Part shown: in pieces, positions 1-64,000 of the stretch
Position numbering within the stretch: the stretch's first letter is position 1
How the letters are laid out: each line of letters starts with the position of its first letter
NCBI RefSeq assembly: GCF_019464495.1
Contig: NZ_CP080492.1
Coordinates: 434,001-498,000, forward strand
Length of the DNA: 64,000 bases
Direction: 5' to 3'
DNA from: Leucobacter luti
Lineage (GTDB): Bacteria > Actinomycetota > Actinomycetes > Actinomycetales > Microbacteriaceae
Position numbers and translations under genes: made by a program
Notes under the pieces: model-generated
Seen by the model: only the letters and a program-made list of their open reading frames with translations
Database searches by the model: none
What the model was told of the DNA's origin: nothing

Positions 1-40
1 TCGTCGCAATCAGGGGTATCGGGGATCCAGCCGAACCCGG

Positions 41-46
41 TAGGCT
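41..46 (+). promoter_or_regulatory. Possible -10 element upstream of rbpA
   Basis: TAGGCT matches the -10 hexamer seen before several genes in this window. No convincing -35 was found, so this would give a leader of about 50 nt before rbpA. Weak call. Confidence 0.3.
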
Positions 47-104
47 GCGAAAGAACGGTAGGGGCACGTCCGAAACCGGGCCCCACTTGCGAGGAGGTCC
101 AACC

Positions 105-458
105 ATGGCCGATCGAACACTTCGCGGGACTCGTATCGGTGCGACGAGCCTGCAGGGAGAAGAAGGTGTGGAGCTATCTCCGCGCCGCACAGTCGAATAC
201 CTCACCGATCGCGGCAACCGCTTCAGCGTTCTGTTCGACGCCGACGCAGAGCCGCCGCCCGAGTGGGCCGATCAGAAGAGCGGCGAGCTCGGCTTTCTCG
301 ACGACGAGGCTGGCCGCACGGCCCGGGCTGAGTTCGAAGAGAAAGAATCCTCGCAGCGCACTCCGTGGGACATGCTGATTGAGCGCCGCTCCCGCGAAGA
401 GTTGGAAGAACTCCTTGAGGAACGGCTTCAGCTTTTACGCGCCCGACGCGGCTCGTAG
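105..458 (+). CDS. rbpA: RNA polymerase-binding protein RbpA
   Basis: RbpA binds core RNA polymerase and the principal sigma factor in Actinobacteria and stabilises the open promoter complex. The 117-residue product matches the family length of about 110-120. The N-terminus has the typical MADRTLRG..GATS start, followed by a central RbpA core (YLTDRGNRFSVLFDADAEPP, W..Q..GE) and an acidic/basic C-terminal sigma-interaction helix (TPWDMLIERRSREELEELLEERL). I chose ATG 105 over an upstream TTG because a strong Shine-Dalgarno (GAGGAGGT, 91-98) sits 6 nt before it. The 3' end overlaps the convergent lnt end by 31 bp. Normally a constitutive or stress-induced housekeeping gene. Confidence 0.95.
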   Translation: MADRTLRGTRIGATSLQGEEGVELSPRRTVEYLTDRGNRFSVLFDADAEPPPEWADQKSGELGFLDDEAGRTARAEFEEKESSQRTPWDMLIERRSREELEELLEERLQLLRARRGS

Positions 459-2036
459 CCAGCCAGCGCTCCCCACATGGCGCACGCTGCGCCAAGCAAC
501 ATCCAGAATCCGGCCAGCGCCCCGCCGAACTGCAGCGCGGGTGTTTTGCCGGAGACGAGCGGCACTTCGGCAACGAGCGCGTCCGCAGTGAACGGAGTGA
601 GCTCGTCGAGCATCGCCCCAGTCGGCGCCACCACCGCGCTCGTGCCCACGGTGGAAATGTTCACGAGTGCGCGCCCGGTCTCAATCGCGCGCAGCCGTGC
701 GATCTGCAACTGCTGCGCGCTCTCGTCAGTGCGACCGAAATCGGCATTATTTGTCGGGGCGAGGATCAGCTGTGCCCCGCCATCCACCATCGCCTCGGCT
801 TGCTCATCAAACGTGATGTCGAAGCAGATGGCGATACCCGCCGCGATCGCGCCAGCGTTGGTCTCAATATCAAGTACGGCGGGGCGTTCGCCCGCCTGGT
901 ACTCCAGCTGCACGAGGTCAACGAGATCTGGCGCAAACAGGTGGAAGAACTCGCGGTTTGGCATGTACTCAGCAAACGGAACCGGGAAGCGCTTGTCGTA
1001 GCGCGCCCCCGTAGCTCCCGTTGCGTCCCACACCACCGCACTGTTCGTGTAGCTGCCGTCAGGATCCTGCAGGATCGACCCGGCAACGATCGGAGCCCCT
1101 GCCCGCTTCGCGAGTCCCGCTATCTCGAAGTCACGCAGTGTGTTGCCAGGCAAATCAAACTCGGCACTGTTCTCCGGCCACACGATGAGATCGACCGATT
1201 CGCCTGCTGCCTCGAGCTCGTCGAGGAGCCGCTCAGTTCCCTCAGCGTGATCGCGGTAGACATCGCCCGACTCGCGGTCGTCGAAGATTCCCGACTTCGA
1301 ATTACCCTGGATCGCTGCGACGCGCAGCGTGCCGTCCTGTTGCAGCGGCGCCGCGGGTACCAGCGCGAGTAGCAGCAGCGTCGCGACACCAACTCCGGCG
1401 ACGCCGAGCCGCCAGTGACGCACGCGATCGGGAAGCCTGCGCGGGGCACACACGATCCCCGCAGCGAGCGCTGCAATGAGCGCCACTACGCCGGAAAGCC
1501 CCGCAAACCCGAGCCACGAGACTGATTCAGCAAACCAGCCGTTCGCCTGGGTGTGCGCCAGGCGGCCCCATGCGAAGCCCCCGTACGGCCAGGTGCTCTG
1601 CACCCCCGCGGAGCAGCCACAGCCCCGAGGCCGCGACCGCTTGTGCGGCGAGCAGTGCGCTCGACCGAGGCTGCAGCCAGCGCACTCGAGCCAGGCCGCG
1701 TGTGGCCAGCGCAATCAGGATTCCCTGCAGCGCGAACCAGGCCGTCATCACTGCCGTCAGGCCCGCCCACGGCACGAGCCCGAGGTAGAGCGTCAGCCAC
1801 GAAATATGCGGCCCCCAGAAGGCGAGGCCGGCGACTGCGCCAGTCAGCAGTCCCCACGCCGGGCGTTGCTGCCACACGGCAAGCAGGATCAGCGCAGCAG
1901 CAGGAAACGCGAGCGGCCACCAACCGATACCTGGCCCGGCCACATCGAGCAGCAGCCCTCCGGCAAGTGCGGAAAGCAACGAGAGCCACCAGTTCAGCCG
2001 GCGTGGCCCGGCAGCTGGGTCGATCGGGTCCGTCAC
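428..2036 (-). pseudogene. lnt: Apolipoprotein N-acyltransferase Lnt, frameshifted
   Basis: Lnt adds the third acyl chain to diacylated lipoproteins in the membrane. The N-terminal half (several membrane helices, from GTG 2036) and the C-terminal half (carbon-nitrogen hydrolase domain) lie in different frames. The catalytic triad is visible: Glu in IVWPENSAEFD, Lys in RYDKRFPVPFAEYMP, Cys in AGIAICFDITF. The frames switch in a run of five C (1603-1607, top strand): dropping one C joins LWLLRG to WPYGGFAWGRLA, the conserved family junction, and gives about 535 residues, the normal length. The start overlaps the helY stop (GTGA), so the gene is translationally coupled. Either a sequencing error or a recent null mutation; all other key residues are intact, so I favour an error. 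Confidence 0.85.
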
Positions 2037-4309
2037 GACGTGCTCGACGCCTCGACGATGCCGCGCCGTACGCTGCGTTTGGCGGACCGTGCGAGCTGAG
2101 CGAGCGTGTCCAGCCGATCCGCTTCGACCCCGAGCCGCGCTCCCGCTTCACAGGCCTGATACACCTGGTCAAGGAGGTCGATCGTCTGCTTCGTCCAGCG
2201 TACGAAGTCGCCCGCGCCGAGGCCGGACTCTTCGAGCACCCGCTCGATTGGCTGGCCGGACGCCCACGCGTGCATCGTAGCTGCGAGGCCGGCATGCGGC
2301 ATCTCGCTGCGCGGCAGTCGCTGCCGCTCGGACAGATCGTCAAGTCGCACCCAGGTCTCGAGCACACGATCATGCGCGGCGATAAACGCCGCACCTCCTG
2401 GCAACCGTGGCGCCCCTTCGTCGTCGCGCCGCGGCTCGTACGTGAGCAGGCAACAGATCGCTGCGAGCGCTGGAGCATCGAGACCTCGGAATGCGTCCTC
2501 GCGCAGGCACTCGGCGACCAGCAGGTCGCGCTCACCGTAAATCCGGCGCAGCAGTTCACCCCAGATTGTCACCTGGGGCTCGCCCGAAACGCGCTCGAGA
2601 TAGCCGAGCTCGACAAGCATCTCGACCACACGGTCGAAGGTGCGCGCAATGGTGCCAGTGCGCGAGGCAATCTGCCGCCGTCCGCGCTCGATCTTGCGCC
2701 GCAGCTTCCGTGCTCGATCCTCCCAGCGCCGCTGATCGGATCCCTGCGCGCGGGAGGCCGCTGCGTCGTAACCAGCGAGCGACTCCTGCTCGGCGCGCAG
2801 CTCCCGTGCCTGATCCACCACTGCCCGGTCCGCCTGGAACTGCGCGAAGGAGAGTTCAAGTGTCTCCCGCACATGCTCCTCGTCCATCCGCTGCAGCAGG
2901 TTCACCGCCATGTTCGGGGTCGGCCGAAAGCTCGAGTTCACGGGGAATGAGCGTGCACCAGCGAGATGGGCAAGCTCCTCAAGGTCGACGCCGTCACTCC
3001 ACACCACGACGGCGTGCCCCTCGACGTCGATGCCGCGCCGGCCCGCGCGGCCGGTGAGCTGGGTGTACTCCCCCGAGGTCAACGGCACGCGCTGCTCGCC
3101 ATTGAACTTGTCGAGCCGCTCAATCGCGACTGCGCGTGCTGGCATGTTGATACCGAGCGCGAGTGTCTCAGTCGCGAACACGATCTTCAGGAGCCGGCGC
3201 TGGAACAGTCGCTCAACAACGGCTTTGAACGCCGGCAACAACCCGGCATGGTGCGCGGCAACGCCCCGTTCAAGGCCCGCGAGCCACTCCCGCACCCCGA
3301 GCACTCTGCGCTCTTCTTCGCTCATGTCCCGCACCTCAGCGCGAGCGATCCGACGGATCTCCTCACGCTCCTCGCGCGAGGTCAGTGTGATGCCTTCGAA
3401 CAGACACTGCCGCACGGCCTGATCGCAGCCATTGCGACTGAACACGAACACGATCGCCGGCAACAGCTCTGTCTCATCGAGCGCGCGCACGATGTCGGCC
3501 CGTGAGACGCGCCGGGTGCGACGCTGCGGCGCACGACCGCGCGAGCGTTCCCGCCCGTCACGTCCACCGCGACCACTGCCCCTGCCGCCCTCAAGCATGC
3601 GAAGTTCTGGGTTCAACTTGCCACGCGCGGCAAGTTCGCCGTCGCGGCCAACGTACAGCGGCAACAGTTCTTTCGGCGTGAGCACGTGCTGGTACAACGG
3701 CACCGGGCGATGCTCGGACAGTATGACGTCTGTGTCTCCGCGCACGGCGTGCATCCAATCGCCGAACTCTTCAGCGTTCGAGACTGTCGCTGAGAGCGCG
3801 ACGAGCCGCACGTGCCGCGGCAGGTGGAGGATGATTTCTTCCCAGACAGCACCACGGAATCGATCGCCAAGGAAGTGCACTTCGTCGAGCACAACGAACG
3901 CGAGGTCCGTGAGCGCGCTCGACTCTGCGTAGATCATGTTGCGGAGCACCTCAGTGGTCATGACCACTATCGGCGCGTCGCCGCGGATATTGAGGTCGCC
4001 GGTGAGGAGGCCGACCTCGTCCTCCCCATACTCGTCGCAGAGCTCTCGAAACTTCTGGTTCGAGAGCGCCTTGATGGGGGCCGTATAGAAAATCCGCGCG
4101 TCCCGTTCGCGTCGTGAAAGATACACCGCAAACTCAGCGATCGTGGTCTTGCCCGATCCCGTGGGGGCGGCCACCAAGACGCTGCGCCCCTCTTCGAGCC
4201 GCTCACAGGCTGTGATCTGGAAGGTGTCGAGCGGGTAGGCGAGCCGGTTCGCAAAAAACTGCAGCGCCGTCTCAGTGGGTGGTGTGGCGGGCACTGCAGT
4301 TTCGGTCAT
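2033..4309 (-). CDS. helY: Ski2/Mtr4-like DEAD/DEAH-box RNA helicase HelY
   Basis: 758-residue superfamily 2 helicase of the actinobacterial HelY group, related to Ski2/Mtr4 and likely acting on RNA. Visible motifs in order: Q-motif region (AYPLDTFQ), Walker A APTGSGKTT (about residue 48), TAPIKALSNQKF, TTEVLRNM, DEVH in VVLDEVHFLGD, SAT in ALSATVSN, then HHAGLLP, FATETLALGINMPAR and QLTGRAGRRGID (motif VI). A Gly/Arg-rich basic insertion lies around residues 240-270, between the two RecA lobes. The C-terminal helical domain is shorter than in the roughly 900-residue mycobacterial protein. The start overlaps the tatC stop by 4 nt, and the stop overlaps the lnt start. Confidence 0.92.
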   Translation of the reverse strand: MTETAVPATPPTETALQFFANRLAYPLDTFQITACERLEEGRSVLVAAPTGSGKTTIAEFAVYLSRRERDARIFYTAPIKALSNQKFRELCDEYGEDEVGLLTGDLNIRGDAPIVVMTTEVLRNMIYAESSALTDLAFVVLDEVHFLGDRFRGAVWEEIILHLPRHVRLVALSATVSNAEEFGDWMHAVRGDTDVILSEHRPVPLYQHVLTPKELLPLYVGRDGELAARGKLNPELRMLEGGRGSGRGGRDGRERSRGRAPQRRTRRVSRADIVRALDETELLPAIVFVFSRNGCDQAVRQCLFEGITLTSREEREEIRRIARAEVRDMSEEERRVLGVREWLAGLERGVAAHHAGLLPAFKAVVERLFQRRLLKIVFATETLALGINMPARAVAIERLDKFNGEQRVPLTSGEYTQLTGRAGRRGIDVEGHAVVVWSDGVDLEELAHLAGARSFPVNSSFRPTPNMAVNLLQRMDEEHVRETLELSFAQFQADRAVVDQARELRAEQESLAGYDAAASRAQGSDQRRWEDRARKLRRKIERGRRQIASRTGTIARTFDRVVEMLVELGYLERVSGEPQVTIWGELLRRIYGERDLLVAECLREDAFRGLDAPALAAICCLLTYEPRRDDEGAPRLPGGAAFIAAHDRVLETWVRLDDLSERQRLPRSEMPHAGLAATMHAWASGQPIERVLEESGLGAGDFVRWTKQTIDLLDQVYQACEAGARLGVEADRLDTLAQLARSAKRSVRRGIVEASSTS

Positions 4310-5124
4310 TCCTCGTCCTTCGTCGATGCGTCTTCGAGGTCGTATTCGGCGAGCTCAGCGCTCCGTCGCTTATCCACCCTGCGGTCGTGCAGCAGCGCAA
4401 TCCCTGCAGCGCTGAAGTACAGCACGATCATCGGTATCGCGAGGAGGAACATGCTCATGAGGTCGGCAGCCGGCGTCGTGATCGCCGCGAAAAGAATGAT
4501 GCACAGGATCGCGACGCGCCAGCTCTTCAAGATGGACTTCCCGCGCAGGATCCCCATGAAGTTCAGCATCACGAGCAACGCTGGCAGCACGAAGCCGATG
4601 CCGACAGCGAGCATGAGTTTGATGGTGAAGTCGAGGTAGAGCCGAGCCTGCAGGAAAAACGCGTCCTCCTCCGGCTGGAAGCTCGCCATGAGACGCACAA
4701 TGTTGGGCAACACGAACCATCCTGCGACGGCGCCGCCGAGGAACAGCGGCACCGCAGCGGCGAGAAAGCCCACACCGTAGAGTTTCTCGCGGCGCGTCAA
4801 ACCGGGCGCCAAGAACGCCCAGATCTGGTAGAGCCACACCGGCGATGCGATCAACACGGCAATGAACAGCGAGATCTGCACTTTCGTGTCAAAGGCGCCC
4901 GTAATATCGCCGTAGGCGATGACGGCCTCACGCCCCTGCTCTCCGAGTCGCTCGATTGGGACGCGCAGCATGTCCCACACCAGGTCAGACAACAACCAGC
5001 CAGCAACCAGAGCGATCGCGATCGCGATCGCGGAGTACATGAGCCGCTTCCGGAACTCTACGAGGTGGTCACCGAGGCTCATACGCCCGTCTGGGTTGCG
5101 CTTGGTCCGCGGCTCTCGTGCCAT
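4306..5124 (-). CDS. tatC: Sec-independent protein translocase TatC
   Basis: TatC is the twin-arginine signal receptor of the Tat translocon in the cytoplasmic membrane. The 272-residue product has the typical six transmembrane helices and the conserved N-terminal cytoplasmic motif MSLGDHLVEFRKRL. Also seen are the conserved ASPVWLYQIWAFLAPGL and LPALLVMLNFMGIL segments. The C-terminal tail is charged (DLEDASTKDEE), common in Actinobacteria. It sits between pafC and helY as in many Actinobacteria, but the usual small tatA between pafC and tatC is absent: only 45 bp separates the genes. TatA must be elsewhere. Confidence 0.96.
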   Translation of the reverse strand: MAREPRTKRNPDGRMSLGDHLVEFRKRLMYSAIAIAIALVAGWLLSDLVWDMLRVPIERLGEQGREAVIAYGDITGAFDTKVQISLFIAVLIASPVWLYQIWAFLAPGLTRREKLYGVGFLAAAVPLFLGGAVAGWFVLPNIVRLMASFQPEEDAFFLQARLYLDFTIKLMLAVGIGFVLPALLVMLNFMGILRGKSILKSWRVAILCIILFAAITTPAADLMSMFLLAIPMIVLYFSAAGIALLHDRRVDKRRSAELAEYDLEDASTKDEE

Positions 5125-5169
5125 TCGCTCAGTGTATCTCAGGACAGCAGGGCAATTGCTCCGCCACCC

Positions 5170-6189
5170 TTACTCCCCGTAGGCCGCGAGGGCTCGCTCC
5201 GCCCATACACGAACTGCCTCGCGCGCGGCGGCAGGCGATTCAATCGAGATCTCACCGGGGGCGAGCTGAACGAGGTTGATCGCGGTGTCGCGGTGCCACG
5301 CGTCAACACGCACGATTACCCCGCCATCCGCGGTCTCGCTCACAATCTCGGGCGCGAAGCCGGACAGCCGGGGCAGCGCGCGCGACGTTACCCGCAGTGT
5401 GATCCCAGTCACGGGCGCAACAGATACCGGAGCGGGAGTCACACGAGATTTCGGGCCCGCTTCAGGATCGGGATCGGACGCACGCGGCGGCGATCCCTGA
5501 GACTGCGTTGTGCGGACGGTGCGCGACAGTTCTGAGAGGGTGAGTTCCGCAATCTGGTCCACTCGGAAGGTGCGCTCGGCATCTCGGTCGAGGCAGAATG
5601 CGCGCAAGTACCACCCGCCCCCGCCCTGGGTAAGCGCGATGGGATCCACCGTACGCTGCGTCTCGACACCCGAGGCATCGCGGTAGACAAAGCGTACGGA
5701 CCGCTGGGTATCGATCGCGGTCACGAGCACTGGAATTCGCGGATCCTCGGGGTCGACACTCACCGACACCGCGGGGGTCGCGCCAGCACCGAGTGCCGCA
5801 CCCAACTTGGCGGCGGTGGCTCGCGCGAGTTCCGCGTCTTGTGGAGGCAACACGGCTGTGAGCGCGTGCAGCCCCGCAACGAGTGCCGCCGTCTCGGCCG
5901 GTGCGAAGCGCGGGGCTTCCTCGACGGCCACCGTGCGAGTGAGACTCACTTCGTCGAAGCGCTCGAGCGCGTCCCAATCAATATCGAAGAGATCCTCGTG
6001 CTGGTAGCTCATCGTCTCGCCCGGCACACCAGCCGTTCCGAGAAAGCGCACGAGCTCGCGGAGCAGCTTCGGCGTCACATCGAACGTCGCCGCAAGTTCA
6101 GTCACAGAGACCGCGCCGTGCTCACGCAGATACGGCACGAGCGCGAGCAGCAGCAATACCCGATCTGGGCCCAGCACTGGATTAGGCAT
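5170..6189 (-). CDS. pafC: WYL-domain transcriptional regulator PafC
   Basis: PafC works with PafB as a WYL-domain activator of the LexA-independent DNA-damage response in mycobacteria. The 339-residue product has an N-terminal winged helix (PDRVLLLLALVPYLREHG..VTELAATFDVT), a WYL-type domain (SVRFVYRDASGVETQRTVDPIAL...GWYLRAFCLDRDAERTFRVDQI) and a C-terminal WCX extension. I chose ATG 6189, which overlaps the pafB stop by 8 nt (ATGCCTAA). Upstream in-frame starts would read far into pafB. Translational coupling with pafB suggests a heterodimer. Confidence 0.9.
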   Translation of the reverse strand: MPNPVLGPDRVLLLLALVPYLREHGAVSVTELAATFDVTPKLLRELVRFLGTAGVPGETMSYQHEDLFDIDWDALERFDEVSLTRTVAVEEAPRFAPAETAALVAGLHALTAVLPPQDAELARATAAKLGAALGAGATPAVSVSVDPEDPRIPVLVTAIDTQRSVRFVYRDASGVETQRTVDPIALTQGGGGWYLRAFCLDRDAERTFRVDQIAELTLSELSRTVRTTQSQGSPPRASDPDPEAGPKSRVTPAPVSVAPVTGITLRVTSRALPRLSGFAPEIVSETADGGVIVRVDAWHRDTAINLVQLAPGEISIESPAAAREAVRVWAERALAAYGE

Positions 6190-7216
6190 CGGTACCCCCG
6201 CCATGAGTGTCTGCGATCCGTTGCAATCCCTCAGCCACGAGTGCCCGGAGCGAATCTGGGGACACGACCGCAGCATCCGCGCCGAACCCGATCAGCTCTG
6301 TCGCAAACAAGTGCGGATCGAGCATGCCCAGAGTGAGTACGGCATCCGGCGCTTCCAGAGCTCCTTCGGCGATGGGAACTGCCGCAGTTTCAAGCGCACG
6401 CGGAGCCAGCCTCGCCTCCGCGATCGACCCGCGACGCACCCGCACCGTCGCGCGCTGAGCATCACGGAGCCTGAGGAGTTCAGCGACCGCACCTTCGGCG
6501 CGCTCGAACAGCGCCGGATCGAACGTTGCTCGCTCGACAGTTACCGGGCCGTCAATTCGCGCCAGCAGGAACACTCGATCGGCTGCTCGATCCAGATCCC
6601 ATGAGAGCAAGTGCCACCGCCCATCGGCGCGATGTAACCGGAGCGGAGCCACTCGGCGCTCCAGCGGAGCATCGCGGCCGGGCAGTGTATAGCCGAAGCG
6701 CACGATATTGCCGGTGTCGATTGCGCCCTGCAACCGCGCGGCGGCCGGCGAGGCAGTGCCAAGGCTGGGCGCCACTCCCAGATGCTGCACATCGAGGCCC
6801 GCCCCGAGGGCCTCCAGCTTCATCGCGGCGCGGCGCGACTCGGCGCTCAGGCTGCCGTCTTGCCACGCGAGCGCGGCGAGTCGCAGCAGCACGAGCTCCC
6901 GCTCACTGAATCGCAGGTCGCTCGGGAATTCGAGCCGTTCCTTCGATATCCGGTAGCGGACGAGCTGGTTGTTCCCGGGTTCGAGAGGAGAGTCGCGAGT
7001 CTCGATTTGAATACCGAGACCTCGCAGCTGCTCCTTGTCGCGTTCGAACTGACGATCGAGAGCCGGCGATATTTCGTCGCCCCTGCGGAATCGTTCAGAG
7101 TAGCCGTACACCGTCGACAGCAGCTCGCGTTTGGTGAGCCCCTCGGGGCTCACCACGAGTGCGAGCACGAGGCTAAACACTCGCTGCTCGCTTGGCACCG
7201 TTGACCGGTCCGCCAC
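6182..7216 (-). CDS. pafB: WYL-domain transcriptional regulator PafB
   Basis: Partner of PafC. The 344-residue product begins at GTG 7216 and has a winged-helix region (EQRVFSLVLALVVSPEGLTKRELLSTVYGY), a WYL domain (GNIVRFGYTLPGR...RRVAPLRLHRADGRWHLLSWDLDRAADRVFLLARI) and a C-terminal extension. The pafA ligase and other Pup-proteasome genes that often sit beside pafBC are absent. This fits Actinobacteria that lost the proteasome but kept PafBC for DNA-damage control. 8 bp separate it from the upstream lipoprotein gene. Confidence 0.9.
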   Translation of the reverse strand: MADRSTVPSEQRVFSLVLALVVSPEGLTKRELLSTVYGYSERFRRGDEISPALDRQFERDKEQLRGLGIQIETRDSPLEPGNNQLVRYRISKERLEFPSDLRFSERELVLLRLAALAWQDGSLSAESRRAAMKLEALGAGLDVQHLGVAPSLGTASPAAARLQGAIDTGNIVRFGYTLPGRDAPLERRVAPLRLHRADGRWHLLSWDLDRAADRVFLLARIDGPVTVERATFDPALFERAEGAVAELLRLRDAQRATVRVRRGSIAEARLAPRALETAAVPIAEGALEAPDAVLTLGMLDPHLFATELIGFGADAAVVSPDSLRALVAEGLQRIADTHGGGTDA

Positions 7217-7224
7217 GTGTGACC

Positions 7225-8148
7225 TCAGTTCACTCCGAGGATGTCGACGACGACGACACGGGGCTGTTCGCCCTCGTTCTCGAGTACGACGACCTGCGAG
7301 CCCACGGCGGCCCCCGTCAGCTCAGTGCGGAAGGTGTTGCCCGACTCAGGGATCTGGGCCTCGGTGCCGAGCACCTGTGGACCGGTCTCCCAGGTGTTGA
7401 GTTCCGTCGTACCGTCCCAGCTCACGCTGAGCACCTGAGCGATGACCCCGTCTTCAGCCGTGACCTTCGGGCCATCAGCCTCAATTCGGGTTGCGGACGT
7501 GGTGCCCGTTGGTGGAGCGCTCGGCGGCAGCACAACGCCGGGGATGCCGTTCTCGTTCGTCACAACGGCTGGGTACCCGTTGGGCAAGCCTCGCGTCTTC
7601 CCCTGGGCCGCGAGCGGACTCGCTGAGACGACGTCGATGACGCCGACAACCGTCCCGTTGCCGGTGCTGCCCAGTTGAGACCCGAGCTGGGCTCCCTCCT
7701 CAGGCGACAGGGCGAGCACCACACGATCGCCGGCTGCAGCGCAGCGCACGGCTTCGCTCAGCGGGTTCGCTGCTGCCTCAGACACAAGCAGGTACTCGGA
7801 GGGAAGCTTCGGATCAGTGAAACCGGGGCTGGCGTAGAGCGTGTCAGCGCTCTCCGAGTCGTAGAAGGCCATGTTGACGCCCACGATCGTCTGCTCCGCA
7901 GCGATATCACTGCGATCAGGGTTCTCGGACACCACGGTACGCTGCGACGTGAGAATATCGGTGCCCTTCGGCACGGACACCTGCGGGGCATGCCCGAACT
8001 CGCCAAGCACCACCACATTGTCGCTGAGCGCACCGGGGCCCATCGAGGGCGTGCAGTCGGCGGCAGCGTTCTGCTGCGCACTGCACCCGGTCACCCCGGC
8101 GATGAGCAGCGCCGTCACTGCGGTTGCGGGAATGATTCGACGAAGCAT
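7225..8148 (-). CDS. FKBP-like peptidyl-prolyl isomerase lipoprotein
   Basis: Predicted exported lipoprotein of 307 residues. ATG 8148 is preceded by AGAGGT, and the N-terminus is a lipoprotein signal ending VTGC (Cys 22). The C-terminal part (GVIAQVLSVSWDGTTELNTW ... GAAVGSQVVVLENEGEQ, ending VVVVDILGV) has the layout of an FKBP domain, including the VVVDILG end strand. A first, more divergent half shows similar features (AAAGDRVVLALSPEEG, VVGVIDVVSA), so the protein may hold two degenerate FKBP-like units. Active-site aromatics are hard to assign, so isomerase activity is uncertain. Position next to pafBC is common in Actinobacteria. Confidence 0.75.
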   Translation of the reverse strand: MLRRIIPATAVTALLIAGVTGCSAQQNAAADCTPSMGPGALSDNVVVLGEFGHAPQVSVPKGTDILTSQRTVVSENPDRSDIAAEQTIVGVNMAFYDSESADTLYASPGFTDPKLPSEYLLVSEAAANPLSEAVRCAAAGDRVVLALSPEEGAQLGSQLGSTGNGTVVGVIDVVSASPLAAQGKTRGLPNGYPAVVTNENGIPGVVLPPSAPPTGTTSATRIEADGPKVTAEDGVIAQVLSVSWDGTTELNTWETGPQVLGTEAQIPESGNTFRTELTGAAVGSQVVVLENEGEQPRVVVVDILGVN

Positions 8149-8261
8149 ATGCACCTCTCGCGGAAGCCTCTGTGTGAACTCCGCCATCCTATCGAACGGC
8201 GGCTGATGGTCTGCGCACCCCGCCGCGATGCAGCGGGGCGCGCAGATGAACGTCGACCGGA

Positions 8262-9380
8262 TTACTCCGCCGTGTTCGTAGCCTGCTGGCCCGGGGCTGC
8301 TGACGCGGCCTGCTCAGCTTCCGGGGCGGTCTCGACCCCGCGTTCGTCCGCGAGCGCGCGCGCCTCGCGGACCTTTTTACGCAGCACCTTGTCACTCTTC
8401 ACCCGATCGCCGACCACCTCGGGGCTCCACATTTCAGAGCTCTCGACCTCGCCTGCGAGATCCGGGAGCCAGCTCGCGAGATCGGCGTCAGTGAACTCGC
8501 CCTTTGATGCGCGCCGCTTGAGGCTCGGCAGCACCGTTCCCGGCGCGAGGCGGCGGGCCGTGATGAGGAAGCCGGTGTGGGCGACCATCCGATGATCCGG
8601 GCGCACTGCAAGGCCCTCAACATGCCAGCCGCGCACCATCGTCTCGTTGGATTGCGGGTGTGTGAAGAGTCCGCTCCGGCGAATCTCCTCTGCAGTACGG
8701 GAGAGCTGCGTCACCGTGGCGACGTAGCAAATCAGGACGCCGCCCGGTTTCAGGGCCTCAGCCGCCACACCGACACACTCCCACGGCGCGAGCATGTCGA
8801 GCACGACCCGGTCCACTGAGTCAGTCGGGCAGACGGCGGGCAGGGTGTCCTGCAGATCTCCGACTGAGAGCGTCCAGTTGTCAGGGGCCGCACCCGAGAA
8901 CGCAGCGACGTTCGCACGCGCCACATCAGCGAACTCCTCGCGGCGCTCAAAGGAGAAGAGCTCGCCCTGCTCGCCGATCCCCCGGAGCAGGTGCAGCGAG
9001 AGCGCACCGGATCCGACGCCCGCCTCGACCACTCGCGCACCCGGGAAGATGTCTGCGAGGGAGAGGATCTGGGCCGCGTCCTTCGGGTACACAATTGCGG
9101 CACCGCGCGGCATCGACATGACAAAGTCTGACAGGAGCGGGCGGAGCACGAGGTACTCCTCACCGCTGCTGTTTTCAACGACCGAGGCGTCAGGGAGCCC
9201 GACGAGGTCGGCGTGCGCGATGACGCCGCGGTGGCTGTGAAATTCACCGTCGTGCACGAGTGTGATCGTGTTCAGACGCCCTTTCGGGCCGGTGAGCTGC
9301 ACGCGGTCGCCGTAGCCGAGCGGCCCGCTCTTCGCTGGGGTGCCCGCTGAGGCTCCGGTGTCCGTATCAAGTTCGCTCAC
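8262..9380 (-). CDS. trmI: tRNA (adenine-58-N1)-methyltransferase TrmI
   Basis: Methylates A58 in the T-loop of tRNA with S-adenosylmethionine; TrmI works as a homotetramer in bacteria. The 372-residue product has an N-terminal beta-barrel (GDRVQLTGPKGRLNTITL, HRGVIAHADLVG) and a Rossmann methyltransferase fold with SAM motif I GARVVEAGVGSGALSLHLL. VVLDMLAPWE and LKPGGVLICYVATVTQL follow. The C-terminal tail (residues about 300-372) is charged and low in complexity. Starts at GTG 9380, overlapping the upstream phosphatase stop (GTGA), so the two genes are translationally coupled. Confidence 0.94.
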   Translation of the reverse strand: MSELDTDTGASAGTPAKSGPLGYGDRVQLTGPKGRLNTITLVHDGEFHSHRGVIAHADLVGLPDASVVENSSGEEYLVLRPLLSDFVMSMPRGAAIVYPKDAAQILSLADIFPGARVVEAGVGSGALSLHLLRGIGEQGELFSFERREEFADVARANVAAFSGAAPDNWTLSVGDLQDTLPAVCPTDSVDRVVLDMLAPWECVGVAAEALKPGGVLICYVATVTQLSRTAEEIRRSGLFTHPQSNETMVRGWHVEGLAVRPDHRMVAHTGFLITARRLAPGTVLPSLKRRASKGEFTDADLASWLPDLAGEVESSEMWSPEVVGDRVKSDKVLRKKVREARALADERGVETAPEAEQAASAAPGQQATNTAE

Positions 9381-10093
9381 GCGAGTTCTCCCATTCCAGT
9401 TGTGGCGACGGCACCCGCATGGAACCGAAAACGCTCAGAAAGTCTATCGGCGTCCACCCCGGCCAGCGTCGACCAGAGCTCGTGCGCAGGCACGCCATCG
9501 AGTGGGATCGTGTGCGGGATCCCAATGGCGACTGCCCCCGAAGCGTGTGCTGAGCGCAGTCCGTTGATCGAGTCCTCAAGCGCAACACAGTCCGCAATCT
9601 GCACGCCGAGCTGCGCAGCGCCCAGCAGGTAGGGCTGGGGGTGCGGCTTCTCGTGCTGCACCTCGTCACCGCCGAGCACTGACGCGAACGCGATATCGCT
9701 CGGCAGGAGGTCCATGACGGTGTCAGCGATCTCACGCACCGCCATCGTCACGAGGCCAGACGGGATCCCAGCAGCGTTCAGCGAGCTCAGCAGTTCGAGC
9801 GCGCCCGGACGCCACTGTGGCGCCGTTGCGCGCAGCCGGTCGATGACGCCGTTCTTCCATTCGGTGATGATCTCGTCAGCGGTGAGTGGAACGCCGAGCT
9901 CTTGGAACACTTGGGCTGCCGCACGCAGTCCAGATCCGATCAGGCTATTGCGGACCTCGTCGGTCAACTCAATGCTGTAGCGATCGAGCATCGCAATCTC
10001 AGTGTCGAGCCACAGCGGCTCCGAATCAATCAGGGTTCCATCCATGTCCCACAGCACTGCCGCGGGGGTTCTCGGGGAGAGGTTCGCACTCAT
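9377..10093 (-). CDS. HAD-superfamily phosphatase (beta-phosphoglucomutase-like)
   Basis: 238-residue HAD hydrolase. Motif I is WDMDGTLIDSEP (nucleophile Asp 16, acid/base Asp 18), motif II lies near SGLVTMA, motif III is KPHPQPYL and motif IV ALEDSINGLRSA. A helical cap follows motif I (WLDTEIAMLDRYSIEL), placing it with the phosphoglycolate phosphatase / beta-phosphoglucomutase group; the substrate cannot be read from sequence. I chose ATG 10093. On the minus strand TAGGAT (10101-10106) lies 7 nt upstream, so this message is probably leaderless. Divergent from the PAC2 gene. Confidence 0.87.
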   Translation of the reverse strand: MSANLSPRTPAAVLWDMDGTLIDSEPLWLDTEIAMLDRYSIELTDEVRNSLIGSGLRAAAQVFQELGVPLTADEIITEWKNGVIDRLRATAPQWRPGALELLSSLNAAGIPSGLVTMAVREIADTVMDLLPSDIAFASVLGGDEVQHEKPHPQPYLLGAAQLGVQIADCVALEDSINGLRSAHASGAVAIGIPHTIPLDGVPAHELWSTLAGVDADRLSERFRFHAGAVATTGMGELA

Positions 10094-10183
10094 CCGCACC
10101 ATCCTACCGAGCCACAGTCGATATCCTGGTGAACGACCGTTGTTCTCACGGCCCCACCGTCGACTTCCAAGGAGCACCCCGTC

Positions 10184-11302
10184 GTGACCGACGCCTCCCC
10201 CGGCTACCCCCGCGTACTCATCGCAGCCTTCCAGGGCTGGAGCGACGCCGGCGATGCCACCAGCGAGGTGCTGCAGCACCTCGGAGCGCTGGTTGACGCT
10301 GAAGTGTTGCACGTGATCGGCTCAGAAGGCTACGTCGATTACCAAGTGCACCGGCCCAAGATTTCGCTTGACGATGCGGGAGATCGCGTGTTGGAGTGGC
10401 CGGATACGCGCCTGCTCGGCACGGTACGCCGCCCAGGCGCAGAAGATGATGTGGAAGCCGAATCCGCGGCCGAAACGGTGCGTCGAATTGATGGCGGTCG
10501 CGTCACCGAACTGTTCTTGCTGTCTGGCGTAGAACCGGCACGCGATTGGCAGAGTTTCGCAGACGAAATCGTTGAGCTCGTCGATGTCTGGGCGATCGAC
10601 AACGTCATCATCCTCGGCTCGATGTACTCCGACGCGCCGCACTCACGCCCCGTCGTCACGACCATCACGAGCGAGGATGCCGCGCGCCGAGAGGCGACTG
10701 GCGCGACTCGCAGCACGTATGAGGGGCCTGCGGGTATCGCGACCGTGGTAGACATGGCGCTCACTGAGGCAGGCATTCCACCGGTGTCGCTCTGGGCGCA
10801 AGTGCCGCACTACGTGCACAGTACGCCGTCGCCAAAGGTGACGCTTGCGCTGCTCGACAAGCTCGAAGAGTTGCTCGACATTGTGATTCCCCGCGGCGAG
10901 CTCCTTGATCAGGCCACCGACTGGGAATCGAACATCAATCGCATTGCGGCGGCCGACGAGGACATGTCCCGCTATATCCGAGGCTTGGAAGAGACTCGCG
11001 ATGAAGCGCTCGCTGCGGAAACAACAGGCGACGCGATCGCGGCCGAGTTCGAGAAGTTCCTCGAGGATGGCTCGCGCCGCAACGCAGCGCAGGAGCCGGG
11101 TGGGGCCGAGGCAGCAGGCGTGCACCCAGGACAGGCCGAAGCCGGTCAGGCCGATTCCGACCCGACCGCCCCGACCGCCCCGTCTCAGGACCCGGCTGAG
11201 GGAGCAGACCCGGCGGCCGCCAGCGAGACCGGCGAGACTGATCCGCCAAGCGCTCCCGGTGACGGAGACACTCCTGGTGGAGCCAGCCCGACGACGCCCT
11301 AA
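10184..11302 (+). CDS. PAC2-family (proteasome assembly chaperone-like) protein
   Basis: 372-residue actinobacterial PAC2 protein. The PAC2 core spans about residues 10-270 (VLIAAFQGWSDAGDATSEVL, DNVIILGSMYSDAPHSRPV, YEGPAGIATVVDMA, PHYVHSTPSPKVTLALLDKL). A Pro/Ala/Gly/Asp-rich disordered tail fills the last 75 residues or so. GTG 10184 is preceded by AAGGAG with about 9 nt spacing. The fold resembles the eukaryotic proteasome-assembly factor PAC2, but the bacterial role is unknown. Convergent with mshC, with 4 bp between stops. Confidence 0.9.
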   Translation: MTDASPGYPRVLIAAFQGWSDAGDATSEVLQHLGALVDAEVLHVIGSEGYVDYQVHRPKISLDDAGDRVLEWPDTRLLGTVRRPGAEDDVEAESAAETVRRIDGGRVTELFLLSGVEPARDWQSFADEIVELVDVWAIDNVIILGSMYSDAPHSRPVVTTITSEDAARREATGATRSTYEGPAGIATVVDMALTEAGIPPVSLWAQVPHYVHSTPSPKVTLALLDKLEELLDIVIPRGELLDQATDWESNINRIAAADEDMSRYIRGLEETRDEALAAETTGDAIAAEFEKFLEDGSRRNAAQEPGGAEAAGVHPGQAEAGQADSDPTAPTAPSQDPAEGADPAAASETGETDPPSAPGDGDTPGGASPTTP

Positions 11303-11306
11303 GCTG

Positions 11307-12549
11307 CTACAGCCGCACTCCGAGCAGTGCGAGCACCGCATCAGCGATGAGCGCTGGATCGTCAACACCACGATCGAGCGCGGCGTCGAGAGTCGCCAGC
11401 ATCACTGGAGTGTCGAGATCGTTTGCCAAGGCGGCCCGCAGCTGCTGCACAACTGTGGCGGCGAGCACCGGGTCATCACACGGTCGCACGAGGCCGGCAC
11501 GCCATGCCTCAAGGCGACGCGTCGCCGTTGCGAGGTCAGCATCGGCCCACTCCCACTCCGTGCGATAGTGGTGCGTGAGCAGGCCAAGCCGAATCGCCGA
11601 CGGATCCGCACCACTGTCGAGCAGCTTCGAGACAAAGACGAGGTTGCCGCGCGACTTCGACATCTTGTGCCCCTGGTAGGCGACGAGCGCGGCGTGGCAG
11701 TAGGCGTGCGCAAGCGGAGTGCCCGAGAGCGCCGTAGCGTGCGCAGCGGTGAATTCGTGGTGCGGGAAGATCAGGTCCGATCCCCCACCCTGCACGGTAA
11801 ATGCGCCGCCGAGCGCACCAGTGGCGATCACGGAACACTCGATGTGCCAGCCGGGCCGCCCGGGGCCAACGGGTGACTCCCAGCTCGGTTCCCCGTCGCG
11901 CTGCGCGCCACAGCAGTGGGTCCAGCGGCCCGCGCTTACCAGGGCGATCGGGATCGCCACCGCGCTCGGCGCTCAAACGGCGCATGAGTTCGGGATCGTA
12001 GGGCGCGACGTCGCCGAGCCGCCACTGTGAGTTGCGCTCAGCGGCAGCGGTATCGAAGTACAGGTCATCGCCTGCGGCGTTCTCCGTCGGTACCGAGTAG
12101 GCGAATCCGCGCTCTCGGAGTTCGAGCACGGCCGCAGCAATCTCGTCAATCTGCTCCGTGACCGCAATGAAGTGTTCGGGCGGCAGCATCCCCAGCCGGT
12201 GCATGTCGGAGCGGTACAGCCCGATCTGTTCGTCCGCGAGATCTCGCCACTCCACACCAGTCGCAGTGGCGCGTTCGAGCAGCGGATCATCGACATCGGT
12301 GATGTTCTGCGCGTAGACAGTCTCGATCCCGGCGTCACGCCAGGCACGCTGCATGATGTCGAAGGTGAGATAGGTGAAGGCGTGTCCGAGGTGGGTCGCA
12401 TCGTACGGCGTGATGCCGCACACGTAGAGCAGCGCCTTGCCATCAGGGATTGCTGGGTGTTCCATCCGCTCCGTCGCCGTGTTGAACAGCTTCGGGACAG
12501 TTCCGGTGCCTGGCAGTTCTGGCAGCTCAGGCGGCGTCCAAGTCCTCAC
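11307..12549 (-). pseudogene. mshC: Cysteine:GlcN-Ins ligase MshC (mycothiol), frameshifted
   Basis: MshC joins cysteine to glucosaminyl-inositol in mycothiol synthesis and is a class I CysRS paralogue. The first frame, from GTG 12549, carries YVCGITPYDATHLGHA (HIGH motif and zinc Cys) and ERGGDPDRPGKRGPLDPLLW. The second frame carries GEPSWESP, RPGWHIECS, SDLIFPHHE and KMSKSRGN. The switch lies near 11894-11902 in a GCGC tract. Restoring two bases gives WRAAR-x-GEPSW, the usual MshC sequence; removing one base also restores frame. All active-site motifs are intact, so a sequencing error is likely. The start overlaps the uppP stop (GTGA). Confidence 0.85.
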
Positions 12550-13424
12550 AGCGCGCTCCCTCCGACGGTCACAGCCGCCTGTGCTGCTGCGGTGCCGCCC
12601 TCAGCGGTGAGGACGCCGGTGCCGAGCAGCACGATGATCAGCGCGCCGAGCAGCACGCGGTAGATGACGAATGGCATGAAGCTGCGCTTTGAGATGTAGC
12701 GCATGAACAGCCCGATGACGAACAGGGCCACGACGAACGCGACGACGGTCGCGATCAGCGTCATGCCCATGGGGGTCTCGCCTGCCGGTGCTTTGAGCGC
12801 CTTCACGAGCTGGTAAAAACCCGATCCGAACACCGCAGGAATGGCCAGCAGGAAGGAATACCGGGCCGCTGCCTCACGCGTGTATCCCATGAGCAGACCG
12901 GCGGTGATCGTGCCGCCCGAGCGCGAGACTCCGGGGATCAATGCGAGCGCCTGGGCGAAACCGAAGCCGATGCCGTGCTTCCAGGTCAGCTGATCCAGCG
13001 GACGCGCTTTGCGTCCGATACGGTCCGCAACGCCGAGCAGAATGCCGAACACGATGAGACTGATTGCGACGAACCACAGCGAGCGCAGCGAGCCCTCGAT
13101 CTGGTCCTGGAACAGCAGCCCAAGCACGACGATCGGGATAGTTCCGAGAATGATCCACCAGCCCATCAGAGCGTCAGGATCCTTGCGGGAGATCTTGCCA
13201 GTCAGGGATCGAGCCCAGCTTCCAATAATCCGCACGATGTCACGCCAGAAGAACACGATCACCGCGGCCTCCGTGCCGATCTGGGTGATCGCGGTGAACG
13301 CCGATCCCGCATCCCCGATCCCCATGAGTTCGCTCGCGATTCGCAAGTGCGCGCTCGATGAAATCGGCAGGAACTCGGTCAGTCCCTGAATAATGCCGAG
13401 CAGAATCGCCTCGAAGATTCCCAT
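12546..13424 (-). CDS. uppP: Undecaprenyl-diphosphate phosphatase UppP (BacA)
   Basis: Dephosphorylates undecaprenyl pyrophosphate to recycle the cell-wall lipid carrier; an integral membrane enzyme. The 292-residue product carries both conserved regions: [15 protein letters not shown] near the N-terminus and [17 protein letters not shown] in the middle, with about eight membrane helices. I chose ATG 13424, preceded by AAAGGA at 5-6 nt. An upstream in-frame start adds 11 residues without a better site. High-level UppP is known to give bacitracin resistance; nothing here shows special regulation. Confidence 0.95.
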
Positions 13425-13592
13425 GGTTTCCTTTCTGGGCAGGCACGCTGAGCGCACCTCGTCGATTCGGGCCGCCGTCCAGACTAGCTCACCCGGGCAC
13501 CCCAGCTCGCGTCAGGCCGCCCCCGAATTCACAGGCTTTCGGAGTACGTGCTGCGCCGCTCCCGGGCACAAGTGGCACTCACAGGCCCAGGT

Positions 13593-13632
13593 GCTGGTAC
13601 TGGTACTGGTACTGGTGCTGGTGCACCAGCAC
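13593..13632. repeat. Hexamer tandem repeat ending in a palindrome
   Basis: Five (G/A)CTGGT hexamers in tandem (13593-13622). The last one merges into an 18-bp perfect palindrome, GTGCTGGTGCACCAGCAC (13615-13632), whose final base is also the last base of the M20 stop codon. The stretch lies between the M20 and uppP genes, which read the same way. It could fold into a hairpin in the M20 transcript, but no T-run follows. Confidence 0.75.
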
Positions 13633-14945
13633 TAGTAACTGCGGAGCAGGTCCGCGAGCACACGGTGCCCGAAGTCGAGCGCGTCGAGCGGTACCCGCTC
13701 GTCGACGCCGTGGAACATCCCAGGGAAATCGAGGTCTGCTGGGAGGCGCAACGGGGCAAAGCCGTAGCCCGTGATCCCGAGCAGCGAAAGCGCCTTGTTG
13801 TCGGTGCCGCCTGAAAGCAGATACGGCAACACGCGCGCCTCTGGATCGTGGCGTTTCAGGCTCGCCGTCATGGCATCGACGAGCTCACCCGCAAACGGCA
13901 CTTCAAGCCCGATGTCGGAGTGCACCGTTTCAATTTCGATGTCATCGCCCACGATGCGCTGCACTTCAGCCAGGACGTCGGCCTGTTGATCTGGGAGCGA
14001 CCGCACATCCACGAGCGCTTCGGCCGTGTCAGGGATCACGTTGTGCTTGTACCCCGCGGTGAGCACTGTCGGGTTACTCGTGTTGCGCAGACTCGCCTGG
14101 ATGAACCCACCGCTCTTTCCGAGGCGGAGCACGAGTTCATCAGGAGCGACTTCCTGGGGATCCTCGCCGAGGATTGCAGCGATTTCACCCACAAGCTCGC
14201 GTGTGGTGTCGCACAGCGCCAGCGGCCACTCGTGGCGGCCGAGCGCCGCGATCGCCTCCGCGAGCCGGGTGATCGCATTGTCCTGCCAGACGCGCGAACC
14301 GTGCGCTGCTGTGCCACGGGCGCGGAGCCGGATCCAATCAAGTGATTTCTCACCGGTCTGAATCACATAGGCGCGTGTGCCCTCGACGTCGATCGAATAG
14401 CCGCCCACTTCGCTCACCGCAGTGCCAGCCCCGGCAAAGAGCTCAGGGTGGTGAGCAACCAGGTGATGGGAGCCGTACACGCCACCGTTCTCCTCATCGG
14501 CAAAGAACGCGAGGATCACGTCGCGTCGCGGGCGCTCGCCTGCGCGCAGCAGCTCCGCCGTCGCAGTCAGAATCATGGCATCCATGTCCTTCATATCGAC
14601 CGCCCCACGGCCCCACAACATGCCATCGCGGATTTCACCGGCGAACGGGTCCACACTCCAGTTCGCTGGGTCAGCGGGCACAACGTCGAGGTGACCGTGC
14701 AGCACCAGTGCTGGGAGCTCGGGATCCGCCCCGGTCACACGGGCGACCACGCTCGCCCGACCCGGCTCCGACTCGATGATCGTCGGTTCCAGACCGAGCT
14801 CTCGCAGATACGCCGCGACGTACTCAGCAGCGGGACGCTCCGCTTCGGCGTCCCCTCCCCCTCGGTTCGACGTGTCGATCCTGATCAGATCGCGGGCGAT
14901 ACGGGCGGTCTCTGAGAGCTCGGGCTCTGACGATTCGATACTCAT
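13632..14945 (-). CDS. M20/M25/M40 family metallopeptidase
   Basis: 437-residue zinc aminoacylase/dipeptidase-type hydrolase. The metal-site motifs are in order: HGHLDVVP (His, Asp), GRGAVDMKDMDA (bridging Asp), FADEENGG (catalytic Glu-Glu) and the late SGGTDNKALS His/Asp region. A dimerisation lid domain lies between about residues 200 and 330. The family removes acyl or peptidyl groups from amino acids, and the substrate cannot be told. The upstream region on the same strand contains a terminator-like hairpin (15009-15036), raising the possibility of attenuation. No close operon partner upstream. Confidence 0.88.
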   Translation of the reverse strand: MSIESSEPELSETARIARDLIRIDTSNRGGGDAEAERPAAEYVAAYLRELGLEPTIIESEPGRASVVARVTGADPELPALVLHGHLDVVPADPANWSVDPFAGEIRDGMLWGRGAVDMKDMDAMILTATAELLRAGERPRRDVILAFFADEENGGVYGSHHLVAHHPELFAGAGTAVSEVGGYSIDVEGTRAYVIQTGEKSLDWIRLRARGTAAHGSRVWQDNAITRLAEAIAALGRHEWPLALCDTTRELVGEIAAILGEDPQEVAPDELVLRLGKSGGFIQASLRNTSNPTVLTAGYKHNVIPDTAEALVDVRSLPDQQADVLAEVQRIVGDDIEIETVHSDIGLEVPFAGELVDAMTASLKRHDPEARVLPYLLSGGTDNKALSLLGITGYGFAPLRLPADLDFPGMFHGVDERVPLDALDFGHRVLADLLRSY

Positions 14946-15008
14946 GCCCCCAGAGTATCGGCCACCTCAGACTTTCGGGAGGGGATCACGAAGTGTGACG
15001 AGGCGGGG

Positions 15009-15036
15009 AAAAACCCGAGGCGCGAGACGCCCCCGG
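15009..15036 (-). terminator. Terminator-like hairpin in the M20 leader
   Basis: Read on the minus strand: a GC-rich stem with a TCTCG loop (core GGCG/CGCC, extended with one mismatch) followed directly by TTTTT. No minus-strand gene lies upstream of it, so it would act inside the M20 leader, about 65 nt before the start codon, or end antisense transcription from the SDR gene. Confidence 0.45.
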
Positions 15037-15125
15037 TGAGGTGAGAGAGGTCCCAGGTGATCAGAATCGCCTGAGAGTTCACCCCGCTGCGCAGCTGAGG
15101 TAGGAGGTCCACACTGAGGCGTAGG

Positions 15126-15140
15126 GAGGCCGGTGGCCTC
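15126..15140 (+). other. Perfect hairpin in the SDR leader
   Basis: GAGGCC-GGT-GGCCTC, a 6-bp perfect stem, sits just upstream of the SDR ribosome-binding site (TAGGAG). It may be a leader structure; function unknown. Confidence 0.4.
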
Positions 15141-15172
15141 GCATCCAGAAGCAACACAGGTAGGAGTATTCC

Positions 15173-15934
15173 ATGAGCACTCAGGTAGTTCCCGGCCGGT
15201 TTGACGGCAAGACAGCGATCGTCACCGGCGCCGGATCCGGTATCGGGAAGGCGATCGCGCAGCGGCTCCTCGCCGAGGGCGGCACCGTCATCGCCTCCGA
15301 TGTCTCAGCCGAGCGACTCTCCGAGTTTGCTGCGGAGGCCCAGACTGACCGCCTCCGCACTGTGGTCAGTGACGTCACCGTCGAAGCTGACATCGCACAG
15401 CTTATTGACGCTGCAGGCGGCGTGGTCGACGTGGTTGCAAACAATGCAGGGATCATGGATGGTTTCTACCCGGTAGCCGAGGTTCCAGATGACGTGTGGC
15501 AGCGAGTCTTCGATATCAACGTCACCGGAGTGATGCGACTCTCGCGCGCTGTTCTTCCCGGTATGGTCGAGCGCGGCTCTGGCGCAATCGTGAACACCGC
15601 GAGCGCGGCCGGGCTGCGCGGGAACGCCGCTGGTGCGGCCTACACCGCCTCCAAGCACGCGGTCGTCGGCCTCACGAAGCACTCTGCGTACATGTATGGA
15701 CGCCAGGGCGTCCGCGTGAACGCGGTCGCTCCTGGTGGCGTCGCAACAAACGTCGACGGTTCGTTTCAGTCCGAGTACGCCGCGAAGCTCATGGGCCCCG
15801 CGTTCCAAGCGATCGGGCTTGCTCCCGCGACGCCTGAGGAACTCGCGAGCGCGATCACGTGGCTGCTGAGCGACGACGCCGCGAACGTGAACGGCGTCAT
15901 CCTCGCTTCAGACGGTGGCTGGTCGGCGCAGTAA
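15173..15934 (+). CDS. SDR-family NAD(P)-dependent oxidoreductase
   Basis: 253-residue classical short-chain dehydrogenase. Cofactor motif TGAGSGIGKAIA (residues about 19-30), structural NNAG in VVANNAGIMDG, catalytic Ser in IVNTASAAG and catalytic YTASK (Tyr 157, Lys 161). The C-terminal NGVILASDGGWSAQ is typical of the family. The Asp in VIASDVSAE after beta-strand 2 suggests NAD preference. Substrate unknown. Start ATG 15173 with TAGGAG upstream. No operon partner; a hairpin follows the stop. Confidence 0.93.
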   Translation: MSTQVVPGRFDGKTAIVTGAGSGIGKAIAQRLLAEGGTVIASDVSAERLSEFAAEAQTDRLRTVVSDVTVEADIAQLIDAAGGVVDVVANNAGIMDGFYPVAEVPDDVWQRVFDINVTGVMRLSRAVLPGMVERGSGAIVNTASAAGLRGNAAGAAYTASKHAVVGLTKHSAYMYGRQGVRVNAVAPGGVATNVDGSFQSEYAAKLMGPAFQAIGLAPATPEELASAITWLLSDDAANVNGVILASDGGWSAQ

Positions 15935-15973
15935 GCATCAAACGGGGAGCCCATCGGCCCCTCTCGTCGAGTG

Positions 15974-15990
15974 TGCCCACCTTGTGGGCA
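15974..15990 (+). terminator. Hairpin downstream of the SDR gene
   Basis: TGCCCAC-CTT-GTGGGCA, a 7-bp perfect stem, lies 40 nt after the SDR stop. There is no T-run, so termination is possible but unproven. Confidence 0.4.
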
Positions 15991-16079
15991 ATCGCGCTGC
16001 TCACCCCCGACATTCGCATACTCGACAGACGCTGCCCGCGGCAGGAACCGAGCGCGGAGGCATCTCGTAGGCTGATGCG

Positions 16080-16643
16080 GTGACGACTTCACTTCGCAGG
16101 GCCACACTGGCCGACATCTCCGCCGCAGCGGCGACGCTCAGCAGCGCGTTCACCAACTACCCCTGGACGCGCTGGAGCATTCCAGAAGACGAGTACGAGA
16201 GCCGCCTGGAGCGCCTCCAGGCGGCCTACCTCACGCACGCGCTGGAACACGGGATCGTGATTGTCAGCGACAACTGTGCCGGAGTTGCTGCGTTGCTCCC
16301 ACCGGACAGCCCAGAGCCAGCTGCGCACGTTCAACAGGAGATCGGCGCGCTGCTGGGCAGTCGTCTCGCTGCGCTGTTCGAGCTCGAGCTGCCGCCTCGA
16401 CTGCCGGATTCCTGGGACTTCGCGACGCTCGGCGTGCATCCGTCCCACGCGGGACGCGGCCTCGGGTCCGCGCTCATCGGCGCAGCATTGGCGACAGTTG
16501 CGAGCTCAGCACACCCCTGCGTCTCCCTTGAAACATCAGCGGCCAGCAACGTCGCACTCTACGAGCGGCACGGCTTCTTGGTGACCCATCGCACGGAGAT
16601 TGAGCACGGCCCGGTTGTCTTCACGATGGGGCGAGAGCTGTAG
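16080..16643 (+). CDS. GNAT-family N-acetyltransferase
   Basis: 187-residue GNAT protein. The acetyl-CoA motif A is ATLGVHPSHAGRGLGSALIGA (V.P..RG.G.A), and motif B ends in ASNVALYERHGFLVTHRTEI, a typical C-terminal GNAT strand. Substrate unknown. Start GTG 16080: TAGGCT (16068-16073) ends 6 nt before it, so transcription would begin at or next to the start codon (leaderless). This also explains the lack of a ribosome-binding site. Confidence 0.9.
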   Translation: MTTSLRRATLADISAAAATLSSAFTNYPWTRWSIPEDEYESRLERLQAAYLTHALEHGIVIVSDNCAGVAALLPPDSPEPAAHVQQEIGALLGSRLAALFELELPPRLPDSWDFATLGVHPSHAGRGLGSALIGAALATVASSAHPCVSLETSAASNVALYERHGFLVTHRTEIEHGPVVFTMGREL

Positions 16644-16708
16644 CCTGAGGTCGCGGATACGCGGGGACTGACACTGATGACCCGAACCCGGAGCCCGTTG
16701 CGGGCACG

Positions 16709-16741
16709 AAAAAGCCCCCTTCCAAAGAAGGGGGCTTTCTT
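16709..16741. terminator. Strong intrinsic terminator (bidirectional)
   Basis: AAAGCCCCCTT-CCAAAG-AAGGGGGCTTT, an 11-bp perfect stem (16711-16738). On the minus strand it runs into TTTTT 11 nt downstream of the tRNA-Leu gene. On the plus strand, reading from the GNAT gene, it ends TTTCTT. It probably serves both. Confidence 0.92.
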
Positions 16742-16749
16742 ACTCCACG

Positions 16750-16834
16750 TGCGCGGAGGGGGACTTGAACCCCCACGCCCTAATACGGGCACTAGCACCT
16801 CAAGCTAGCGCGTCTGCCATTCCGCCACCCGCGC
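16750..16834 (-). tRNA. tRNA-Leu, anticodon GAG
   Basis: 85-nt class II tRNA. Acceptor stem GCGCGGG/TCCGCGC, discriminator A, D-arm with GCGGAATGGCAGAC, anticodon stem CTAGC/GCTAG with loop TTGAGGT (anticodon GAG, reading CUC and CUU), a long variable arm (GTGCCCGTATTAGGGCGT) and T-arm GGGGGTTCAAGTCCCCC. CCA is not encoded. An intrinsic terminator follows. Confidence 0.96.
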
Positions 16835-16954
16835 TCACGTTTCGTTCTTTCAGTTTCTCACCGGCCGAACAGAGAATAACTTAGCATGGAACGCTGAATC
16901 CGAACCAATTCGTTCGGGAACTCGCGCGCGTCGCACTCGATTTTGAGCGCTGAT

Positions 16955-17461
16955 TCACCCGACACGCCCGATCTCGGCAAGCACTGAAGACGTCGCCTGC
17001 AGCAGATCGTCGGGGCGCAACTCAAGATCAAGGCCGCGCCGCCCGCCAGACACCAGTACCGTCGCGTGCGCCATCGCGGACGCATCGAGGACGGTCCGGA
17101 GGCGGCTGCGCTGTCCAAGCGGGCTCATCCCGCCGACGACATAGCCGGTGCGTCGCTCAGCCATCGCAGGATCCGCCATGGCCGCCCGCTTTCCGCCCAG
17201 TGCCGCTGCGAGAGCCTTGAGGTCAAGCGTGCCTGAGACCGGCACGATCGCCACTGCGAGCGCGCCGTCTACATCCGCGTGCAGGGTCTTGAACACCCGC
17301 TCGGGCGCGACGCCCAACGCGCGCGCTGCTTCTCCCCCAAAGTCCGTGACCGCGGGGTCGTGCGCGTAGCTGCGCTCGGAGAACGCGATCCCCATCGCCC
17401 GCAACGCCACAGTCGCTGGGGTGGATCCAGAGCGCTGGGATCCGGCAGTCTTCTTCGCCAT
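16955..17461 (-). CDS. ybaK: Cys-tRNA(Pro)/aminoacyl-tRNA deacylase YbaK
   Basis: 168-residue YbaK/EbsC-type editing protein that hydrolyses mischarged tRNA (mainly Cys-tRNA-Pro in the characterised family). Characteristic segments: residues RVFKTLHADVDG (catalytic Lys region), AIVPVSGTLDLKALA, GKRAAMADPAMAERRTGYVVGGMSP and a late GGRRGLDLEL. Length is typical (about 160). The 120-nt gap between it and the tRNA-Leu gene shows no other feature. Just upstream, 61 bp separate it from the helicase stop on the same strand. Confidence 0.92.
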   Translation of the reverse strand: MAKKTAGSQRSGSTPATVALRAMGIAFSERSYAHDPAVTDFGGEAARALGVAPERVFKTLHADVDGALAVAIVPVSGTLDLKALAAALGGKRAAMADPAMAERRTGYVVGGMSPLGQRSRLRTVLDASAMAHATVLVSGGRRGLDLELRPDDLLQATSSVLAEIGRVG

Positions 17462-17522
17462 CGCTCCAGAATACGCGGCGGCGGCGCCACACGCACCGGC
17501 ATCCCGCGCCCCACACCGGAGG

Positions 17523-19334
17523 CTACGGCCGCAGTCTCCGGCGCAATAGATCGATCCGCTTCTGCAATTGCGTCACTGATGCCTGTGGCACCGCAGGACC
17601 GCCGCAGACCCGCCGGAGTTCCGTATGGATGTCCTTGTGCGGCTCCCCCGATACTTTGGAGTACATCCCGACCAGGCTCGACAGCAGCTTGCGCTGCTCA
17701 CCCAGCGTGCGGTGCAGCGCTTCAGGCGCCTCCGAACGGTCCGGTGCATGTTCCAAGATCCCCTGCTTCGAGGCGCTGCGCTTTGCCTGACGCGCCTGAC
17801 GCTGTTGGAGAAGCGCCTTCACTTCCTGAGGCTCCAAGAGCCCCGGGAAGCCGAGGAAGTCAAGTTCCTCTTCGCTCTCCACTTCGGCGTAGCCGCCAAA
17901 CTCGGCACCATCAAACACTGCACGATCGAAGTGCGCATCAGACGCAAGCGCCTGATACACGAACCCTTCTCCCTCAAGCAGCTCGGACGAAGCCTTGTCC
18001 TCCCGCTCAGCCTCGGACATGAGCGCGGCTTCGGCATCCCACATCTCTTCCGCGCTCGCTGGACCTTCGAGCACGTGGCCGCGTTCCTTTTCCAGCTCGG
18101 AGGCAAGCTGCATCAGTGCTGGCACGTTCGGGATAAACACGGAAGCGACCTCGCCCCGGCGGCGCGAGCGCACGAAGCGGCCAATCGCTTGAGCGAAGAA
18201 CAGCGGCGTCGAAGAGCTCGTGGCGTACACGCCAACAGCAAGCCGGGGCACGTCCACGCCCTCAGATACCATGCGGACGGCCACCATCCAGCGCGAATCC
18301 CCCTTGGAGAATTCGTCGATGCGCTCGCTCGCCCCCGTGTCGTCAGACAGGATCAGTGCGACCTGCTCCCCCGTGATCTCACGGAGCTGGCGCGCGTAGG
18401 ACTTCGCCGAGGCGTGATCCGTCGCGATCACCAGCCCGCCGGCATCGGGCACGGTCTCACGCACTTCGGTGAGGCGCCGATCCGCTGCCTTGAGCACTTT
18501 CCCAATCCAGTCACCAGCAGGATCAAGCGCCGTGCGCCAGGCCTGCGAGGTGATGTCCTTCGTGTTCCCCTCGCCGAGACTCGCTTCCATCTCCTCGCCA
18601 GCAGAAGTCTGCCACCGCATTTTGCCTGCGTAGACCATGAAGATCACCGGGCGCACGATGCCGTCAGCGAGCGCACGGCCGTACCCGTAGTCGTAGTCCG
18701 TCAGGGACACCGTCGTTCCATCGGGCTGGGGCGCGTATTCCACGAACGGGATCTGCGCGTCGTCCGAGCGGAACGGCGTTCCGGTGAGTGAGAGCCGCCT
18801 CGTCGCCGAGCCATAGGCCTCACGGATCGCGTCGCCCCAGCTCAGCGCGTCACCTCCGTGGTGGACCTCATCGAGGATCACGAGCGTGTCGGTGTACTCA
18901 GTGAGCAAGCGGTGTTGCACCGGCTTCATCGCGACCTGTGCGTAGGTCACTGCCACTCCATGAAAATGGCTGCCGTAGCCGAATCCGTCACTATTGGCGT
19001 AGTTGGGGTTCAACCTGATGCCGGCGCGCATCGCCGCATCGGCCCACTGAGTTTTGAGGTGTTCAGTGGGGGCCACCACGATGATCTGACGCACCGTGTG
19101 GTTGGCGCGAAGGATCGAAGCGAGGCGCAAGGCGAACGTGGTCTTCCCTGCTCCAGGGGTCGCCGAAGCGAGGAAGTCTCGAGGCGAGGCATCGAGATAG
19201 CGTTTTATCGCCTCCTCCTGCCAAGCGCGCAGCGTGCCGGCGGTGCCGTGCGCCGCTCGCTCTGGATAGGCGGGCGGCAAATGTTCGGCTGCGCTGGTCC
19301 CCGGCAGGTGGAGGCCCGGGTCCGAATCTGTCAC
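17523..19334 (-). CDS. Superfamily 2 DEAD/DEAH-box helicase
   Basis: 603-residue SF2 helicase of the XPB/RadD-like group common in Actinobacteria. Motifs: TLRAWQEEAI (Q-like), Walker A SATPGAGKTTFALRLA, VVAPTEHLKTQW (Ia), VILDEVHHGGD (DEVH), SLTGTPFRSDD (III), VAVRMVSEGVDVPRLAVGVYAT (V) and FAQAIGRFVRSRRRGE (VI). The C-terminal 200 residues are charged and probably helical (EEMWDAEAALMSEAEREDKA; ALLQQRQARQAKRSASK) and hold no known domain I can name. Likely nucleic-acid remodelling or repair. Divergent from the SGNH gene by 67 bp. Confidence 0.88.
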   Translation of the reverse strand: MTDSDPGLHLPGTSAAEHLPPAYPERAAHGTAGTLRAWQEEAIKRYLDASPRDFLASATPGAGKTTFALRLASILRANHTVRQIIVVAPTEHLKTQWADAAMRAGIRLNPNYANSDGFGYGSHFHGVAVTYAQVAMKPVQHRLLTEYTDTLVILDEVHHGGDALSWGDAIREAYGSATRRLSLTGTPFRSDDAQIPFVEYAPQPDGTTVSLTDYDYGYGRALADGIVRPVIFMVYAGKMRWQTSAGEEMEASLGEGNTKDITSQAWRTALDPAGDWIGKVLKAADRRLTEVRETVPDAGGLVIATDHASAKSYARQLREITGEQVALILSDDTGASERIDEFSKGDSRWMVAVRMVSEGVDVPRLAVGVYATSSSTPLFFAQAIGRFVRSRRRGEVASVFIPNVPALMQLASELEKERGHVLEGPASAEEMWDAEAALMSEAEREDKASSELLEGEGFVYQALASDAHFDRAVFDGAEFGGYAEVESEEELDFLGFPGLLEPQEVKALLQQRQARQAKRSASKQGILEHAPDRSEAPEALHRTLGEQRKLLSSLVGMYSKVSGEPHKDIHTELRRVCGGPAVPQASVTQLQKRIDLLRRRLRP

Positions 19335-19401
19335 AGCGCCCTAGACTATCGGTACTGCGTGCGCACCAGACCTGGAGCGCCCTGGATGATCGGAGCTTCG
19401 T

Positions 19402-20217
19402 ATGGCAGAGGATCGGGCGGGAATCGAGCTTCCCTGGTCACGTTTCGTGGCCATCGGGGATTCCTTCACTGAAGGTGTGGGTGATCCCGATGCTGACAGC
19501 CCGGGCGGGTTGCGCGGATGGGCAGATCGCTTCGCGGAGGTACTCGCCGAGTACGACGACGAGTTTGCCTACGCGAACCTCGCAGTCCGCGGAAAGCTGA
19601 TCCAGCAGATCACCGAGGAACAGGTTGCGGTGGCCCAGGACCTGCGCCCGGATCTCATCAGCGTGTGCGCCGGGGGCAATGACGTGATTCGGCCGGGGAC
19701 TGATCCTGACGAGGTCGCGGCGAAGCTCGATCGCATTGTGGAGCGGCTCAGCGAGACCGGAGCCACCATCATGTTGTTCACCGGGGTCGACACCGCCTTC
19801 CAGCCCGTGTTCCGCAGCATTCGCGGCAAAGTTGCCATTTTCAATGAGAACGTGCGGAAGGTGGCGCAGAAATACGACTGCGTCGTGGTCGATCAGTGGG
19901 CAATTCCCGAGTTGCAAGACAGCCGCTTCTGGGCAGGTGACCGCTTGCACCTGAACGCGCTCGGGCACAATACGATCGCCCGAGCGGCGCTCGACGTGCT
20001 CAATGTGCCGCATGAGCTCCCCGCAATGGATCCGCCGCCGCTGCCCGTGCGAAACTGGCGCGAGGCTCGCAAAGAAGATGTGGTGTGGGCGCGCGAGCAC
20101 CTCGTGCCCTGGGTGCTGCGCCGCATCAAGCATGTGTCGTCTGGTGACGGACTCGAAGCAAAGCGACCTCAGCCGCAGACGCTGCGGCCGCCGCGTCACG
20201 GCGGGAGCGACGCGTAA
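19402..20217 (+). CDS. SGNH/GDSL-family hydrolase
   Basis: 271-residue SGNH esterase/lipase. Block I FVAIGDSFTEGVGDPD (nucleophile Ser near residue 20), block II Gly in VRGKLIQQI, block III CAGGNDVIRP and block V WAGDRLHLNALGHNTIA (Asp...His) are all present. No signal peptide, so it is probably cytoplasmic. The C-terminal 60 residues are basic (LRRIKHVSSGDGLEAKRPQP). Substrate unknown; close homologues act on short-chain esters or acetylated sugars. Confidence 0.9.
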   Translation: MAEDRAGIELPWSRFVAIGDSFTEGVGDPDADSPGGLRGWADRFAEVLAEYDDEFAYANLAVRGKLIQQITEEQVAVAQDLRPDLISVCAGGNDVIRPGTDPDEVAAKLDRIVERLSETGATIMLFTGVDTAFQPVFRSIRGKVAIFNENVRKVAQKYDCVVVDQWAIPELQDSRFWAGDRLHLNALGHNTIARAALDVLNVPHELPAMDPPPLPVRNWREARKEDVVWAREHLVPWVLRRIKHVSSGDGLEAKRPQPQTLRPPRHGGSDA

Positions 20218-20306
20218 CACGAACCGTTCACCCGCTGGTTCTCGGAAAAACTCCGAACTCGCGTCACCCCCTGCCGCGGCGCAGGTCGACGCGCTAGGCT
20301 GGCGCC

Positions 20307-20660
20307 ATGGCATCTCTCACGAAGCAGCTTGCAGACACCGTGACGCAGGTCGGGGTGCACTCCGCCTACGGCGAACCCGTCGAGACCGGGGGCACCACGA
20401 TCATGCCCGTCGCCACGACCTGGTACGGCTTTGGCGCCGGCGAGGGGACTGGGGCGGGCGGTGTCTCTGAGGAGGCCACGCAGGGCGAGGGCTCTGGCGG
20501 CGGCGGGGGCGGGATCTCGATCCCGGTTGGCGCGTACGTGACCCGTGACGGCGCGACTCGCTTTGAACCGAATGTCGTTGCGCTGCTGGTCGTTGGCGCT
20601 CCGTTTGTGTGGGTCGCGGGTCGAGCGCTTGCGCGTGTCATCCGCGCACTGAAGCGCTAG
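20307..20660 (+). CDS. GerW/YtfJ-family protein
   Basis: 117-residue protein of the GerW (YtfJ) family. The diagnostic stretch GGTTIMPVATTWYGFGAGEG is followed by a Gly-rich linker (GEGSGGGGGGISIPVGAYVT) and a C-terminal membrane helix (VVALLVVGAPFVWVAGRALA). The family name comes from spore germination in Bacillus; non-sporulating Actinobacteria also carry it, role unknown. TAGGCT (20295-20300) ends 6 nt before ATG 20307, so the transcript is probably leaderless. Confidence 0.8.
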   Translation: MASLTKQLADTVTQVGVHSAYGEPVETGGTTIMPVATTWYGFGAGEGTGAGGVSEEATQGEGSGGGGGGISIPVGAYVTRDGATRFEPNVVALLVVGAPFVWVAGRALARVIRALKR

Positions 20661-20734
20661 CCGGACTCGCTGCAGGCCCTAGTCGGCTCGCTGCAGGCCC
20701 TAGTCGGCTCGCTGCAGGCGCTAGCTGGCTCGCC
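20657..20734. repeat. 21-bp tandem repeat between gerW-like and gluQ genes
   Basis: About 3.6 copies of CTAGTCGGCTCGCTGCAGGC(C/G), starting at 20657 (first copy 22 bp). The repeat starts in the stop of the GerW-like gene and runs into the end of gluQ (stop TAG at 20721-20723), so it makes up the whole space between the two convergent genes. Each unit holds a PstI-type CTGCAG and a CTAG. Confidence 0.85.
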
Positions 20735-21651
20735 AGGTCCACGGCTCCCGAGGCAGGTGAGCCGGGTCAAACCTGGCAACGAGTTGCTGCAGGGTGACCG
20801 CTTCACCCGGGGCCGCAAGCCCAAGCGATTGCGCAAGCAGCGCGCACGGCTGCAGTATCCATACCGCCCGCCGCGAGATCCGACAGCGTCACCGCGCCGT
20901 CACGCTTCGCTAGCCGTGCTCCCGTAGGACCGAGCACGAGCGGCACGTGAGCGTATTGGACGGTGGGCGGGGTAGGCAGACCGAGCAAGCGCTGCAGCAG
21001 GATCTGTCGCGGCGTCGATGAGGCGAGGTCGTCTCCCCGGACGACCTGGTCGATTCCCATCTCCGCATCGTCGACGACCACTGCGAGATTATAGGCAATC
21101 GTCCCGTCGCCTCGGCGCAGCACAAAATCATCAATGTCGCCGCGGGTCTCCCCGAGCACGAGGTCTGTGAATCCCCCCGTGTTCACGGCGGCAGGCGCGC
21201 GCAGCCTGAGCGCTGGCAACCGCGGAGCGATTGCGTGTCGTGCGGCAGCTCGCTCCGCCGCAGTCCGGTTGCGGCACGTTCCGGGGTAGGCACCCGGCGG
21301 AGCATGCGGCGCACTCGGCGCGGCGAGAATGTCCTTCCGCGTGCACGTGCACTCGTACACCAGATCAGCGGCTGCGAGCTGCGCAATCGCCGCTTCATGC
21401 GCCGCAGCACAGTCTGATTGCAGGATCACGGGACCATCCCAGTCGATACCCAGCTTGGTCAGGTCGGTGAGCTGGTGCTCAGCACTGCCAGCGTCGCGAG
21501 CACGGTCGAGATCCTCGATCCGCATGAGGAAGTCACGACCGGTCGTGCGCGCGAACAGCCACGCGAGTAGCGCAGTGCGCAGATTGCCGAGGTGCAGGTC
21601 TCCCGAGGGGCTCGGCGCGTATCGCCCGGCCCCGGCTCGTCGCTCTGGCAT
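20721..21651 (-). pseudogene. gluQ: Glutamyl-Q tRNA(Asp) synthetase GluQ, frameshifted near the C-terminus
   Basis: GluQ glutamylates queuosine in tRNA-Asp and is a GluRS catalytic-domain paralogue. From ATG 21651 (MPERRAGAGRYAPSPSG) it carries the HIGH-like LHLGN, zinc-site Cys (YECTCTRK, PGTCRNR), VDDAEMGIDQVVRGDDL and the degenerate KMSK RLAKRDGAV. After GGMDTAAVRA the frame runs into a stop at 20803. Shifting frame near 20839-20847 (restoring two bases or removing one) gives LLAQSLGLAA...FDPAHLPREPWTWRAS and a stop at 20721, the typical end, for about 310 residues. The shift lies in a GCGCGC tract, like that in mshC. Probably an error, or a mild C-terminal truncation. Confidence 0.82.
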
Positions 21652-21771
21652 TCCTTTATCCTGCCACGGCCGCGCCTCGTGAGCACGCTCGATCGGTTGC
21701 GCGACACGCCGGTGCGATCCATAGACTCGTGGGAGCACGCCTCTGCGACCGTGACGACACAGGAGACCACC

Positions 21772-23118
21772 ATGGCTGATCTGCATCCCCTCAAGCGCCA
21801 ATTAGGTGACCGCCTCATCACAGATCGAGAAGTCATGGCGGCCTACGCTCACGACACCTCGCGTGTCAGTCCGGAGGGCACGCCGCTCGCGCTCGTACGC
21901 GCGGAACGCACTGAGGATATTGCCGCGGCTCTGAGCTGGGCGCATACGCACGGAGTGCCGGTCAGCGTTCGAGGTGCTGGCACCGGCCTCACGGGAGGTG
22001 CGAATGCTTACAACGGTGGGCTCATCGTCTCACTCGCCGACATGACCGACATCATCGAGATTGATCGGGAGAACCGCACCGCTACGGTGCAGGCCGGGGT
22101 GATCACCGCCGAGCTCGACGCGCACGCGCGCACCGTCGGACTATTCTTCCCACCAGATCCCGCAAGCGCCCGCACCTGCACCGTTGGCGGCAACATTGCA
22201 ACCAATGCTGGTGGCCTGCGCTGCGTAGCCCACGGGGTGACGAACGACTCGATTGCAGCGCTCGTCGTGGTGCTGGCCGACGGTCGTGTGATGCGCACCG
22301 GCAGCCGCACACGGAAGAACGTCGTCGGCTACGACCTCACGAGCCTCTTCGTCGGATCAGAGGGCACGCTCGGAGTGGTCACTGAGGCCACTGTGCGGCT
22401 CAAGCCGGTGCCGCCCGGCACTCCGCGAACGTTCCGGGCCAGCTTCGACACGCTGGAAGATGCCGGTCGTGCCGTTACCGCGATCGTGAACGGCGCGGCA
22501 CAGCCCGAAGTGCTCGAGCTGATGGATGCGCTGAGCGTCGAGATTATCGAGTCGTTCCACCCGAGCGGGCTCACGGTCCCTGCTGGCGCGATGCTCGTTG
22601 GCCAGACCGTCGGGCTCGACGCCGCAGCGAAGGCAGAGGCGATCACGGCGACGTGCCGCGCAACCGGGGCGACCGACACCGAGATTTCGGAGTCGGACTC
22701 CCTGCTCGAGGCGCGCAGACTCTCAAACCCCGCCCTCAATGCGCGCGGCCTGAAGATCAGCTGCGACGTGGGCGTCCCTGTCGCTGCCCTCGCCGACGTG
22801 TTCCACGGCATCTCGGAGATTTCGGCCAGGCATGACAAGCGCGTTTCGACCGTGGCGCACGCGGGCGACGGCAACCTGCACAGCACTGTCGAGTCCCCCG
22901 ATACTCCCGAGGGCATCGCCGAGGCCGACGCGGTGATCGACGACATCACGAAGCTGGCGATCTCGCTCGGCGGCACGATCTCAGGGGAACACGGGATCGG
23001 ATCAGTGAAGCGGCACGAGCTACCGTGGCAGCTGGATGAGGCTGCGCTCGACGTGCAGCGCGCGATCAAGGCCGCGCTCGATCCGCGTGGGATCCTGACG
23101 CCAGGGCGGGCGATCTAA
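21772..23118 (+). CDS. FAD-binding oxidase (GlcD/D-lactate dehydrogenase type)
   Basis: 448-residue FAD-linked oxidase of the GlcD/DLD family. The PCMH-type FAD domain is at the N-terminus (PVSVRGAGTGLTGGANAYNGG; TVGGNIATNAGGLRCVAHG; VGYDLTSLFVGSEGTLGV). The FAD-oxidase C domain follows, ending with VAHAGDGNLHSTV and SLGGTISGEHGIGSVKRHEL. It probably oxidises a 2-hydroxy acid such as glycolate or D-lactate; substrate not determined. Start ATG 21772 has CAGGAGACC upstream; GTG 21751 is a possible alternative. Stands alone, divergent from gluQ. Confidence 0.9.
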   Translation: MADLHPLKRQLGDRLITDREVMAAYAHDTSRVSPEGTPLALVRAERTEDIAAALSWAHTHGVPVSVRGAGTGLTGGANAYNGGLIVSLADMTDIIEIDRENRTATVQAGVITAELDAHARTVGLFFPPDPASARTCTVGGNIATNAGGLRCVAHGVTNDSIAALVVVLADGRVMRTGSRTRKNVVGYDLTSLFVGSEGTLGVVTEATVRLKPVPPGTPRTFRASFDTLEDAGRAVTAIVNGAAQPEVLELMDALSVEIIESFHPSGLTVPAGAMLVGQTVGLDAAAKAEAITATCRATGATDTEISESDSLLEARRLSNPALNARGLKISCDVGVPVAALADVFHGISEISARHDKRVSTVAHAGDGNLHSTVESPDTPEGIAEADAVIDDITKLAISLGGTISGEHGIGSVKRHELPWQLDEAALDVQRAIKAALDPRGILTPGRAI

Positions 23119-23130
23119 CGCGTCCCGCCC
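23104..23130 (+). terminator. GC-rich hairpin over the FAD-oxidase stop codon
   Basis: GGGCGGG (23104-23110) pairs with CCCGCCC (23124-23130), and the loop contains the TAA stop. No T-run. Plausible transcription end. Confidence 0.4.
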
Positions 23131-23145
23131 ACGATCGGGCACCAA

Positions 23146-23322
23146 CTACGCGGTGACGTCGAGCATCCAGGTCACGCCGAAGCGATCGATGAGCATCCCG
23201 GTCACGCCGAAGCGATCGATGAGCATCCCGAAGCCTGGCCTCCACTCGGACGCCGAGCGCTCGGTGATGATCTCGGCTTCGGCACTGAGGCCTGCGCGAT
23301 ACTCGGTGAGCTCGGCGACTCC
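23146..23322 (-). pseudogene. Remnant of a PhnB-like VOC (glyoxalase-fold) protein with internal duplication
   Basis: On the minus strand about 58 codons resemble the C-terminal third of PhnB-type VOC proteins: AELTEYRAGLSAEAEIITE, then FGMLIDRFGVT twice in tandem and the family's final WMLDVTA. The N-terminal two thirds are not recognisable in any frame upstream. The doubled segment comes from a 30-bp tandem duplication (23161-23220). I read this as a decayed fragment; expression as a short protein is unlikely. Confidence 0.6.
23161..23230. repeat. 30-bp tandem duplication in the VOC remnant
   Basis: Two 30-bp copies (23161-23190 and 23191-23220) differ at one base, and ten bases of a third follow. 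The copies keep the reading frame, doubling the residues GMLIDRFGVT. Confidence 0.9.
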
Positions 23323-23494
23323 GGCAGAGGCGGTCCGGGAGTGCTCGGCGCAGCTGTGACTCCTGATGCTCAGCTCGCTCTGGCCCCACCACGACGGTGG
23401 GCGCCGTACGGAATCGTGGCGCGCCGCAGCTTTTGTCCGGGTTCGCGGGTGCCGCCCCTCCCGCACCGTCCCACTCACCTGAGAGAATCGACCC

Positions 23495-24076
23495 ATGACC
23501 GCCGCTACTCCCCCATCGCCGCACTGTTTCGCCGACGTAGAGGCGTGGCAAAGCTGGCTGCTCGCCAATGACACGAGCTCGGACGGGCTGTGGATCGTGC
23601 TCGCGAAAAAGGGCACGGTGTCACCCACCACACTGAATTATCAGGAGGCGCTCGAAGAAGCGCTCTGCAGCGGGTGGATCGATGGCCAGCGCAAGAGCCG
23701 CGACGAGCATACGTTTATGCAGCGCTTCACTCCCCGGCGGGCGCGGTCGCTGTGGTCCGTCCGCAACGTGGACATCACGGCCAGGCTGGAGGCGGAAGGC
23801 AGACTGCGCGCCGGTGGGATCCGAGAGATTGAGCGGGCGCAGGCGGACGGGCGGTGGGACCGGGCGTATGCCGGATCCGCCACCGCCGTTGCGCCTGCGG
23901 CGCTCACCACCGCACTCGCGGCTGCACCCGAAGCGGAGGCCATATTCGCCGCACTGAACAGCACTGATCGCTACAGCGCGCTGCACCCAATCCTCACTGC
24001 CCCGAGTGAGGCGACACGGGAACGCAGAATCGCGGCCCTCGTCGCCCGCTTCGCTGAAGCAGCGCGCACGCCCTAG
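23495..24076 (+). CDS. YdeI/OmpD-associated family protein
   Basis: 193-residue YdeI-like protein. Family marks: WLLANDTSSDGLWIVLAKKG, LNYQEALEEALCSGWIDGQRKSRDEHTFMQRFTPRRARSLWSVRN (split by short loops) and a C-terminal basic helix (ERRIAALVARFAEAAR). Homologues are small soluble proteins of unknown function, sometimes linked to antimicrobial-peptide resistance. Starts at ATG 23495; the 172 nt upstream hold only the VOC remnant's degraded 5' side. Confidence 0.85.
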   Translation: MTAATPPSPHCFADVEAWQSWLLANDTSSDGLWIVLAKKGTVSPTTLNYQEALEEALCSGWIDGQRKSRDEHTFMQRFTPRRARSLWSVRNVDITARLEAEGRLRAGGIREIERAQADGRWDRAYAGSATAVAPAALTTALAAAPEAEAIFAALNSTDRYSALHPILTAPSEATRERRIAALVARFAEAARTP

Positions 24077-24100
24077 TGGTTCATTAGACTTCAGGTGAAC

Positions 24101-24119
24101 TGGTCTAGCTCGTAGACCA
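24101..24119. promoter_or_regulatory. Inverted repeat upstream of pdxY
   Basis: TGGTCTA-GCTCG-TAGACCA, a perfect 7+5+7 inverted repeat ending 16 nt before the pdxY start. The arms resemble half sites used by GntR/FadR-type regulators (TGGT...ACCA). Candidate operator. Confidence 0.55.
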
Positions 24120-24135
24120 AGGACAGAATTGTCGC

Positions 24136-24987
24136 ATGCGTATTCTCTCGATCCAGTCCGCCGTCGCGTACGGGCACGTGGGCAACTCGGCTGCCGTGTT
24201 TCCGCTCCAGCGGCTCGGCGTCGACGTGATGCCGGTGTACACGGTCTGCTTCTCGAACCACACCGGGTACGGGGCGTGGCGCGGGCCACTGCTGAGCGGC
24301 GACGATGTGCGCGAGGTGGTGATGGGGATCGAGGAGCGCGGCGGCCTGGCGGGCGTAGATGCGGTGCTTTCCGGCTATCAGGGCAGCGACAGCATCGGCG
24401 ATGCGATTCTCGACGCCGTGGCGCGGGTGAAGCAGCACAGCCCCGACGCCATCTATGCGTGTGATCCGGTGCTCGGAAACGCCAAGTCCGGTTGCCACGT
24501 TGCGCCGGAGGTGCAGAACCTGATCCGGGACCGAGTGGTGCCGGCGGCCGATCTGATCACGCCGAATCAATTTGAGCTCGGTTTCATCACCGGCACCACG
24601 CCGGACACGCTCGAATCGACGCTGGCGTCGGTGGACGCTGCCCGGGCACTTGGGCCGAGCACGGTGCTGGTCACGAGCGTCGAGCGGCCAGAAGCCCCCG
24701 AGGGTACGATCGAGATGCTGGCGGTGACGCCGGAGGGCGCGTGGATCGTGCAGACGCCGCACCTACCGCTCAAGGCGAACGGCTCTGGCGATGTGACGGC
24801 TGCACTCTTCACGGCACACCTGCGAAGCACCGGCTCCGCCGCTGACGCCCTCGCCAGCACGGCGGCGAGCGTGTTCGAACTGCTGGAGCGCACGCTCGCC
24901 TCAGGGGAGCGCGAGCTGCAGCTTGTTGCCGCGCAAGAGTCGTACGTGGCGCCACGCGCTCGATTTGCCGTGGAGCGCGTGCGATAG
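24136..24987 (+). CDS. pdxY: Pyridoxal kinase PdxY
   Basis: Phosphorylates pyridoxal (vitamin B6 salvage) with ATP. The 283-residue ribokinase-fold protein has the PdxY/PdxK N-terminus (RILSIQSAVAYGHVGNSAAVF, FPLQRLGVDVMPVYTVCFSNH), the conserved GYQGSDSIGD loop, YACDPVLGNAKSGCHV and the anion-hole/catalytic motif LKANGSGDVTAALF. Length is typical (about 286). ATG 24136 follows an inverted repeat that probably regulates it. Tail to tail with crcB, 15 bp apart. Confidence 0.94.
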   Translation: MRILSIQSAVAYGHVGNSAAVFPLQRLGVDVMPVYTVCFSNHTGYGAWRGPLLSGDDVREVVMGIEERGGLAGVDAVLSGYQGSDSIGDAILDAVARVKQHSPDAIYACDPVLGNAKSGCHVAPEVQNLIRDRVVPAADLITPNQFELGFITGTTPDTLESTLASVDAARALGPSTVLVTSVERPEAPEGTIEMLAVTPEGAWIVQTPHLPLKANGSGDVTAALFTAHLRSTGSAADALASTAASVFELLERTLASGERELQLVAAQESYVAPRARFAVERVR

Positions 24988-25002
24988 CTGCTGGGCGCGC
25001 AG

Positions 25003-25368
25003 CTAGCTTTGCCCGAGCATAATCCCGAGCACGGCAAGCCCAATCGTGGCACAGAGCATGCCGAGCCCATTCAGCAGGGCCGCGCCGAAGCGGCGCTCAC
25101 GGAATAGTCGCACCGTATCGAGGCTCGCGGTGCTAAACGTCGTGTAGCCACCCAGGAAACCGGTCGCGAGGATCGCGGTGAGCGGCTCTGCGAGCGCAGC
25201 ACCCGTGACGACTCCGAGGGCGAACGATCCACTGAGATTGACCACGAGAATCCCCCACGGGAACCGCTTTCGCCATCGCTCGGGAACCCCCTGATCGAGG
25301 AGATACCTGGCCGCGGCACCAAGGCCGCCAGCGGCGCCGATACCGAGCGCGACGAGGACCCCGCTCAC
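25003..25368 (-). CDS. crcB: Fluoride efflux channel CrcB (subunit 1)
   Basis: 121-residue Fluc channel subunit with four predicted membrane helices. Conserved: LGAAARYLLD, FPWGILVVNLSGSFALGV (pore Asn) and ATGFLGGYTTFSTASLDT (Phe-box and sodium-site region). Actinobacteria often carry two adjacent crcB genes whose products form a heterodimer. GTG 25368 overlaps the stop of the second crcB (GTGA), so the pair is co-translated. No fluoride riboswitch was recognised upstream of the pair. Confidence 0.93.
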   Translation of the reverse strand: MSGVLVALGIGAAGGLGAAARYLLDQGVPERWRKRFPWGILVVNLSGSFALGVVTGAALAEPLTAILATGFLGGYTTFSTASLDTVRLFRERRFGAALLNGLGMLCATIGLAVLGIMLGQS

Positions 25369-25857
25369 CTCCCACCGTCCGTGTCGGATCGGGATCCCAC
25401 GCCATCCCCAGCGCTGGCGTCAACATGACGAGCGCCACGCGCTTCCTGCGCCCGCCGCCAGCCTCCGCCGAGCAGCACTCCGGCCCAGCTCGCCACGAAG
25501 CCGCCCAACAGCGTCGCGGCCGCGTAGCTCCCGGCGAGCCAGGCCTCGCCAGCAAGAATCTGCTCGGCCAGCTGCGTGGCGAGCAGACTGTACGTGGTGA
25601 ATCCCCGAGGATGCCTGTCCCCAGCAAGAGCCGCGCGCGCGATCCAGCCCCTCCGCCTGGCAGCACCTCGACCAGCAGACCGAGCAGCAGCGCCCCAGAA
25701 GATTCACGCTGAGCGTTCCGAGCGGCCAGCCTCCGGTCTCCCCGATGAGCGCCGATACCCCGTACCGCGCGAGCGAACCGAGCGCGCCGCCGAGTGCCAC
25801 CAGGCCAATCCCGGCGAGCGTGACACGCGCGGCGGCACTCGTCACTTCAGTCCCCAT
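25365..25857 (-). pseudogene. crcB: Fluoride efflux channel CrcB (subunit 2), two frameshifts
   Basis: ATG 25857 begins MGTEVTSAAARVTLAGIGLVALGGALGSLARYG (in two pieces) and reads to SVNLLG. There one G is missing from a G run (top strand C 25693-25696). The next frame gives LLLGTGILG before a second missing G (C 25603-25606), after which GFTTYSLLATQLAEQ appears. Restoring both bases gives an uninterrupted 164-residue Fluc protein with all signature segments, ending at TGA 25365. Two independent one-base losses, both in 4-base runs, make a sequencing artefact likely. Confidence 0.85.
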
Positions 25858-25980
25858 GATCGCCTTCCGCTTGGCCGCCGCCAGTAGGGGCCATCTTCCC
25901 ACGCGTTGGCCATCTCGAACCGCAGCTTGCCCGAGTGTCACGCGCGATACACCGATAAATTCGATGGTGCGCTACGCTAT

Positions 25981-25996
25981 GTTCGTCTAGCCGAAC
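25981..25996. promoter_or_regulatory. Palindromic operator before the metal ABC importer
   Basis: GTTCGTCTAGCCGAAC, a 14-of-16 palindrome, lies 30 nt before the binding-protein start and next to a -10-like TACGCTATG. It suits a DtxR/MntR-type metal repressor; the regulator is not in the window. Confidence 0.5.
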
Positions 25997-26025
25997 TTAT
26001 TTATTCACTGAACCGAAGGAGCTGA

Positions 26026-26988
26026 ATGTTCTCGCACCCCCGGATCCGCACGGCGGCGCTGGTACTGAGCGCGGGCCTCGCCCTGAGTGGCTGCGCAGCC
26101 GCCGCTGAGACATCGCACTCAGCACAGGGGCCGACGCACGGGCAGTCTCAGGCTAAGCCCGATCCCCGCCCCGTCGCCCTCACCACATTCACCGTGCTCG
26201 CGGACATCGCGCAGAATGTCGCGGGCGAGCACATTCGTGTGGAGTCGATCACGAAAGTCGGTGCCGAGATCCACGGCTACGAGCCAACGCCGGGCGATAT
26301 CGTGCGGGCCTCGGAAGCCGATCTCATCCTCGACAATGGGCTTGGCCTCGAGGCCTGGTTTGCGAAGTTCGTGGCGGAGCTCGACGTGCCGCACGTCGTT
26401 GTCACCGCCGGGGTCGAGCCCCTCCCCATCACCGGCGATGCGTACGACGGCAAGCCGAATCCGCACGCGTGGATGAGCCCCCGTGTGGTGCAGCAGTACG
26501 CCGCTACAATCGCTGAAGCGTTCGCGGAACTTGACCCCGAGCACGCGGACGACTTCGCGGACAACGCCGCGCACTACAGCTCTGAGCTGCAAGCAGTGCA
26601 GGACGAACTGGTCGCCGAGCTCGCCGAGCTCCCGAAATCACAGCGCGCACTGGTGACCTGCGAGGGGGCGTTCAGCTATCTCGCGCGCGACGCTGGGCTG
26701 ACTGAACAGTACATCTGGCCCGTCAACGCCGAGCAACAGGCCACTCCACAGCAGATCGCCAGGACGATCGAGTTCGTGCGTGAGCACGACGTGCCAGCAG
26801 TGTTCTGCGAGTCGACAATTTCGGACGCTCCCATGCAGCGAGTCGTCGAGGCGACGGACGCCCGCTTCGGCGGGACACTGTATGTGGATTCCCTGTCGGA
26901 ACCCGACGGGCCAGTGCCCACGTATCTCGAGCTCATTCGCTACGACGCCGAGACCATTGCCACTGCGCTGACGAAGGCAGCGCAGTGA
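26026..26988 (+). CDS. Metal ABC transporter substrate-binding lipoprotein (manganese type)
   Basis: 320-residue cluster A-I binding protein. Lipoprotein signal LALSGC (Cys about residue 23). Likely metal ligands follow the PsaA/MntC pattern His-His-Glu-Asp: GAEIHGYEPTPGDI, PNPHAWMSP, CEGAFSYLARD and YVDSLSEPDG. The His-rich loop typical of ZnuA zinc proteins is absent, which favours manganese or iron. ATG 26026 has AAGGAG 7 nt upstream. The stop overlaps the next start by 4 nt; with the ATPase and permease it forms a three-gene operon behind a palindromic operator. Confidence 0.9.
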   Translation: MFSHPRIRTAALVLSAGLALSGCAAAAETSHSAQGPTHGQSQAKPDPRPVALTTFTVLADIAQNVAGEHIRVESITKVGAEIHGYEPTPGDIVRASEADLILDNGLGLEAWFAKFVAELDVPHVVVTAGVEPLPITGDAYDGKPNPHAWMSPRVVQQYAATIAEAFAELDPEHADDFADNAAHYSSELQAVQDELVAELAELPKSQRALVTCEGAFSYLARDAGLTEQYIWPVNAEQQATPQQIARTIEFVREHDVPAVFCESTISDAPMQRVVEATDARFGGTLYVDSLSEPDGPVPTYLELIRYDAETIATALTKAAQ

Positions 26989-27889
26989 GCGACACAGGGG
27001 CCACCAGTGCCGCGGCACCTCCCACCCCGACACAAGCGGAACACCCCGGCATCACGGTTACCGACGTCACCGTGCGCTACGGCGAGGTCCTGGCGCTCGA
27101 CGGAGCGACGCTGACCGTCTCCGCCGGGCGCATCACCGGCCTCATCGGGATGAATGGATCTGGGAAGTCGACGCTGTTCAAAGCGCTCATGGGGGCCGTG
27201 CGACCCGACCGCGGTGAGGTCCGCCTCGCCGGCCTCACCCCCGCGATGGCCAGGAGGCGCGGAATCGTCGGCTATGTGCCGCAGAGCGAGGCGGTCGACT
27301 GGGCATTTCCCGTTTCGGTGCGCGACGTCGTGATGATGGGGCGCTACGGCCACCTCGGCCCCACGCGACGCCCGCGCAGCGGGATCACGCGGCTGTCGCC
27401 GCGGCGCTCGAGCGAGTGGAACTGAGCGAGTTCGCCGAACGACAGATCGGACAACTCTCCGGCGGCCAGAAAAAGCGCGCGTTCGTGGCACGAGGCATCG
27501 CTCAGGAGGCGGACATCCTCCTGCTCGATGAACCCTTTGCCGGCGTTGACAAGCGCTCAGAGGGGACGATCGTGCGGCTGCTGCGAGAGCTCGCCGAGGC
27601 CGGTCGCACAATCCTCGTCTCCACGCACGATCTGCACGCGCTCCCCGCTCTTGCCGACGAAGCGGCACTGCTGCAGCGCCGCGTGCTGTTTCACGGCCAG
27701 GTACACGAGGCGCTCACACCGGAGCGACTGGCACTCGCATTCGGGCTCGGAGCAGACTCCGGGCTGGCTGCCCCCGGAGATCGCGGCGCCAACCCCGATC
27801 CGGATCCCGCCAACCCCGATCCGGATCCCGCCTCCGCCAAGCCCGCCGCCACGTCCGCACCGAGTCCCATCCCCAGGAGCAACGCATGA
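26985..27889 (+). pseudogene. Metal ABC transporter ATP-binding protein, frameshifted
   Basis: GTG 26985 overlaps the binding-protein stop. The first frame has Walker A GMNGSGKST, a Q-loop in GYVPQSEAVDW and VRDVVMMGRYGHLGPTRRPR. At 27381-27383 one G appears to be missing from a G run. In the next frame come AAVAAALERVELSEF, signature LSGGQKKRAFVARG, Walker B ILLLDEPFAGVD and H-loop STHDLHALP. Restoring one base gives 301 residues. The C-terminal 40 residues are a Pro/Asp/Ala-rich tail with a 21-bp tandem duplication. Neighbouring subunits are intact, so an error is likely. Confidence 0.87.
27789..27830. repeat. 21-bp tandem duplication in the ATPase tail
   Basis: Two identical copies of CCAACCCCGATCCGGATCCCG encode ANPDPDP twice in the disordered tail, keeping the frame. 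Confidence 0.9.
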
Positions 27890-28764
27890 ACCCGCTCGAC
27901 TTCATTCTCGAACCGTTACAGTACGAGTTCATGATCCGGGCTCTGCTGACCACCGCGATCGCTGCGATAGTCTGCGCACTCCTGTCCTGCTGGCTCGTAC
28001 TGATCGGGTGGTCGCTGATGGGCGATGCAGTGTCACACGCGGTGCTGCCCGGTGTCGTGATCGCATATGTGCTCGGCGCCCCGTTTGCGCTGGGAGCGCT
28101 CGTGTTCGGGTTTCTCGCCGTTGCGCTGATCGGAGCGATCCGGAACACCAGCAGAGTGAAAGAGGACGCGGCGATCGGGATCGTGTTCACCACACTGTTC
28201 GCGCTGGGGCTCGTGCTGATCTCTGTGACGCCGAGCGACACCGACCTCAACCACATCGTGTTCGGCAATATTCTGGGGGTGTCCCCCGCAGATCTCACAC
28301 AAATTGCGGTCTTGGCCGGCATTGCGTTCGTCGTGCTGATTGCAAAGCGGCGCGATCTCACCCTGTTCGCATTCGATCCAACACATGCCCACGCGATCGG
28401 ATTGAACCCTCGCCTCCTCGGCGCACTCCTGCTCGGCCTACTCGCGCTCACCGCCGTGGTTGCGCTGCAGGTCGTCGGAGTGATCCTTGTGGTGGCAATG
28501 CTCATCATCCCCGGTGCAACCGCCTACCTCCTCACCGATCGCTTCGGACGGATGTTGATCATTGCGCCGACACTCTCCGTGGGGTGTGCCTCACTCGGGA
28601 TTCTGTTGAGCTACTGGCTCGACGCCGCATCTGGAGGCCTCGTGGTACTGGTACAGGGTGCAGTGTTCGGTCTCGTGTATGTGTGCAGCCCCCGGCATGG
28701 ACTCGTGGGCAAGCTGCGAGATCGCGCGCGCGGTCGGGCTGCACGAACTCAGCTCAGCGCGTAA
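27886..28764 (+). CDS. Metal ABC transporter permease (manganese/zinc/iron family)
   Basis: 292-residue ABC-3 family permease with eight or nine membrane helices. Family marks: MIRALLTTAIAAIVCALLSCW, GWSLMGDAVSHAVLPGVVIAY (coupling region) and VVALQVVGVILVVAMLIIPGATAYLL. Overlaps the ATPase stop (ATGA). The C-terminal tail is basic. The stop overlaps the end of the convergent eamA gene by 11 bp. Confidence 0.93.
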   Translation: MNPLDFILEPLQYEFMIRALLTTAIAAIVCALLSCWLVLIGWSLMGDAVSHAVLPGVVIAYVLGAPFALGALVFGFLAVALIGAIRNTSRVKEDAAIGIVFTTLFALGLVLISVTPSDTDLNHIVFGNILGVSPADLTQIAVLAGIAFVVLIAKRRDLTLFAFDPTHAHAIGLNPRLLGALLLGLLALTAVVALQVVGVILVVAMLIIPGATAYLLTDRFGRMLIIAPTLSVGCASLGILLSYWLDAASGGLVVLVQGAVFGLVYVCSPRHGLVGKLRDRARGRAARTQLSA

Positions 28765-29707
28765 TCCGGGCGCGCACGGCGAGCCCGGCGCACAGGATCA
28801 CCGCGGTGCCGCCAAGCACAGTGGGCACACTGATCTCTTCACCCAGGAGAGCAGCCGCCCAGATCAATGTGAGCACCGGTTGCACCAGCTGCACCTGACT
28901 GACGCGCGCCATGGGGCCGATTGCGAGCCCACGGTACCAGGCGAAAAACCCGAGGAACATGCTGACCGCTGCAAGATACGCGAAGGCGAGCCATTGCGCG
29001 GGTGTCGCGCTGGGAAATCCGTCGGGGATCGCTGCAAGTGTCACCGCGAGCATGACGGGGAACGACACCACCAGCGCCCAGGATACGGTCTGCCACGCGC
29101 CGAGCTCACGCGCCAGCAGCCCGCCCTCCGCGTAACCGATCGCGGCGAGCAGCACGGCACCGAAGAGCAGGAGATCGGCCCAGCTGGGAGCTGCGAACAC
29201 GAAAGCCGCACCGCCGAGCACGCCCACACCGCCCTGCACCCCTGCGAAGCCGATCGCCGCGAGCGCGCCGAGCCCGGAGCAGATCCAGAATCCGCGGCTC
29301 GGACGCTCTCCGGTTCGGAGCACCGTCACCACAGCGGTGGCCGCGGGCAGCACCCCAATGACAACCGCACCGTGACTCGCTGGCACCGCGGCAAGTGCCA
29401 CGGATGTGAGGAGCGGGAACCCCGCAACAACTCCCAGGCCGACCACCGCGAGCCTCCACCACTGGCGACCGCGCGGCAACGTCTGGCGCGTGAACGCGAG
29501 AGCCGTCGCCGCGAGCATCGCTGCAACGACCGCGCGACCTGCGCCGACGAACAGGGGCGGCAGTCCCTCGACCGCGATCCGCGTGAACGGAAGCGTGAAC
29601 GAGAACGCCACCACGCCGAGCAGACCCCACCAGAGACCGGCGCGGCGCGGCGCCCTCTGAGATAGCACTTGGGGCGAATCTACGATAGCGCTACTATTGC
29701 TTTTCAT
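28754..29707 (-). CDS. EamA/DMT-superfamily transporter
   Basis: About 317-residue inner-membrane transporter with ten predicted helices in two EamA repeats (WWGLLGVVAFSFTLPFTRIA ... and WADLLLFGAVLLAAIGYAEG ...). The second repeat ends with LVQPVLTLIWAAALLGE, a strong family mark. ATG 29707 overlaps the ATG of the divergent MocR gene; GTG 29668 is a plausible shorter start just before the first helix. Neither has a clear ribosome-binding site. Adjacent MocR regulators often control such exporters, so a MocR-controlled metabolite exporter is likely. Confidence 0.87.
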   Translation of the reverse strand: MKSNSSAIVDSPQVLSQRAPRRAGLWWGLLGVVAFSFTLPFTRIAVEGLPPLFVGAGRAVVAAMLAATALAFTRQTLPRGRQWWRLAVVGLGVVAGFPLLTSVALAAVPASHGAVVIGVLPAATAVVTVLRTGERPSRGFWICSGLGALAAIGFAGVQGGVGVLGGAAFVFAAPSWADLLLFGAVLLAAIGYAEGGLLARELGAWQTVSWALVVSFPVMLAVTLAAIPDGFPSATPAQWLAFAYLAAVSMFLGFFAWYRGLAIGPMARVSQVQLVQPVLTLIWAAALLGEEISVPTVLGGTAVILCAGLAVRARITR

Positions 29708-29723
29708 GAACGAGAGTAGCACT
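29663..29723. promoter_or_regulatory. Divergent eamA/mocR control region
   Basis: A rightward promoter reads TTGGGG (29669-29674), a 17-nt spacer and TACTAT (29692-29697), 8 nt before the MocR ATG. Three heptamers TAGC(A/G)CT occur at 29663, 29686 and 29717 in the same orientation. MocR proteins bind direct repeats, so these are candidate operators for both genes. Confidence 0.6.
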
Positions 29724-31112
29724 GATCGGATTGTCGCGGGACTCCGCGCGTGGATTGCGCAGTCGGCCCCCGGAACGCGGCTTCCATCGAGCCGCGCACT
29801 CGCCGCCGAGTACGGTGCCAGCCCCGTCACCGTGCAGCGCGCGATGCACACACTCACCGGGCTCGGACTCATCGATACCAAGCCTGGCGTTGGCACGTTC
29901 GTGCGGCGGCCACCTGTCACGCACCCCGCCGACTACAGCTGGCAGACCGGCGCACTCGGACCCGCGATTCCCGCACCACAGGCACTTCCAGAAAGCCAGC
30001 GTGACGTCGTGCCAGGAAGTATCGAGCTCCACTCCGGGTATCCGTGCCCAGCATTGCTTCCCGGACCGATCGTGCAGGCTGCCTCCGTGCGCGCCGCCCG
30101 CACCCACCACGCACTCACGCGAGCGCCGGCCGCAGGGGTCCCGGAGCTCCAGGCCTGGTTTGCAGCTGAGGTCAGTGCGGGATCGGCTGCGCCACACGCA
30201 GCGCGCGACGCGATTATTGTGCCGGGCACCCAGAACGCGCTCGGATCAGTATTCCGCGCACTGGTGGGCCAGGGTGGCGCGCTGGTGATCGAGTCACCGA
30301 GCTACTGGGGCGCTCTGCTGGCGGCAGCACAGCTCGGAATCACGCTCGTGCCAATCGCGACGACACCGGCCGGCCCGGATCCCGCCGAGCTCGACCGCGC
30401 ACTGCGCGACTCAGGAGCCCGGGCGTTCTATGCGCAACCCACGTTCGCAAACCCGCTCGGTGGCAGCTGGAGCCCCGAGCGCGGGCGGGCGATCCTCGCG
30501 ACACTGCGGGAACACGGAGCGTTCCTGATTGAGGATGACTGGGCGCGCGATTTCGCAATCGATCACGCTCCCGCACCGCTGGCCCGAGACGATGCCGAGG
30601 GGCGAGTGGTCTACGTGCGGTCGCTCACGAAGAGCCTGTCCCCCGCAATTCGCATTGGTGCGGTGGTTGCGAGAGGGCCAGCGCGTGATCGAATCCTCGC
30701 AGACCGCGCCGCCGACTCCATGTATGTGAGCCCCCTGCTGCAGGCCACAGCGCTCGACGTCGTAACGAGTTCGGGCTGGCGATCCCACCTCCGCTCCTTG
30801 CCTGAGCAACTCCGCGGGCGCCGCGATCTGTTGCTTGCGAGCCTGGCCAAGCACACTCCGTCTGCGCACGTCGCCGCGCTCCCGCAAGGCGGCCTCAATG
30901 TGTGGCTTCGACTCCCCGATGGCGTCGACGCCCGAGCAACCGCCCGCGCGTGTGCATCGAGCGGCGTGGCCCTTGCCGCTGGCGATGCCTGGTTCCCCAC
31001 CGAACCCTCCGGCCCGTACCTGCGCCTGAATTTCGCAGGACCAGAGCCCGAGCGCTTTCCAGAGGCTGCCGCGATTCTTGAGGGCGTGCTGCAAGACCAG
31101 CTCCGCGGCTAG
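29706..31112 (+). CDS. MocR-type PLP-dependent transcriptional regulator
   Basis: 468-residue fusion of a GntR winged helix (IVAGLRAWIAQ...LPSSRALAAEYGASPVTVQRAM; residues 1-75) with a fold-type I aminotransferase-like domain. The PLP lysine is in VRSLTKSLSP (Lys 309). Other aminotransferase marks: PGTQNALGSVFRALV, ESPSYWGALLAAAQ, YAQPTFANPLGG and EDDWARDF. Ligand unknown; MocR family members sense PLP, GABA, taurine or amino acids. The start lacks a ribosome-binding site and lies 8 nt from the -10, so it is probably leaderless. Divergent from eamA. Confidence 0.92.
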   Translation: MNESSTDRIVAGLRAWIAQSAPGTRLPSSRALAAEYGASPVTVQRAMHTLTGLGLIDTKPGVGTFVRRPPVTHPADYSWQTGALGPAIPAPQALPESQRDVVPGSIELHSGYPCPALLPGPIVQAASVRAARTHHALTRAPAAGVPELQAWFAAEVSAGSAAPHAARDAIIVPGTQNALGSVFRALVGQGGALVIESPSYWGALLAAAQLGITLVPIATTPAGPDPAELDRALRDSGARAFYAQPTFANPLGGSWSPERGRAILATLREHGAFLIEDDWARDFAIDHAPAPLARDDAEGRVVYVRSLTKSLSPAIRIGAVVARGPARDRILADRAADSMYVSPLLQATALDVVTSSGWRSHLRSLPEQLRGRRDLLLASLAKHTPSAHVAALPQGGLNVWLRLPDGVDARATARACASSGVALAAGDAWFPTEPSGPYLRLNFAGPEPERFPEAAAILEGVLQDQLRG

Positions 31113-31121
31113 GCTAGCGAC

Positions 31122-31520
31122 GTGACCGACGACGCCCAGCCCGCTGCAGATCTCCTGAGCTTCCGCGCAGACGCGCGGAGCGCCGAGCCGCCCTTCCAAC
31201 AATTGCGAGCCTTCGTGCTCGCAGGAATCCGATCCGGTGCACTCGTGCCGGGTGAGCGACTTCCGACGGTGCGCGCACTCGCAACCGCGAGCGGGCTCGC
31301 CGCAAACACCATCGCGAGTGCGTACCGCGCACTCGACGCCGACGGCATCATTGAGGGCCGCGGCCGAGCTGGCACGTTCATCACGCTCGGAGCACAAGGC
31401 GACGAAGTCGCTCGTGCGGCGGCACAAGAGTATGTCGCGCGGATCGCGGGACTCGGGCTCGATGTCACTCGCGCCGAAGAGCTCGTGCGCGAGGCGTTTC
31501 GGGCGAGGCATGAGGGGTAG
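31122..31520 (+). CDS. GntR-family regulator (YhcF type)
   Basis: 132-residue GntR protein with a winged helix (PPFQQLRAFVLAGIRSGALVPGERLPTVRALATASGLAANTIASAYRAL, in pieces) and a short helical C-terminus with no effector domain, typical of the YhcF subgroup. Members usually sit beside ABC exporters; here the neighbour is only MocR. TAGGCT (31110-31115) ends 6 nt before GTG 31122, so it has its own leaderless promoter inside the end of the MocR gene. Confidence 0.87.
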   Translation: MTDDAQPAADLLSFRADARSAEPPFQQLRAFVLAGIRSGALVPGERLPTVRALATASGLAANTIASAYRALDADGIIEGRGRAGTFITLGAQGDEVARAAAQEYVARIAGLGLDVTRAEELVREAFRARHEG

Positions 31521-31642
31521 GCAGATGGCCTCCTCAGACCACCAGCCCACCCCGCGTCCGAACGTCACAAGCGGATCTCACCGGGGCGCTCGGCGCCGCA
31601 CCTGACTCAGCCCGGGCCGTGCGACTCGGCACTCCAGCACTA

Positions 31643-32251
31643 TCACTCTGACGAGACCGAGCGCCCACTGTTGTGCACCCCAGCGACTTCCGCGCGCAGG
31701 ATTTCGAGCGCCCACTGCGAGTCGGCGCCCTCGGGCTGATGGAGCAGCTGGATCGCGAGTCCATCGATCAGCGCGTGCAGTCGGCGCCCGGCCAACATCA
31801 GGTCAGCGGTCTCGCGGCTCCGCCCAGAGACGAGTTCAACCATGCGGAGGGCGAGCCCGGCAAGCTGCGCCTGCGTTTCGTTCCGGATCGCGACCAGCTC
31901 GGGCACCGCGACAGCCTCGGCCATCAGCGCGAGGTTGATCTCCAGCTCAGCCCGTGAATCGGGTGAGAGCGGCAGCAGCTGGGCGATCACGTCGAGCACA
32001 TACTCGTCGAGGTCATCGCGCAAGGGCGTGGCCTGGATCCGCTCGGTCGCGCGCCGCAGCATCAGCTCAGCCGAAAACTGCACGAGCTCTGACCGCGTGG
32101 GGAAAAGGTGCCTGAGCGAGCCAACCGCCACTCCGGCCTCCTCGGCCACAGTGCGCACGGATACTGCGGAGATCCCGCGGGTGAGGACCACGCGCCACAC
32201 CGCCTCGGCAAGGTGAGCCTTGCGAGCATCGCGATCAAGGGGTGCAGCCAT
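31643..32251 (-). CDS. TetR/AcrR-family regulator
   Basis: 202-residue repressor. N-terminal helix-turn-helix: AEAVWRVVLTRGISAVSVRTVAEEAGVAVGSLRHLFPTRSELV (residues about 13-55, in pieces), matching the family's T..IA..AGVS.G.LYHYF pattern with SLRHLF. The C-terminal ligand domain is all-helical. No adjacent target gene is obvious. An imperfect palindrome, CGAGT-GT-ACTCG (32277-32288), lies 26 nt upstream and could be its own operator. Convergent with the GntR gene across 122 featureless nt. Confidence 0.9.
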   Translation of the reverse strand: MAAPLDRDARKAHLAEAVWRVVLTRGISAVSVRTVAEEAGVAVGSLRHLFPTRSELVQFSAELMLRRATERIQATPLRDDLDEYVLDVIAQLLPLSPDSRAELEINLALMAEAVAVPELVAIRNETQAQLAGLALRMVELVSGRSRETADLMLAGRRLHALIDGLAIQLLHQPEGADSQWALEILRAEVAGVHNSGRSVSSE

Positions 32252-32276
32252 GTTCCCACCCTAGTTCCAGATCGCA

Positions 32277-32288
32277 CGAGTGTACTCG
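32277..32288. promoter_or_regulatory. Possible TetR operator
   Basis: CGAGT-GT-ACTCG, 5-bp arms, upstream of the TetR start. Short, so it may be chance. Confidence 0.3.
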
Positions 32289-32424
32289 GGCAGCTCTCAC
32301 GAACCGCTCGAGATAGGCCCTCGCGCAACCCGCACGCCCGCTCGAAGCGCCTGGCGGCTCGATCGCCCACCGGGACACCCCACCTTCGCTGTCAGCTCGA
32401 TCGCAGCCGGCATCGGCAAGCGAG

Positions 32425-32443
32425 TGACAGCTGTCAGCTGTCA
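32425..32443. other. Palindrome TGACAGCTGTCA with partial repeat
   Basis: A perfect 12-bp palindrome (32425-32436) followed by GCTGTCA, just downstream of the ArsR stop on its strand. It could be part of a transcription end or a binding site. The rest of 32252-32450 holds nothing I recognise. Confidence 0.35.
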
Positions 32444-32450
32444 GCCGCGC

Positions 32451-32831
32451 CTACTGGCGAATGGCGGCCGCAAACCGCGGCGCGCGGGGCGGACGGCGCG
32501 GATCGAGTTCACCGGCGAGTGTGCCGTCCGGCGCGATGTGACTGAACATTTGCTCGACCACGGCGAGGATATGGGGATCTTCGATCCGGTACAGCTGCCG
32601 CCTGCCATCGCGGCGCGAGGCGACCATACCGGCGGCCCGGAGCTTCGCGAGATGCTGGCTGGTGGCCGGCACACTCGCACCCGAGCGCTCGGCGAGCGTC
32701 GTGACGTCACACTCCTGCTCAGCGAGCAGCCAGACAATGTGCAGCCGGTTCGGCGTGGAAAGCATGTCGAAGGTGCCAGCCGCCGCTTCGAGCTGGGCGT
32801 CAGTAATCGTCGGGGCTGGGTGATCGTCCAT
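32451..32831 (-). CDS. ArsR/SmtB-family regulator
   Basis: 126-residue winged-helix repressor. HTH: FDMLSTPNRLHIVWLLAEQECDVTTLAERSGASVPATSQHLAKLRAAGMVASRRDGRRQLYRI (in pieces, residues 22-85). One Cys (ECDV, in the alpha-3N position) and several His in the C-terminal helix (DPHILAVVEQMFSHI) could form a metal site of the alpha-5 type (D-x-H...H). A perfect palindrome, ACTTGCGCAAGT, sits 25 nt upstream in the divergent region shared with the ABC permease gene. It probably represses itself and that transporter. Confidence 0.9.
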   Translation of the reverse strand: MDDHPAPTITDAQLEAAAGTFDMLSTPNRLHIVWLLAEQECDVTTLAERSGASVPATSQHLAKLRAAGMVASRRDGRRQLYRIEDPHILAVVEQMFSHIAPDGTLAGELDPRRPPRAPRFAAAIRQ

Positions 32832-32855
32832 CCTTCAATGATCTCGCATTCTGAA

Positions 32856-32867
32856 ACTTGCGCAAGT
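32856..32867. promoter_or_regulatory. Probable ArsR operator
   Basis: ACTTGCGCAAGT, a perfect 12-bp palindrome between the divergent arsR and ABC permease genes. It lies where the -35 of the rightward promoter would be; TAGGCT (32884-32889) is the likely -10. Confidence 0.6.
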
Positions 32868-32899
32868 CATTCTGTATTTTGGTTAGGCTTGCTGAGGTG

Positions 32900-34717
32900 A
32901 TGCGCTCGCAAACCGCGCGCGCACCTCACCGCATGCACAAGCCAATGGACGCAGCCGAGGGGGTGACACCCGTGACCGTTTCGCCGATCGGCCCCTTCAG
33001 CGGATATGGGCCAGCCCTGCGCGCCCGCGATCAGCGTGTCGCCGATATCGCTGTGCTCGCCGGCGTCGCCGTGCTGTTCTGGCTACTCATCGTGCTCACC
33101 CGAGGCGCCGCGACTCCCGTCGGTCCGGAGCTCGCACCTGCCCAGGTCTCCACTGACCCGAGTCAGCTGCCCTACTATGCTGGCCGCTCACTCCTCCGGA
33201 TGTTTCTCGCACTTGCCGCCGCCACACTCTTCGCATTCGTGGTCGCCACAGCAGCAGCCAGACTCCCCCGAGCCGGGCGCGTCATCATCCCAGCCCTCGA
33301 CGTGCTGCAGTCCGTTCCCGTGCTCGGGTTCCTCTCGGTCACCATCGGGCTCTGGCTCACGCTGTTTCCCGGCACCTCGCTCGGGCGGGAGATCGCGGCG
33401 ATCTTTGCGATCTTCACGAGCCAGGTGTGGAACATGACGTTCGCGTTTTACCAATCACTCATCACGCAACCACGGGATCTCGACGAGGCCTCGCGCATGC
33501 TGAGGCTCAGTCAGTGGCAACGCTTCTGGCAGCTCGATGCGCCGCACGGCGCGTTCCCGCTCGTGTGGAACGGCATGATGAGCTTCGGCGGCGGCTGGTT
33601 CTTCCTCATCGCATCAGAGGTGATCACGGTCCATCACCGCACATACGCTCTGCCGGGGCTCGGATCCTACGCGGCCGCGGCGGCTGCGCGCGCCGAACCG
33701 AGCCGGCTGCTGCTCGCCGCGATCGTCTTGATCGTCCTGGTCGTCGGGGTGAACTTCGTGTTCTGGCGGCCGCTCACCGCGTGGGCCGAGCGCTTCCGCG
33801 CGGGCGACACTGACACCGCCGAGCCACAGCGCAGTGTGGTGTTCGATCTCCTGCGGCGCTCCGCCGTTCCCGGACTTTTGGCGCGGCTGCTGCATCCGGT
33901 GTGGGAGGTGCTGGATCGCGCAACAAGGCGCCGCGGCTCTCGCAGGCACCCGCGGGCGCACCGCCGCCGTCACCGCGCCGCGGACATCACGATCACCACG
34001 CTCGTCACTGCTGTGCTCGCTTGGGGTGTGATCGCCATGCTGAGCTACATCTCGCGCGAAGCCGGCCTCGGCCAGTTCGCCACCGCCGCGGGGCTGGGCC
34101 TCGTCACCTTTGCGCGCGTCCTCGTACTGCTCGTACTTGGCACGGTTGTGTGGGTGCCGATCGGGGTCTGGATCGGCCTCAACCCGCGCGTGACTCGCGT
34201 GGCCCAGCCGATCGTGCAGGTACTCGCGAGCTTTCCCGCCAACTTCCTGTTCCCGTTCGCCGCAATCGTGCTGCTCTCCACTGGGATCAGTCTCAACTGG
34301 GGCGGGATCCTGCTGATGTCGCTCGGCGCGCAATGGTACATCCTGTTTAACGTGATCGCAGGAGCTGCCGCGATCCCGATCGACCTGCGCGAGGCAGCCC
34401 AGAGCATGCGGCTGACACGCGCCGAGACCTGGCGCAAACTGATCCTTCCGGCCGTCTTCGGTTCCTGGGTGACCGGCGCACTCACCGCGGCCGGTGGCGC
34501 GTGGAACGCCTCGATTGTCGCGGAGGTTGTGAGCTACGGCGGCGAAACCCTCACCGCCACCGGCCTCGGCGCGTACATCGCCGAGGCGACTCGCCACGGC
34601 GACTTCGGACAGGTGCTGGTCGGCGTACTCGTGATGAGCGTGTATGTCGTCGCACTCAACCGGTTGCTGTGGCGCCGACTCTACGCGCTCGCTGAGCAGC
34701 GTTTCTCATTCACCTAG
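32900..34717 (+). CDS. ABC transporter double permease (NitT/TauT-like, two fused domains)
   Basis: About 605 residues made of two binding-protein-dependent permease domains in tandem. Domain 1 (about residues 60-290) carries the coupling motif EASRMLRLSQWQRFWQLDAP, and domain 2 (about 360-600) carries EAAQSMRLTRAETWRKLILP. Each has about six membrane helices, joined by an Arg-rich linker (RRRGSRRHPRAHRRRHRA). The arrangement resembles an SsuC/TauC dimer fused head to tail. Start uncertain: ATG 32900, or leaderless GTG 32897 placed 7 nt after TAGGCT. No binding-protein gene is nearby. The ATPase follows after 17 nt. Confidence 0.85.
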   Translation: MRSQTARAPHRMHKPMDAAEGVTPVTVSPIGPFSGYGPALRARDQRVADIAVLAGVAVLFWLLIVLTRGAATPVGPELAPAQVSTDPSQLPYYAGRSLLRMFLALAAATLFAFVVATAAARLPRAGRVIIPALDVLQSVPVLGFLSVTIGLWLTLFPGTSLGREIAAIFAIFTSQVWNMTFAFYQSLITQPRDLDEASRMLRLSQWQRFWQLDAPHGAFPLVWNGMMSFGGGWFFLIASEVITVHHRTYALPGLGSYAAAAAARAEPSRLLLAAIVLIVLVVGVNFVFWRPLTAWAERFRAGDTDTAEPQRSVVFDLLRRSAVPGLLARLLHPVWEVLDRATRRRGSRRHPRAHRRRHRAADITITTLVTAVLAWGVIAMLSYISREAGLGQFATAAGLGLVTFARVLVLLVLGTVVWVPIGVWIGLNPRVTRVAQPIVQVLASFPANFLFPFAAIVLLSTGISLNWGGILLMSLGAQWYILFNVIAGAAAIPIDLREAAQSMRLTRAETWRKLILPAVFGSWVTGALTAAGGAWNASIVAEVVSYGGETLTATGLGAYIAEATRHGDFGQVLVGVLVMSVYVVALNRLLWRRLYALAEQRFSFT

Positions 34718-34734
34718 GTCCCTGGAGTCCCCTC

Positions 34735-36129
34735 ATGTCATTCGAGAAGCTTCCCCCGGCATCCAGTTCCGGGCAGGTCCCCACGGCGCCCGATGAGGAC
34801 GCGCTGATCCTCGCAGATCACGTGTCGCTATCGTTCCCGGCCGCCGACGGCGGAGCCTATGACGTGCTCACCGAGGTCAGCCTCGCCCTGCGGCCCGGCG
34901 AGATCGTGGCCCTGCTCGGCAAATCCGGATCCGGAAAATCAACTCTGCTGCGGCTGCTCGCCGGGCTCATAGAGCCCAGTTCCGGATCAGTGCGCTACCG
35001 CGGTGAGCGCCTGAACGGGGCCAATCCCGGGGCAGCGATGGTGTTCCAATCGTTCGCGCTGATGCCGTGGCTCACAGTTCTCGACAACGTCGAGCTCGGG
35101 ATCAGAGGCACCGGACTCCCCCGGGCCCAGCGACGCGCACTGGCTCTGGATGCGATCGATGCGATCGGACTGGACGGCTTCGAATCTGCGTATCCGCGCG
35201 AACTCTCGGGCGGCATGCGGCAGCGTGTCGGCTTCGCGCGCGCCTTCGTGCAGCACCCTGACGTCCTGCTTATGGACGAGCCATTCTCCGCACTCGACGT
35301 GCTCACCGCGGAGAATTTGCGCGGTGAGTTGATCTCGATGTGGGGCGCAGCTGACTTCCCCACACGCTCCATCTGCATCGTGACCCACAACATTGACGAG
35401 GCGGTGCAGCTCGCCGACCGCGTGCTCGTGCTGGGCGGGAGCCCCGCCAGGATCACCGCCGAGGTGCCAATCGTGCTCCCGCGCCCGCGGGACCGGCGCA
35501 GCCCCACGTTCGACGCCGCGGTCGATCACTTGTACGGGCTGCTCACGGGGCGTGAGGAGGGGGCCCGTGCACACCTGGTTCCCGGTCCGCTCACCCACCC
35601 GCTGCCAGAAGCTACGGTCGGCGGGCTGGCCGGCCTCGTACAGATCGTGGTCGCGCACGGCGGCCAGACAGACCTGCCGGATCTTGCTGATCAGCTGGCG
35701 TTTGACGTTGATGATCTGCTGCCGCTGGTCGACGCAGCACAGATGCTCGGGCTATTGGAAGTGGCTGGCGCCCAGGCGTTCCTCACCGAAACCGGTTGGG
35801 CGTGGCAGTCCGCTGATATGCAAGCGAGCAAGCGGCAGTTCGCGAAGCTAGCGGTGGCCGGCGCTCCGCTCGTGAGTACGATTGTCCGCGCACTCGAACA
35901 CAGCAACGACGGCGCGCTGCGCGACGACTTCTTCCGTGATCTGCTGCGACGCGGTTTCACCGCGGATGACGCGCAACGCCAGCTTGAGCTCGCGATCGAC
36001 TGGGGCCGCTACGGCGAGCTCTTCGATTACGATGCCAACGCCGGCGAGTTCGTGCTCGCCGAGGTGGCGTCGGGCCTCGCGGACTGGCTGGAGGGAGATC
36101 AGCCGGATCGCGGGTCCGATCCCAGCTAG
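34735..36129 (+). CDS. ABC transporter ATPase with C-terminal AAA-associated domain
   Basis: 464-residue protein. Residues 20-260 form a NitT/TauT-type ATPase: Walker A LLGKSGSGKSTLL, Q-loop VFQSFALMPW, signature LSGGMRQRVGFARAF, Walker B VLLMDEPFSALD, H-loop VTHNIDEAV. Residues 285-450 match the AAA-associated C-terminal domain found on ATPases of twin-permease systems (GGLAGLVQIVVAHGG, LPDLADQLAFDVDDLLPLVDAAQMLGLLE), which resembles a winged helix. Paired with the double permease and no binding protein. ArsR control suggests a metal or metal-related substrate (inference). The stop lies inside a strong hairpin. Confidence 0.87.
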   Translation: MSFEKLPPASSSGQVPTAPDEDALILADHVSLSFPAADGGAYDVLTEVSLALRPGEIVALLGKSGSGKSTLLRLLAGLIEPSSGSVRYRGERLNGANPGAAMVFQSFALMPWLTVLDNVELGIRGTGLPRAQRRALALDAIDAIGLDGFESAYPRELSGGMRQRVGFARAFVQHPDVLLMDEPFSALDVLTAENLRGELISMWGAADFPTRSICIVTHNIDEAVQLADRVLVLGGSPARITAEVPIVLPRPRDRRSPTFDAAVDHLYGLLTGREEGARAHLVPGPLTHPLPEATVGGLAGLVQIVVAHGGQTDLPDLADQLAFDVDDLLPLVDAAQMLGLLEVAGAQAFLTETGWAWQSADMQASKRQFAKLAVAGAPLVSTIVRALEHSNDGALRDDFFRDLLRRGFTADDAQRQLELAIDWGRYGELFDYDANAGEFVLAEVASGLADWLEGDQPDRGSDPS

Positions 36130-36150
36130 GACTCGGTCCCGCGATCCGGC
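36102..36150 (+). terminator. Long GC-rich hairpin at the end of the ABC operon
   Basis: GCCGGATCGCGGG (36102-36114) pairs perfectly with CCCGCGATCCGGC (36138-36150), and a further 4 bp pair inside after one mismatch. The ATPase stop codon lies in the loop. No T-run. Convergent with the CorA operon. Confidence 0.6.
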
Positions 36151-36216
36151 CGCAGGCGCGGTGCAACGGAACGCTCGGTAGCGCTCGGTAGCGCTCAGTG
36201 CTCAGGGGGCAAACAC

Positions 36217-37068
36217 TCAGCGCAATTGCCCGGCGCGCTTCACCGTGTAGATCGGGATCACCGCAAGGCAAAAGACCCCGATGATCTGCACCCAAGCGGA
36301 GTACTCCCAGCTCAGCTCGGGCATGAACTCGAAGTTTTGCCCGTACCAGTTGATCAGCGTCGTCCCAGGAATCAGGATCGCCCACAGCACGGTAAATATC
36401 TTCACAATGTTGAGGTCACTGGTGGCGATCTGCTGTGCGGTGTCGCGCGCGTGGAATCGGTGCCGGTCGATACAGAACTCAACTCGATTCGAGAGCGCGT
36501 CGCCCTGCTGGATCAGCGCGTCGAGCTCCTCGCGTGGGACCGCACCTGTTTCGGCAGCCTCGCGCCGCATCAGTCTGGCAAGCTGCGTGAGCCGCCCAAC
36601 CGAGTACGACACGTGCGAGAGCATGGCGTCGACGTCGGTGAGGATCTCACTCACGTGAGGGAGATCACTCAGTCCAATCCCGCGTGCAGGTCCCAGCTCC
36701 GCGGCGAGCCCGGCGACGGATCCTCGCACGAAGCGAAGATCAGCTTCGATGAGTCCGAGACTTTCCGCATTCGCACGGAAGCCGGCACGCACGATGGCGG
36801 TGCCCGCTCCGGCGGCGCCCCGATTCGCAGCGTCGTCCCACTGCAGTCGCGCCTCGACGTCCTGCAGCAACGGAACACCGACGCCCGGCTCAATCGTCAT
36901 GATTTCTCCGGGCCGGATCACAACGGAGACGTCCCACACCCGCGCACCCTCGGGATCGGGCGTCACGAAGCGGAGCGGGAACGCATCCGGCGCGGTCACT
37001 TCGTCTGTACCCTCAGCTGCGGCACACACCCGCGTCCAGCTGCGCTGCGACACACTCCGGACACTCAT
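36217..37068 (-). CDS. CorA-like divalent cation transporter 1 (YGQN signature)
   Basis: 283 residues: a cytoplasmic alpha/beta N-domain, long helices, then two C-terminal membrane helices. The signature after TM1 is YGQNFEFMPEL rather than the canonical YGMNF..MPE. The stretch before it (SDLNIVKIFTVLWAILIPGTTLINW) matches CorA TM1. I chose ATG 37068, which overlaps the CorA2 stop (ATGA). The C-terminus is basic (TVKRAGQLR) as usual. Last gene of the M-box operon. GMN is important for magnesium selection in studied CorA proteins, so selectivity may differ. Confidence 0.87.
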   Translation of the reverse strand: MSVRSVSQRSWTRVCAAAEGTDEVTAPDAFPLRFVTPDPEGARVWDVSVVIRPGEIMTIEPGVGVPLLQDVEARLQWDDAANRGAAGAGTAIVRAGFRANAESLGLIEADLRFVRGSVAGLAAELGPARGIGLSDLPHVSEILTDVDAMLSHVSYSVGRLTQLARLMRREAAETGAVPREELDALIQQGDALSNRVEFCIDRHRFHARDTAQQIATSDLNIVKIFTVLWAILIPGTTLINWYGQNFEFMPELSWEYSAWVQIIGVFCLAVIPIYTVKRAGQLR

Positions 37069-38027
37069 CGCAGCCACCCTTTGCGCTTGATGTAGGCAAG
37101 CGGCACGAGCGCGAACACCGCAGTAGTGCCCATCACGAACCACTCACCCCACTCCAACGCGAGCTCCGGCATGTTCGCGAAGTTCTGGCCGTAGTATGCG
37201 GCGATCAGAGTTGGCGGCGTGAACACCGCTGTGACAACGGTGAACACCTTGATGATCTGATTCTGCTTCAGATCCAGCGTGGTCATGAGCGACTGTTGAA
37301 TATTGCGCACTTTCGCGTGCTGGAACCGTGCGTGGCGCCGTCCTCCCTGGATATCGGAGAGCAGCGTGGAATACTCCTGCTGTGCATGGCCGCTCGCCCG
37401 GCGCACCCTGCGGGCGGCACGCTCCAGCATCAGCTGCCCCTGCACGGTGCGGGCGATGAGCTCTTCTGCACCGCCGAGTGACACCGCTGTCTGCGCGATA
37501 TCTGCGACACCGACCTGCCTCCCCTCGAGTCTGTAGCCGCCGCTACTGTCCACTGCGTCGTCCGCGAGGCGATTGAGTACGTGGGAGATCCGATCGACGG
37601 TATCTTGCAGCGCGTCGTTCAGGCCTTCCAAGATGATCAGTAGCGCCTCGCGGCTCGTCGCCGTCTCTGGGAGCCTGCCGATACGAGACTGGGCGGCGGC
37701 GAGGGCCTCGATCGGGTGATCCGGTTCGACCGTGATGAGCAGATCGTCGGTGAGGGCAAGCAGTATCCGAGCTCCCATGAATACGGTGCCTCCGTCAGGA
37801 ACGACGTGGTGCGGGAAATCTGGCAGAGGGAGATCGAGCGGCAGCACAACACACCCCTGCTCGTAAGTGGGGTGCCTGTTGTCCCGATCCAGATGCACCC
37901 CGTATGTGCCCTGGATGCTCGCCAGCATGGCCCGATCGGAGGCGCGCACGCGCAGCCAGCCGGTGCGCGGCAGTTCGGCCCCCGTCACGGGGTTCGGCTG
38001 CGCTGTCGCGGTGGTGTTCTCAGTCAT
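37065..38027 (-). CDS. CorA-like divalent cation transporter 2 (YGQN signature)
   Basis: 320-residue CorA-family protein. Stalk helix and TM1 are conserved (LMTTLDLKQNQIIKVFTVVTAVFTPPTLIAAYY), the loop signature is YGQNFANMPEL, and TM2 ends in the basic tail YIKRKGWLR. The N-domain is an alpha/beta fold. ATG 38027 has only a weak ribosome-binding site. Translationally coupled to CorA1 by a 4-nt overlap, suggesting both may join one mixed pentamer (inference). Confidence 0.88.
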   Translation of the reverse strand: MTENTTATAQPNPVTGAELPRTGWLRVRASDRAMLASIQGTYGVHLDRDNRHPTYEQGCVVLPLDLPLPDFPHHVVPDGGTVFMGARILLALTDDLLITVEPDHPIEALAAAQSRIGRLPETATSREALLIILEGLNDALQDTVDRISHVLNRLADDAVDSSGGYRLEGRQVGVADIAQTAVSLGGAEELIARTVQGQLMLERAARRVRRASGHAQQEYSTLLSDIQGGRRHARFQHAKVRNIQQSLMTTLDLKQNQIIKVFTVVTAVFTPPTLIAAYYGQNFANMPELALEWGEWFVMGTTAVFALVPLAYIKRKGWLR

Positions 38028-38095
38028 TTCGACCGTCTTTCGTGAAGTGGTGGGACGAGTGCGAAGTGAGGCCCGCCCGTACGGTGTGGTGCCGG

Positions 38096-38329
38096 CTACC
38101 CAAGGGTGAGGCCGAAGATGTGGAGGCCGGCGAAACAGGCGATGATGCCTGCGTAGAGCACGACGACCGCCCAGATGATCTCGCGCTCGATTTTCGAGCT
38201 GCGCGGACGCGATGAGTCGTCTTGCGCCTGCTCCATGCCGGGGGTTTCAGCGCCGAGGCTGTTCAACTCGAGTCGTGAACTCCAAACATTGGGCGAGGTG
38301 CGGGTGGGCTGTAAGTTCTGCGGTGACAT
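38096..38329 (-). CDS. Small single-span membrane protein (77 aa) of the M-box operon
   Basis: 77 residues, from ATG 38329 with CAGGAG 7 nt upstream. The polar N-terminal 50 residues are followed by one C-terminal membrane helix (IIWAVVVLYAGIIACFAGLHIFGL). I do not recognise a family. It lies between corA3 and corA2 with short gaps (50 and 68 nt), inside the riboswitch-controlled operon, so it may assist or regulate the CorA proteins, as MgtS or MgtR do for other magnesium carriers. No similarity to those peptides is claimed. Confidence 0.65.
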   Translation of the reverse strand: MSPQNLQPTRTSPNVWSSRLELNSLGAETPGMEQAQDDSSRPRSSKIEREIIWAVVVLYAGIIACFAGLHIFGLTLG

Positions 38330-38379
38330 AGCGGGCTCCTGATGAGTGTCAGAGGGGTGATGGGTTTGGGTCAAGCGAG

Positions 38380-39330
38380 CTAGCGCAGCCACCCGCGCCA
38401 GCGGACGTAGAGCAGCGGGAGCATCGCAAAGATGAAGCTCAGCACGATGATCATGGGCTCCGCGTACTGCCAATTGAGGATCGGCATGAGCTCGAAGTTC
38501 ATGCTGTAGTAGGTCGAGAGCAGCATCACCGGCAGGAATACCGCGGTGACGACCGAGAACACCTTGATGATCTGGTTTTGCTTCACGTTCAATGCGAGGT
38601 TGTTAGTCTGCTGGAGTAACCGCACGCGGTCGTGCACGAAATCGATGTGCGGCTCGATCGCCTCGATATCTTGGAGGAGCCGTTCGAGATCGGTGCGGTT
38701 CTCCCAGCCGCGGCCTCGGGTGAGCGTCCGGAGGTGGCGTCCGCCCTCGGCAAGCACAAGCTGACTCTCCATGCAGTAGGACAGGAGTTCTTCCATGTCG
38801 GCGAGCTCCTGCTGCGTTGCTGTGACGTCGCTCACGCCGAACTCGCGCGCCCGCTTCGTTTCGAGGCTGCGCAGGATCGAGCTGGTCTGCGTCATCATCC
38901 GCTCGGTGCTGCCGCTCAGGTTCGTGACCAGTTCGTCCGTCGTATCGGCGATACTCTCGAGGACGCACGCGGCGATCTCGATCGGGCTATCGCCCGCTCG
39001 CCCATCGCGCTCCATGCGGGCGAGCGCAAGGTCGAGGGGTGCGCAGCCGCTGAACGGCTCGATCGTGATGACGACGTCTTTCCCGACCACGAGCACAATG
39101 CTCGTCTCTCGGTACGATCCGGCGTCACGATCCACACATGAGACCGAGATGGTGACGAAGTCACCGCCGGAATTGAACGGGGTGGTTACTGCCTCGCGGA
39201 GGTCAGCGCCGTAGTCACCGCGCAGCCGTTCCAGCACTTCGAGGTCGCCGCCAAGGACGCGCTGCCAGCGCCCCTCACACAGCGAATCGACGTGGCCCTG
39301 TCGAGCGAATTGTGGTTCTGTGGTCTTCAT
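38380..39330 (-). CDS. CorA-like divalent cation transporter 3 (YSMN signature)
   Basis: 316-residue CorA-family protein. TM1 region: LALNVKQNQIIKVFSVVTAVFLPVMLLSTYY; loop signature SMNFELMPIL (Gly of GMN replaced by Ser, Glu of MPE replaced by Ile); TM2; basic end VRWRGWLR. I prefer ATG 39330 (MKTTEPQFARQ), with GAGA a few nt upstream; ATG 39363 would add 11 residues. First CorA of the operon, 53 nt after the 107-residue small protein. Confidence 0.88.
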   Translation of the reverse strand: MKTTEPQFARQGHVDSLCEGRWQRVLGGDLEVLERLRGDYGADLREAVTTPFNSGGDFVTISVSCVDRDAGSYRETSIVLVVGKDVVITIEPFSGCAPLDLALARMERDGRAGDSPIEIAACVLESIADTTDELVTNLSGSTERMMTQTSSILRSLETKRAREFGVSDVTATQQELADMEELLSYCMESQLVLAEGGRHLRTLTRGRGWENRTDLERLLQDIEAIEPHIDFVHDRVRLLQQTNNLALNVKQNQIIKVFSVVTAVFLPVMLLSTYYSMNFELMPILNWQYAEPMIIVLSFIFAMLPLLYVRWRGWLR

Positions 39331-39383
39331 CGTGTCTCTCGTTTCGCGCGGGTAGGAGGCCATCTCGTGGGGAGGCTCGTGCC

Positions 39384-39707
39384 CTACTCGTCGTCTTTGT
39401 AGAAGGTGCTGTGGGTTCCCGACGTCGAGGAGGTCTTCGTTTCGAGCCCGTAGTTGAGGGCGTGTAGCCCGGCGGTCACCCCGAGGGTGAGGGCGGCACT
39501 CAGCAGCACCATGCGGGTGGTGAACTTCTCGTAGCGGGTGACTCGGCGCTTCCTCACCGCTGACGTCGATCCTGCAAAAACGTGGCTGTGCCAGTGTTCT
39601 TCGGCAGGAGCTCCGCTACTCGGGCCGCGGCCGCGGACGCCGCGTTGCGCGACATTCGGCTGATGGACCTGCCAGAACAGGATGGGTTCGCGGAAGTCTC
39701 TGGGCAT
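39384..39707 (-). CDS. Small single-span membrane protein (107 aa), first gene after the M-box
   Basis: 107 residues, ATG 39707, with AGAGGAAG about 10 nt upstream. The N-terminal 55 residues are polar (MPRDFREPILFWQVHQPNV...). A basic stretch (VRKRRVTRYEKFTTR) precedes one membrane helix (MVLLSAALTLGVTAGLHALNYGL), and a short polar tail follows. No family recognised. It is the first gene behind the riboswitch, so it is the one most directly under magnesium control. Confidence 0.65.
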   Translation of the reverse strand: MPRDFREPILFWQVHQPNVAQRGVRGRGPSSGAPAEEHWHSHVFAGSTSAVRKRRVTRYEKFTTRMVLLSAALTLGVTAGLHALNYGLETKTSSTSGTHSTFYKDDE

Positions 39708-39724
39708 GGCTCAGCTTCCTCTCA

Positions 39725-39739
39725 CGCCTCGTCGAGGCG
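39725..39739 (-). promoter_or_regulatory. Hairpin between the M-box and the first ribosome-binding site
   Basis: CGCCTC-GAC-GAGGCG (minus strand), a perfect 6-bp stem that ends next to the AGAGGAAG of the 107-residue protein. It may be part of the riboswitch output, hiding or freeing the ribosome-binding site. No T-run, so translational control seems likelier than termination. Confidence 0.5.
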
Positions 39740-39757
39740 GCTAGGGATAGTGGACAG

Positions 39758-39921
39758 GCGCTTCCATGTCAGAGCTTCGGCATTGCACGACGTAGCCAGA
39801 TGGCAGCCACTTGGGATACCCCCTTAATCCGAGGGCACCTGTCCTGATCTTGAACATCTCTCGATGCCTGCAGATCAGTGGCCTGTGTTCGTGCAAGAGC
39901 CTCACCGAACGAAGCGCTTCC
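39758..39921 (-). promoter_or_regulatory. M-box (ykoK) magnesium riboswitch
   Basis: On the minus strand this about 164-nt leader shows the M-box conserved blocks in order: CTTCGTTCGGTGAGGCTC, ACACAGGCCACTGATC, GATCAGGACAGGTGCC, AAGTGGCT and GTGCAATGCCGAAGCTC. The ends pair (GCGCTTC near 39915 with GAAGCGC near 39760) as the closing P1 stem. A promoter sits directly upstream (-10 at 39925-39930), so transcription would begin at the 5' edge of P1. Known M-boxes bind Mg2+ and shut off magnesium-transport genes at high Mg2+. Here it leads an operon of two small membrane proteins and three CorA homologues. Confidence 0.9.
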
Positions 39922-39924
39922 ATC

Positions 39925-39953
39925 ACCGTACCAACATTCAATCACTTGCGCAA
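39925..39953 (-). promoter_or_regulatory. Promoter of the M-box/CorA operon
   Basis: Minus strand: TTGCGC (-35, 39948-39953), 17-nt spacer, TACGGT (-10, 39925-39930). It fits exactly upstream of the riboswitch. Confidence 0.6.
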
Positions 39954-40244
39954 ACAAAAGAGTGCAGAGGTATGAAGTGAGCGCTCGCCATGCGCTCTGG
40001 AACTGGCTCCAGCTCCGGTCCCGTGTAGTACAGGTACCGGTGTGTGGGCGCCGGGCATCAGCCCGTGGCAGCGATCCGGAACGGCGCCTCGGTGCGTGGC
40101 CACATGCAGCATGAGATGGCACCGTGTGATGCTTTTCGCACCCACGACCGCTGCACCGAGCGATCGCAACCGTTCCAGTGCGCGCAGGCAGACCGGCCCA
40201 GCATCCGAGGTGTCGCGGAGCGAGCGAGGCCTAGAACGATCTGG
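39954..40244. other. Intergenic region, no gene seen
   Basis: About 290 nt between the M-box promoter and the end of the oxidoreductase gene. I see no convincing reading frame, RNA or repeat in it. Confidence 0.5.
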
Positions 40245-41324
40245 TCAGGATACGTGTGCGCGGTCCGCTGCCCAATCGGCGACTCGGAGCGCAAGTGTTG
40301 CGGCGAGGGTGATTCCCGGATGGGCGGCGAGCACAAGGGCGCCAGGGTGGTCCGGCAGCGCCTCGCACACGAGTGCGCGGCCGGCCGGAATCGGGCGCCA
40401 CCCGATCGTGAGGGCTTCTGGCTCCGGGGTCGCGGCAAGCCCGAACGCCTTGCGGACTGCGGTCAGCGATGCTCGTGCGCGCATCACGGTCGTTTCTTCC
40501 GGTTCCCCAGCCACCACATCTTCGGCTGCGACGAAACGGCCGGTGCCGTCCGGACGAATCTCAAACTGCGGCGTCGACACGACTGCGGTCACTTCGAGGT
40601 CTGGCGCAGTGAACGTGAAGCGCGCGGCCGGGCTCGAGTCAATCACTACACTCCCGCCCAGCTGGGCAGCGAGTTTCGGTATACCAACACCACACGCGAG
40701 CACGAGGCTGTCGCACTCGACCGCAGCCCCTGACTCCTCGAGCACACGGTAGCTGTTCAGCGGCAGCGGCGTGACATGCAGAACCCGTCCCGGGCGAAGC
40801 GTTGCACCCAGCACAACCGCCTGATCCAGCATCGCGCTCCGATACTGGGCGGCGTCGAGAATCGCTTCATCGGCGGCCCACGCGATGGCACTCGCGTGGC
40901 CCCGTAATCCGGGCAGAGTAAGAGAGCGCACCCCACTGGGCATCAGCTGCATCCCTGATCGGGATTGTGCGATGCGAGCGCGAGTCTCCTGGGCGGTCTC
41001 AGCCCAGCTCGCAGCGCCGCTCCAGCTCACCCATGGGGTTGGGACCAATCGCTCCAGCAGTGCTCTCGTATCAGCCAGAGCGCGCTCCAATTCGGGAATT
41101 GACCTGGCTGGTCCGGCTGCAGCGCTCCCCGCCCGCGTCACCCATCCGAAGGCTGCGTCACTCGCCGAGGGGGTCTCCGCCTGCTCGTCGATCACGGTGA
41201 CACGGTGCCCACGGGCCGCAAGTTCGAACGCAGCAGCGGCTCCGAGGATCCCGGCACCGACCACCACGACAGAGTGGGCTCGGTCGTGGTGGTTCGGTGC
41301 TGCGGGATCGCGAAGCAGGTCCAT
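40245..41324 (-). CDS. DAO-family FAD-dependent oxidoreductase
   Basis: 359-residue flavoprotein of the D-amino-acid oxidase/glycine oxidase type. The N-terminal Rossmann FAD motif is VVVVGAGILGAAAAFELAARGHRVTVID (GxGxxG plus acidic end). The C-terminal GWRPIPAGRALVCEALPDHPGALVLAAHPGITLA (in pieces) is the family's second FAD-contact region. The middle is divergent, so the substrate (amine, amino acid or sarcosine-like) cannot be given. Starts at ATG 41324; 51 nt after the upstream 150-residue secreted protein on the same strand. Confidence 0.88.
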   Translation of the reverse strand: MDLLRDPAAPNHHDRAHSVVVVGAGILGAAAAFELAARGHRVTVIDEQAETPSASDAAFGWVTRAGSAAAGPARSIPELERALADTRALLERLVPTPWVSWSGAASWAETAQETRARIAQSRSGMQLMPSGVRSLTLPGLRGHASAIAWAADEAILDAAQYRSAMLDQAVVLGATLRPGRVLHVTPLPLNSYRVLEESGAAVECDSLVLACGVGIPKLAAQLGGSVVIDSSPAARFTFTAPDLEVTAVVSTPQFEIRPDGTGRFVAAEDVVAGEPEETTVMRARASLTAVRKAFGLAATPEPEALTIGWRPIPAGRALVCEALPDHPGALVLAAHPGITLAATLALRVADWAADRAHVS

Positions 41325-41375
41325 GGTGGTTCTATTGTGCCGGGTGGGGCGCGGCTCTCGCGCTGCGGTGCTTCG

Positions 41376-41828
41376 TCAGCGAGTCAGATCTACCAATTGC
41401 AGGATTTCGCTTGGCTGATGGTTGTGGTCGCCTGCGTACGCAATGCGGCATTCGATCTGAGCCGAGCCCCACTCATCTCGCTCGTCAAAAGTGAAGGTGT
41501 ACGTTCCGTTGGCAAGTTCTTGGGTGCCGAGCTCAACGGTGCCGCAACGCAACGCGACCGTTCCAGTTGGCACGGTGCCGTGTATGCCGTCGATCTTGCC
41601 ACTCACAGTGATCTCGCGCACGTCCGCTACTGCGAACGCAATGTTCAGGTACGCTTCATCGGCTATGCGCGAGGTCGCTCCCGACGCAGACACACCGATC
41701 CAAGACAGCGTCCCCACGAGACCTACTGCGAGCACGCCCGCAATCGCTGCGCGACGCAGCGAGGTGGGTCGCTGTGAAGATGAACTCTCGCTCGTGCGAC
41801 TTGGACGGGGGCTGTGGTGATCGGTCAT
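41376..41828 (-). CDS. Exported protein with alternate (SipW-type) signal motif, 150 aa
   Basis: 150 residues: a basic Ser-rich N-terminus, a hydrophobic helix (AAIAGVLAVGLVGTLSWIG), then the motif DEAYLN at residues 57-62, matching related motifs in three other proteins of this locus. The rest is probably beta-rich with one Cys pair (LRCGTVELG, IECRIAYAG). Function unknown. GGAGGACAACGA precedes ATG 41828, and the start overlaps the stop of the propeller-like gene (ATGA). Last gene of the locus. Confidence 0.72.
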   Translation of the reverse strand: MTDHHSPRPSRTSESSSSQRPTSLRRAAIAGVLAVGLVGTLSWIGVSASGATSRIADEAYLNIAFAVADVREITVSGKIDGIHGTVPTGTVALRCGTVELGTQELANGTYTFTFDERDEWGSAQIECRIAYAGDHNHQPSEILQLVDLTR

Positions 41829-43729
41829 TCGTTGTCCTCCTGTGCGCTCGCTGCTCGCCCCACGGTGGGTACGCTGACGGTAATCTCAGTTGGTGCTCGG
41901 TTCACAGTGTGCGTGCCCACCGCGTCTGCAAACTGGCCATTCTCGCTGGATTCGTAATGCATCGCCACCGGGTAGTCACCGGCGTCGCGTGCAATGCGGG
42001 GGGTCGTGAACTCGCCCCAGCGGTTCGCCAGATTGAAGGGGGTCTGAGATTGGACCCCTTCGAGTGTCATCGTCACTGTTCCCTCGGTTGACGCGCTGGG
42101 TACCAGGAGTCGGATTGTCCCGGTCTGCCCATACTCGATCGCCGGAGCCTCGACCTCAGCTGGCAACTCAACAATGTTTGGCGCCACAGTGCCGAACATG
42201 TAGGCGGAAGAAAGGTTCCACACGGGTTCCGACCCTCCAGCCGGATCCGGCATACTGCCGTAGTAGCCGTGGTTGGATACTGCGGCTCGAGATCCGCTCA
42301 CGTACACGCCTCCGCCACCCCATTCGACCCCGAGGTATCCCTCAGCCTGCGGGTTCTTCGCACGCAGCACCTGCACCGGCTCGACCTCACGGCGGTTTGC
42401 CACGACCTCGGGCCCTGCGGGGGCAACGATCTGCCGTGTATCGAACACGTGCACTTCACCCTCAGCGACGTGCGGGACTCCGGCATCATCGAAGAGGTAC
42501 GAGTAGCTACTCACGAGCAGCGCGTTGCCCTGCAAAGCAAAGCCTGAGCCAAAGTTTTGCGTGTGCCTTGGCGGGAGAAGCTTCGGGGCGATCTGCTCCC
42601 CCGTCACGAGACTGTAGGTGTACACGGCCCCACGGGTGGTCGTGCCATACACCATACTCTCGTTATTCACCCCCTGTTCTGGATCATCTTTCGAAGCGCC
42701 AAAATAGTTGTACTCCATTGGGCTGGCGACGAAGAGCCGGTCGCCGTCGATTTTCATGCGATACCCAAACGCGGGGATTGAACCGATCCTCCCGAAGTCT
42801 GTGCCATCTGCCCACGGCTGCGTCACCACACGGGGTGTGCCGAAGGGATCATTGCGGTCCCAGATGAAGAGGTTCTGGTCACTCGTCGTGACGCCGTCAA
42901 TCGGGGTCCGTCGCAACGTCGTGGCCGCGACGATGTAGTCCTTGCTCATCGCAAAGCTGGATCCGATCCCGAGCATCCCGACGAACATGTGGTTGCCGTT
43001 TTCATCGCGCGGCACGATGGCTTGCATCACTCCGGTCGTGACGTCAACCATGAACATCGACCCAGACCCAGACCCACTCGCCCAGTCAGGTGCCTCCGCT
43101 CGTCGGGTGGAGCGGTTGTCACCCAGAATGAGCGTGTCGCCTTCCCAAGCGATGTGGTCGCCAAACGTGTCCGTAAACCCGTAGTAGGGCCCAATCTCAA
43201 GCCCTTCGGGGCGCGCGACCGCTCGGGAGAGTGCCCACTCGCCTGTAGCGTCAAGCTCGTAAATCAGCAGCGCCACCTTGCGCATCTCACCGTTGATCTC
43301 GAGCTCGCCTCCTTGCACGTTGGTGATCAGCATGCCCCGATCCATATTCAGCAACAGTTGATCGCCGAGTTCCATGCCCGCTTTCGGGGCGCGGACGTGT
43401 TTCTCCTCGATCACCTCGTTCGCGTCATTGAAGCGGATCACTTCGATGTCCCCGGTCGCGCCAGTGGGATCGTCGACCGTGTTCGCGCGGCGAGTGACGG
43501 CCATGTACTCCTGGTCCATGGCCAATCCGCGCGCAGTGCCCTTCACCGAGTCGTCCCGGAATTCATAGAGCTCGTGCACCTCTGGAAATACTGGATCTTC
43601 TGCGCGAGCGGGGCTGGCACCCGCGGGCCACACCAATGGAAGCACCACGAGGGCCGCCAGGGCGGCAACTGCGAAGCCCCGGAACACGCGGCGGCTGGGC
43701 GGCCGATTGACTGCGTAACTCGATGACAC
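41825..43729 (-). CDS. Secreted beta-propeller-like protein with C-terminal Ig-like region
   Basis: 634-residue exported protein. It has a conventional signal peptide ending near ASPARA-ED, so it probably uses the ordinary signal peptidase. Repeated blade-like segments contain short GD(T/R)L-type turns (WEGDTLILGDN, IDGDRLFVASP, LQGNALLVSS), suggesting an FG-GAP or integrin-like propeller. The last 110 residues (EYGQTGTIRLLVPSASTEGTVTMTL) resemble a bacterial Ig-like domain. GTG 43729 has a strong GAGGAGAGGAA. Located between the RCC1-like and the 150-residue genes. Confidence 0.72.
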   Translation of the reverse strand: MSSSYAVNRPPSRRVFRGFAVAALAALVVLPLVWPAGASPARAEDPVFPEVHELYEFRDDSVKGTARGLAMDQEYMAVTRRANTVDDPTGATGDIEVIRFNDANEVIEEKHVRAPKAGMELGDQLLLNMDRGMLITNVQGGELEINGEMRKVALLIYELDATGEWALSRAVARPEGLEIGPYYGFTDTFGDHIAWEGDTLILGDNRSTRRAEAPDWASGSGSGSMFMVDVTTGVMQAIVPRDENGNHMFVGMLGIGSSFAMSKDYIVAATTLRRTPIDGVTTSDQNLFIWDRNDPFGTPRVVTQPWADGTDFGRIGSIPAFGYRMKIDGDRLFVASPMEYNYFGASKDDPEQGVNNESMVYGTTTRGAVYTYSLVTGEQIAPKLLPPRHTQNFGSGFALQGNALLVSSYSYLFDDAGVPHVAEGEVHVFDTRQIVAPAGPEVVANRREVEPVQVLRAKNPQAEGYLGVEWGGGGVYVSGSRAAVSNHGYYGSMPDPAGGSEPVWNLSSAYMFGTVAPNIVELPAEVEAPAIEYGQTGTIRLLVPSASTEGTVTMTLEGVQSQTPFNLANRWGEFTTPRIARDAGDYPVAMHYESSENGQFADAVGTHTVNRAPTEITVSVPTVGRAASAQEDNE

Positions 43730-43769
43730 GTGTGAGATTCCTCTCCTCGCGGCTGACCGTCCAAGGCGC

Positions 43770-45260
43770 CTATTTGGGGGTTTTGCAGTTCCCGTTGAAG
43801 GTCTGATCCTGCGGCTTCTGTGGGATGAGCTGGTTGCACGCTTGGGTGAGCTTGTTGCCCAGCTGAGACGAGTTCTGTCCGGTCAACGCGTTGCTGGTAC
43901 CTGTGTTGCTGCCCCAGGTGAACAGGTTGCCGTTTGCGTCGAGCGCGTAGCTTCCCGCGTACAGACCGAGCACGCCGATGATGTTGCCCGCGCCGGCGGG
44001 GAAGTTCGTGCGCACCGGGCCGCTGGGACCATTGCCACCCGTTGACTCCGAGTTCGTACCGTGCTCACCGTTCTCATTTGAACCGAAGGTCCAGATCTCG
44101 CCACCCTTGGTGAGCATCACCGTGTGCTCAAAGCCGGAACTCATCTGCGCGACCGCAGGGAGGCCTCCGCCCAGCTTGATCGGGCACGTCGAGATTCCGT
44201 CAGTAAACCCACATGTGGCAGTCGTACCGACGGCGTTGTGGCTATTCTTACCCCAGGAATACACGGCCCCCGAGGCATCGAGCGCGTGGCTCGTATAGTG
44301 GCCATAGCTCAGATCAACGATGTTGGAGAGCGTACTGACCATCTGTGGTGTTGACCGAGTCGCGAGCATGTCGGTCGTGTTTCCGAGACCACCCCAGGTG
44401 TTTTTGCCCCAGGTCCAGACCCGTCCGTTGCTGTCGATTGCCGAGCCTGTCTGGGCACCCAGGACCACGCGGGTGAACTTGTATCCGCTCTGCACCTTCG
44501 TCGGCAGGAACCGCGCTCCGCCGTTGTCGGCGAGCATATAGGTGTTGGTGTTGCGACTGTCAGTCGGTTTGCCCCAGGTCCAGAGGTCGCCATTGGAGTC
44601 GATTGCCGCGGCGACAAAGGAGTGGGAGGTCGCAGCGTTGTTCGGCATTCCGCCGAGACTGATGCTCTTGAATGTTGTGCTGCCGAGATTCGGCACCAAC
44701 CCGGGCAGCCGAGAGCCGGTCGGGTTGACACCGAGCACGGCGTTGGCTCCGCCCCAGCTCCAGAGCCGCCCCTGCGCATCGAGGCCGAGGCCGTTCTGGC
44801 CGGCAATCGAGACCTCGACGATCCCTGCCTGATTCAGCGCGGCAACGGCGACCGGATTCGTCACCGGGTTCGATTGGTGCCCTTGTTCCCAAGCAGTGTT
44901 CATGCCGTAGCCGTACCACGTGCCACCTGCACGGTAGAGACCGAAACGATTCTCAAAGTTCGACACGGGCACTCCACCCCCAGTGGGTGCGGTGGTCGGA
45001 GGAGTCGTGGTGGGGGGCGTGGTGGTGGGGGGCGTGATGGGCGTCGTCGGCCCCGGAGTGAAGTCCCGCGAGTTCGGTCGCTCATAGTCTGAGGCGACAG
45101 GCCAGTTCACGTGCGCTTCATCCACAACTTCAGCGGCGGTCAGCGCTATGGGGAGCGCCGCCCCCAGGAGCACTGCTGCGCTCAGCGTCAGCCCCGCGAC
45201 TGCACGGCCGGAAAGCGGTCGGCGCGGAAGTTGGAAACGGGGGGACTTACCGCTCACCAC
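43770..45260 (-). CDS. RCC1-repeat exported protein with alternate signal motif
   Basis: 496 residues if GTG 45260 is the start (CGGAG just upstream); ATG 45290 is an alternative that overlaps the peptidase gene further. A hydrophobic helix (GLTLSAAVLLGAALPIAL) is followed by DEAHVN, the alternate-signal motif. A Pro/Thr-rich linker (TTTPPTTTPPTTAPTGGG) leads to seven or so RCC1-type blades marked by SWG, TWG and SLG turns (LDAQGRLWSWGG, IDSNGDLWTWG, IDSNGRVWTWGK, LDASGAVYSWGK, EIWTFGSNENG, LDANGNLFTWGS). Probably a surface propeller; ligand unknown. Confidence 0.78.
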   Translation of the reverse strand: MVSGKSPRFQLPRRPLSGRAVAGLTLSAAVLLGAALPIALTAAEVVDEAHVNWPVASDYERPNSRDFTPGPTTPITPPTTTPPTTTPPTTAPTGGGVPVSNFENRFGLYRAGGTWYGYGMNTAWEQGHQSNPVTNPVAVAALNQAGIVEVSIAGQNGLGLDAQGRLWSWGGANAVLGVNPTGSRLPGLVPNLGSTTFKSISLGGMPNNAATSHSFVAAAIDSNGDLWTWGKPTDSRNTNTYMLADNGGARFLPTKVQSGYKFTRVVLGAQTGSAIDSNGRVWTWGKNTWGGLGNTTDMLATRSTPQMVSTLSNIVDLSYGHYTSHALDASGAVYSWGKNSHNAVGTTATCGFTDGISTCPIKLGGGLPAVAQMSSGFEHTVMLTKGGEIWTFGSNENGEHGTNSESTGGNGPSGPVRTNFPAGAGNIIGVLGLYAGSYALDANGNLFTWGSNTGTSNALTGQNSSQLGNKLTQACNQLIPQKPQDQTFNGNCKTPK

Positions 45261-45939
45261 GGACTCCGTTCTTTCGGGCGCGACGCTCATCGCGATCCGC
45301 GAGCCGCTGTGTACGCTCGACGTCAGTCTCGCCAATCCGCTGAGGGTCGATCAGCACCAAGCAGACCACGCCACACAGAAAGAAGGCGAGGGTAGCGATT
45401 CCTGCCGGGCCCTGCATTGCGAGGGCGGCATACCCCGCGAGGGGAATCGTCCCGACGATCACGCGCGCCTCAGTGACGGTGTAAGGGTAGGGATCATCAA
45501 CTTTGTTGGCATCTCCACGCAATGTGAGTGCACTTGTTCCTGCACGCTGCCCCTCAGCAATGTCGACGACCCGGTGCGTAATCAGCCCCTTGTCGTCGGG
45601 TCGCGCGACGGTGACGGCGTCGCCGACGCGCAGTTCACCGTGATCCCGCAGTTGCCCGAGAACAATCGAGCCAACTGGCATCCCGGGTTCCATTGATCCG
45701 GAGAGCACGACCGTCGGCTGGGTGTTCGTGAGAATCGCTGCGCCAAAGGCCAGCAGCACGACCGTACCAATCACCGATCCAATAGTCAGCAGCGTGTTAC
45801 GCACGCCACGGTAAATCCGCCAGCCTCGGGTGAGCTCTTCTTGTGTGGACACCTGGTTTTGCTTCGCCTCACGCTCGCAAGCTTCTGCGTCGGGGGCCTG
45901 CGCACCGAAACGCTGTGGAGGGTCGAGGAGGTGCGTCAT
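45247..45939 (-). CDS. SipW-type (ER-like) signal peptidase I
   Basis: 230-residue membrane peptidase. Catalytic Ser 82 in LSGSMEPGM; His 122 in ITHRVVDI takes the place of the Lys of ordinary bacterial enzymes, the mark of the SipW/ER type; LRGDANKVDD is the third conserved box. One membrane helix precedes the active site and another lies near residues 180-200. In Bacillus SipW processes TasA-like proteins with special signals. Overlaps the LAETG-protein stop (ATGA), so peptidase and cargo are co-translated. Confidence 0.92.
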   Translation of the reverse strand: MTHLLDPPQRFGAQAPDAEACEREAKQNQVSTQEELTRGWRIYRGVRNTLLTIGSVIGTVVLLAFGAAILTNTQPTVVLSGSMEPGMPVGSIVLGQLRDHGELRVGDAVTVARPDDKGLITHRVVDIAEGQRAGTSALTLRGDANKVDDPYPYTVTEARVIVGTIPLAGYAALAMQGPAGIATLAFFLCGVVCLVLIDPQRIGETDVERTQRLADRDERRARKNGVRGER

Positions 45940-46571
45940 GATGCGTGATTCTTTCGTCGTGCCCGCGCGGTGAGCAGGATGCCTGCGGTGATGCCGCCGA
46001 GGGCGAGAACCGCCGCGATCGACAGCGCTGCGCCGGTCTCAGCAAGACGTTGGATGAGGTTCGGCGTGCTGGTGTGCGGCGGGGTGACGCCAGGCCTGTC
46101 AGGCTCGGTTGCGGTGAACTGCACCACAGCCCTCGCATCTTTCGCCTGGTACTCATTCTCAGCAGCAAGCGGGAGAGCAGCTTCCAGGATCACGGTGCTC
46201 GTTCCCCCAGCAGGGAGTTCACCAACGAACGCTCCCGAGCCGGCGGTCAGCTCGGAGGTTGAGAGCAGTTCGGCTCCGGAATCACCCAGCACTCGGAGTT
46301 CAACCGGGGTGGTTCCTTGGGTCGCCGGGCCACCGAGCTCGGGCACCGCTACGGACAGGGGAATCGAACGGCCGCTCACGTTCGAGACGCTCAGTTCAGT
46401 GAGCACGGACTCCCCTGGCGCAGGCATCTCAATGGAAACCTGTTGCAGGGGAAGATCAAGCGGGCCGCGATCGGAGACTTCCGAATCGACCATGGCAGCG
46501 ACCGGCAAAACTGGGCCACCCAGGGTCCCGAGCGCCAGGGCGATGGCGATCAGAGGTGAGGCGATATTCAT
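45936..46571 (-). CDS. LAETG-anchored cell-wall protein
   Basis: 211 residues from ATG 46571, which has AGGAGG 7 nt upstream. N-terminal signal helix (IASPLIAIALALGTLGGPVLPVAA), a beta-rich domain, then LAETG (residue 176), a membrane helix and a basic tail (TARARRKNHAS). LAxTG is the sorting signal preferred by class E sortases of high-GC Gram-positives. No sortase gene lies in the window. It precedes the SipW peptidase and may hold the exported complex on the wall (inference). Confidence 0.8.
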   Translation of the reverse strand: MNIASPLIAIALALGTLGGPVLPVAAMVDSEVSDRGPLDLPLQQVSIEMPAPGESVLTELSVSNVSGRSIPLSVAVPELGGPATQGTTPVELRVLGDSGAELLSTSELTAGSGAFVGELPAGGTSTVILEAALPLAAENEYQAKDARAVVQFTATEPDRPGVTPPHTSTPNLIQRLAETGAALSIAAVLALGGITAGILLTARARRKNHAS

Positions 46572-46681
46572 CTGGATCCTCCTGGATTTGAGGGCTCTGG
46601 CCCTGGACGGGATGCTCGCGAGAGCACGCACGCACGGGATACGAAGGTGGGGTGCTGAGCGCACATGACGCCGATCCCGTG

Positions 46682-47293
46682 CTAGCGCGGCGCGTTCACG
46701 CCGTCGAATTGGATGGACATCCCGCTGTGCGCAAATGTGTGCGGATCCGGAGCATCGGGATCAAGCGTGATGGTGACGGTCAAGAATCGCGTGCGCTCAG
46801 CCTCCAACGGCAGCGACCACGTGTGGATGAGGTCAGCGGCTGTGGCGCCTGGGACACGATCGAGCAAGAGATTGCCGTCTTCCTCAACGGTGAACAGGAG
46901 GTCTCGGAACAACTCGGCGACCTCACCTTCATCCCCGGGAATACCGGTCAGATCATCGGGATCAACGATGCGCATGGTCACCTTCGCGGGGTTGCGCGGA
47001 CTCGCGTTCGCGACAGCGACGAAGAGTGTGCGGCTTTCGCCAGCGGCAAGCGTGCCAAGATCTTCATCGTGCACGGAAATCGGATCTCCGCTCATCTGCT
47101 GCACCGGCGTTGGCGTCCATGCCGGGTCGAACGATGCCTGTGCTCGGATATCGAGTGTGTTCCGAGTGCCGTCAAAGAGCGCCGAAGTCTGCACGGAAGA
47201 AGTGACCGCAGCGACAGTTACTGCGGCACCGACCGCTAACACGGCCCCCGCGCTGAGCAAGCTCCGTTTGAAGCCGGGGTGAGTGCGCGTCAC
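46682..47293 (-). CDS. Exported beta-sandwich protein of the SipW locus
   Basis: 203 residues from GTG 47293, with AAAGGA 8 nt upstream. Signal helix SLLSAGAVLAVGAAVTVAAV followed by SALFDGTRNTLDIRA, a weaker form of the alternate-signal region. The mature part (GESRTLFVAVANASPRNPAKVTMRIVD) looks like a CalY/TasA-type or DUF-like beta-sandwich. No catalytic residues seen. Followed 110 nt later by the LAETG gene. Confidence 0.68.
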   Translation of the reverse strand: MTRTHPGFKRSLLSAGAVLAVGAAVTVAAVTSSVQTSALFDGTRNTLDIRAQASFDPAWTPTPVQQMSGDPISVHDEDLGTLAAGESRTLFVAVANASPRNPAKVTMRIVDPDDLTGIPGDEGEVAELFRDLLFTVEEDGNLLLDRVPGATAADLIHTWSLPLEAERTRFLTVTITLDPDAPDPHTFAHSGMSIQFDGVNAPR

Positions 47294-47396
47294 GAGGTGA
47301 TCCTTTCGCCAGTGCTGCGGAGTAGTGTGTGGGTGCTGAACAGAAGATTTCTGGGAGTGTGGGGCGGTCCGCAAAAACCGCCCCACACTGGGTCAG

Positions 47397-48071
47397 CTAG
47401 TTCGCGACCGTCGAATCGAACGCCACCTGGAGGTGTACGTTCATGCCGCGGATCGAAGCAGCAGGCGTGCCGTCCTCGATCTTCACGTTGATCTTGAGGT
47501 CGCCGCCCTCGCCCGGGTTCCAGCGGTTCCCTTCGAGGCCATTGGTGACCTCGCCGTTGAATGCGGCCCAGGTCTTCCAGTTCCCACCCGGGATCTGGAA
47601 CCGGAGCGCGTTCAGGAGCGTGGCATTGGTCGTGCCGTTAGCGGTCTCCTTGCCCGGGGTCTCCTCGATCGCCCAGGTGATCTTTGATGGGCCGTGGGTG
47701 GTGGTTGAGTTCAACGCCTGACGGAACGGGATCGACATGTTGACCGCGTCACCCGGAACGAGGCTCTGCAGGCCATCAAAGTTGATGTACGCTGCAGCAC
47801 CCTTGATATCCGACTCCTGCCAGTCCGTGTTGCTCGTCGCCTGTGCGAACGTTGCCTTCACCGGGTTGCCCTGGTTGTCGGTCTTGATCACCTGGATGTC
47901 GACCTCCTTGGCGGTCGAGAAGCCCTTGTCGCCGTTGCCGAAGTTGAGCCATGCGGCATCCTGGAACGCAGCGAAAGTCGCGGCCGAGGCAATCGTCAGG
48001 GCGATGGCACCGGTGACCATGGCCCGCTTGCGGCCCGAGGCGCGCTTCTTCGTGGGGGTGATTTCCGTCAT
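47397..48071 (-). CDS. TasA/CalY-like exported protein with alternate signal
   Basis: 224 residues. A basic N-terminus (TPTKKRASGRKRAMV), a hydrophobic helix (TGAIALTIASAATFAAF) and DAAWLN at 38-43, the alternate-signal motif. The mature domain shares DIQV and LLNALRF (152-158) with the ricin-lectin protein upstream, so the two are paralogues; this one lacks the lectin part. ATG 48071 has AAAGG about 10 nt upstream. Its leader holds a repeated GC-rich palindrome. A candidate fibre-forming or matrix protein by analogy with TasA, not shown. Confidence 0.75.
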   Translation of the reverse strand: MTEITPTKKRASGRKRAMVTGAIALTIASAATFAAFQDAAWLNFGNGDKGFSTAKEVDIQVIKTDNQGNPVKATFAQATSNTDWQESDIKGAAAYINFDGLQSLVPGDAVNMSIPFRQALNSTTTHGPSKITWAIEETPGKETANGTTNATLLNALRFQIPGGNWKTWAAFNGEVTNGLEGNRWNPGEGGDLKINVKIEDGTPAASIRGMNVHLQVAFDSTVAN

Positions 48072-48102
48072 GGGAATGAACCTTTCGGGTGTGTGATATA
48101 AA

Positions 48103-48140
48103 TCCCGGGGATCCGGGGCTGTGGTTCCCGGGGATCCGGG
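48103..48140. repeat. Repeated GC-rich palindrome upstream of the TasA-like gene
   Basis: TCCCGGGGATCCGGG occurs at 48103-48117 and 48126-48140. Each copy can fold as CCCGG-GGAT-CCGGG. It lies 32-70 nt before the TasA-like start and could be an operator pair or an RNA structure. Confidence 0.55.
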
Positions 48141-48248
48141 TGGGTTCCCGAGAGTTCAGGAACCGGAGGTGGCCGATCTGGCTGAGCGGCCGTCGTTTCG
48201 CCGAAGCGGAAACGAAGTCTGTGGATGGGCGCGCGGCGCCATGCGCGG

Positions 48249-49724
48249 CTACTCGATCGAGCCGCTTGCTCTGGCGTGTAATTGCACAACAAGTTGAGTC
48301 CCGTGTAAGCCGTAGCCCGTAGCCCCGTTCGGCTTTTGCAGGGTCAGGACCGAGTTGCTCGGACCGCCCTGCACGCTGAGCACGGCGCCCGCATTGTTCA
48401 CCGCGAGCAGCCCCGGCATGCGGTAGTTCTGAGAGAGCGAGGCGTTGCAGCCCCAGCTCACCAAAGCCTTCCCAACGGCATGCAAGCCGTCTTCCCAGGC
48501 CATACATTTTCCGGTGGCCACGTTCTTCAACGCGCCAGTCGCAGCCGTATATATCCAGCGCTGGTTGTCGCCACCGTGGCAGTCATAGGACAGGAGCTTG
48601 ATGCCGTTCTCGCCGACCTTCGTGGGATCATCAACGCACATGCCGTTTCCGAGCCGCACGGTTCCGTCGCCCCAGTGCTGCCAGTCCTGAGTCGGGCCGA
48701 CACCCGCGTACGCCGCGATCGGTTGCAGGGTGACACCGGAGTTACTGTTTCCGCCCTGAGCCACCAGGACATCGCCTGTGGCGTTCTTCGTACGCATGCC
48801 CGGTAGGTCGAATTGCTGCGAGAGAGCCCCATTACAAGCCCAGCTCACGACGGTCACTCCCGCCGCAAAACCGCCGGGGCCCCAGGCCAGGCATTTTCCA
48901 GAGGCAACGTTCTGGATCGCTTTCGTCGTGGCGTTATAGGTCCACTGTTGATTCGCGAAGCCGTGGCACTCATAACTCAGCACTTGTGACCCGTTGACGG
49001 CATTCTGTGTCACGTCGTCGAGACAGTTGCCATTGCCGAGTCGCAACGTTTTGTCCGCGAGGAGAGTCCAGTCTTGTACCGGGCTCTTTTCGCTCTGCGG
49101 GATCCACATTTTCACGGTCATGGGGAACTGTTCCATGGGCGCGATGGTGCGGTTGCCCTGGTAGGAGCGCATTGTCTGCATCTGCTCCCACGTTTGGTTC
49201 GACACCGCATAGGCTCCGTCAGGCGACGAGAGGTTGAAACGAAGTGCGTCGAGCAGCGCGGGGCTCGGAGTTGAACCCGGCTGTGCACGGAGCGCGAATT
49301 GGAAAGAGGCCAGATAGCGTCCCGAAGCATTGATGTATTTCACATCGAATTCGCACGCTGGTCCGCCCGGGCGCAACGGCTGCAGACACTGGCGTTCGGC
49401 GGTTTCTCCTGCAGCGGCCTCCGCTTGGCTCCACCGGCTCCCGTCTTGCAGGAATAGCCCATCAACGATCCTTGCGACCTGAATGTCGAACTGATCGGGG
49501 GCGAAAGAGGTGTTCAGCCAGGCTGCATCCTGCAGGGCTGCGTCCGACACGACAGATGAGGAGACTCCACTCGCTCCGACTGCCGCGGCCATGGCTATCG
49601 CGACGACTCCGCGAATGAGTCCCGTGGGGCGGACGCCCCGATTTCGAGGACCGCCCGCGCGCCGCTCACGGACGGCCGTGAGTACGCGACGTATCGGGAG
49701 GAAGCGAGGAAGCAAGATCATCAT
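48249..49724 (-). CDS. Exported ricin-type lectin protein with alternate signal
   Basis: 491 residues. Basic N-terminus, hydrophobic helix (GVVAIAMAAAVGASGVSSSVV), DAAWLN at 66-71. Residues 75-210 are paralogous to the 224-residue protein downstream (DIQV, LLDALRF). Residues about 216-480 form two ricin B-lectin (beta-trefoil) domains with paired Cys (NGNCLDD, SYECHG; NGMCVDD, SYDCHG) and QxW turns (NQQWTYN, NQRWIYT). It probably binds carbohydrate at the cell surface. ATG 49724 lacks a close ribosome-binding site; GAGGAG lies 24 nt upstream. Confidence 0.85.
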   Translation of the reverse strand: MMILLPRFLPIRRVLTAVRERRAGGPRNRGVRPTGLIRGVVAIAMAAAVGASGVSSSVVSDAALQDAAWLNTSFAPDQFDIQVARIVDGLFLQDGSRWSQAEAAAGETAERQCLQPLRPGGPACEFDVKYINASGRYLASFQFALRAQPGSTPSPALLDALRFNLSSPDGAYAVSNQTWEQMQTMRSYQGNRTIAPMEQFPMTVKMWIPQSEKSPVQDWTLLADKTLRLGNGNCLDDVTQNAVNGSQVLSYECHGFANQQWTYNATTKAIQNVASGKCLAWGPGGFAAGVTVVSWACNGALSQQFDLPGMRTKNATGDVLVAQGGNSNSGVTLQPIAAYAGVGPTQDWQHWGDGTVRLGNGMCVDDPTKVGENGIKLLSYDCHGGDNQRWIYTAATGALKNVATGKCMAWEDGLHAVGKALVSWGCNASLSQNYRMPGLLAVNNAGAVLSVQGGPSNSVLTLQKPNGATGYGLHGTQLVVQLHARASGSIE

Positions 49725-50222
49725 TTCTGTCGGAGCTGTGGATGTACTCCTCTATCTTGTGATTTTCCTGTGCCCCGCAAATGGGCTTCCCGGGTTTTCC
49801 AGTGACTCCGGAGTGCTTTGACGCCTGCCCGAGACCTTGCCTCCGTGGCACATCGGGGCGGGACCGTGGACGGGTCCCTATCGTCAGTGCGAGTGCCAAC
49901 GCTTCAGATGCCCGTGCGTCAACCAGCCGATGCGTGGCCTGAGGTGGTCGCTGCCCACCCCGACGCCCCGCCGCACCAAGCTAGGCGGCGAAGTCAGCCG
50001 GGAATGCTGCGTTCACGCTCGCCGCGCGCTCCTCGGCAGGGCCGGGATTCGTCCGCGCGCCCGGGGTCTCCCAGCGCGCGGCTCAACGGCGCGCGCACGG
50101 AGCGGCAAACGCACGGAGCAGCGCGCGCAGCGGCAAGCGCGCCCGGAGAGGTGCACGGCTCGAGTCAGCGCAGGCCCAGCCTGATGCAGCCTCTGCCTCC
50201 CGGCATCAGGCACGCAGTGGCC
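49725..50222. other. Intergenic region upstream of the SipW locus
   Basis: About 500 nt. It should hold the promoter of the ricin-lectin gene. The part 50020-50160 is extremely GC-rich with many GCGCGC tracts. A rightward open frame here continues antisense through the IclR gene and looks like a shadow of it, so no gene is called. Confidence 0.5.
50181..50209 (-). terminator. Hairpin downstream of the IclR gene
   Basis: CTGATGC (50181-50187) pairs with GCATCAG (50203-50209), 14 nt after the IclR stop on the minus strand. No T-run. Possible end of the hutIH-iclR transcript. Confidence 0.4.
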
Positions 50223-50960
50223 CTATGCGATGCGCGTCGCGTCTCCCAGCTGCGCTTCGAGCCGCGCGGCAGCCTCCACCACGATCCTGCCGCACTCTGC
50301 CTCGCTCGCCCCCGAGAGCCGAAACGACGGACCCACAATGCTCAGTGCGCCAACGATTTCACCGCTTGCGTCGCGCACAGGCGCAGCAATCACCGTCGCA
50401 TCTTTCGTGATGACCGCTTGCAGGGCAGAGTACTCCCCCGCTGGCACCTCACCCCGCAGGGCGAGGCCCACGGCAGAGCCCTCCATCGGCACGAATCGCC
50501 CTGCCCAGCCGGAGAGTCCGACGTGTCGAATGGGTTGGTCACTCTGCACCTCACGGAGGTACAGGTAGCTCTGCGCTGGCCCTGGCACGCTGAGGTAGCT
50601 TGACTCCCCTGTCAGCTGCATCAGTTCAGTGAGCACCGGCACCGAGAGATCGACCAGACTGGGCGGGAGGACCGGCTGCGAAGCCAGCCGCGTATTGGCG
50701 AATCGCGCACCCATTTCGTACTGGCCCTCATCATCTTTGGCCACGAAACCCCACTCCTCGAGCGCCCGCAAGAGGCGCAAGACAGTACTCGCGGGCAGTG
50801 CCACGTTGCGCGCGAGCACACTGAGCGTTTGCGGACCGTGCTCAACCACGTGTGTCAGCACACGTAAGGCGCGGTGCACTGAGCGGGGGCCATTGGCGCT
50901 CTCCGCCTGAGACGTGTCGGCCGACGGCAGAATGAGGTTGTCGAGTTCTGAACTCACCAC
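50223..50960 (-). CDS. IclR-family regulator of the hut locus
   Basis: 245 residues. N-terminal winged helix (SVHRALRVLTHVVEHGPQTLSVLARNVALPASTVLRLLRALEEWGFV, in pieces) and a C-terminal IclR effector domain (ESSYLSVPGPAQ, AVGLALRGEVPAGEY, GALSIVGPSFRLSG). It overlaps the hutH end; GTG 50960 gives the better spacing from GGAGGA, while GTG 50957 forms a GTGA overlap. Probably controls the divergent hutI/hutU promoters at the palindrome 53789-53804 (inference). Confidence 0.9.
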   Translation of the reverse strand: MVSSELDNLILPSADTSQAESANGPRSVHRALRVLTHVVEHGPQTLSVLARNVALPASTVLRLLRALEEWGFVAKDDEGQYEMGARFANTRLASQPVLPPSLVDLSVPVLTELMQLTGESSYLSVPGPAQSYLYLREVQSDQPIRHVGLSGWAGRFVPMEGSAVGLALRGEVPAGEYSALQAVITKDATVIAAPVRDASGEIVGALSIVGPSFRLSGASEAECGRIVVEAAARLEAQLGDATRIA

Positions 50961-52390
50961 GGTTGTTTTCCTCCCTGCACGAGAGCCGTGTCGCCACTGG
51001 TGGCGATGGCGGCCAGCGCGCGCGTGGCCTCGGCTAAATCCCATGTTAGGTCACGATCACTCAAGTCGGGGTCGGGCGTGTACGTCTGCGTCAGGTGGCG
51101 TGCGGCTGAGCTTGTCAGCTCGCCGCGGCTGATCCAGAGTCGCGCCTGCGCGAGCAGCAACGCCGCCTGGATGGTGGCAAATGCCCGATCCACACGTCCC
51201 AGCTCGCGCACCAGCATGGGGGTGAACGGGGCATGTTCTTCCACGCCGCGGGAGATGTGGATCCCATGAGATGCTGCTGTGCCGCAAGCCGCGCGGATCT
51301 CTGCGAGCGCTGATGCTGCCGCGTACTCAAGCATCATCGCACCGGTCGCGTCGGGCGTGCCATCGGTCAGGAAGTCGGGGGCCCCAGTGACGCTCCCGTC
51401 AAGCAGCATCGTGAGCCGGTTCACCATCAGCGCGGCTTCATTCGAGATCGCCCCCAGGAGCTGCTGCACTGACAGCGCCAGCGCGATCGTGTAGAAGTTG
51501 CCCACGTGCACGACATCTCGACCGGGTACGTCGATGAGCGGGTTCTCATGTGCGCCGTTGATCCCGCGCAGCGTCTCCTCAGAGACGTTCCGCCAGGCGG
51601 CGATCACGGCCCCGAGGGATTGCGGAATGAGACGCAGCGCGAATGGATCCTGGATCCGAGCGGGCGCCACCCCCGAGGGCCGCTGCACTCGATTTCGAAT
51701 CGCGGCAGCGACATCTTGGACCGCCTGCGCCTGCCTGGCGAGCGCCGACGCGGAGAGATGCTCCAGATTGCCACCGAGAGCGTGGATGTGCGCGGCGTTA
51801 ATGTGCACGCTCGCGAGCAGCGTGCGCTCGATACTCCGCAGCGTCAGCGCGGCGTCCGCGAGAGTCAGGGCACTGCTGCTCATCACCGGCAGTCCATCAC
51901 TTGGGGCCGGCTGCATCGCCCCCGAATCGTGAAGGTGCAGAGCCGCGGTCGCAAGTGGGGCAAGGTCTCCAGTGCCGATCGACGATCCGTGCCAGACAAT
52001 CGGGAGCGAAGCCGCTGGCGCACTCACCGCATCAGCAAATGCACGGGCGACGGGAAGGCTTACTCCGGATCCTCCCCGCGACACCTGGACCGCACGCACC
52101 GCGAGCATGCCGCGTGTACGATCCTCCCCCGCCTGCTCGCCGGAACCGAGCGCGTGGCTGCGCCAAAGCCGCAGGCAGGAGTCCACGTCACGCTGCACAG
52201 CGACACTTCGCTTTGCGCCGACGCCAGTTGACAGGCCATACACCGGGCGTTCGATTGCCAGCGAGCACAGGAGTTCGTGCGCCGCGGCGACGCGCCCCTC
52301 AGCAGCCGGATCGAGCGAGAGAGTTTCGCCTCCGGTTGCCACTGCTTCGATTTCTGCGAGGCTCAGCCCCGCTGCACCGATCGTAATCAC
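50954..52390 (-). CDS. hutH: Histidine ammonia-lyase-like protein (atypical MIO motif)
   Basis: 478 residues, aromatic amino-acid lyase family. Locus position says HutH: histidine to urocanate plus ammonia. Conserved Tyr in PVYGLSTGVGA, IQDPFALRLIPQSLGA, GAHENPLIDV, HVGNFY and SNEAALMVNRLTMLLDG. The active-site loop reads SSIGTGDLAPLA instead of the usual G-A-S-G-D-L: one residue shorter, with Thr-Gly where Ala-Ser-Gly forms the MIO electrophile. DNA there is unambiguous, with no frameshift. Start GTG 52390 overlaps the hutI stop (GTGA). Activity on histidine needs testing. Confidence 0.85.
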   Translation of the reverse strand: MITIGAAGLSLAEIEAVATGGETLSLDPAAEGRVAAAHELLCSLAIERPVYGLSTGVGAKRSVAVQRDVDSCLRLWRSHALGSGEQAGEDRTRGMLAVRAVQVSRGGSGVSLPVARAFADAVSAPAASLPIVWHGSSIGTGDLAPLATAALHLHDSGAMQPAPSDGLPVMSSSALTLADAALTLRSIERTLLASVHINAAHIHALGGNLEHLSASALARQAQAVQDVAAAIRNRVQRPSGVAPARIQDPFALRLIPQSLGAVIAAWRNVSEETLRGINGAHENPLIDVPGRDVVHVGNFYTIALALSVQQLLGAISNEAALMVNRLTMLLDGSVTGAPDFLTDGTPDATGAMMLEYAAASALAEIRAACGTAASHGIHISRGVEEHAPFTPMLVRELGRVDRAFATIQAALLLAQARLWISRGELTSSAARHLTQTYTPDPDLSDRDLTWDLAEATRALAAIATSGDTALVQGGKQPW

Positions 52391-53778
52391 GAGACCGCCC
52401 CGACCTCTGCTGCGACGCGAGTTCGCACTCGACCGCGCTCCGCGACCAGCTCCCCATCGCGATAGACCTGGTGCACCAGATTGGAGCCGATTCGGTGCAC
52501 CACAGCGCCGTGGCTCGGCACGTCCCACAGCACAAAGTCCGCTCGCTTGCCAACGCCGAGGCTCCCGATCTCAGCAGCCAGGCCGAGTGCCGCGGCAGCG
52601 TTGATCGTGGCCATCTGCCAGACCTGGGCATAGGACCACCGGTACAGACGTGCAGCAAGTTGGAGCACGATCTGCATGGATGAGCAGGGAGAGGTGCCCG
52701 GGTTGTAGTCGGTCGAGAGGGCGAGTGCGGCGCCAGAATCACGCACCCGTTGCGCCCACGCAGCAAGGTCTTTGGCGGGTCGCCCGCCGGGTTGGAGCGA
52801 ACTGGTCATATCGAGCAGGTGTGCATTGGCGGTGGGGAAAACCACGCCAACAGAGCCGCTGGCCGCGAGTGCGGACAGCCCCGCATCGCTGACCTCGTCG
52901 AGGTGATCGACGGAGAGCGCGCCGAACTCCACCGCGAGTGCGGTCCCGCCGGCATCACCGGTTTGGTCCGCATGGAAGCGGAGCGCCAGTCCGAGTGCAC
53001 GGGCGGCTTCGGCGATCCTCCGACTTTCAGACGCTGTAAATGAGATCGGATCGCACGCGATATCGATCGAGTCGACGTCAGCCGCGATCTCCGGGAGCGT
53101 CGCGATCACCTCGTCGACATAGCCGGCGCGATCGGTGCGGAACTCGTCTGGCACCATGTGGGCACCGAGATACGATGAGACGATGCGAACGGGGTGGCCC
53201 AGTTCGCTGGCCAAGCGCACGAGCCGCACCTCTTCCGCTCGCGCAAGGCCGTAGCCACTCTTGACCTCGACAGTGGTGGTGCCATTCACCAGCAGATCGT
53301 CCAGCACCGCCCGCCCGCCAGCCAGGAGCGCGCCGTCACTCGCCTCGCGCGTACCGGTAATCGTGGAGAGAATCCCGCCACCGATGCCGAGTGACGGCGC
53401 TTCGAGCACTTTCCCTTCCCAGTCTTCGTGTCGCGTGCCTCCATGCAGCAGATGGGTGTGCGGATCCACGAATCCGGGGCTCACAAGCCGTCCGCTCGCG
53501 TCTTCGACCCGTGACGCGGTGTACGTCGCACTGAGCTCCGCAGTCGTGCCGACCGCGACAATGCGGCCGTCCACGACCGCGAGCGCACCGTCCGGGATGA
53601 GCTCGAGCGTGTCGAGCTGCGTGGCGCGGGCTGGCAGGGAGTCAGGAGTGCGGGCCGTCAGGAGTTCTGCGGCGTGGATGACGAGGAGGTCGACGTTGAT
53701 CTTCACGGTGGCCCTTTCCGCACCAGGCGGCGCGATTTGCGGCTGGCTCTTGACAGCCGGGTCGAGATTCTGTTTCAT
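52387..53778 (-). CDS. hutI: Imidazolonepropionase HutI
   Basis: 463-residue amidohydrolase that opens the imidazolone ring to N-formimino-L-glutamate. Metal-site motif FVDPHTHLLHGGTRHEDW, then VEVKSGYGL, SYLGAHMVPDEF, LRFHADQTGD, SVDHLDEVSD and ALSTDYNPGTSP are all present and typical. The first 40 residues are a non-conserved extension. ATG 53778 lies 7 nt after TAGTAT on the minus strand, so the message may be leaderless; the inverted repeat 53789-53804 lies between its -35 (TTGTTT) and -10. Co-translated with hutH. Confidence 0.93.
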   Translation of the reverse strand: MKQNLDPAVKSQPQIAPPGAERATVKINVDLLVIHAAELLTARTPDSLPARATQLDTLELIPDGALAVVDGRIVAVGTTAELSATYTASRVEDASGRLVSPGFVDPHTHLLHGGTRHEDWEGKVLEAPSLGIGGGILSTITGTREASDGALLAGGRAVLDDLLVNGTTTVEVKSGYGLARAEEVRLVRLASELGHPVRIVSSYLGAHMVPDEFRTDRAGYVDEVIATLPEIAADVDSIDIACDPISFTASESRRIAEAARALGLALRFHADQTGDAGGTALAVEFGALSVDHLDEVSDAGLSALAASGSVGVVFPTANAHLLDMTSSLQPGGRPAKDLAAWAQRVRDSGAALALSTDYNPGTSPCSSMQIVLQLAARLYRWSYAQVWQMATINAAAALGLAAEIGSLGVGKRADFVLWDVPSHGAVVHRIGSNLVHQVYRDGELVAERGRVRTRVAAEVGAVS

Positions 53779-53788
53779 GTAGTGAATA

Positions 53789-53804
53789 CTAATGGTTTCA
53801 TTAG
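53789..53804. promoter_or_regulatory. Palindromic operator between hutI and hutU
   Basis: CTAATG-GTTT-CATTAG, perfect 6-bp arms, in the divergent promoter region and overlapping the hutI promoter core. The best candidate site for the locus IclR regulator. Confidence 0.6.
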
Positions 53805-53828
53805 ATGGCAAACAAGGGAGTTTCTGGA

Positions 53829-55472
53829 ATGAACCGTATTGTCTCGGCTACCGGATCGCAGCTGCGCTGCAAGGGGTGGCGCCAGGAGGGGATCCTGCGC
53901 ATGCTCGAGAACACTCTCGCCAACGCCGAGCGCCAGGAAGACCTCGTCATCTACGGCGGAATTGGCAAAGCCGCACGCGATTGGCCGAGTCTGCACGGCA
54001 TCGTAGATGAGCTCAAACAACTTGAGGAGCACGAGTCACTGATCGTGCAGTCGGGCCGCGCCATTGCCGTGATGCGGACCACAGTTGCCGCCCCCATGGT
54101 GCTCATCGCCAACGCAAACGTGGTGCCGCGCGCTGCCACCCCTGAGCAGTTCTTCGCGCTGAGCGATGCTGGCCTCACCATGCACGGCCAATACACCGCT
54201 GGCAGCTGGGCGTATATCGGCGGCCAGGGCATCGTGCAGGGCACATTCGAGACGTTCGCTGCAGCAGCCGAGCGTCACTTCGGGGGCGACCTCACGGGTC
54301 GCATTGTCTTCACCGCCGGGATCGGCGGGATGGGCCAAGCCCAGGGCCGCGCCGTACGCATGAACGGCGGGGTGGCCCTCATTGCCGATGTCGACGCCGA
54401 TCGGATCCGAGACAGAATTGACACGGGGGCCGTTGACGAACTCGCAGCGTCAATCCCAGCCGCCTGGGAACGGGCAGCCAAGGCAGCAGCAATGCACACT
54501 CCACTGGTGGTCGCTGTCGCGGCGAACGCTGCAGACGTCGCCGAGTGGCTCCTCGCCGAGGGCCGTATCCCTGACCTCGCCACCGACCAGACGAGTGCAC
54601 ACGATTTGCTGCGCGGGTACGTGCCAAGCGGCCACGACGCTGCGTCGGCCGCAGTGCTTCGCGACACAGACCCTGAGCGGTATCGCGAGCTTTCAGCACT
54701 CACCCTCACCCGGCACGTCGACGCGCTGCTCGGGCTTGCGAAGGCCGGATCCGTGGTCTTCGAATACGGCAACGACTTGCGCATGGCGGCTCAGCGCATT
54801 GGGCACACGCACGCGATGGACATTCCCGGCTTTGTGCCCGAATTCATCCGCCCCTCCTTCGCCGTCGGTCGCGGCCCATTTCGCTGGGTGTGCCTGAGCG
54901 GTGAACTCGCTGACCGGGATGTCCTCGACACCGCAGCTCGCGCACTCTTTCCCACCGACCAGAAACTCGCAACGTGGCTCGAGAAAGCCGGCGGCGAAAC
55001 GCCCGTCGAGGGGCTCCCCGCGCGCATCTGCTGGCTCGGTCACGGACAGCGCGCGCTGATGGCAGCGCGCATCAACGAGTTGGTCGCGTCTGGGGAGCTG
55101 GCCGGGCCCGTTGCGATCACCCGCGATCACCTCGATTCAGGCTCATGCGCCTATCCCACCAGGGAGACCGAGCTCATGCCCGATGGCTCCGATGCCATCG
55201 CAGACTGGCCCTATCTGAATGCCATGCTCAACGTTGCCGGCGGCGCCGACCTCGTCGCGGTGCACCAGAATGCTGGCGTCATTGGCGGCTCCGCCTCCGC
55301 CGGCATGACCGTGGTGCTCGATGGCTCCGAATTGTCAGCGCAGCGCGCGGCGATCTGCTTCGAAAACGATCCCGCCATTGGCGTGATCCGGCATCTCACC
55401 GCCGGCGTCCCGGAGTCGGCGGCCTACCTCCCGACGAGCGGGATCAATGCCGTAGTCGGGTGGCAGTCATGA
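53829..55472 (+). CDS. hutU: Urocanate hydratase HutU
   Basis: 547-residue urocanase converting urocanate to imidazolonepropionate with NAD. Typical motifs: N-terminal GSQLRCKGWRQEGILRMLENTL, HGQYTAGSWAYIGGQGIVQGT, NAD loop FTAGIGGMGQAQGRAV, ITRDHLDSGSCAYPTRETE and NVAGGADLVAVHQNAGVIGG. The active-site Cys region is DSGSCAYP. ATG 53829 has AAGGGAG 7-8 nt upstream; ATG 53805 overlaps the operator and is less likely. First gene of the rightward hut operon. Confidence 0.95.
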   Translation: MNRIVSATGSQLRCKGWRQEGILRMLENTLANAERQEDLVIYGGIGKAARDWPSLHGIVDELKQLEEHESLIVQSGRAIAVMRTTVAAPMVLIANANVVPRAATPEQFFALSDAGLTMHGQYTAGSWAYIGGQGIVQGTFETFAAAAERHFGGDLTGRIVFTAGIGGMGQAQGRAVRMNGGVALIADVDADRIRDRIDTGAVDELAASIPAAWERAAKAAAMHTPLVVAVAANAADVAEWLLAEGRIPDLATDQTSAHDLLRGYVPSGHDAASAAVLRDTDPERYRELSALTLTRHVDALLGLAKAGSVVFEYGNDLRMAAQRIGHTHAMDIPGFVPEFIRPSFAVGRGPFRWVCLSGELADRDVLDTAARALFPTDQKLATWLEKAGGETPVEGLPARICWLGHGQRALMAARINELVASGELAGPVAITRDHLDSGSCAYPTRETELMPDGSDAIADWPYLNAMLNVAGGADLVAVHQNAGVIGGSASAGMTVVLDGSELSAQRAAICFENDPAIGVIRHLTAGVPESAAYLPTSGINAVVGWQS

Positions 55473-56422
55473 TCAGCGTCCCCACGCGCGCGATCCGGCC
55501 AGCCTGTCCACCGTTTCCCGGAGCCACGCCCGCAGAGCCAGGCACCCCCGCCGACTTCGTCGTCGTCGGCGTCCCCTACGGCTCGCCCTACCGCATGAGC
55601 GGAGTGCACTCCGACGCTGCGAACGCGCCCGCCAAGTTCAGAGAGCGCGCTGCCACCCGCTTCGCCGAGCATGGGAACCGCTACGACTTCGCGCTTGGCG
55701 GCACAATGCTTGGGGACACAGGCTGCACGCTCATCGATGTCGGTGATCTTGACGGAGACCCGCGCGACATTGACGGCAATGGACGAGCCGCGACCGCCTT
55801 CCTCGCAGGGATCGTCTCTCGAGGTGGCGTGCCACTCGTGCTCGGGGGCGATGACAGTGTCCCGATCCTGCTTGCGCGCGCATTCGAAGCTGCGTCCCCA
55901 CGCGTGAATGTCCTCCAGATCGACGCGCACATCGACTTCGCAGACGTCGTCGGAGGAATCGACGACGGCTACTCCAGCCCAGTGCGACGCATACGCGAAA
56001 TGCCCTGGATCGGGCAGATCGTGCAAGTGGGCGCACGCGGCACCGGCAGCGCGACACCACAGGATCTCACGGACGCGGTGGCAGCAGGAAACCTCCTCTT
56101 CCCTGCCGCCAGCGTGCACCAAAACGGCATCGAAACGGTGCTTGAAGCCATGGATACGACGCTCCCCTGGCTCATCACCCTCGACGTAGATGGGCTCGAC
56201 CCGACGATCGCCCCGGGCACCAGTTGCCCGCTCCCCGGCGGACTCAGCTATCTCCAGGCCGAAACACTGCTCAGCGCTTTTGGCGATCGACATCGGCTCG
56301 CAGCCATCGACGTCGTTGAGCACTTCCCCGGCCTCGACATACGCGACACCACATCGCTCACCCTCGCGCGACTTCTGGCCACGCTCATAGGCCGCTCCGC
56401 CCGACAGAAAGGCTCCCGCTGA
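55469..56422 (+). CDS. hutG: Formimidoylglutamase/ureohydrolase HutG
   Basis: 317-residue arginase/agmatinase-fold enzyme; in this operon the likely reaction is N-formimino-glutamate to glutamate plus formamide. Metal motifs: GGDDSVPI (where most members have GGDHS), DAHIDF and TLDVDGLDP. The His-to-Asp change removes one manganese ligand of the classic site; DAHID and DxDxxDP remain. The N-terminus is unusual (FVVVGVPYGSPYRMSGVHSDAANAP), with a substrate-loop typical of agmatinase-like proteins. Overlaps the hutU stop (ATGA). Confidence 0.85.
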   Translation: MISVPTRAIRPACPPFPGATPAEPGTPADFVVVGVPYGSPYRMSGVHSDAANAPAKFRERAATRFAEHGNRYDFALGGTMLGDTGCTLIDVGDLDGDPRDIDGNGRAATAFLAGIVSRGGVPLVLGGDDSVPILLARAFEAASPRVNVLQIDAHIDFADVVGGIDDGYSSPVRRIREMPWIGQIVQVGARGTGSATPQDLTDAVAAGNLLFPAASVHQNGIETVLEAMDTTLPWLITLDVDGLDPTIAPGTSCPLPGGLSYLQAETLLSAFGDRHRLAAIDVVEHFPGLDIRDTTSLTLARLLATLIGRSARQKGSR

Positions 56423-57495
56423 TGATCGAGTTCAGAAATGTCGAGAAACGCTACCCGGACGGCACTCTCGCTGTCGAGCGCCTCAACTTAGAGATTCCAT
56501 TCGGGAAGACCACGGTCTTCGTGGGTCCCAGCGGCTGCGGCAAAACCACGAGCCTCAGGATGATCAATCGGATGATCGCGCCGAGCTCCGGTCAGATCAT
56601 GATCGACGGCACTGACGCTGCCCAGATCAACACCGGTGAGCTGCGGCGCAGCATCGGCTACGTGATCCAGAACGCCGGCCTGTTTCCACACCGCACCGTG
56701 CTGCAAAACATCATGACCGTGCCGCGACTCAACGGTGTCCCCAAAGCACAAGCCGCCGAGCGAGCGCGACTACTCATGCACACCGTAGGTCTTGACGAGT
56801 CGTTCGCGAACAAGTTTCCCACGCAGCTCTCAGGCGGACAACAGCAGCGCGTCGGGGTGGCCAGGGCGCTCGCCGCGGAGCCCTCAGTGCTGCTCATGGA
56901 CGAGCCCTTCTCAGCACTCGATCCCATCGTGCGCACCGAGTTACAGGACGAGTTCATGCGACTCGGGGCCGAACTGGGGACCACGATCGTGTTCGTGACC
57001 CACGACATCGATGAAGCGGTGAAGGTCGGAGATCGTATCGCGGTCTTCGCCAAGGGTGGCCAGCTCGCCCAGTTCGACACCCCAGCCAAGATCCTCACCC
57101 AGCCGGCGAATCAGTTCGTCGCAGACTTTGTCGGTCGCGATCGCGGATACCGCGGGCTGTCATTCGCCGGAGACGCCGCTCTCGTCGCCACCCCGGTCAC
57201 ATCAGTGCGAGTGGATGACGCACCGACGCCGGGCAACCCCCGCGACTGGGTGGTGCTCTGCGATGCCGCAGACCGCACGCTGGGATGGATGCGCAGAGAG
57301 GATCCCCCTCGCTTCGAATCGGCCTACGGATCCGCAGCCGTCTACCGCAACGGTGACTCGATGCGCGTGATTCTAGACGCCGTACTCATGAGCCCCTCTG
57401 GCCGCGCGGTGCACGTCGATGAGGCGCGACGCCCCCTCGGCAGTGTGGGCATTGAAGAGCTCGTCGCGGCGGGCCTCACTCGGGCACACGCATGA
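56422..57495 (+). CDS. ABC transporter ATPase (QAT/OpuC family) of the hut operon
   Basis: 357 residues. Walker A FVGPSGCGKTTSLRMINR, Q-loop YVIQNAGLFPH, signature LSGGQQQRVGVARAL, Walker B VLLMDEPFSALDP, H-loop VTHDIDEAVK. The family pattern is that of quaternary-amine/osmoprotectant importers. The C-terminal 100 residues form a degenerate CBS-like regulatory region. The start overlaps the hutG stop by one base (TGATG). With two permeases and a binding protein it forms a full importer inside the hut operon, so histidine or urocanate is the likely cargo, as in rhizobial HutXWV. Confidence 0.9.
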   Translation: MIEFRNVEKRYPDGTLAVERLNLEIPFGKTTVFVGPSGCGKTTSLRMINRMIAPSSGQIMIDGTDAAQINTGELRRSIGYVIQNAGLFPHRTVLQNIMTVPRLNGVPKAQAAERARLLMHTVGLDESFANKFPTQLSGGQQQRVGVARALAAEPSVLLMDEPFSALDPIVRTELQDEFMRLGAELGTTIVFVTHDIDEAVKVGDRIAVFAKGGQLAQFDTPAKILTQPANQFVADFVGRDRGYRGLSFAGDAALVATPVTSVRVDDAPTPGNPRDWVVLCDAADRTLGWMRREDPPRFESAYGSAAVYRNGDSMRVILDAVLMSPSGRAVHVDEARRPLGSVGIEELVAAGLTRAHA

Positions 57496-58139
57496 TCCAG
57501 TGGCTTGCTGACAACGCCGCTCGCGTGGCACAGCTCGCGGGATTGCACGCAACGCTCGCGCTCGCCGCCACCGTGATCGGACTGCTCCTCGCAGTCGTCG
57601 TTGGATCACTCGTGGCGCGCCGCCCGCGAATCTCCGGCGTGCTCCTCACCGCAAGCGGGGTCCTGTTCACGATTCCCTCGCTGACGCTCTTCATCTTCAT
57701 CCCACTGATCATCGGCACCCAGATCTTAGATCCCCAGAACATCGTGATCGCACTCACGGTCTACACCTTCGCACTGCTGTTTGGCGGAGTCATTGAGGCG
57801 CTGCACTCCGTGCCAGAGGAGACCATGCAGGCATCAGCAGCGATGGGCATGGGACCTGTCCGGCGGTTGTTCCAGATCGAGCTTCCGATGGCGATCCCAG
57901 TGATTGCCGCGAACCTTCGAGTGGCAGCGGTGTCAAACGTCAGCCTCGTCAGCGTCGGCGCCCTCATCGGCGTTGGTGGCCTCGGCGACCTGTTCACTGA
58001 GGGATTCCAGCGCTCCTACCTCGTGCCGATTGTGTGGGGCATCATCTTCACCGTGGTGCTCGCGCTGCTCGTTGACCTGGTGGTCGTCGTGCTGGAGCGA
58101 CTGGCCACGCCTTGGGTTCGGGCGGGAGAAGCACGATGA
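57492..58139 (+). CDS. ABC transporter permease 1 (QAT family)
   Basis: 215 residues with about six membrane helices. Family coupling loop: EETMQASAAMGMGPVRRLFQIELPMAIPVIAANLR (in pieces). VSLVSVGALIGVGGLGDLFTEGF follows, typical of OpuCB-like permeases. ATG overlaps the ATPase stop, and its own stop overlaps the next start (ATGA both), giving tight coupling. Confidence 0.92.
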   Translation: MIQWLADNAARVAQLAGLHATLALAATVIGLLLAVVVGSLVARRPRISGVLLTASGVLFTIPSLTLFIFIPLIIGTQILDPQNIVIALTVYTFALLFGGVIEALHSVPEETMQASAAMGMGPVRRLFQIELPMAIPVIAANLRVAAVSNVSLVSVGALIGVGGLGDLFTEGFQRSYLVPIVWGIIFTVVLALLVDLVVVVLERLATPWVRAGEAR

Positions 58140-58840
58140 TCTTCACACAGATTTGGGCGTTCCTCTCGAACCCGGTGAACTGGTCAGGACCAGAGGGTAT
58201 TCCAGTGCGCTTGCTCGAGCATCTCGGCTACACGGCGATCGTGATCCTGATCGCACTCGCCATCGCACTTCCGCTCGGCGCGATCATCGGCCACACCCGC
58301 CGCGGTGCGTGGCTCGTGATCGGAGTGGCGAACGCCTCACGCGCGCTGCCAACACTCGGGCTCCTCACGCTCATGGTGCTGCTCCTCGGACTCGGTTTCC
58401 TACCCGCGGTGATCGTGCTCGTGATCCTCGCAATTCCGCCGATCCTCACTGCAACCTACGCCGGCATCCGTGGCGTCTCCCCCACAGTCGTCGATGCCGC
58501 GCGAGGTATGGGCATGCCGGAATGGCAGATCCTCCTCACCGTCGAGCTCCCGATCGCAATGCCGATCGTGCTCGGTGGGCTCCGCTCCGCGATCCTGCAG
58601 GTCGTGGCCACCGCGACCGTCGCCGCGTACATCGCGCTCGGCGGGCTCGGCAGATTCCTCCTCGATGGCCTGGCGCTCCGCGACTACGGCCAGATGGCCG
58701 TGGGCGCGATTCTGGTCGCAGCGCTCGCGATCGCGATTGACCTGCTCTTCCTCGCCTTCGGAACCCGGAAGCCGAAGCCGGCGCAGAAGGCACCCGAAAC
58801 CACCACCCAATTGATACTCACACGTGAAAAGGAATCATGA
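58136..58840 (+). CDS. ABC transporter permease 2 (QAT family)
   Basis: 234 residues, similar to permease 1 but slightly longer at both ends (N-terminal IWAFLSNPVNWSGPEGIPVRL; C-terminal polar tail). Coupling loop: VVDAARGMGMPEWQILLTVELPIAMPIVLGGLR. ATG 58136 overlaps the preceding stop; its stop overlaps the binding-protein start (ATGA). Confidence 0.92.
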   Translation: MIFTQIWAFLSNPVNWSGPEGIPVRLLEHLGYTAIVILIALAIALPLGAIIGHTRRGAWLVIGVANASRALPTLGLLTLMVLLLGLGFLPAVIVLVILAIPPILTATYAGIRGVSPTVVDAARGMGMPEWQILLTVELPIAMPIVLGGLRSAILQVVATATVAAYIALGGLGRFLLDGLALRDYGQMAVGAILVAALAIAIDLLFLAFGTRKPKPAQKAPETTTQLILTREKES

Positions 58841-59757
58841 AAAGGACACTGACTACCGCCACGGCGGGGCTCGCTGCACTCGCCCTCGTCGGCACGCTCG
58901 CTGCCTGCAGCAGCCCGGATGCCCTCAGCGGCGAGGATCCCGCTGGCGGCTCGAGCGAGACGCTCACCATTGGCTCGGCAAACTTCTCCGAAAACGTCAT
59001 CCTGGCGCACATCTACGCGGCAGCGCTGAATGACGCCGGTATCGAAACCACCGTCAAACCCAACATTGGCAGCCGCGAAGTCTTCGTGCCTGCGCTCGAA
59101 GACGGTTCGATCGACCTGATCCCGGAGTACAGCGGCGCGCTGATGGCCTTCCTCGATCCGTCGATTGATGACGTGTTCGCTTCTGAGGAGGTCTACGAGT
59201 CACTCGGAGAGGTCCTGCCTGAGGGACTCACCATGCTCGAGATGAGCCCTGCCGAAGACAAGGACACCCTGGTGGTGACCGCGGAGACGGCACAGAAATT
59301 CAAGCTGAAATCGATCGCCGACCTTGAGCCCGTTGCCGGAGAGCTGGTGCTCGGTGGGCCACCCGAGACAAAGGATCGCCGCGCGGGGATCCCCGGCCTC
59401 AAGACCCTCTACAACGTGGTGTTCAAGGAGTTCAAGTCAGTCGACCTGGGCGGCCCCCTCACCGTTGGCGGGTTGAAGAACGGCGACCTCGACGTCGGTC
59501 TGATGTTCACGACGCAGCCGGCGATTGCGGAGAACGATTTCGTCTCACTGGAAGATCCGAACAACATGTCACTCGCCGAGAACATCGTGCCGATCGTGCG
59601 CGAGGATCAGGCATCAGACACCGTGGTTCAGGCACTCAACGCCGTCTCTGCGAAGCTGACCACCGAGGATCTGATCCAGATGAATCGCGAGGTCGAGATC
59701 GAAAAGAAGGATCCCGAGAAAGTAGCGCGCGCTTTCGTCGACGGAGATGTGAAGTAG
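58837..59757 (+). CDS. ABC transporter substrate-binding lipoprotein (OpuBC/QAT family)
   Basis: 306 residues. Lipoprotein signal ALVGTLAACSS (Cys about residue 23). The mature protein is an OpuAC-type binding protein (LTIGSANFSENVILAHIYAA; GSREVFVPALEDGSIDLIPEYSGALMAFL; LVLGGPPETKDRRAGIPGLKTLY, all in pieces), with the ligand-site region EYSGAL. Only two or three aromatic residues sit where a betaine box would be, so a ligand other than betaine is possible. Last gene of the operon, before a long hairpin. Confidence 0.9.
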   Translation: MKRTLTTATAGLAALALVGTLAACSSPDALSGEDPAGGSSETLTIGSANFSENVILAHIYAAALNDAGIETTVKPNIGSREVFVPALEDGSIDLIPEYSGALMAFLDPSIDDVFASEEVYESLGEVLPEGLTMLEMSPAEDKDTLVVTAETAQKFKLKSIADLEPVAGELVLGGPPETKDRRAGIPGLKTLYNVVFKEFKSVDLGGPLTVGGLKNGDLDVGLMFTTQPAIAENDFVSLEDPNNMSLAENIVPIVREDQASDTVVQALNAVSAKLTTEDLIQMNREVEIEKKDPEKVARAFVDGDVK

Positions 59758-59773
59758 CGAGCGGCCTCATCCT

Positions 59774-59817
59774 GCGTCTGCTGCGGCCAGCCAGAGTCCG
59801 CTGGCCGCAGCAGACGC
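59774..59817 (+). terminator. Long perfect hairpin after the hut operon
   Basis: GCGTCTGCTGCGGCCAGC (59774-59791) pairs over all 18 bp with 59800-59817; loop CAGAGTCC. It lies 17 nt after the binding-protein stop. No T-run, but stability is very high. Confidence 0.75.
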
Positions 59818-59892
59818 GCTGCGTGCGTGTCGGCCAAGCAGTGGCGTCATTCTCCCCGCCCCGGCGCACCCAGCACCCTTGTCAGCACCGGT

Positions 59893-61188
59893 TCAGTGAG
59901 CATGACCCCCCATCCACACGAGCAGACCGACGCAGAGTACGAGCAGGATCGCCGCGCTGAACACCGGTGCCGTCGCGATCCCGGTGGCGACCACGGGGAA
60001 CGCAAGCACGACTGACGCGACGGTAGCGCCCACGACGGCGACGCTCGCTGCGGCCGCCACGCGACGCCGCCGCATCACGTTGATCGCCTGCCGCCGCATA
60101 CCGATCCGGTCGAGCGCAACATACAGCTCTTCGTGCTCCAAGACTTCAACGGTCTGGGTCATCGCCGCCTGATACGCGACCACGAGAAACGACACTGCGG
60201 CGAGCGCGAGCAGCAGTACACGGGCGTCTGAGATCAACAGCAGCTGATCTGGGCGCATCACCTCGCGACTAATGCTCCTGCTGATCGTGTCGACATACCC
60301 GAGCAGGGAGACGGCCGGGATCAGGATAAACGTGGTCAGCGCAAGCGTGGACACGCTCCGCCAGGCGGCGCGCGGATCTTCGAGGAGACCACGTGCAGCG
60401 ATGAGCCATGCCGGATCAGAAGTCCGCTCCACGATCCACCGCGCAACGAGGGCGACGACGAACGGCCCCACCAGTCCCAGCACTCCCATCACGGCGAGCA
60501 CGACCGCGGTGAGCGCTCCCAGCAGCACGACCAAACCCCACCCGGGCGATACGAGATGGGTGACGAGCGCTGCTGCGCCCACAACGACAACGGCGACCAC
60601 GAGTCTGATCCAGCTCATCGTGGGCGCCTCTTGCCGCGTGCGCACCCCCAGTGGGGAGAGCACGACCCGGCGCAACCCGAGCAGCGCACTCAACACGGCG
60701 ATCGCCACGAGCGCGAGCGGGATCGACGCCGAGACTCCCCAGGGCAACCACAGTTCTGATGCTCGCAACGGTGCTCCGTGCACCGTGAGCAGCGACAACC
60801 CGAACGGCAGCCCGAGCGCGAGCACCGTCCCGGCCAACACTCCGAGCGCGGCGATCACCCCGACCTCTGCGAGCGCGAGTAGCCGCACACTCCGCGAGGT
60901 CGCGCCGAGCAACCTGAGCGTCGCCAGGCGAGCGTCCCTACTGCGGACAGCGAGACGCGCTGACGCGGCGCCGAGAGTGATCAGTGGCACAACCAGCAAC
61001 ACGACGAGCCCGAACGCGAGAGCCCGATACCCAATCTCGTCAGTGCGGGCCGTCCAGAACGCCGATGCGAGCATTGCGACGCCAAACGTCAGCAGAGTGG
61101 TGATGCAGGACGCGACGATCTGCAGCGCCGCAATCCTTGCCGAGGCCCGGCTGGGACGGATGAGGAGCAACGCGGCGTGGGGATTCAT
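59893..61188 (-). CDS. FtsX-like ABC transporter permease
   Basis: 431 residues, about ten membrane helices in two FtsX-type halves with no large extracellular MacB domain. Marks: SRDARLATLRLLGATSRSVRLLALAE (first coupling region) and LYVALDRIGMRRQAINVMRRRRVAAA (second). Typical of small actinobacterial export or stress-response pairs. ATG 61188 overlaps the ATPase stop (ATGA). Substrate unknown. Confidence 0.87.
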   Translation of the reverse strand: MNPHAALLLIRPSRASARIAALQIVASCITTLLTFGVAMLASAFWTARTDEIGYRALAFGLVVLLVVPLITLGAASARLAVRSRDARLATLRLLGATSRSVRLLALAEVGVIAALGVLAGTVLALGLPFGLSLLTVHGAPLRASELWLPWGVSASIPLALVAIAVLSALLGLRRVVLSPLGVRTRQEAPTMSWIRLVVAVVVVGAAALVTHLVSPGWGLVVLLGALTAVVLAVMGVLGLVGPFVVALVARWIVERTSDPAWLIAARGLLEDPRAAWRSVSTLALTTFILIPAVSLLGYVDTISRSISREVMRPDQLLLISDARVLLLALAAVSFLVVAYQAAMTQTVEVLEHEELYVALDRIGMRRQAINVMRRRRVAAAASVAVVGATVASVVLAFPVVATGIATAPVFSAAILLVLCVGLLVWMGGHAH

Positions 61189-61925
61189 GCCGCGCCCTCG
61201 ATCCGTCCGTCGCGCAGGCGAATCACCCGGTCGCACCTCGAGGCAACTTGCGCGTCATGCGTGACAATGAGGAGTGCCCGGTGCGCATCGGGCCCTGTGG
61301 CGAGCAACACCTCAAGGACCTCCTCGGCGGTGTGTGAGTCTAGCGCGCCAGTCGGTTCATCCGCGAAGATCACGCTGGGATCAGCGACGAGGGCTCGGGC
61401 AATCGCGACACGCTGCGCCTGTCCCCCGGAGAGCTGCCCAATTCTGCGCGCTTCGAGGCCTGCGAGGCCCAAGCGCTGCAGCTCCGCCACAGCGCGAGTG
61501 TTCGCCACGGCGCGGGAGGCGCCCGCGAGCAGCAGCGGCAGCGCGACGTTCTCCGTCGCGGTGAGCTCGGGCAACAGCAGCCCCTGTTGGAACACGAACC
61601 CGAACCGCCGCAGCCGGATCGCCGATCGTGCCGCGTCTGAGAGGGCCACCAGGTTGTCTGAGCCGCTGCCATCACCGCGCCGCAGGAAGACCCCACCGTG
61701 CTCGGCGGGAAGGATACCGGCGAGCACGTGCAGCAGCGTGGACTTTCCAGATCCGCTCGGCCCGGTGATCGCCACGGACTCACCCGGCGCGATACTCACG
61801 GCTGCATCGATGAGAGCTCGCGTACCCCCGAACGATTTCCCAGCACCCCGCGCCTGGAGCAGCCAGCGCTGCTCCCGTGACTGCGCTGGTGGGCTGGTGG
61901 TGGGATCGACCCTGGTGGTGTCCAC
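61185..61925 (-). CDS. ABC transporter ATPase (MacB/LolD type)
   Basis: 246 residues: Walker A ITGPSGSGKSTLLHVLAG, Q-loop FVFQQGLLLPEL, signature LSGGQAQRVAIARAL, Walker B VIFADEPTGALD, H-loop VTHDAQVAS. The TGALD after Walker B is typical of the MacB/LolD exporter group. GTG 61925 has GAGGAG 8 nt upstream. Partner of the FtsX-like permease. Confidence 0.92.
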   Translation of the reverse strand: MDTTRVDPTTSPPAQSREQRWLLQARGAGKSFGGTRALIDAAVSIAPGESVAITGPSGSGKSTLLHVLAGILPAEHGGVFLRRGDGSGSDNLVALSDAARSAIRLRRFGFVFQQGLLLPELTATENVALPLLLAGASRAVANTRAVAELQRLGLAGLEARRIGQLSGGQAQRVAIARALVADPSVIFADEPTGALDSHTAEEVLEVLLATGPDAHRALLIVTHDAQVASRCDRVIRLRDGRIEGAA

Positions 61926-62293
61926 AGATGCTCTCCTCAGAGGCGTCGTACACGGGCGGGCGTTCCGCCCCCTGTTTTCACGCTAGGGGTCTGGACATTG
62001 CGCGACCACCACCCACGGGTGGAACGCGTGGGACTTCGACCCGCGGATGGTGGTTCAGCCCGCACTGCGCTCGGGACAGTGCAGCGAGTGATGGTCCGTC
62101 CCACCGGCGGGGTGCGAGAACGAGAACAGGAGCAGAGTCGCTGGCACGCTAATCTCCCCGGCGACACTGCAGGGCTCGGGGCGCTGGGGCACTGGTGCTG
62201 CGGAGGCCCTGAATCTCGCGAGCGCTTTCTCCGCCTGGCTTTGGGCTGGGGTCCACTTCGCCTGTTGCGTGCTCCCCGGGGGTGAGCCACCCG
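61926..62293. other. Intergenic region, no gene seen
   Basis: About 370 nt between the ATPase start and the LysR stop. Small inverted repeats occur (for example CCACCC-AC-GGGTGG near 62009), but no convincing coding frame or RNA. Confidence 0.5.
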
Positions 62294-63163
62294 CTATTCG
62301 GGAATGAGATACTCGCGAAACGCTTGCGCCGCAGGCGATGGGTTGAAGCCGCTCCATGCCAAGTATTCGATCCGGGTGGGTCCATCGACGATCGGGATCG
62401 TGCGGAGTGCACTGTTGCCGGGGACCACAGCAGGAGACAAGAGCGCCACAACAAGGTTCTGAGCGACGAGACTGAGGATCAGATTCGTGTCCATCGCTTC
62501 AAACGCGACTTCACGGTGGACACCTGCCGCTTGGAACGCCAGGTCTGAGGGTATCCGGCCGGGAGAGTTCTCAGGGAAATCGACGAACCTTTCCTCGCGC
62601 AGCTCCGAGAGGCTGAGACTCGCTTTCTCCGCGAGCGCGTGCTGGGAGGAGGTCACCGCGACAAGGCGCTCCCGTGCCAGCACGCTCGAGCTCACGCCCT
62701 GCGGTGGCATGGAGTCTGGGAGCCCCAGCACGGCAACGTCCATATGCCCGTGCCGAATGGCGGTGATGAAATCATTGCTCGCTCCACCGCGCAACCGGAT
62801 CCGTACCTCAGGATGTGCGCGATGAAAGGCACCAAGCGCAGCGGGCAAGTCGACCGCGGTGACTGTGGGGATGATCCCGATCGTGAGCGTGCCGCGAATC
62901 TCGCCGGTGGTAGCCACTGCATCGTTGATCGCGCGATCCGCTGCTGCCAGACTTGCCCGAGCGGCGAGGAGGAAGGCCGTGCCCGCCGCCGTGATCTCCA
63001 CTCGCCGGCTCGTGCGCGCGAACAACTGCACCCCCAGTTCGCGCTCGAGAGACTTGATCTGGTGGCTGAGTGCGGATTGCACCACACGACAGCGCTCAGC
63101 CGCACGCGTGAAGCTGCCCTCCTCCGCCACCGCAACGACGTATCGCATCTGCTGCAATTCCAC
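62294..63163 (-). CDS. LysR-family transcriptional regulator
   Basis: 289 residues from GTG 63163 (ELQQMRYVVAVAEEGSFTRAAERCRVVQSALSHQIKSLERELGVQLF, in pieces, is the classic LysR winged helix). An effector domain follows (GTLTIGIIPTVTAVDLPAAL; HMDVAVLGLP). ATG 63184 would add seven residues. Probably controls the divergent EamA gene; the repeat 63229-63246 is a candidate site. Co-inducer unknown. Confidence 0.92.
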   Translation of the reverse strand: MELQQMRYVVAVAEEGSFTRAAERCRVVQSALSHQIKSLERELGVQLFARTSRRVEITAAGTAFLLAARASLAAADRAINDAVATTGEIRGTLTIGIIPTVTAVDLPAALGAFHRAHPEVRIRLRGGASNDFITAIRHGHMDVAVLGLPDSMPPQGVSSSVLARERLVAVTSSQHALAEKASLSLSELREERFVDFPENSPGRIPSDLAFQAAGVHREVAFEAMDTNLILSLVAQNLVVALLSPAVVPGNSALRTIPIVDGPTRIEYLAWSGFNPSPAAQAFREYLIPE

Positions 63164-63228
63164 ACACTCATGATTGCAGCTCATGTGTGAAATGACAACA
63201 ATGTGTTGGACTCATGAATCAAAGAAGT

Positions 63229-63246
63229 TCACACTACACAGTGTGA
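63229..63246. promoter_or_regulatory. Inverted repeat over the eamA start
   Basis: TCACACT-ACAC-AGTGTGA, perfect 7-bp arms. The right arm contains the GTG start (63243) of the divergent EamA gene, which suggests repression by LysR or a leaderless start with an overlapping operator. Confidence 0.5.
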
Positions 63247-64000
63247 CCACAACGACAGCAGCTCTCCCGACCGCGCGCGGAACACACCAGGCGGCGTGGA
63301 TCCTCATGACCGCGATCGCCCCGGCAATCTGGGGCACGACCTACATTGTGACTACGCGCTTCCTTCCCGAAGGGCACCCCCTGTTCGCAGCCCTCATGAG
63401 GTCGTTGCCCGCCGGGATCATTGCGCTGCTGATCGCGCGCCAGCTCCCGCGCGGATCCTGGTGGTGGAAGAGCCTCGTGCTCGGCACCCTGAACATGGCC
63501 GCATTTTTCCCACTGCTCTTCATCTCTGCGCAGCATCTCCCTGGCGGGGTCGCGGCGACACTCGGCGCAGCCCAACCCATTGTGGTGTCCTTCCTCGCCG
63601 TCGCGCTCTTGCACGAGCGACTCTCACCCTGGCGGCTCGGCTGGGGAGTTGCGGGCATGCTCGGCGTCGCCCTCGTCGTGCTCGGGCCAGGCGCAGGACT
63701 CGATCTGATCGGGATCCTCGCCGGACTCGGCGGCGCAGTCTCGATGGGCGTCGGCGTAGTCCTGACGAAGAAATGGGGACGACCCGAGGGCGTCTCAGCC
63801 ATTGCGCTTGCCGGGTGGCAGCTCACCGCGGCCGGCCTCGTGCTCCTCCTCCCCGCGCTCCTCATCGATGGCGTTCCTGCTGAGTTGGACCCTGCAGCCT
63901 TCGGAGGCTACCTCTGGCTCGGGCTCGTCGGCGCACTCCTGAGCTACACGATCTGGTTCTCCGGGATCCGGAAACTGCCCGTGACCTCCACGGCACTCCT
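63243..64000 (+). CDS. EamA/DMT-superfamily transporter (cut by the window end)
   Basis: 252 codons of an open frame starting GTG 63243 (MTTTTAALPTARG). Helices and family marks: APAIWGTTYIVTTRFLPEGHP, LGTLNMAAFFPLLFISAQHLPGG, GAAQPIVVSFLAVALLHERLS (end of the first EamA repeat), then a second repeat (LIGILAGLGGAVSMGVGVVLTKKW; WLGLVGALLSYTIWFSGIRKL). Reads off the right edge, so the C-terminus is missing. PecM/YdcZ-like exporters paired with LysR are common. Confidence 0.9.
   Translation, partial: MTTTTAALPTARGTHQAAWILMTAIAPAIWGTTYIVTTRFLPEGHPLFAALMRSLPAGIIALLIARQLPRGSWWWKSLVLGTLNMAAFFPLLFISAQHLPGGVAATLGAAQPIVVSFLAVALLHERLSPWRLGWGVAGMLGVALVVLGPGAGLDLIGILAGLGGAVSMGVGVVLTKKWGRPEGVSAIALAGWQLTAAGLVLLLPALLIDGVPAELDPAAFGGYLWLGLVGALLSYTIWFSGIRKLPVTSTAL

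Follow-up and report, generated by a model that had tools for sequence, protein, structure and literature searches.

The locus described here raises the question of why Leucobacter luti keeps three CorA homologues and two small membrane proteins in one operon behind a single Mg2+ riboswitch, and whether the five products act as one transporter. Within the window (the whole stretch of DNA analyzed, 64,000 nucleotides), the operon lies on the minus strand and comprises, from the M-box onward, sp107 (39384-39707; a 107-aa single-pass membrane protein with a GAGAGG Shine-Dalgarno sequence), corA3 (38380-39330, in a reading frame open to 39363), sp77 (38096-38329; a 77-aa single-pass membrane protein containing SKIEREIIWAVVVLYAGIIACFAGLH), corA2 (37065-38027), and corA1 (36217-37068), the paralogue diverging most. 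The reading frames of corA1 and corA2 overlap by 4 bases (ATGA). This leftward five-gene order with three CorA homologues, proposed in an initial annotation, was borne out. All three proteins exceeded the Pfam cut-off of 27 for PF01544 (CorA1, 55.2 bits; CorA2, 126.3 bits; CorA3, 130.7 bits). Searches of an open-access library turned up no description of such an operon.

A cmscan of the entire window placed an M-box (ykoK) Mg2+ riboswitch aptamer at 39755-39920 on the minus strand, covering positions 1-169 of the 169 in RF00380. The score of 132.2 bits (gathering threshold, 44; E = 1.8e-29) indicates that the match is not due to chance, and the covariance model thereby confirms the riboswitch named in the initial annotation. 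The promoter that had been placed before it fared less clearly: a putative TTGCGC-17-TACGGT element was read by eye at 39925-39953 on the minus strand, and the pattern TTGCGC-17-TAnnnT recurs in the other seven Leucobacter M-box leaders compared, whereas a sigma-70 consensus scan found no promoter site. No intrinsic terminator was found after the M-box. When the aptamer was forced in two-state folding of nine leaders (a set that omits L011, L013, and L015), the Shine-Dalgarno sequence became more open in seven, was equal in one, and was lower in one. The canonical OFF logic thus did not appear, but the method has little power, as four control M-boxes with ribosome sites chosen by pattern gave the expected sign only once, the opposite sign twice, and no difference once. 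A pairing between the aptamer 3′ strand and the start codon, predicted from the window, was dropped because the other leaders do not keep it. The second M-box of the host genome is located upstream of an MgtC-family gene.

Published descriptions present CorA as a homopentamer that conducts Mg2+, and PMC3629940 refers to its GMN motif as universally conserved. This filter signature is absent from all three CorAs of the window, and the sequence found instead is constant within each paralogue: GQN in CorA1 (88/88 clusters), GQN in CorA2 (11/11 tree members, plus L072), and SMN in CorA3 (10/10 tree members, plus L072). Two further CorAs encoded outside the operon in the host genome carry GMN. Loss of GMN could mean a different ion or a non-conducting protein. 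In the NCBIfam search, the three proteins remained below the cut-off of the TIGR00383 equivalog (200.75 bits; CorA1, 47.4; CorA2, 111.1; CorA3, 99.8), as did the GMN-type single CorAs of two other loci (L041 and L042), and none of the three matched ZntB (NF007092) at E ≤ 1. Pore position 298 (TmCorA numbering) is Trp in all 88 CorA1 clusters; PMC4504495 reports A298 of TmCorA as pore-lining. With five such Trp residues, a homopentamer of CorA1 would probably have an overcrowded gate, which makes this assembly a poor fit. The CorA3 loop reads MPIL and thus lacks the Glu of MPEL. A full-length CorA fold is predicted for CorA1 by its structural model (pLDDT 86; pTM 0.73), for which the 50 matches listed among solved chains were all CorA, with TM scores (query) of 0.37-0.68 and 10-16% identity. 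In a tree that omits L011 (the same locus as G234), CorA1, CorA2, and CorA3 formed one clade each, distant members included (100/100, 100/99, and 98/94, respectively).

The two small proteins had been annotated as unnamed membrane proteins, and this description holds: each has one clear hydrophobic stretch, and neither reached the cut-off of any family in Pfam or NCBIfam, the best match of sp77 being a subthreshold hit to DUF3040 (E = 0.033). In sp107, a cationic segment precedes the hydrophobic stretch and the protein ends in the tail ETKTSSTSGTHSTFY, whose pattern SS[TK]S[GPS][ST]H is kept in 77 of 78 homologous clusters. That sp107 is a mere leader peptide was ruled out, because helix and tail are conserved at the protein level in distant bacteria. 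Loci L041 and L042 contain a two-gene form in which, as in the window operon, a small single-pass protein is encoded immediately upstream of a related CorA; a pair on a Streptomyces plasmid (L033) resembles it. This form differs from the operon in having a single CorA with GMN intact, and no M-box was detected with it at E ≤ 0.01. Its small protein shows profile similarity to both sp107 and sp77, combining an sp107-like tail (TKTSST.PAH) with an sp77-like helix, and it is through this protein that the kinship of sp77 and sp107 becomes visible. Since both resemble the partner of a single GMN CorA, the operon looks like a set of duplicated small protein-CorA cassettes: as in the two-gene form, a small protein comes before corA3 (sp107) and before corA2 (sp77), and corA1 is without a small protein directly before it.

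The identical five-gene order was found in nine further Leucobacter genomes, in Actinotalea (L013), and in a Burkholderiales metagenome-assembled genome (MAG; L015) whose module proteins share 30-44% identity. In the first set of loci, 10 of 11 (L006-L015) carry it, and so does L072; the eleventh, L016, encodes a remote CorA and is excluded from every module count. The order and the small proteins beside corA that had drawn attention to the locus are therefore conserved in relatives, with both sp107 and sp77 kept next to corA in all ten of these loci and in L072. An M-box heads the operon in all 10 module-bearing genomes of the genus and in the MAG, whereas the Actinotalea module has none (11 of the 12 module loci read have their own). 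Among 54 Leucobacter genomes, CorA1, CorA2 with CorA3, and sp107 all occur in one shared set of 10, and no partial set of these searched genes occurred in any of the 54; the sp107 and CorA1 clusters have 23 longest contigs of identical size in common. Matches were rare in wider samples: 1/199 genomes in the family (≤ 11 candidates scored per genome), 1/396 in Actinomycetota at 1e-40 (≤ 5 scored), and 3/369 in the class, where only G249 has the triple kind (≤ 6 scored). An sp107 query matched 1/398 genomes in the phylum of G249 and 1/399 in its order (≤ 11 scored). These low counts may be partly owed to the limited scoring. Among plasmids, a Serratia CorA1 query matched solely the Serratia plasmid itself, and the window CorA2 query matched 102 records, with one above 60% identity, again Serratia, among the 20 matches listed; a Pseudomonas sp107 and the two-gene form's small protein had no plasmid match, and E. 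coli genomes contained nothing matching the Serratia piece. Carriage by phages was rejected, as no relative was found in viral contigs and phage records held three remote CorA matches, in Salmonella entries.

The palindrome TTGCGCAA (39946-39953), a putative operator, overlaps the -35-like hexamer and is present in exact form upstream of the operon in 11/11 actinobacterial loci examined; it was not found upstream of the operon in the Burkholderiales MAG. A second copy (32858-32865) lies between the gene of an ArsR/SmtB-family regulator (32451-32831, minus strand; NF033788, 85.1 bits against a cut-off of 55), which has orthologues in eight related loci, and an ABC operon. This regulator is probably the binder of TTGCGCAA. 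Its alignment retains three residues that we take to be SmtB alpha-5 metal ligands, the fourth lying beyond the alignment, and this would fit Zn/Co/Ni sensing. The ABC operon encodes a permease with two permease stretches (PF00528; plus strand, 32858-34717 as the reading frame is listed, the true start probably lying further in), which adjoins the module in eight other loci (truncated by the locus boundary in one), and an ATPase with a C-terminal AAA-associated domain (PF00005 and PF09821; 34735-36129, plus strand), convergent with the corA operon and its neighbor in seven other loci. Further copies of the palindrome lie before mgtA in L013, where mgtA and mgtC directly follow the module, and before an M-box leader of mgtA-mgtC in L074.

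The fixed order, the joint presence and absence, the paralogue-specific pores, the M-box, and a promoter motif common to Mg2+ genes best support multi-part Mg2+ uptake. The multi-subunit cation uptake system suggested earlier is upheld to this extent; its assembly into one complex, the ion, and the sign of regulation are what we infer. Our best reading, with a probability of roughly 0.6, is that the operon encodes a mobile, Mg2+-regulated, hetero-oligomeric CorA-type divalent-cation channel, with Mg2+ as the most likely ion and two single-pass accessory subunits. CorA1, CorA2, and CorA3 would share a single pentameric ring with a mixed filter, to which all three contribute the Asn; its first residue would be Gly or Ser and its middle one Gln or Met. 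CorA1 would supply Trp to the hydrophobic gate. The related sp107 and sp77 would flank the transmembrane ring as fixed subunits, serving as assembly or stabilizing factors or, via the conserved sp107 tail, as outer-side parts. The M-box would couple expression to cytosolic Mg2+, by analogy switching it on at low Mg2+, and may act on sp107 translation and/or via Rho rather than via an intrinsic terminator. A TTGCGCAA-binding protein, probably the neighboring ArsR/SmtB regulator, could provide a second input.

The pairing of each small protein with the corA behind it would likewise be expected from three separate, co-expressed CorA homopentamers differing in affinity or ion, with the small proteins as MgtS/MgtU-like stabilizers, one each. 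CorA's description as a homopentamer and the protection of MgtA and MgtB by MgtS and MgtU (PMC13209247) speak for such channels, and the joint presence would suit them too. We nonetheless regard them as rather unlikely, given the missing subsets among the 54 genomes, corA1 without a partner before it, and the crowding expected from Trp298. Transport of a different cation (Co, Ni, Mn, or Zn) by a CorA-type system comes into consideration because GMN is kept in no subunit and an SmtB-like regulator with the same palindrome lies alongside; moreover, one mycobacterial M-box branch heads manganese-type transporter genes, according to PMC12810186. The palindrome before mgtA and before the mgtA-mgtC leader, and the mgtA and mgtC genes immediately behind the L013 module, make this improbable.

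It appears very doubtful that one or two of the paralogues are non-conducting modulators and that the operon tunes or exports Mg2+, possibly with the M-box as an ON switch. The Trp gate of CorA1 and the Glu-less CorA3 loop are compatible with modulators, for which Lpe10p, reportedly a modulator of Mrs2p in yeast mitochondria, is a proposed parallel, and several leaders allow base pairing between CUCUGACAUGG, a strand of the aptamer, and CCGUGAGAGG at the ribosome site. However, the folding method showed little power in its controls, and the palindrome is common to Mg2+ uptake genes.

Beyond the initial annotation, the analysis adds the absence of GMN, Trp298, the paralogue clades, the likeness to the partner of a single CorA, the occurrence in distant bacteria, and the palindrome with its ArsR/SmtB regulator. 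That this is the first bacterial hetero-oligomeric CorA channel, with three obligate paralogues, a mixed GQN/GQN/SMN filter, a Trp gate in CorA1, two related accessory subunits, cassette duplication, and inter-phylum spread as a unit, is a reading on which we are evenly divided. A natural CorA trio that keeps Asn and drops GMN throughout, and does so constantly across distant bacteria, would probe which filter positions set selectivity, and would let one ask whether a fivefold channel can work asymmetrically. Such a trio would bring with it a new family of small proteins partnering CorA, and would connect a palindromic promoter motif with genes led by M-boxes.

Like the CorA channels TmCorA and MjCorA (PF01544), the operon CorAs have the same fold, two C-terminal helices with a loop, and the filter Asn; they differ in being three co-encoded paralogues with GQN/GQN/SMN instead of GMN, a Trp gate in CorA1, and two small partners. 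Mrs2 and Lpe10 of yeast mitochondria are CorA-type paralogues for which joint action has been proposed, as for those of the operon, although that system is eukaryotic, and we know of no small partners or riboswitch for it. The Mycobacterium tuberculosis pe20/rv1805A locus is similar in its actinobacterial M-box, small conserved first protein, and lack of an intrinsic terminator, and translational plus Rho-dependent control has been shown there (PMC12810186); its downstream genes are PE/PPE and MgtC, whereas those here are CorA. Finally, in MgtS-MgtA and MgtU-MgtB, as presented in PMC13209247, small membrane proteins likewise serve a Mg2+ transporter, but their partners are P-type ATPases, unlike CorA.

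The operon (36217-39953, minus strand) opens with a complete M-box at 39755-39920(-), which scored 132.2 bits against a gathering threshold of 44 in the cmscan of the window; the same scan returned a tRNA gene at 16750-16834(-) with 51.8 bits. The leftward order proposed in the initial annotation, i.e., sp107, corA3, sp77, corA2, and corA1, was recovered in full, with intergenic gaps of 53, 50, 68, and -4 bases from sp107 to corA1. Likewise, the three CorA copies named there all exceed the Pfam cutoff; none of the three reaches the TIGR00383 equivalog cutoff. A structural model of CorA1 (63-row alignment, pLDDT 86) was matched by solved CorA chains over approximately its whole length, so its weak Pfam score reflects divergence rather than truncation. 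The small membrane proteins sp107 and sp77, described earlier as unknown, had no known-family match over cutoff. The net charge of sp107 is +6 over the 15 residues before the hydrophobic stretch and 0 after it, suggesting that its N side is inside. The host genome (one contig, 3.41 Mb), which has Leucobacter as its closest named kin, contains five CorA matches over the Pfam cutoff, three in the operon and two elsewhere, both with the usual YGMNF. The operon is thus confirmed, on firmer ground than in the initial annotation; of the open-access papers listed by literature searches (judged by titles and abstract starts), none appears to describe it.

Conservation of the five-gene set (the module) in other genomes had been put forward as a check. 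Querying genome contigs with CorA2 yielded 11 loci, 10 of which (L006 to L015) carry all five genes in order, the eleventh (L016) being a remote CorA. These 10 derive from eight named Leucobacter, Actinotalea caeni (L013), and a Burkholderiales MAG (L015), whose proteins are 30, 31, 34, 34, and 44% identical to the five of the window. The M-box exceeds gathering in 9 of them; at L013 none was found, even with lax filters. Separate searches for CorA1, for CorA2 with CorA3, and for sp107 hit the same 10 of the 54 genomes of the genus sample, which includes the window's own, and all 10 have an M-box at the operon. The tenth of the genus (L072, genome G214) has the five genes with the same motifs, bringing the total, window included, to 12 loci, 11 with an M-box. 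Among the 199 genomes of the family sample, with at most 11 candidates scored in each, the module was seen in the window's own genome only. A module remnant was observed on a Serratia plasmid (replicon typed IncI1; L034, 6980-8385), where a corA2 piece cut by transposase genes is followed by a whole corA1. This patchy presence, together with the Actinotalea and Burkholderiales copies and the IS-truncated plasmid remnant, points to spread by horizontal transfer.

Protein searches extended this distribution. The window CorA1 retrieved at least 35 clusters, in a search that scored no more than 8000 candidates, and the Serratia CorA1 54, giving at least 88 distinct clusters from both queries, and sp107 retrieved 78; among the named sources are Comamonas, Castellaniella, Oligella, Pseudomonas, Bordetella trematum, Acinetobacter, and a Chthoniobacterales MAG. 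CorA1 and sp107 clusters shared 23 identical lengths of the longest contig, compared with 0.1 on average once the lengths had been jittered by 10%. The Oligella names AAEX37_00511 (sp107) and AAEX37_00515 (CorA1) are four apart, as would be expected from a five-gene operon.

In a tree of 45 CorAs, CorA1 (18 rows, support 100/100), CorA2 (11 rows, 100/99), and CorA3 (10 rows, 98/94) each formed one clade, distant bacteria included; a long-branch warning (L015 rows, E. coli, and Chthoniobacterales) makes the order of the deep forks unreliable. Genomes G339 and G403, of the MAG's class, encode a small membrane protein just 5′ of a single GMN-type CorA; such genes lie directly upstream of CorA at 5920-6162(-) in L041 and 6219-6605(-) in L042, the latter product having a longer C-terminal part with no Pfam family match. 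A Streptomyces plasmid carries a similar pair. In one-to-one comparisons, the profile of these two-gene small proteins, built from 2 rows only, matched sp107 (96%, E 3.4e-9) and sp77 (93%, E 4.6e-7), direct comparison of sp77 with sp107 being weaker (63%, E 6.9e-5). The simplest account would be duplication of a [small protein-CorA] cassette, giving [sp107-corA3]-[sp77-corA2] plus corA1.

The genome has a second M-box, 5′ of an MgtC-family gene. No intrinsic terminator was found after the M-box of the operon. Two-state folding had little power to tell the direction of the switch: a forced aptamer left the Shine-Dalgarno more accessible in 7 of 9 leaders, and 1 of 4 control M-boxes behaved as expected. 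For the M. tuberculosis pe20 M-box, translational control with Rho has been shown (PMC12810186). The leaders of three module loci (L009, L012, and L014) would allow the 3′ strand of the aptamer, CUCUGACAUGG, to base-pair with the ribosome-binding stretch CCGUGAGAGG or a like one; this pairing, possibly fortuitous, would if real constitute an ON rather than an OFF switch. A long hairpin was seen by eye at 36102-36150 (GCCGGATCGCGGG...CCCGCGATCCGGC), where the ABC and corA operons converge; it has no T run and may be a bidirectional terminator.

The palindrome TTGCGCAA occurs 5′ of the operon in each of the 11 loci from actinobacteria (L013 and 10 from the genus), and in the M-box leaders it coincides with the -35-like hexamer. 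In the window, an ArsR/SmtB-type gene and an ABC transporter (32451-36129) converge on the corA operon and have the palindrome in common with it. The motif recurs between the ArsR/SmtB gene and the module-convergent ABC operon in 8 of the 9 loci covering this stretch, the exception being L013. It also precedes mgtA in L013, and in L074 it stands 36 bases ahead of the M-box in the leader of mgtA-mgtC. The exact palindrome is absent from five M-box loci outside the operon (L067 to L070 and L073) and is therefore not general to Mg2+ genes. An 8-base motif alone turns up by chance (the window has 3 copies, and 14 of 100 shuffles have as many), so weight rests on position and recurrence. The ArsR-type protein is a putative binder. 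Further copies were noted behind corA1 at L009 8297 (next to a short ORF that encodes hydrophobic stretches), L010 8318, L011 8060, and L072 1381. The ABC transporter has a duplicated permease and an ATPase with an AAA-associated C-terminal domain, and this ATPase adjoins the module in 7 other loci. In genome G1754, an M-box (L071 1181-1340, reverse complement) lies 5′ of what by eye appears to be the same kind of ABC operon, which hints at a link between this ABC transporter and Mg2+; that operon is followed by two genes for putatively CrcB-like small membrane proteins.

The three paralogues differ in their selectivity filters. CorA1 has GQN in 88/88 clusters and in all 63 rows of the alignment (62 of the 88 clusters plus the window), CorA2 has GQN (11/11), and CorA3 has SMN (10/10); L072 agrees with the other loci in all three motifs. 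The filter Asn is always retained in all three paralogues. GMN is described as universally conserved in PMC3629940, according to which the TmCorA entry is lined by the side chain of Asn314 and the carbonyl of Gly312. The MPEL loop of CorA3 has lost its Glu and reads MPIL. At position 298, counted back from the filter motif, CorA1 has Trp in 88/88 clusters, and CorA2 and CorA3 have Thr, except for Ala in the CorA3 of L015. In TmCorA, the hydrophobic gate is lined by M291, L294, A298, and M302 (PMC4504495). Five Trp at 298 would be hard to fit in such a gate, which makes CorA1 more likely a minority subunit. The operon encodes a variant of the CorA kind, probably a heteromeric Mg2+ channel.
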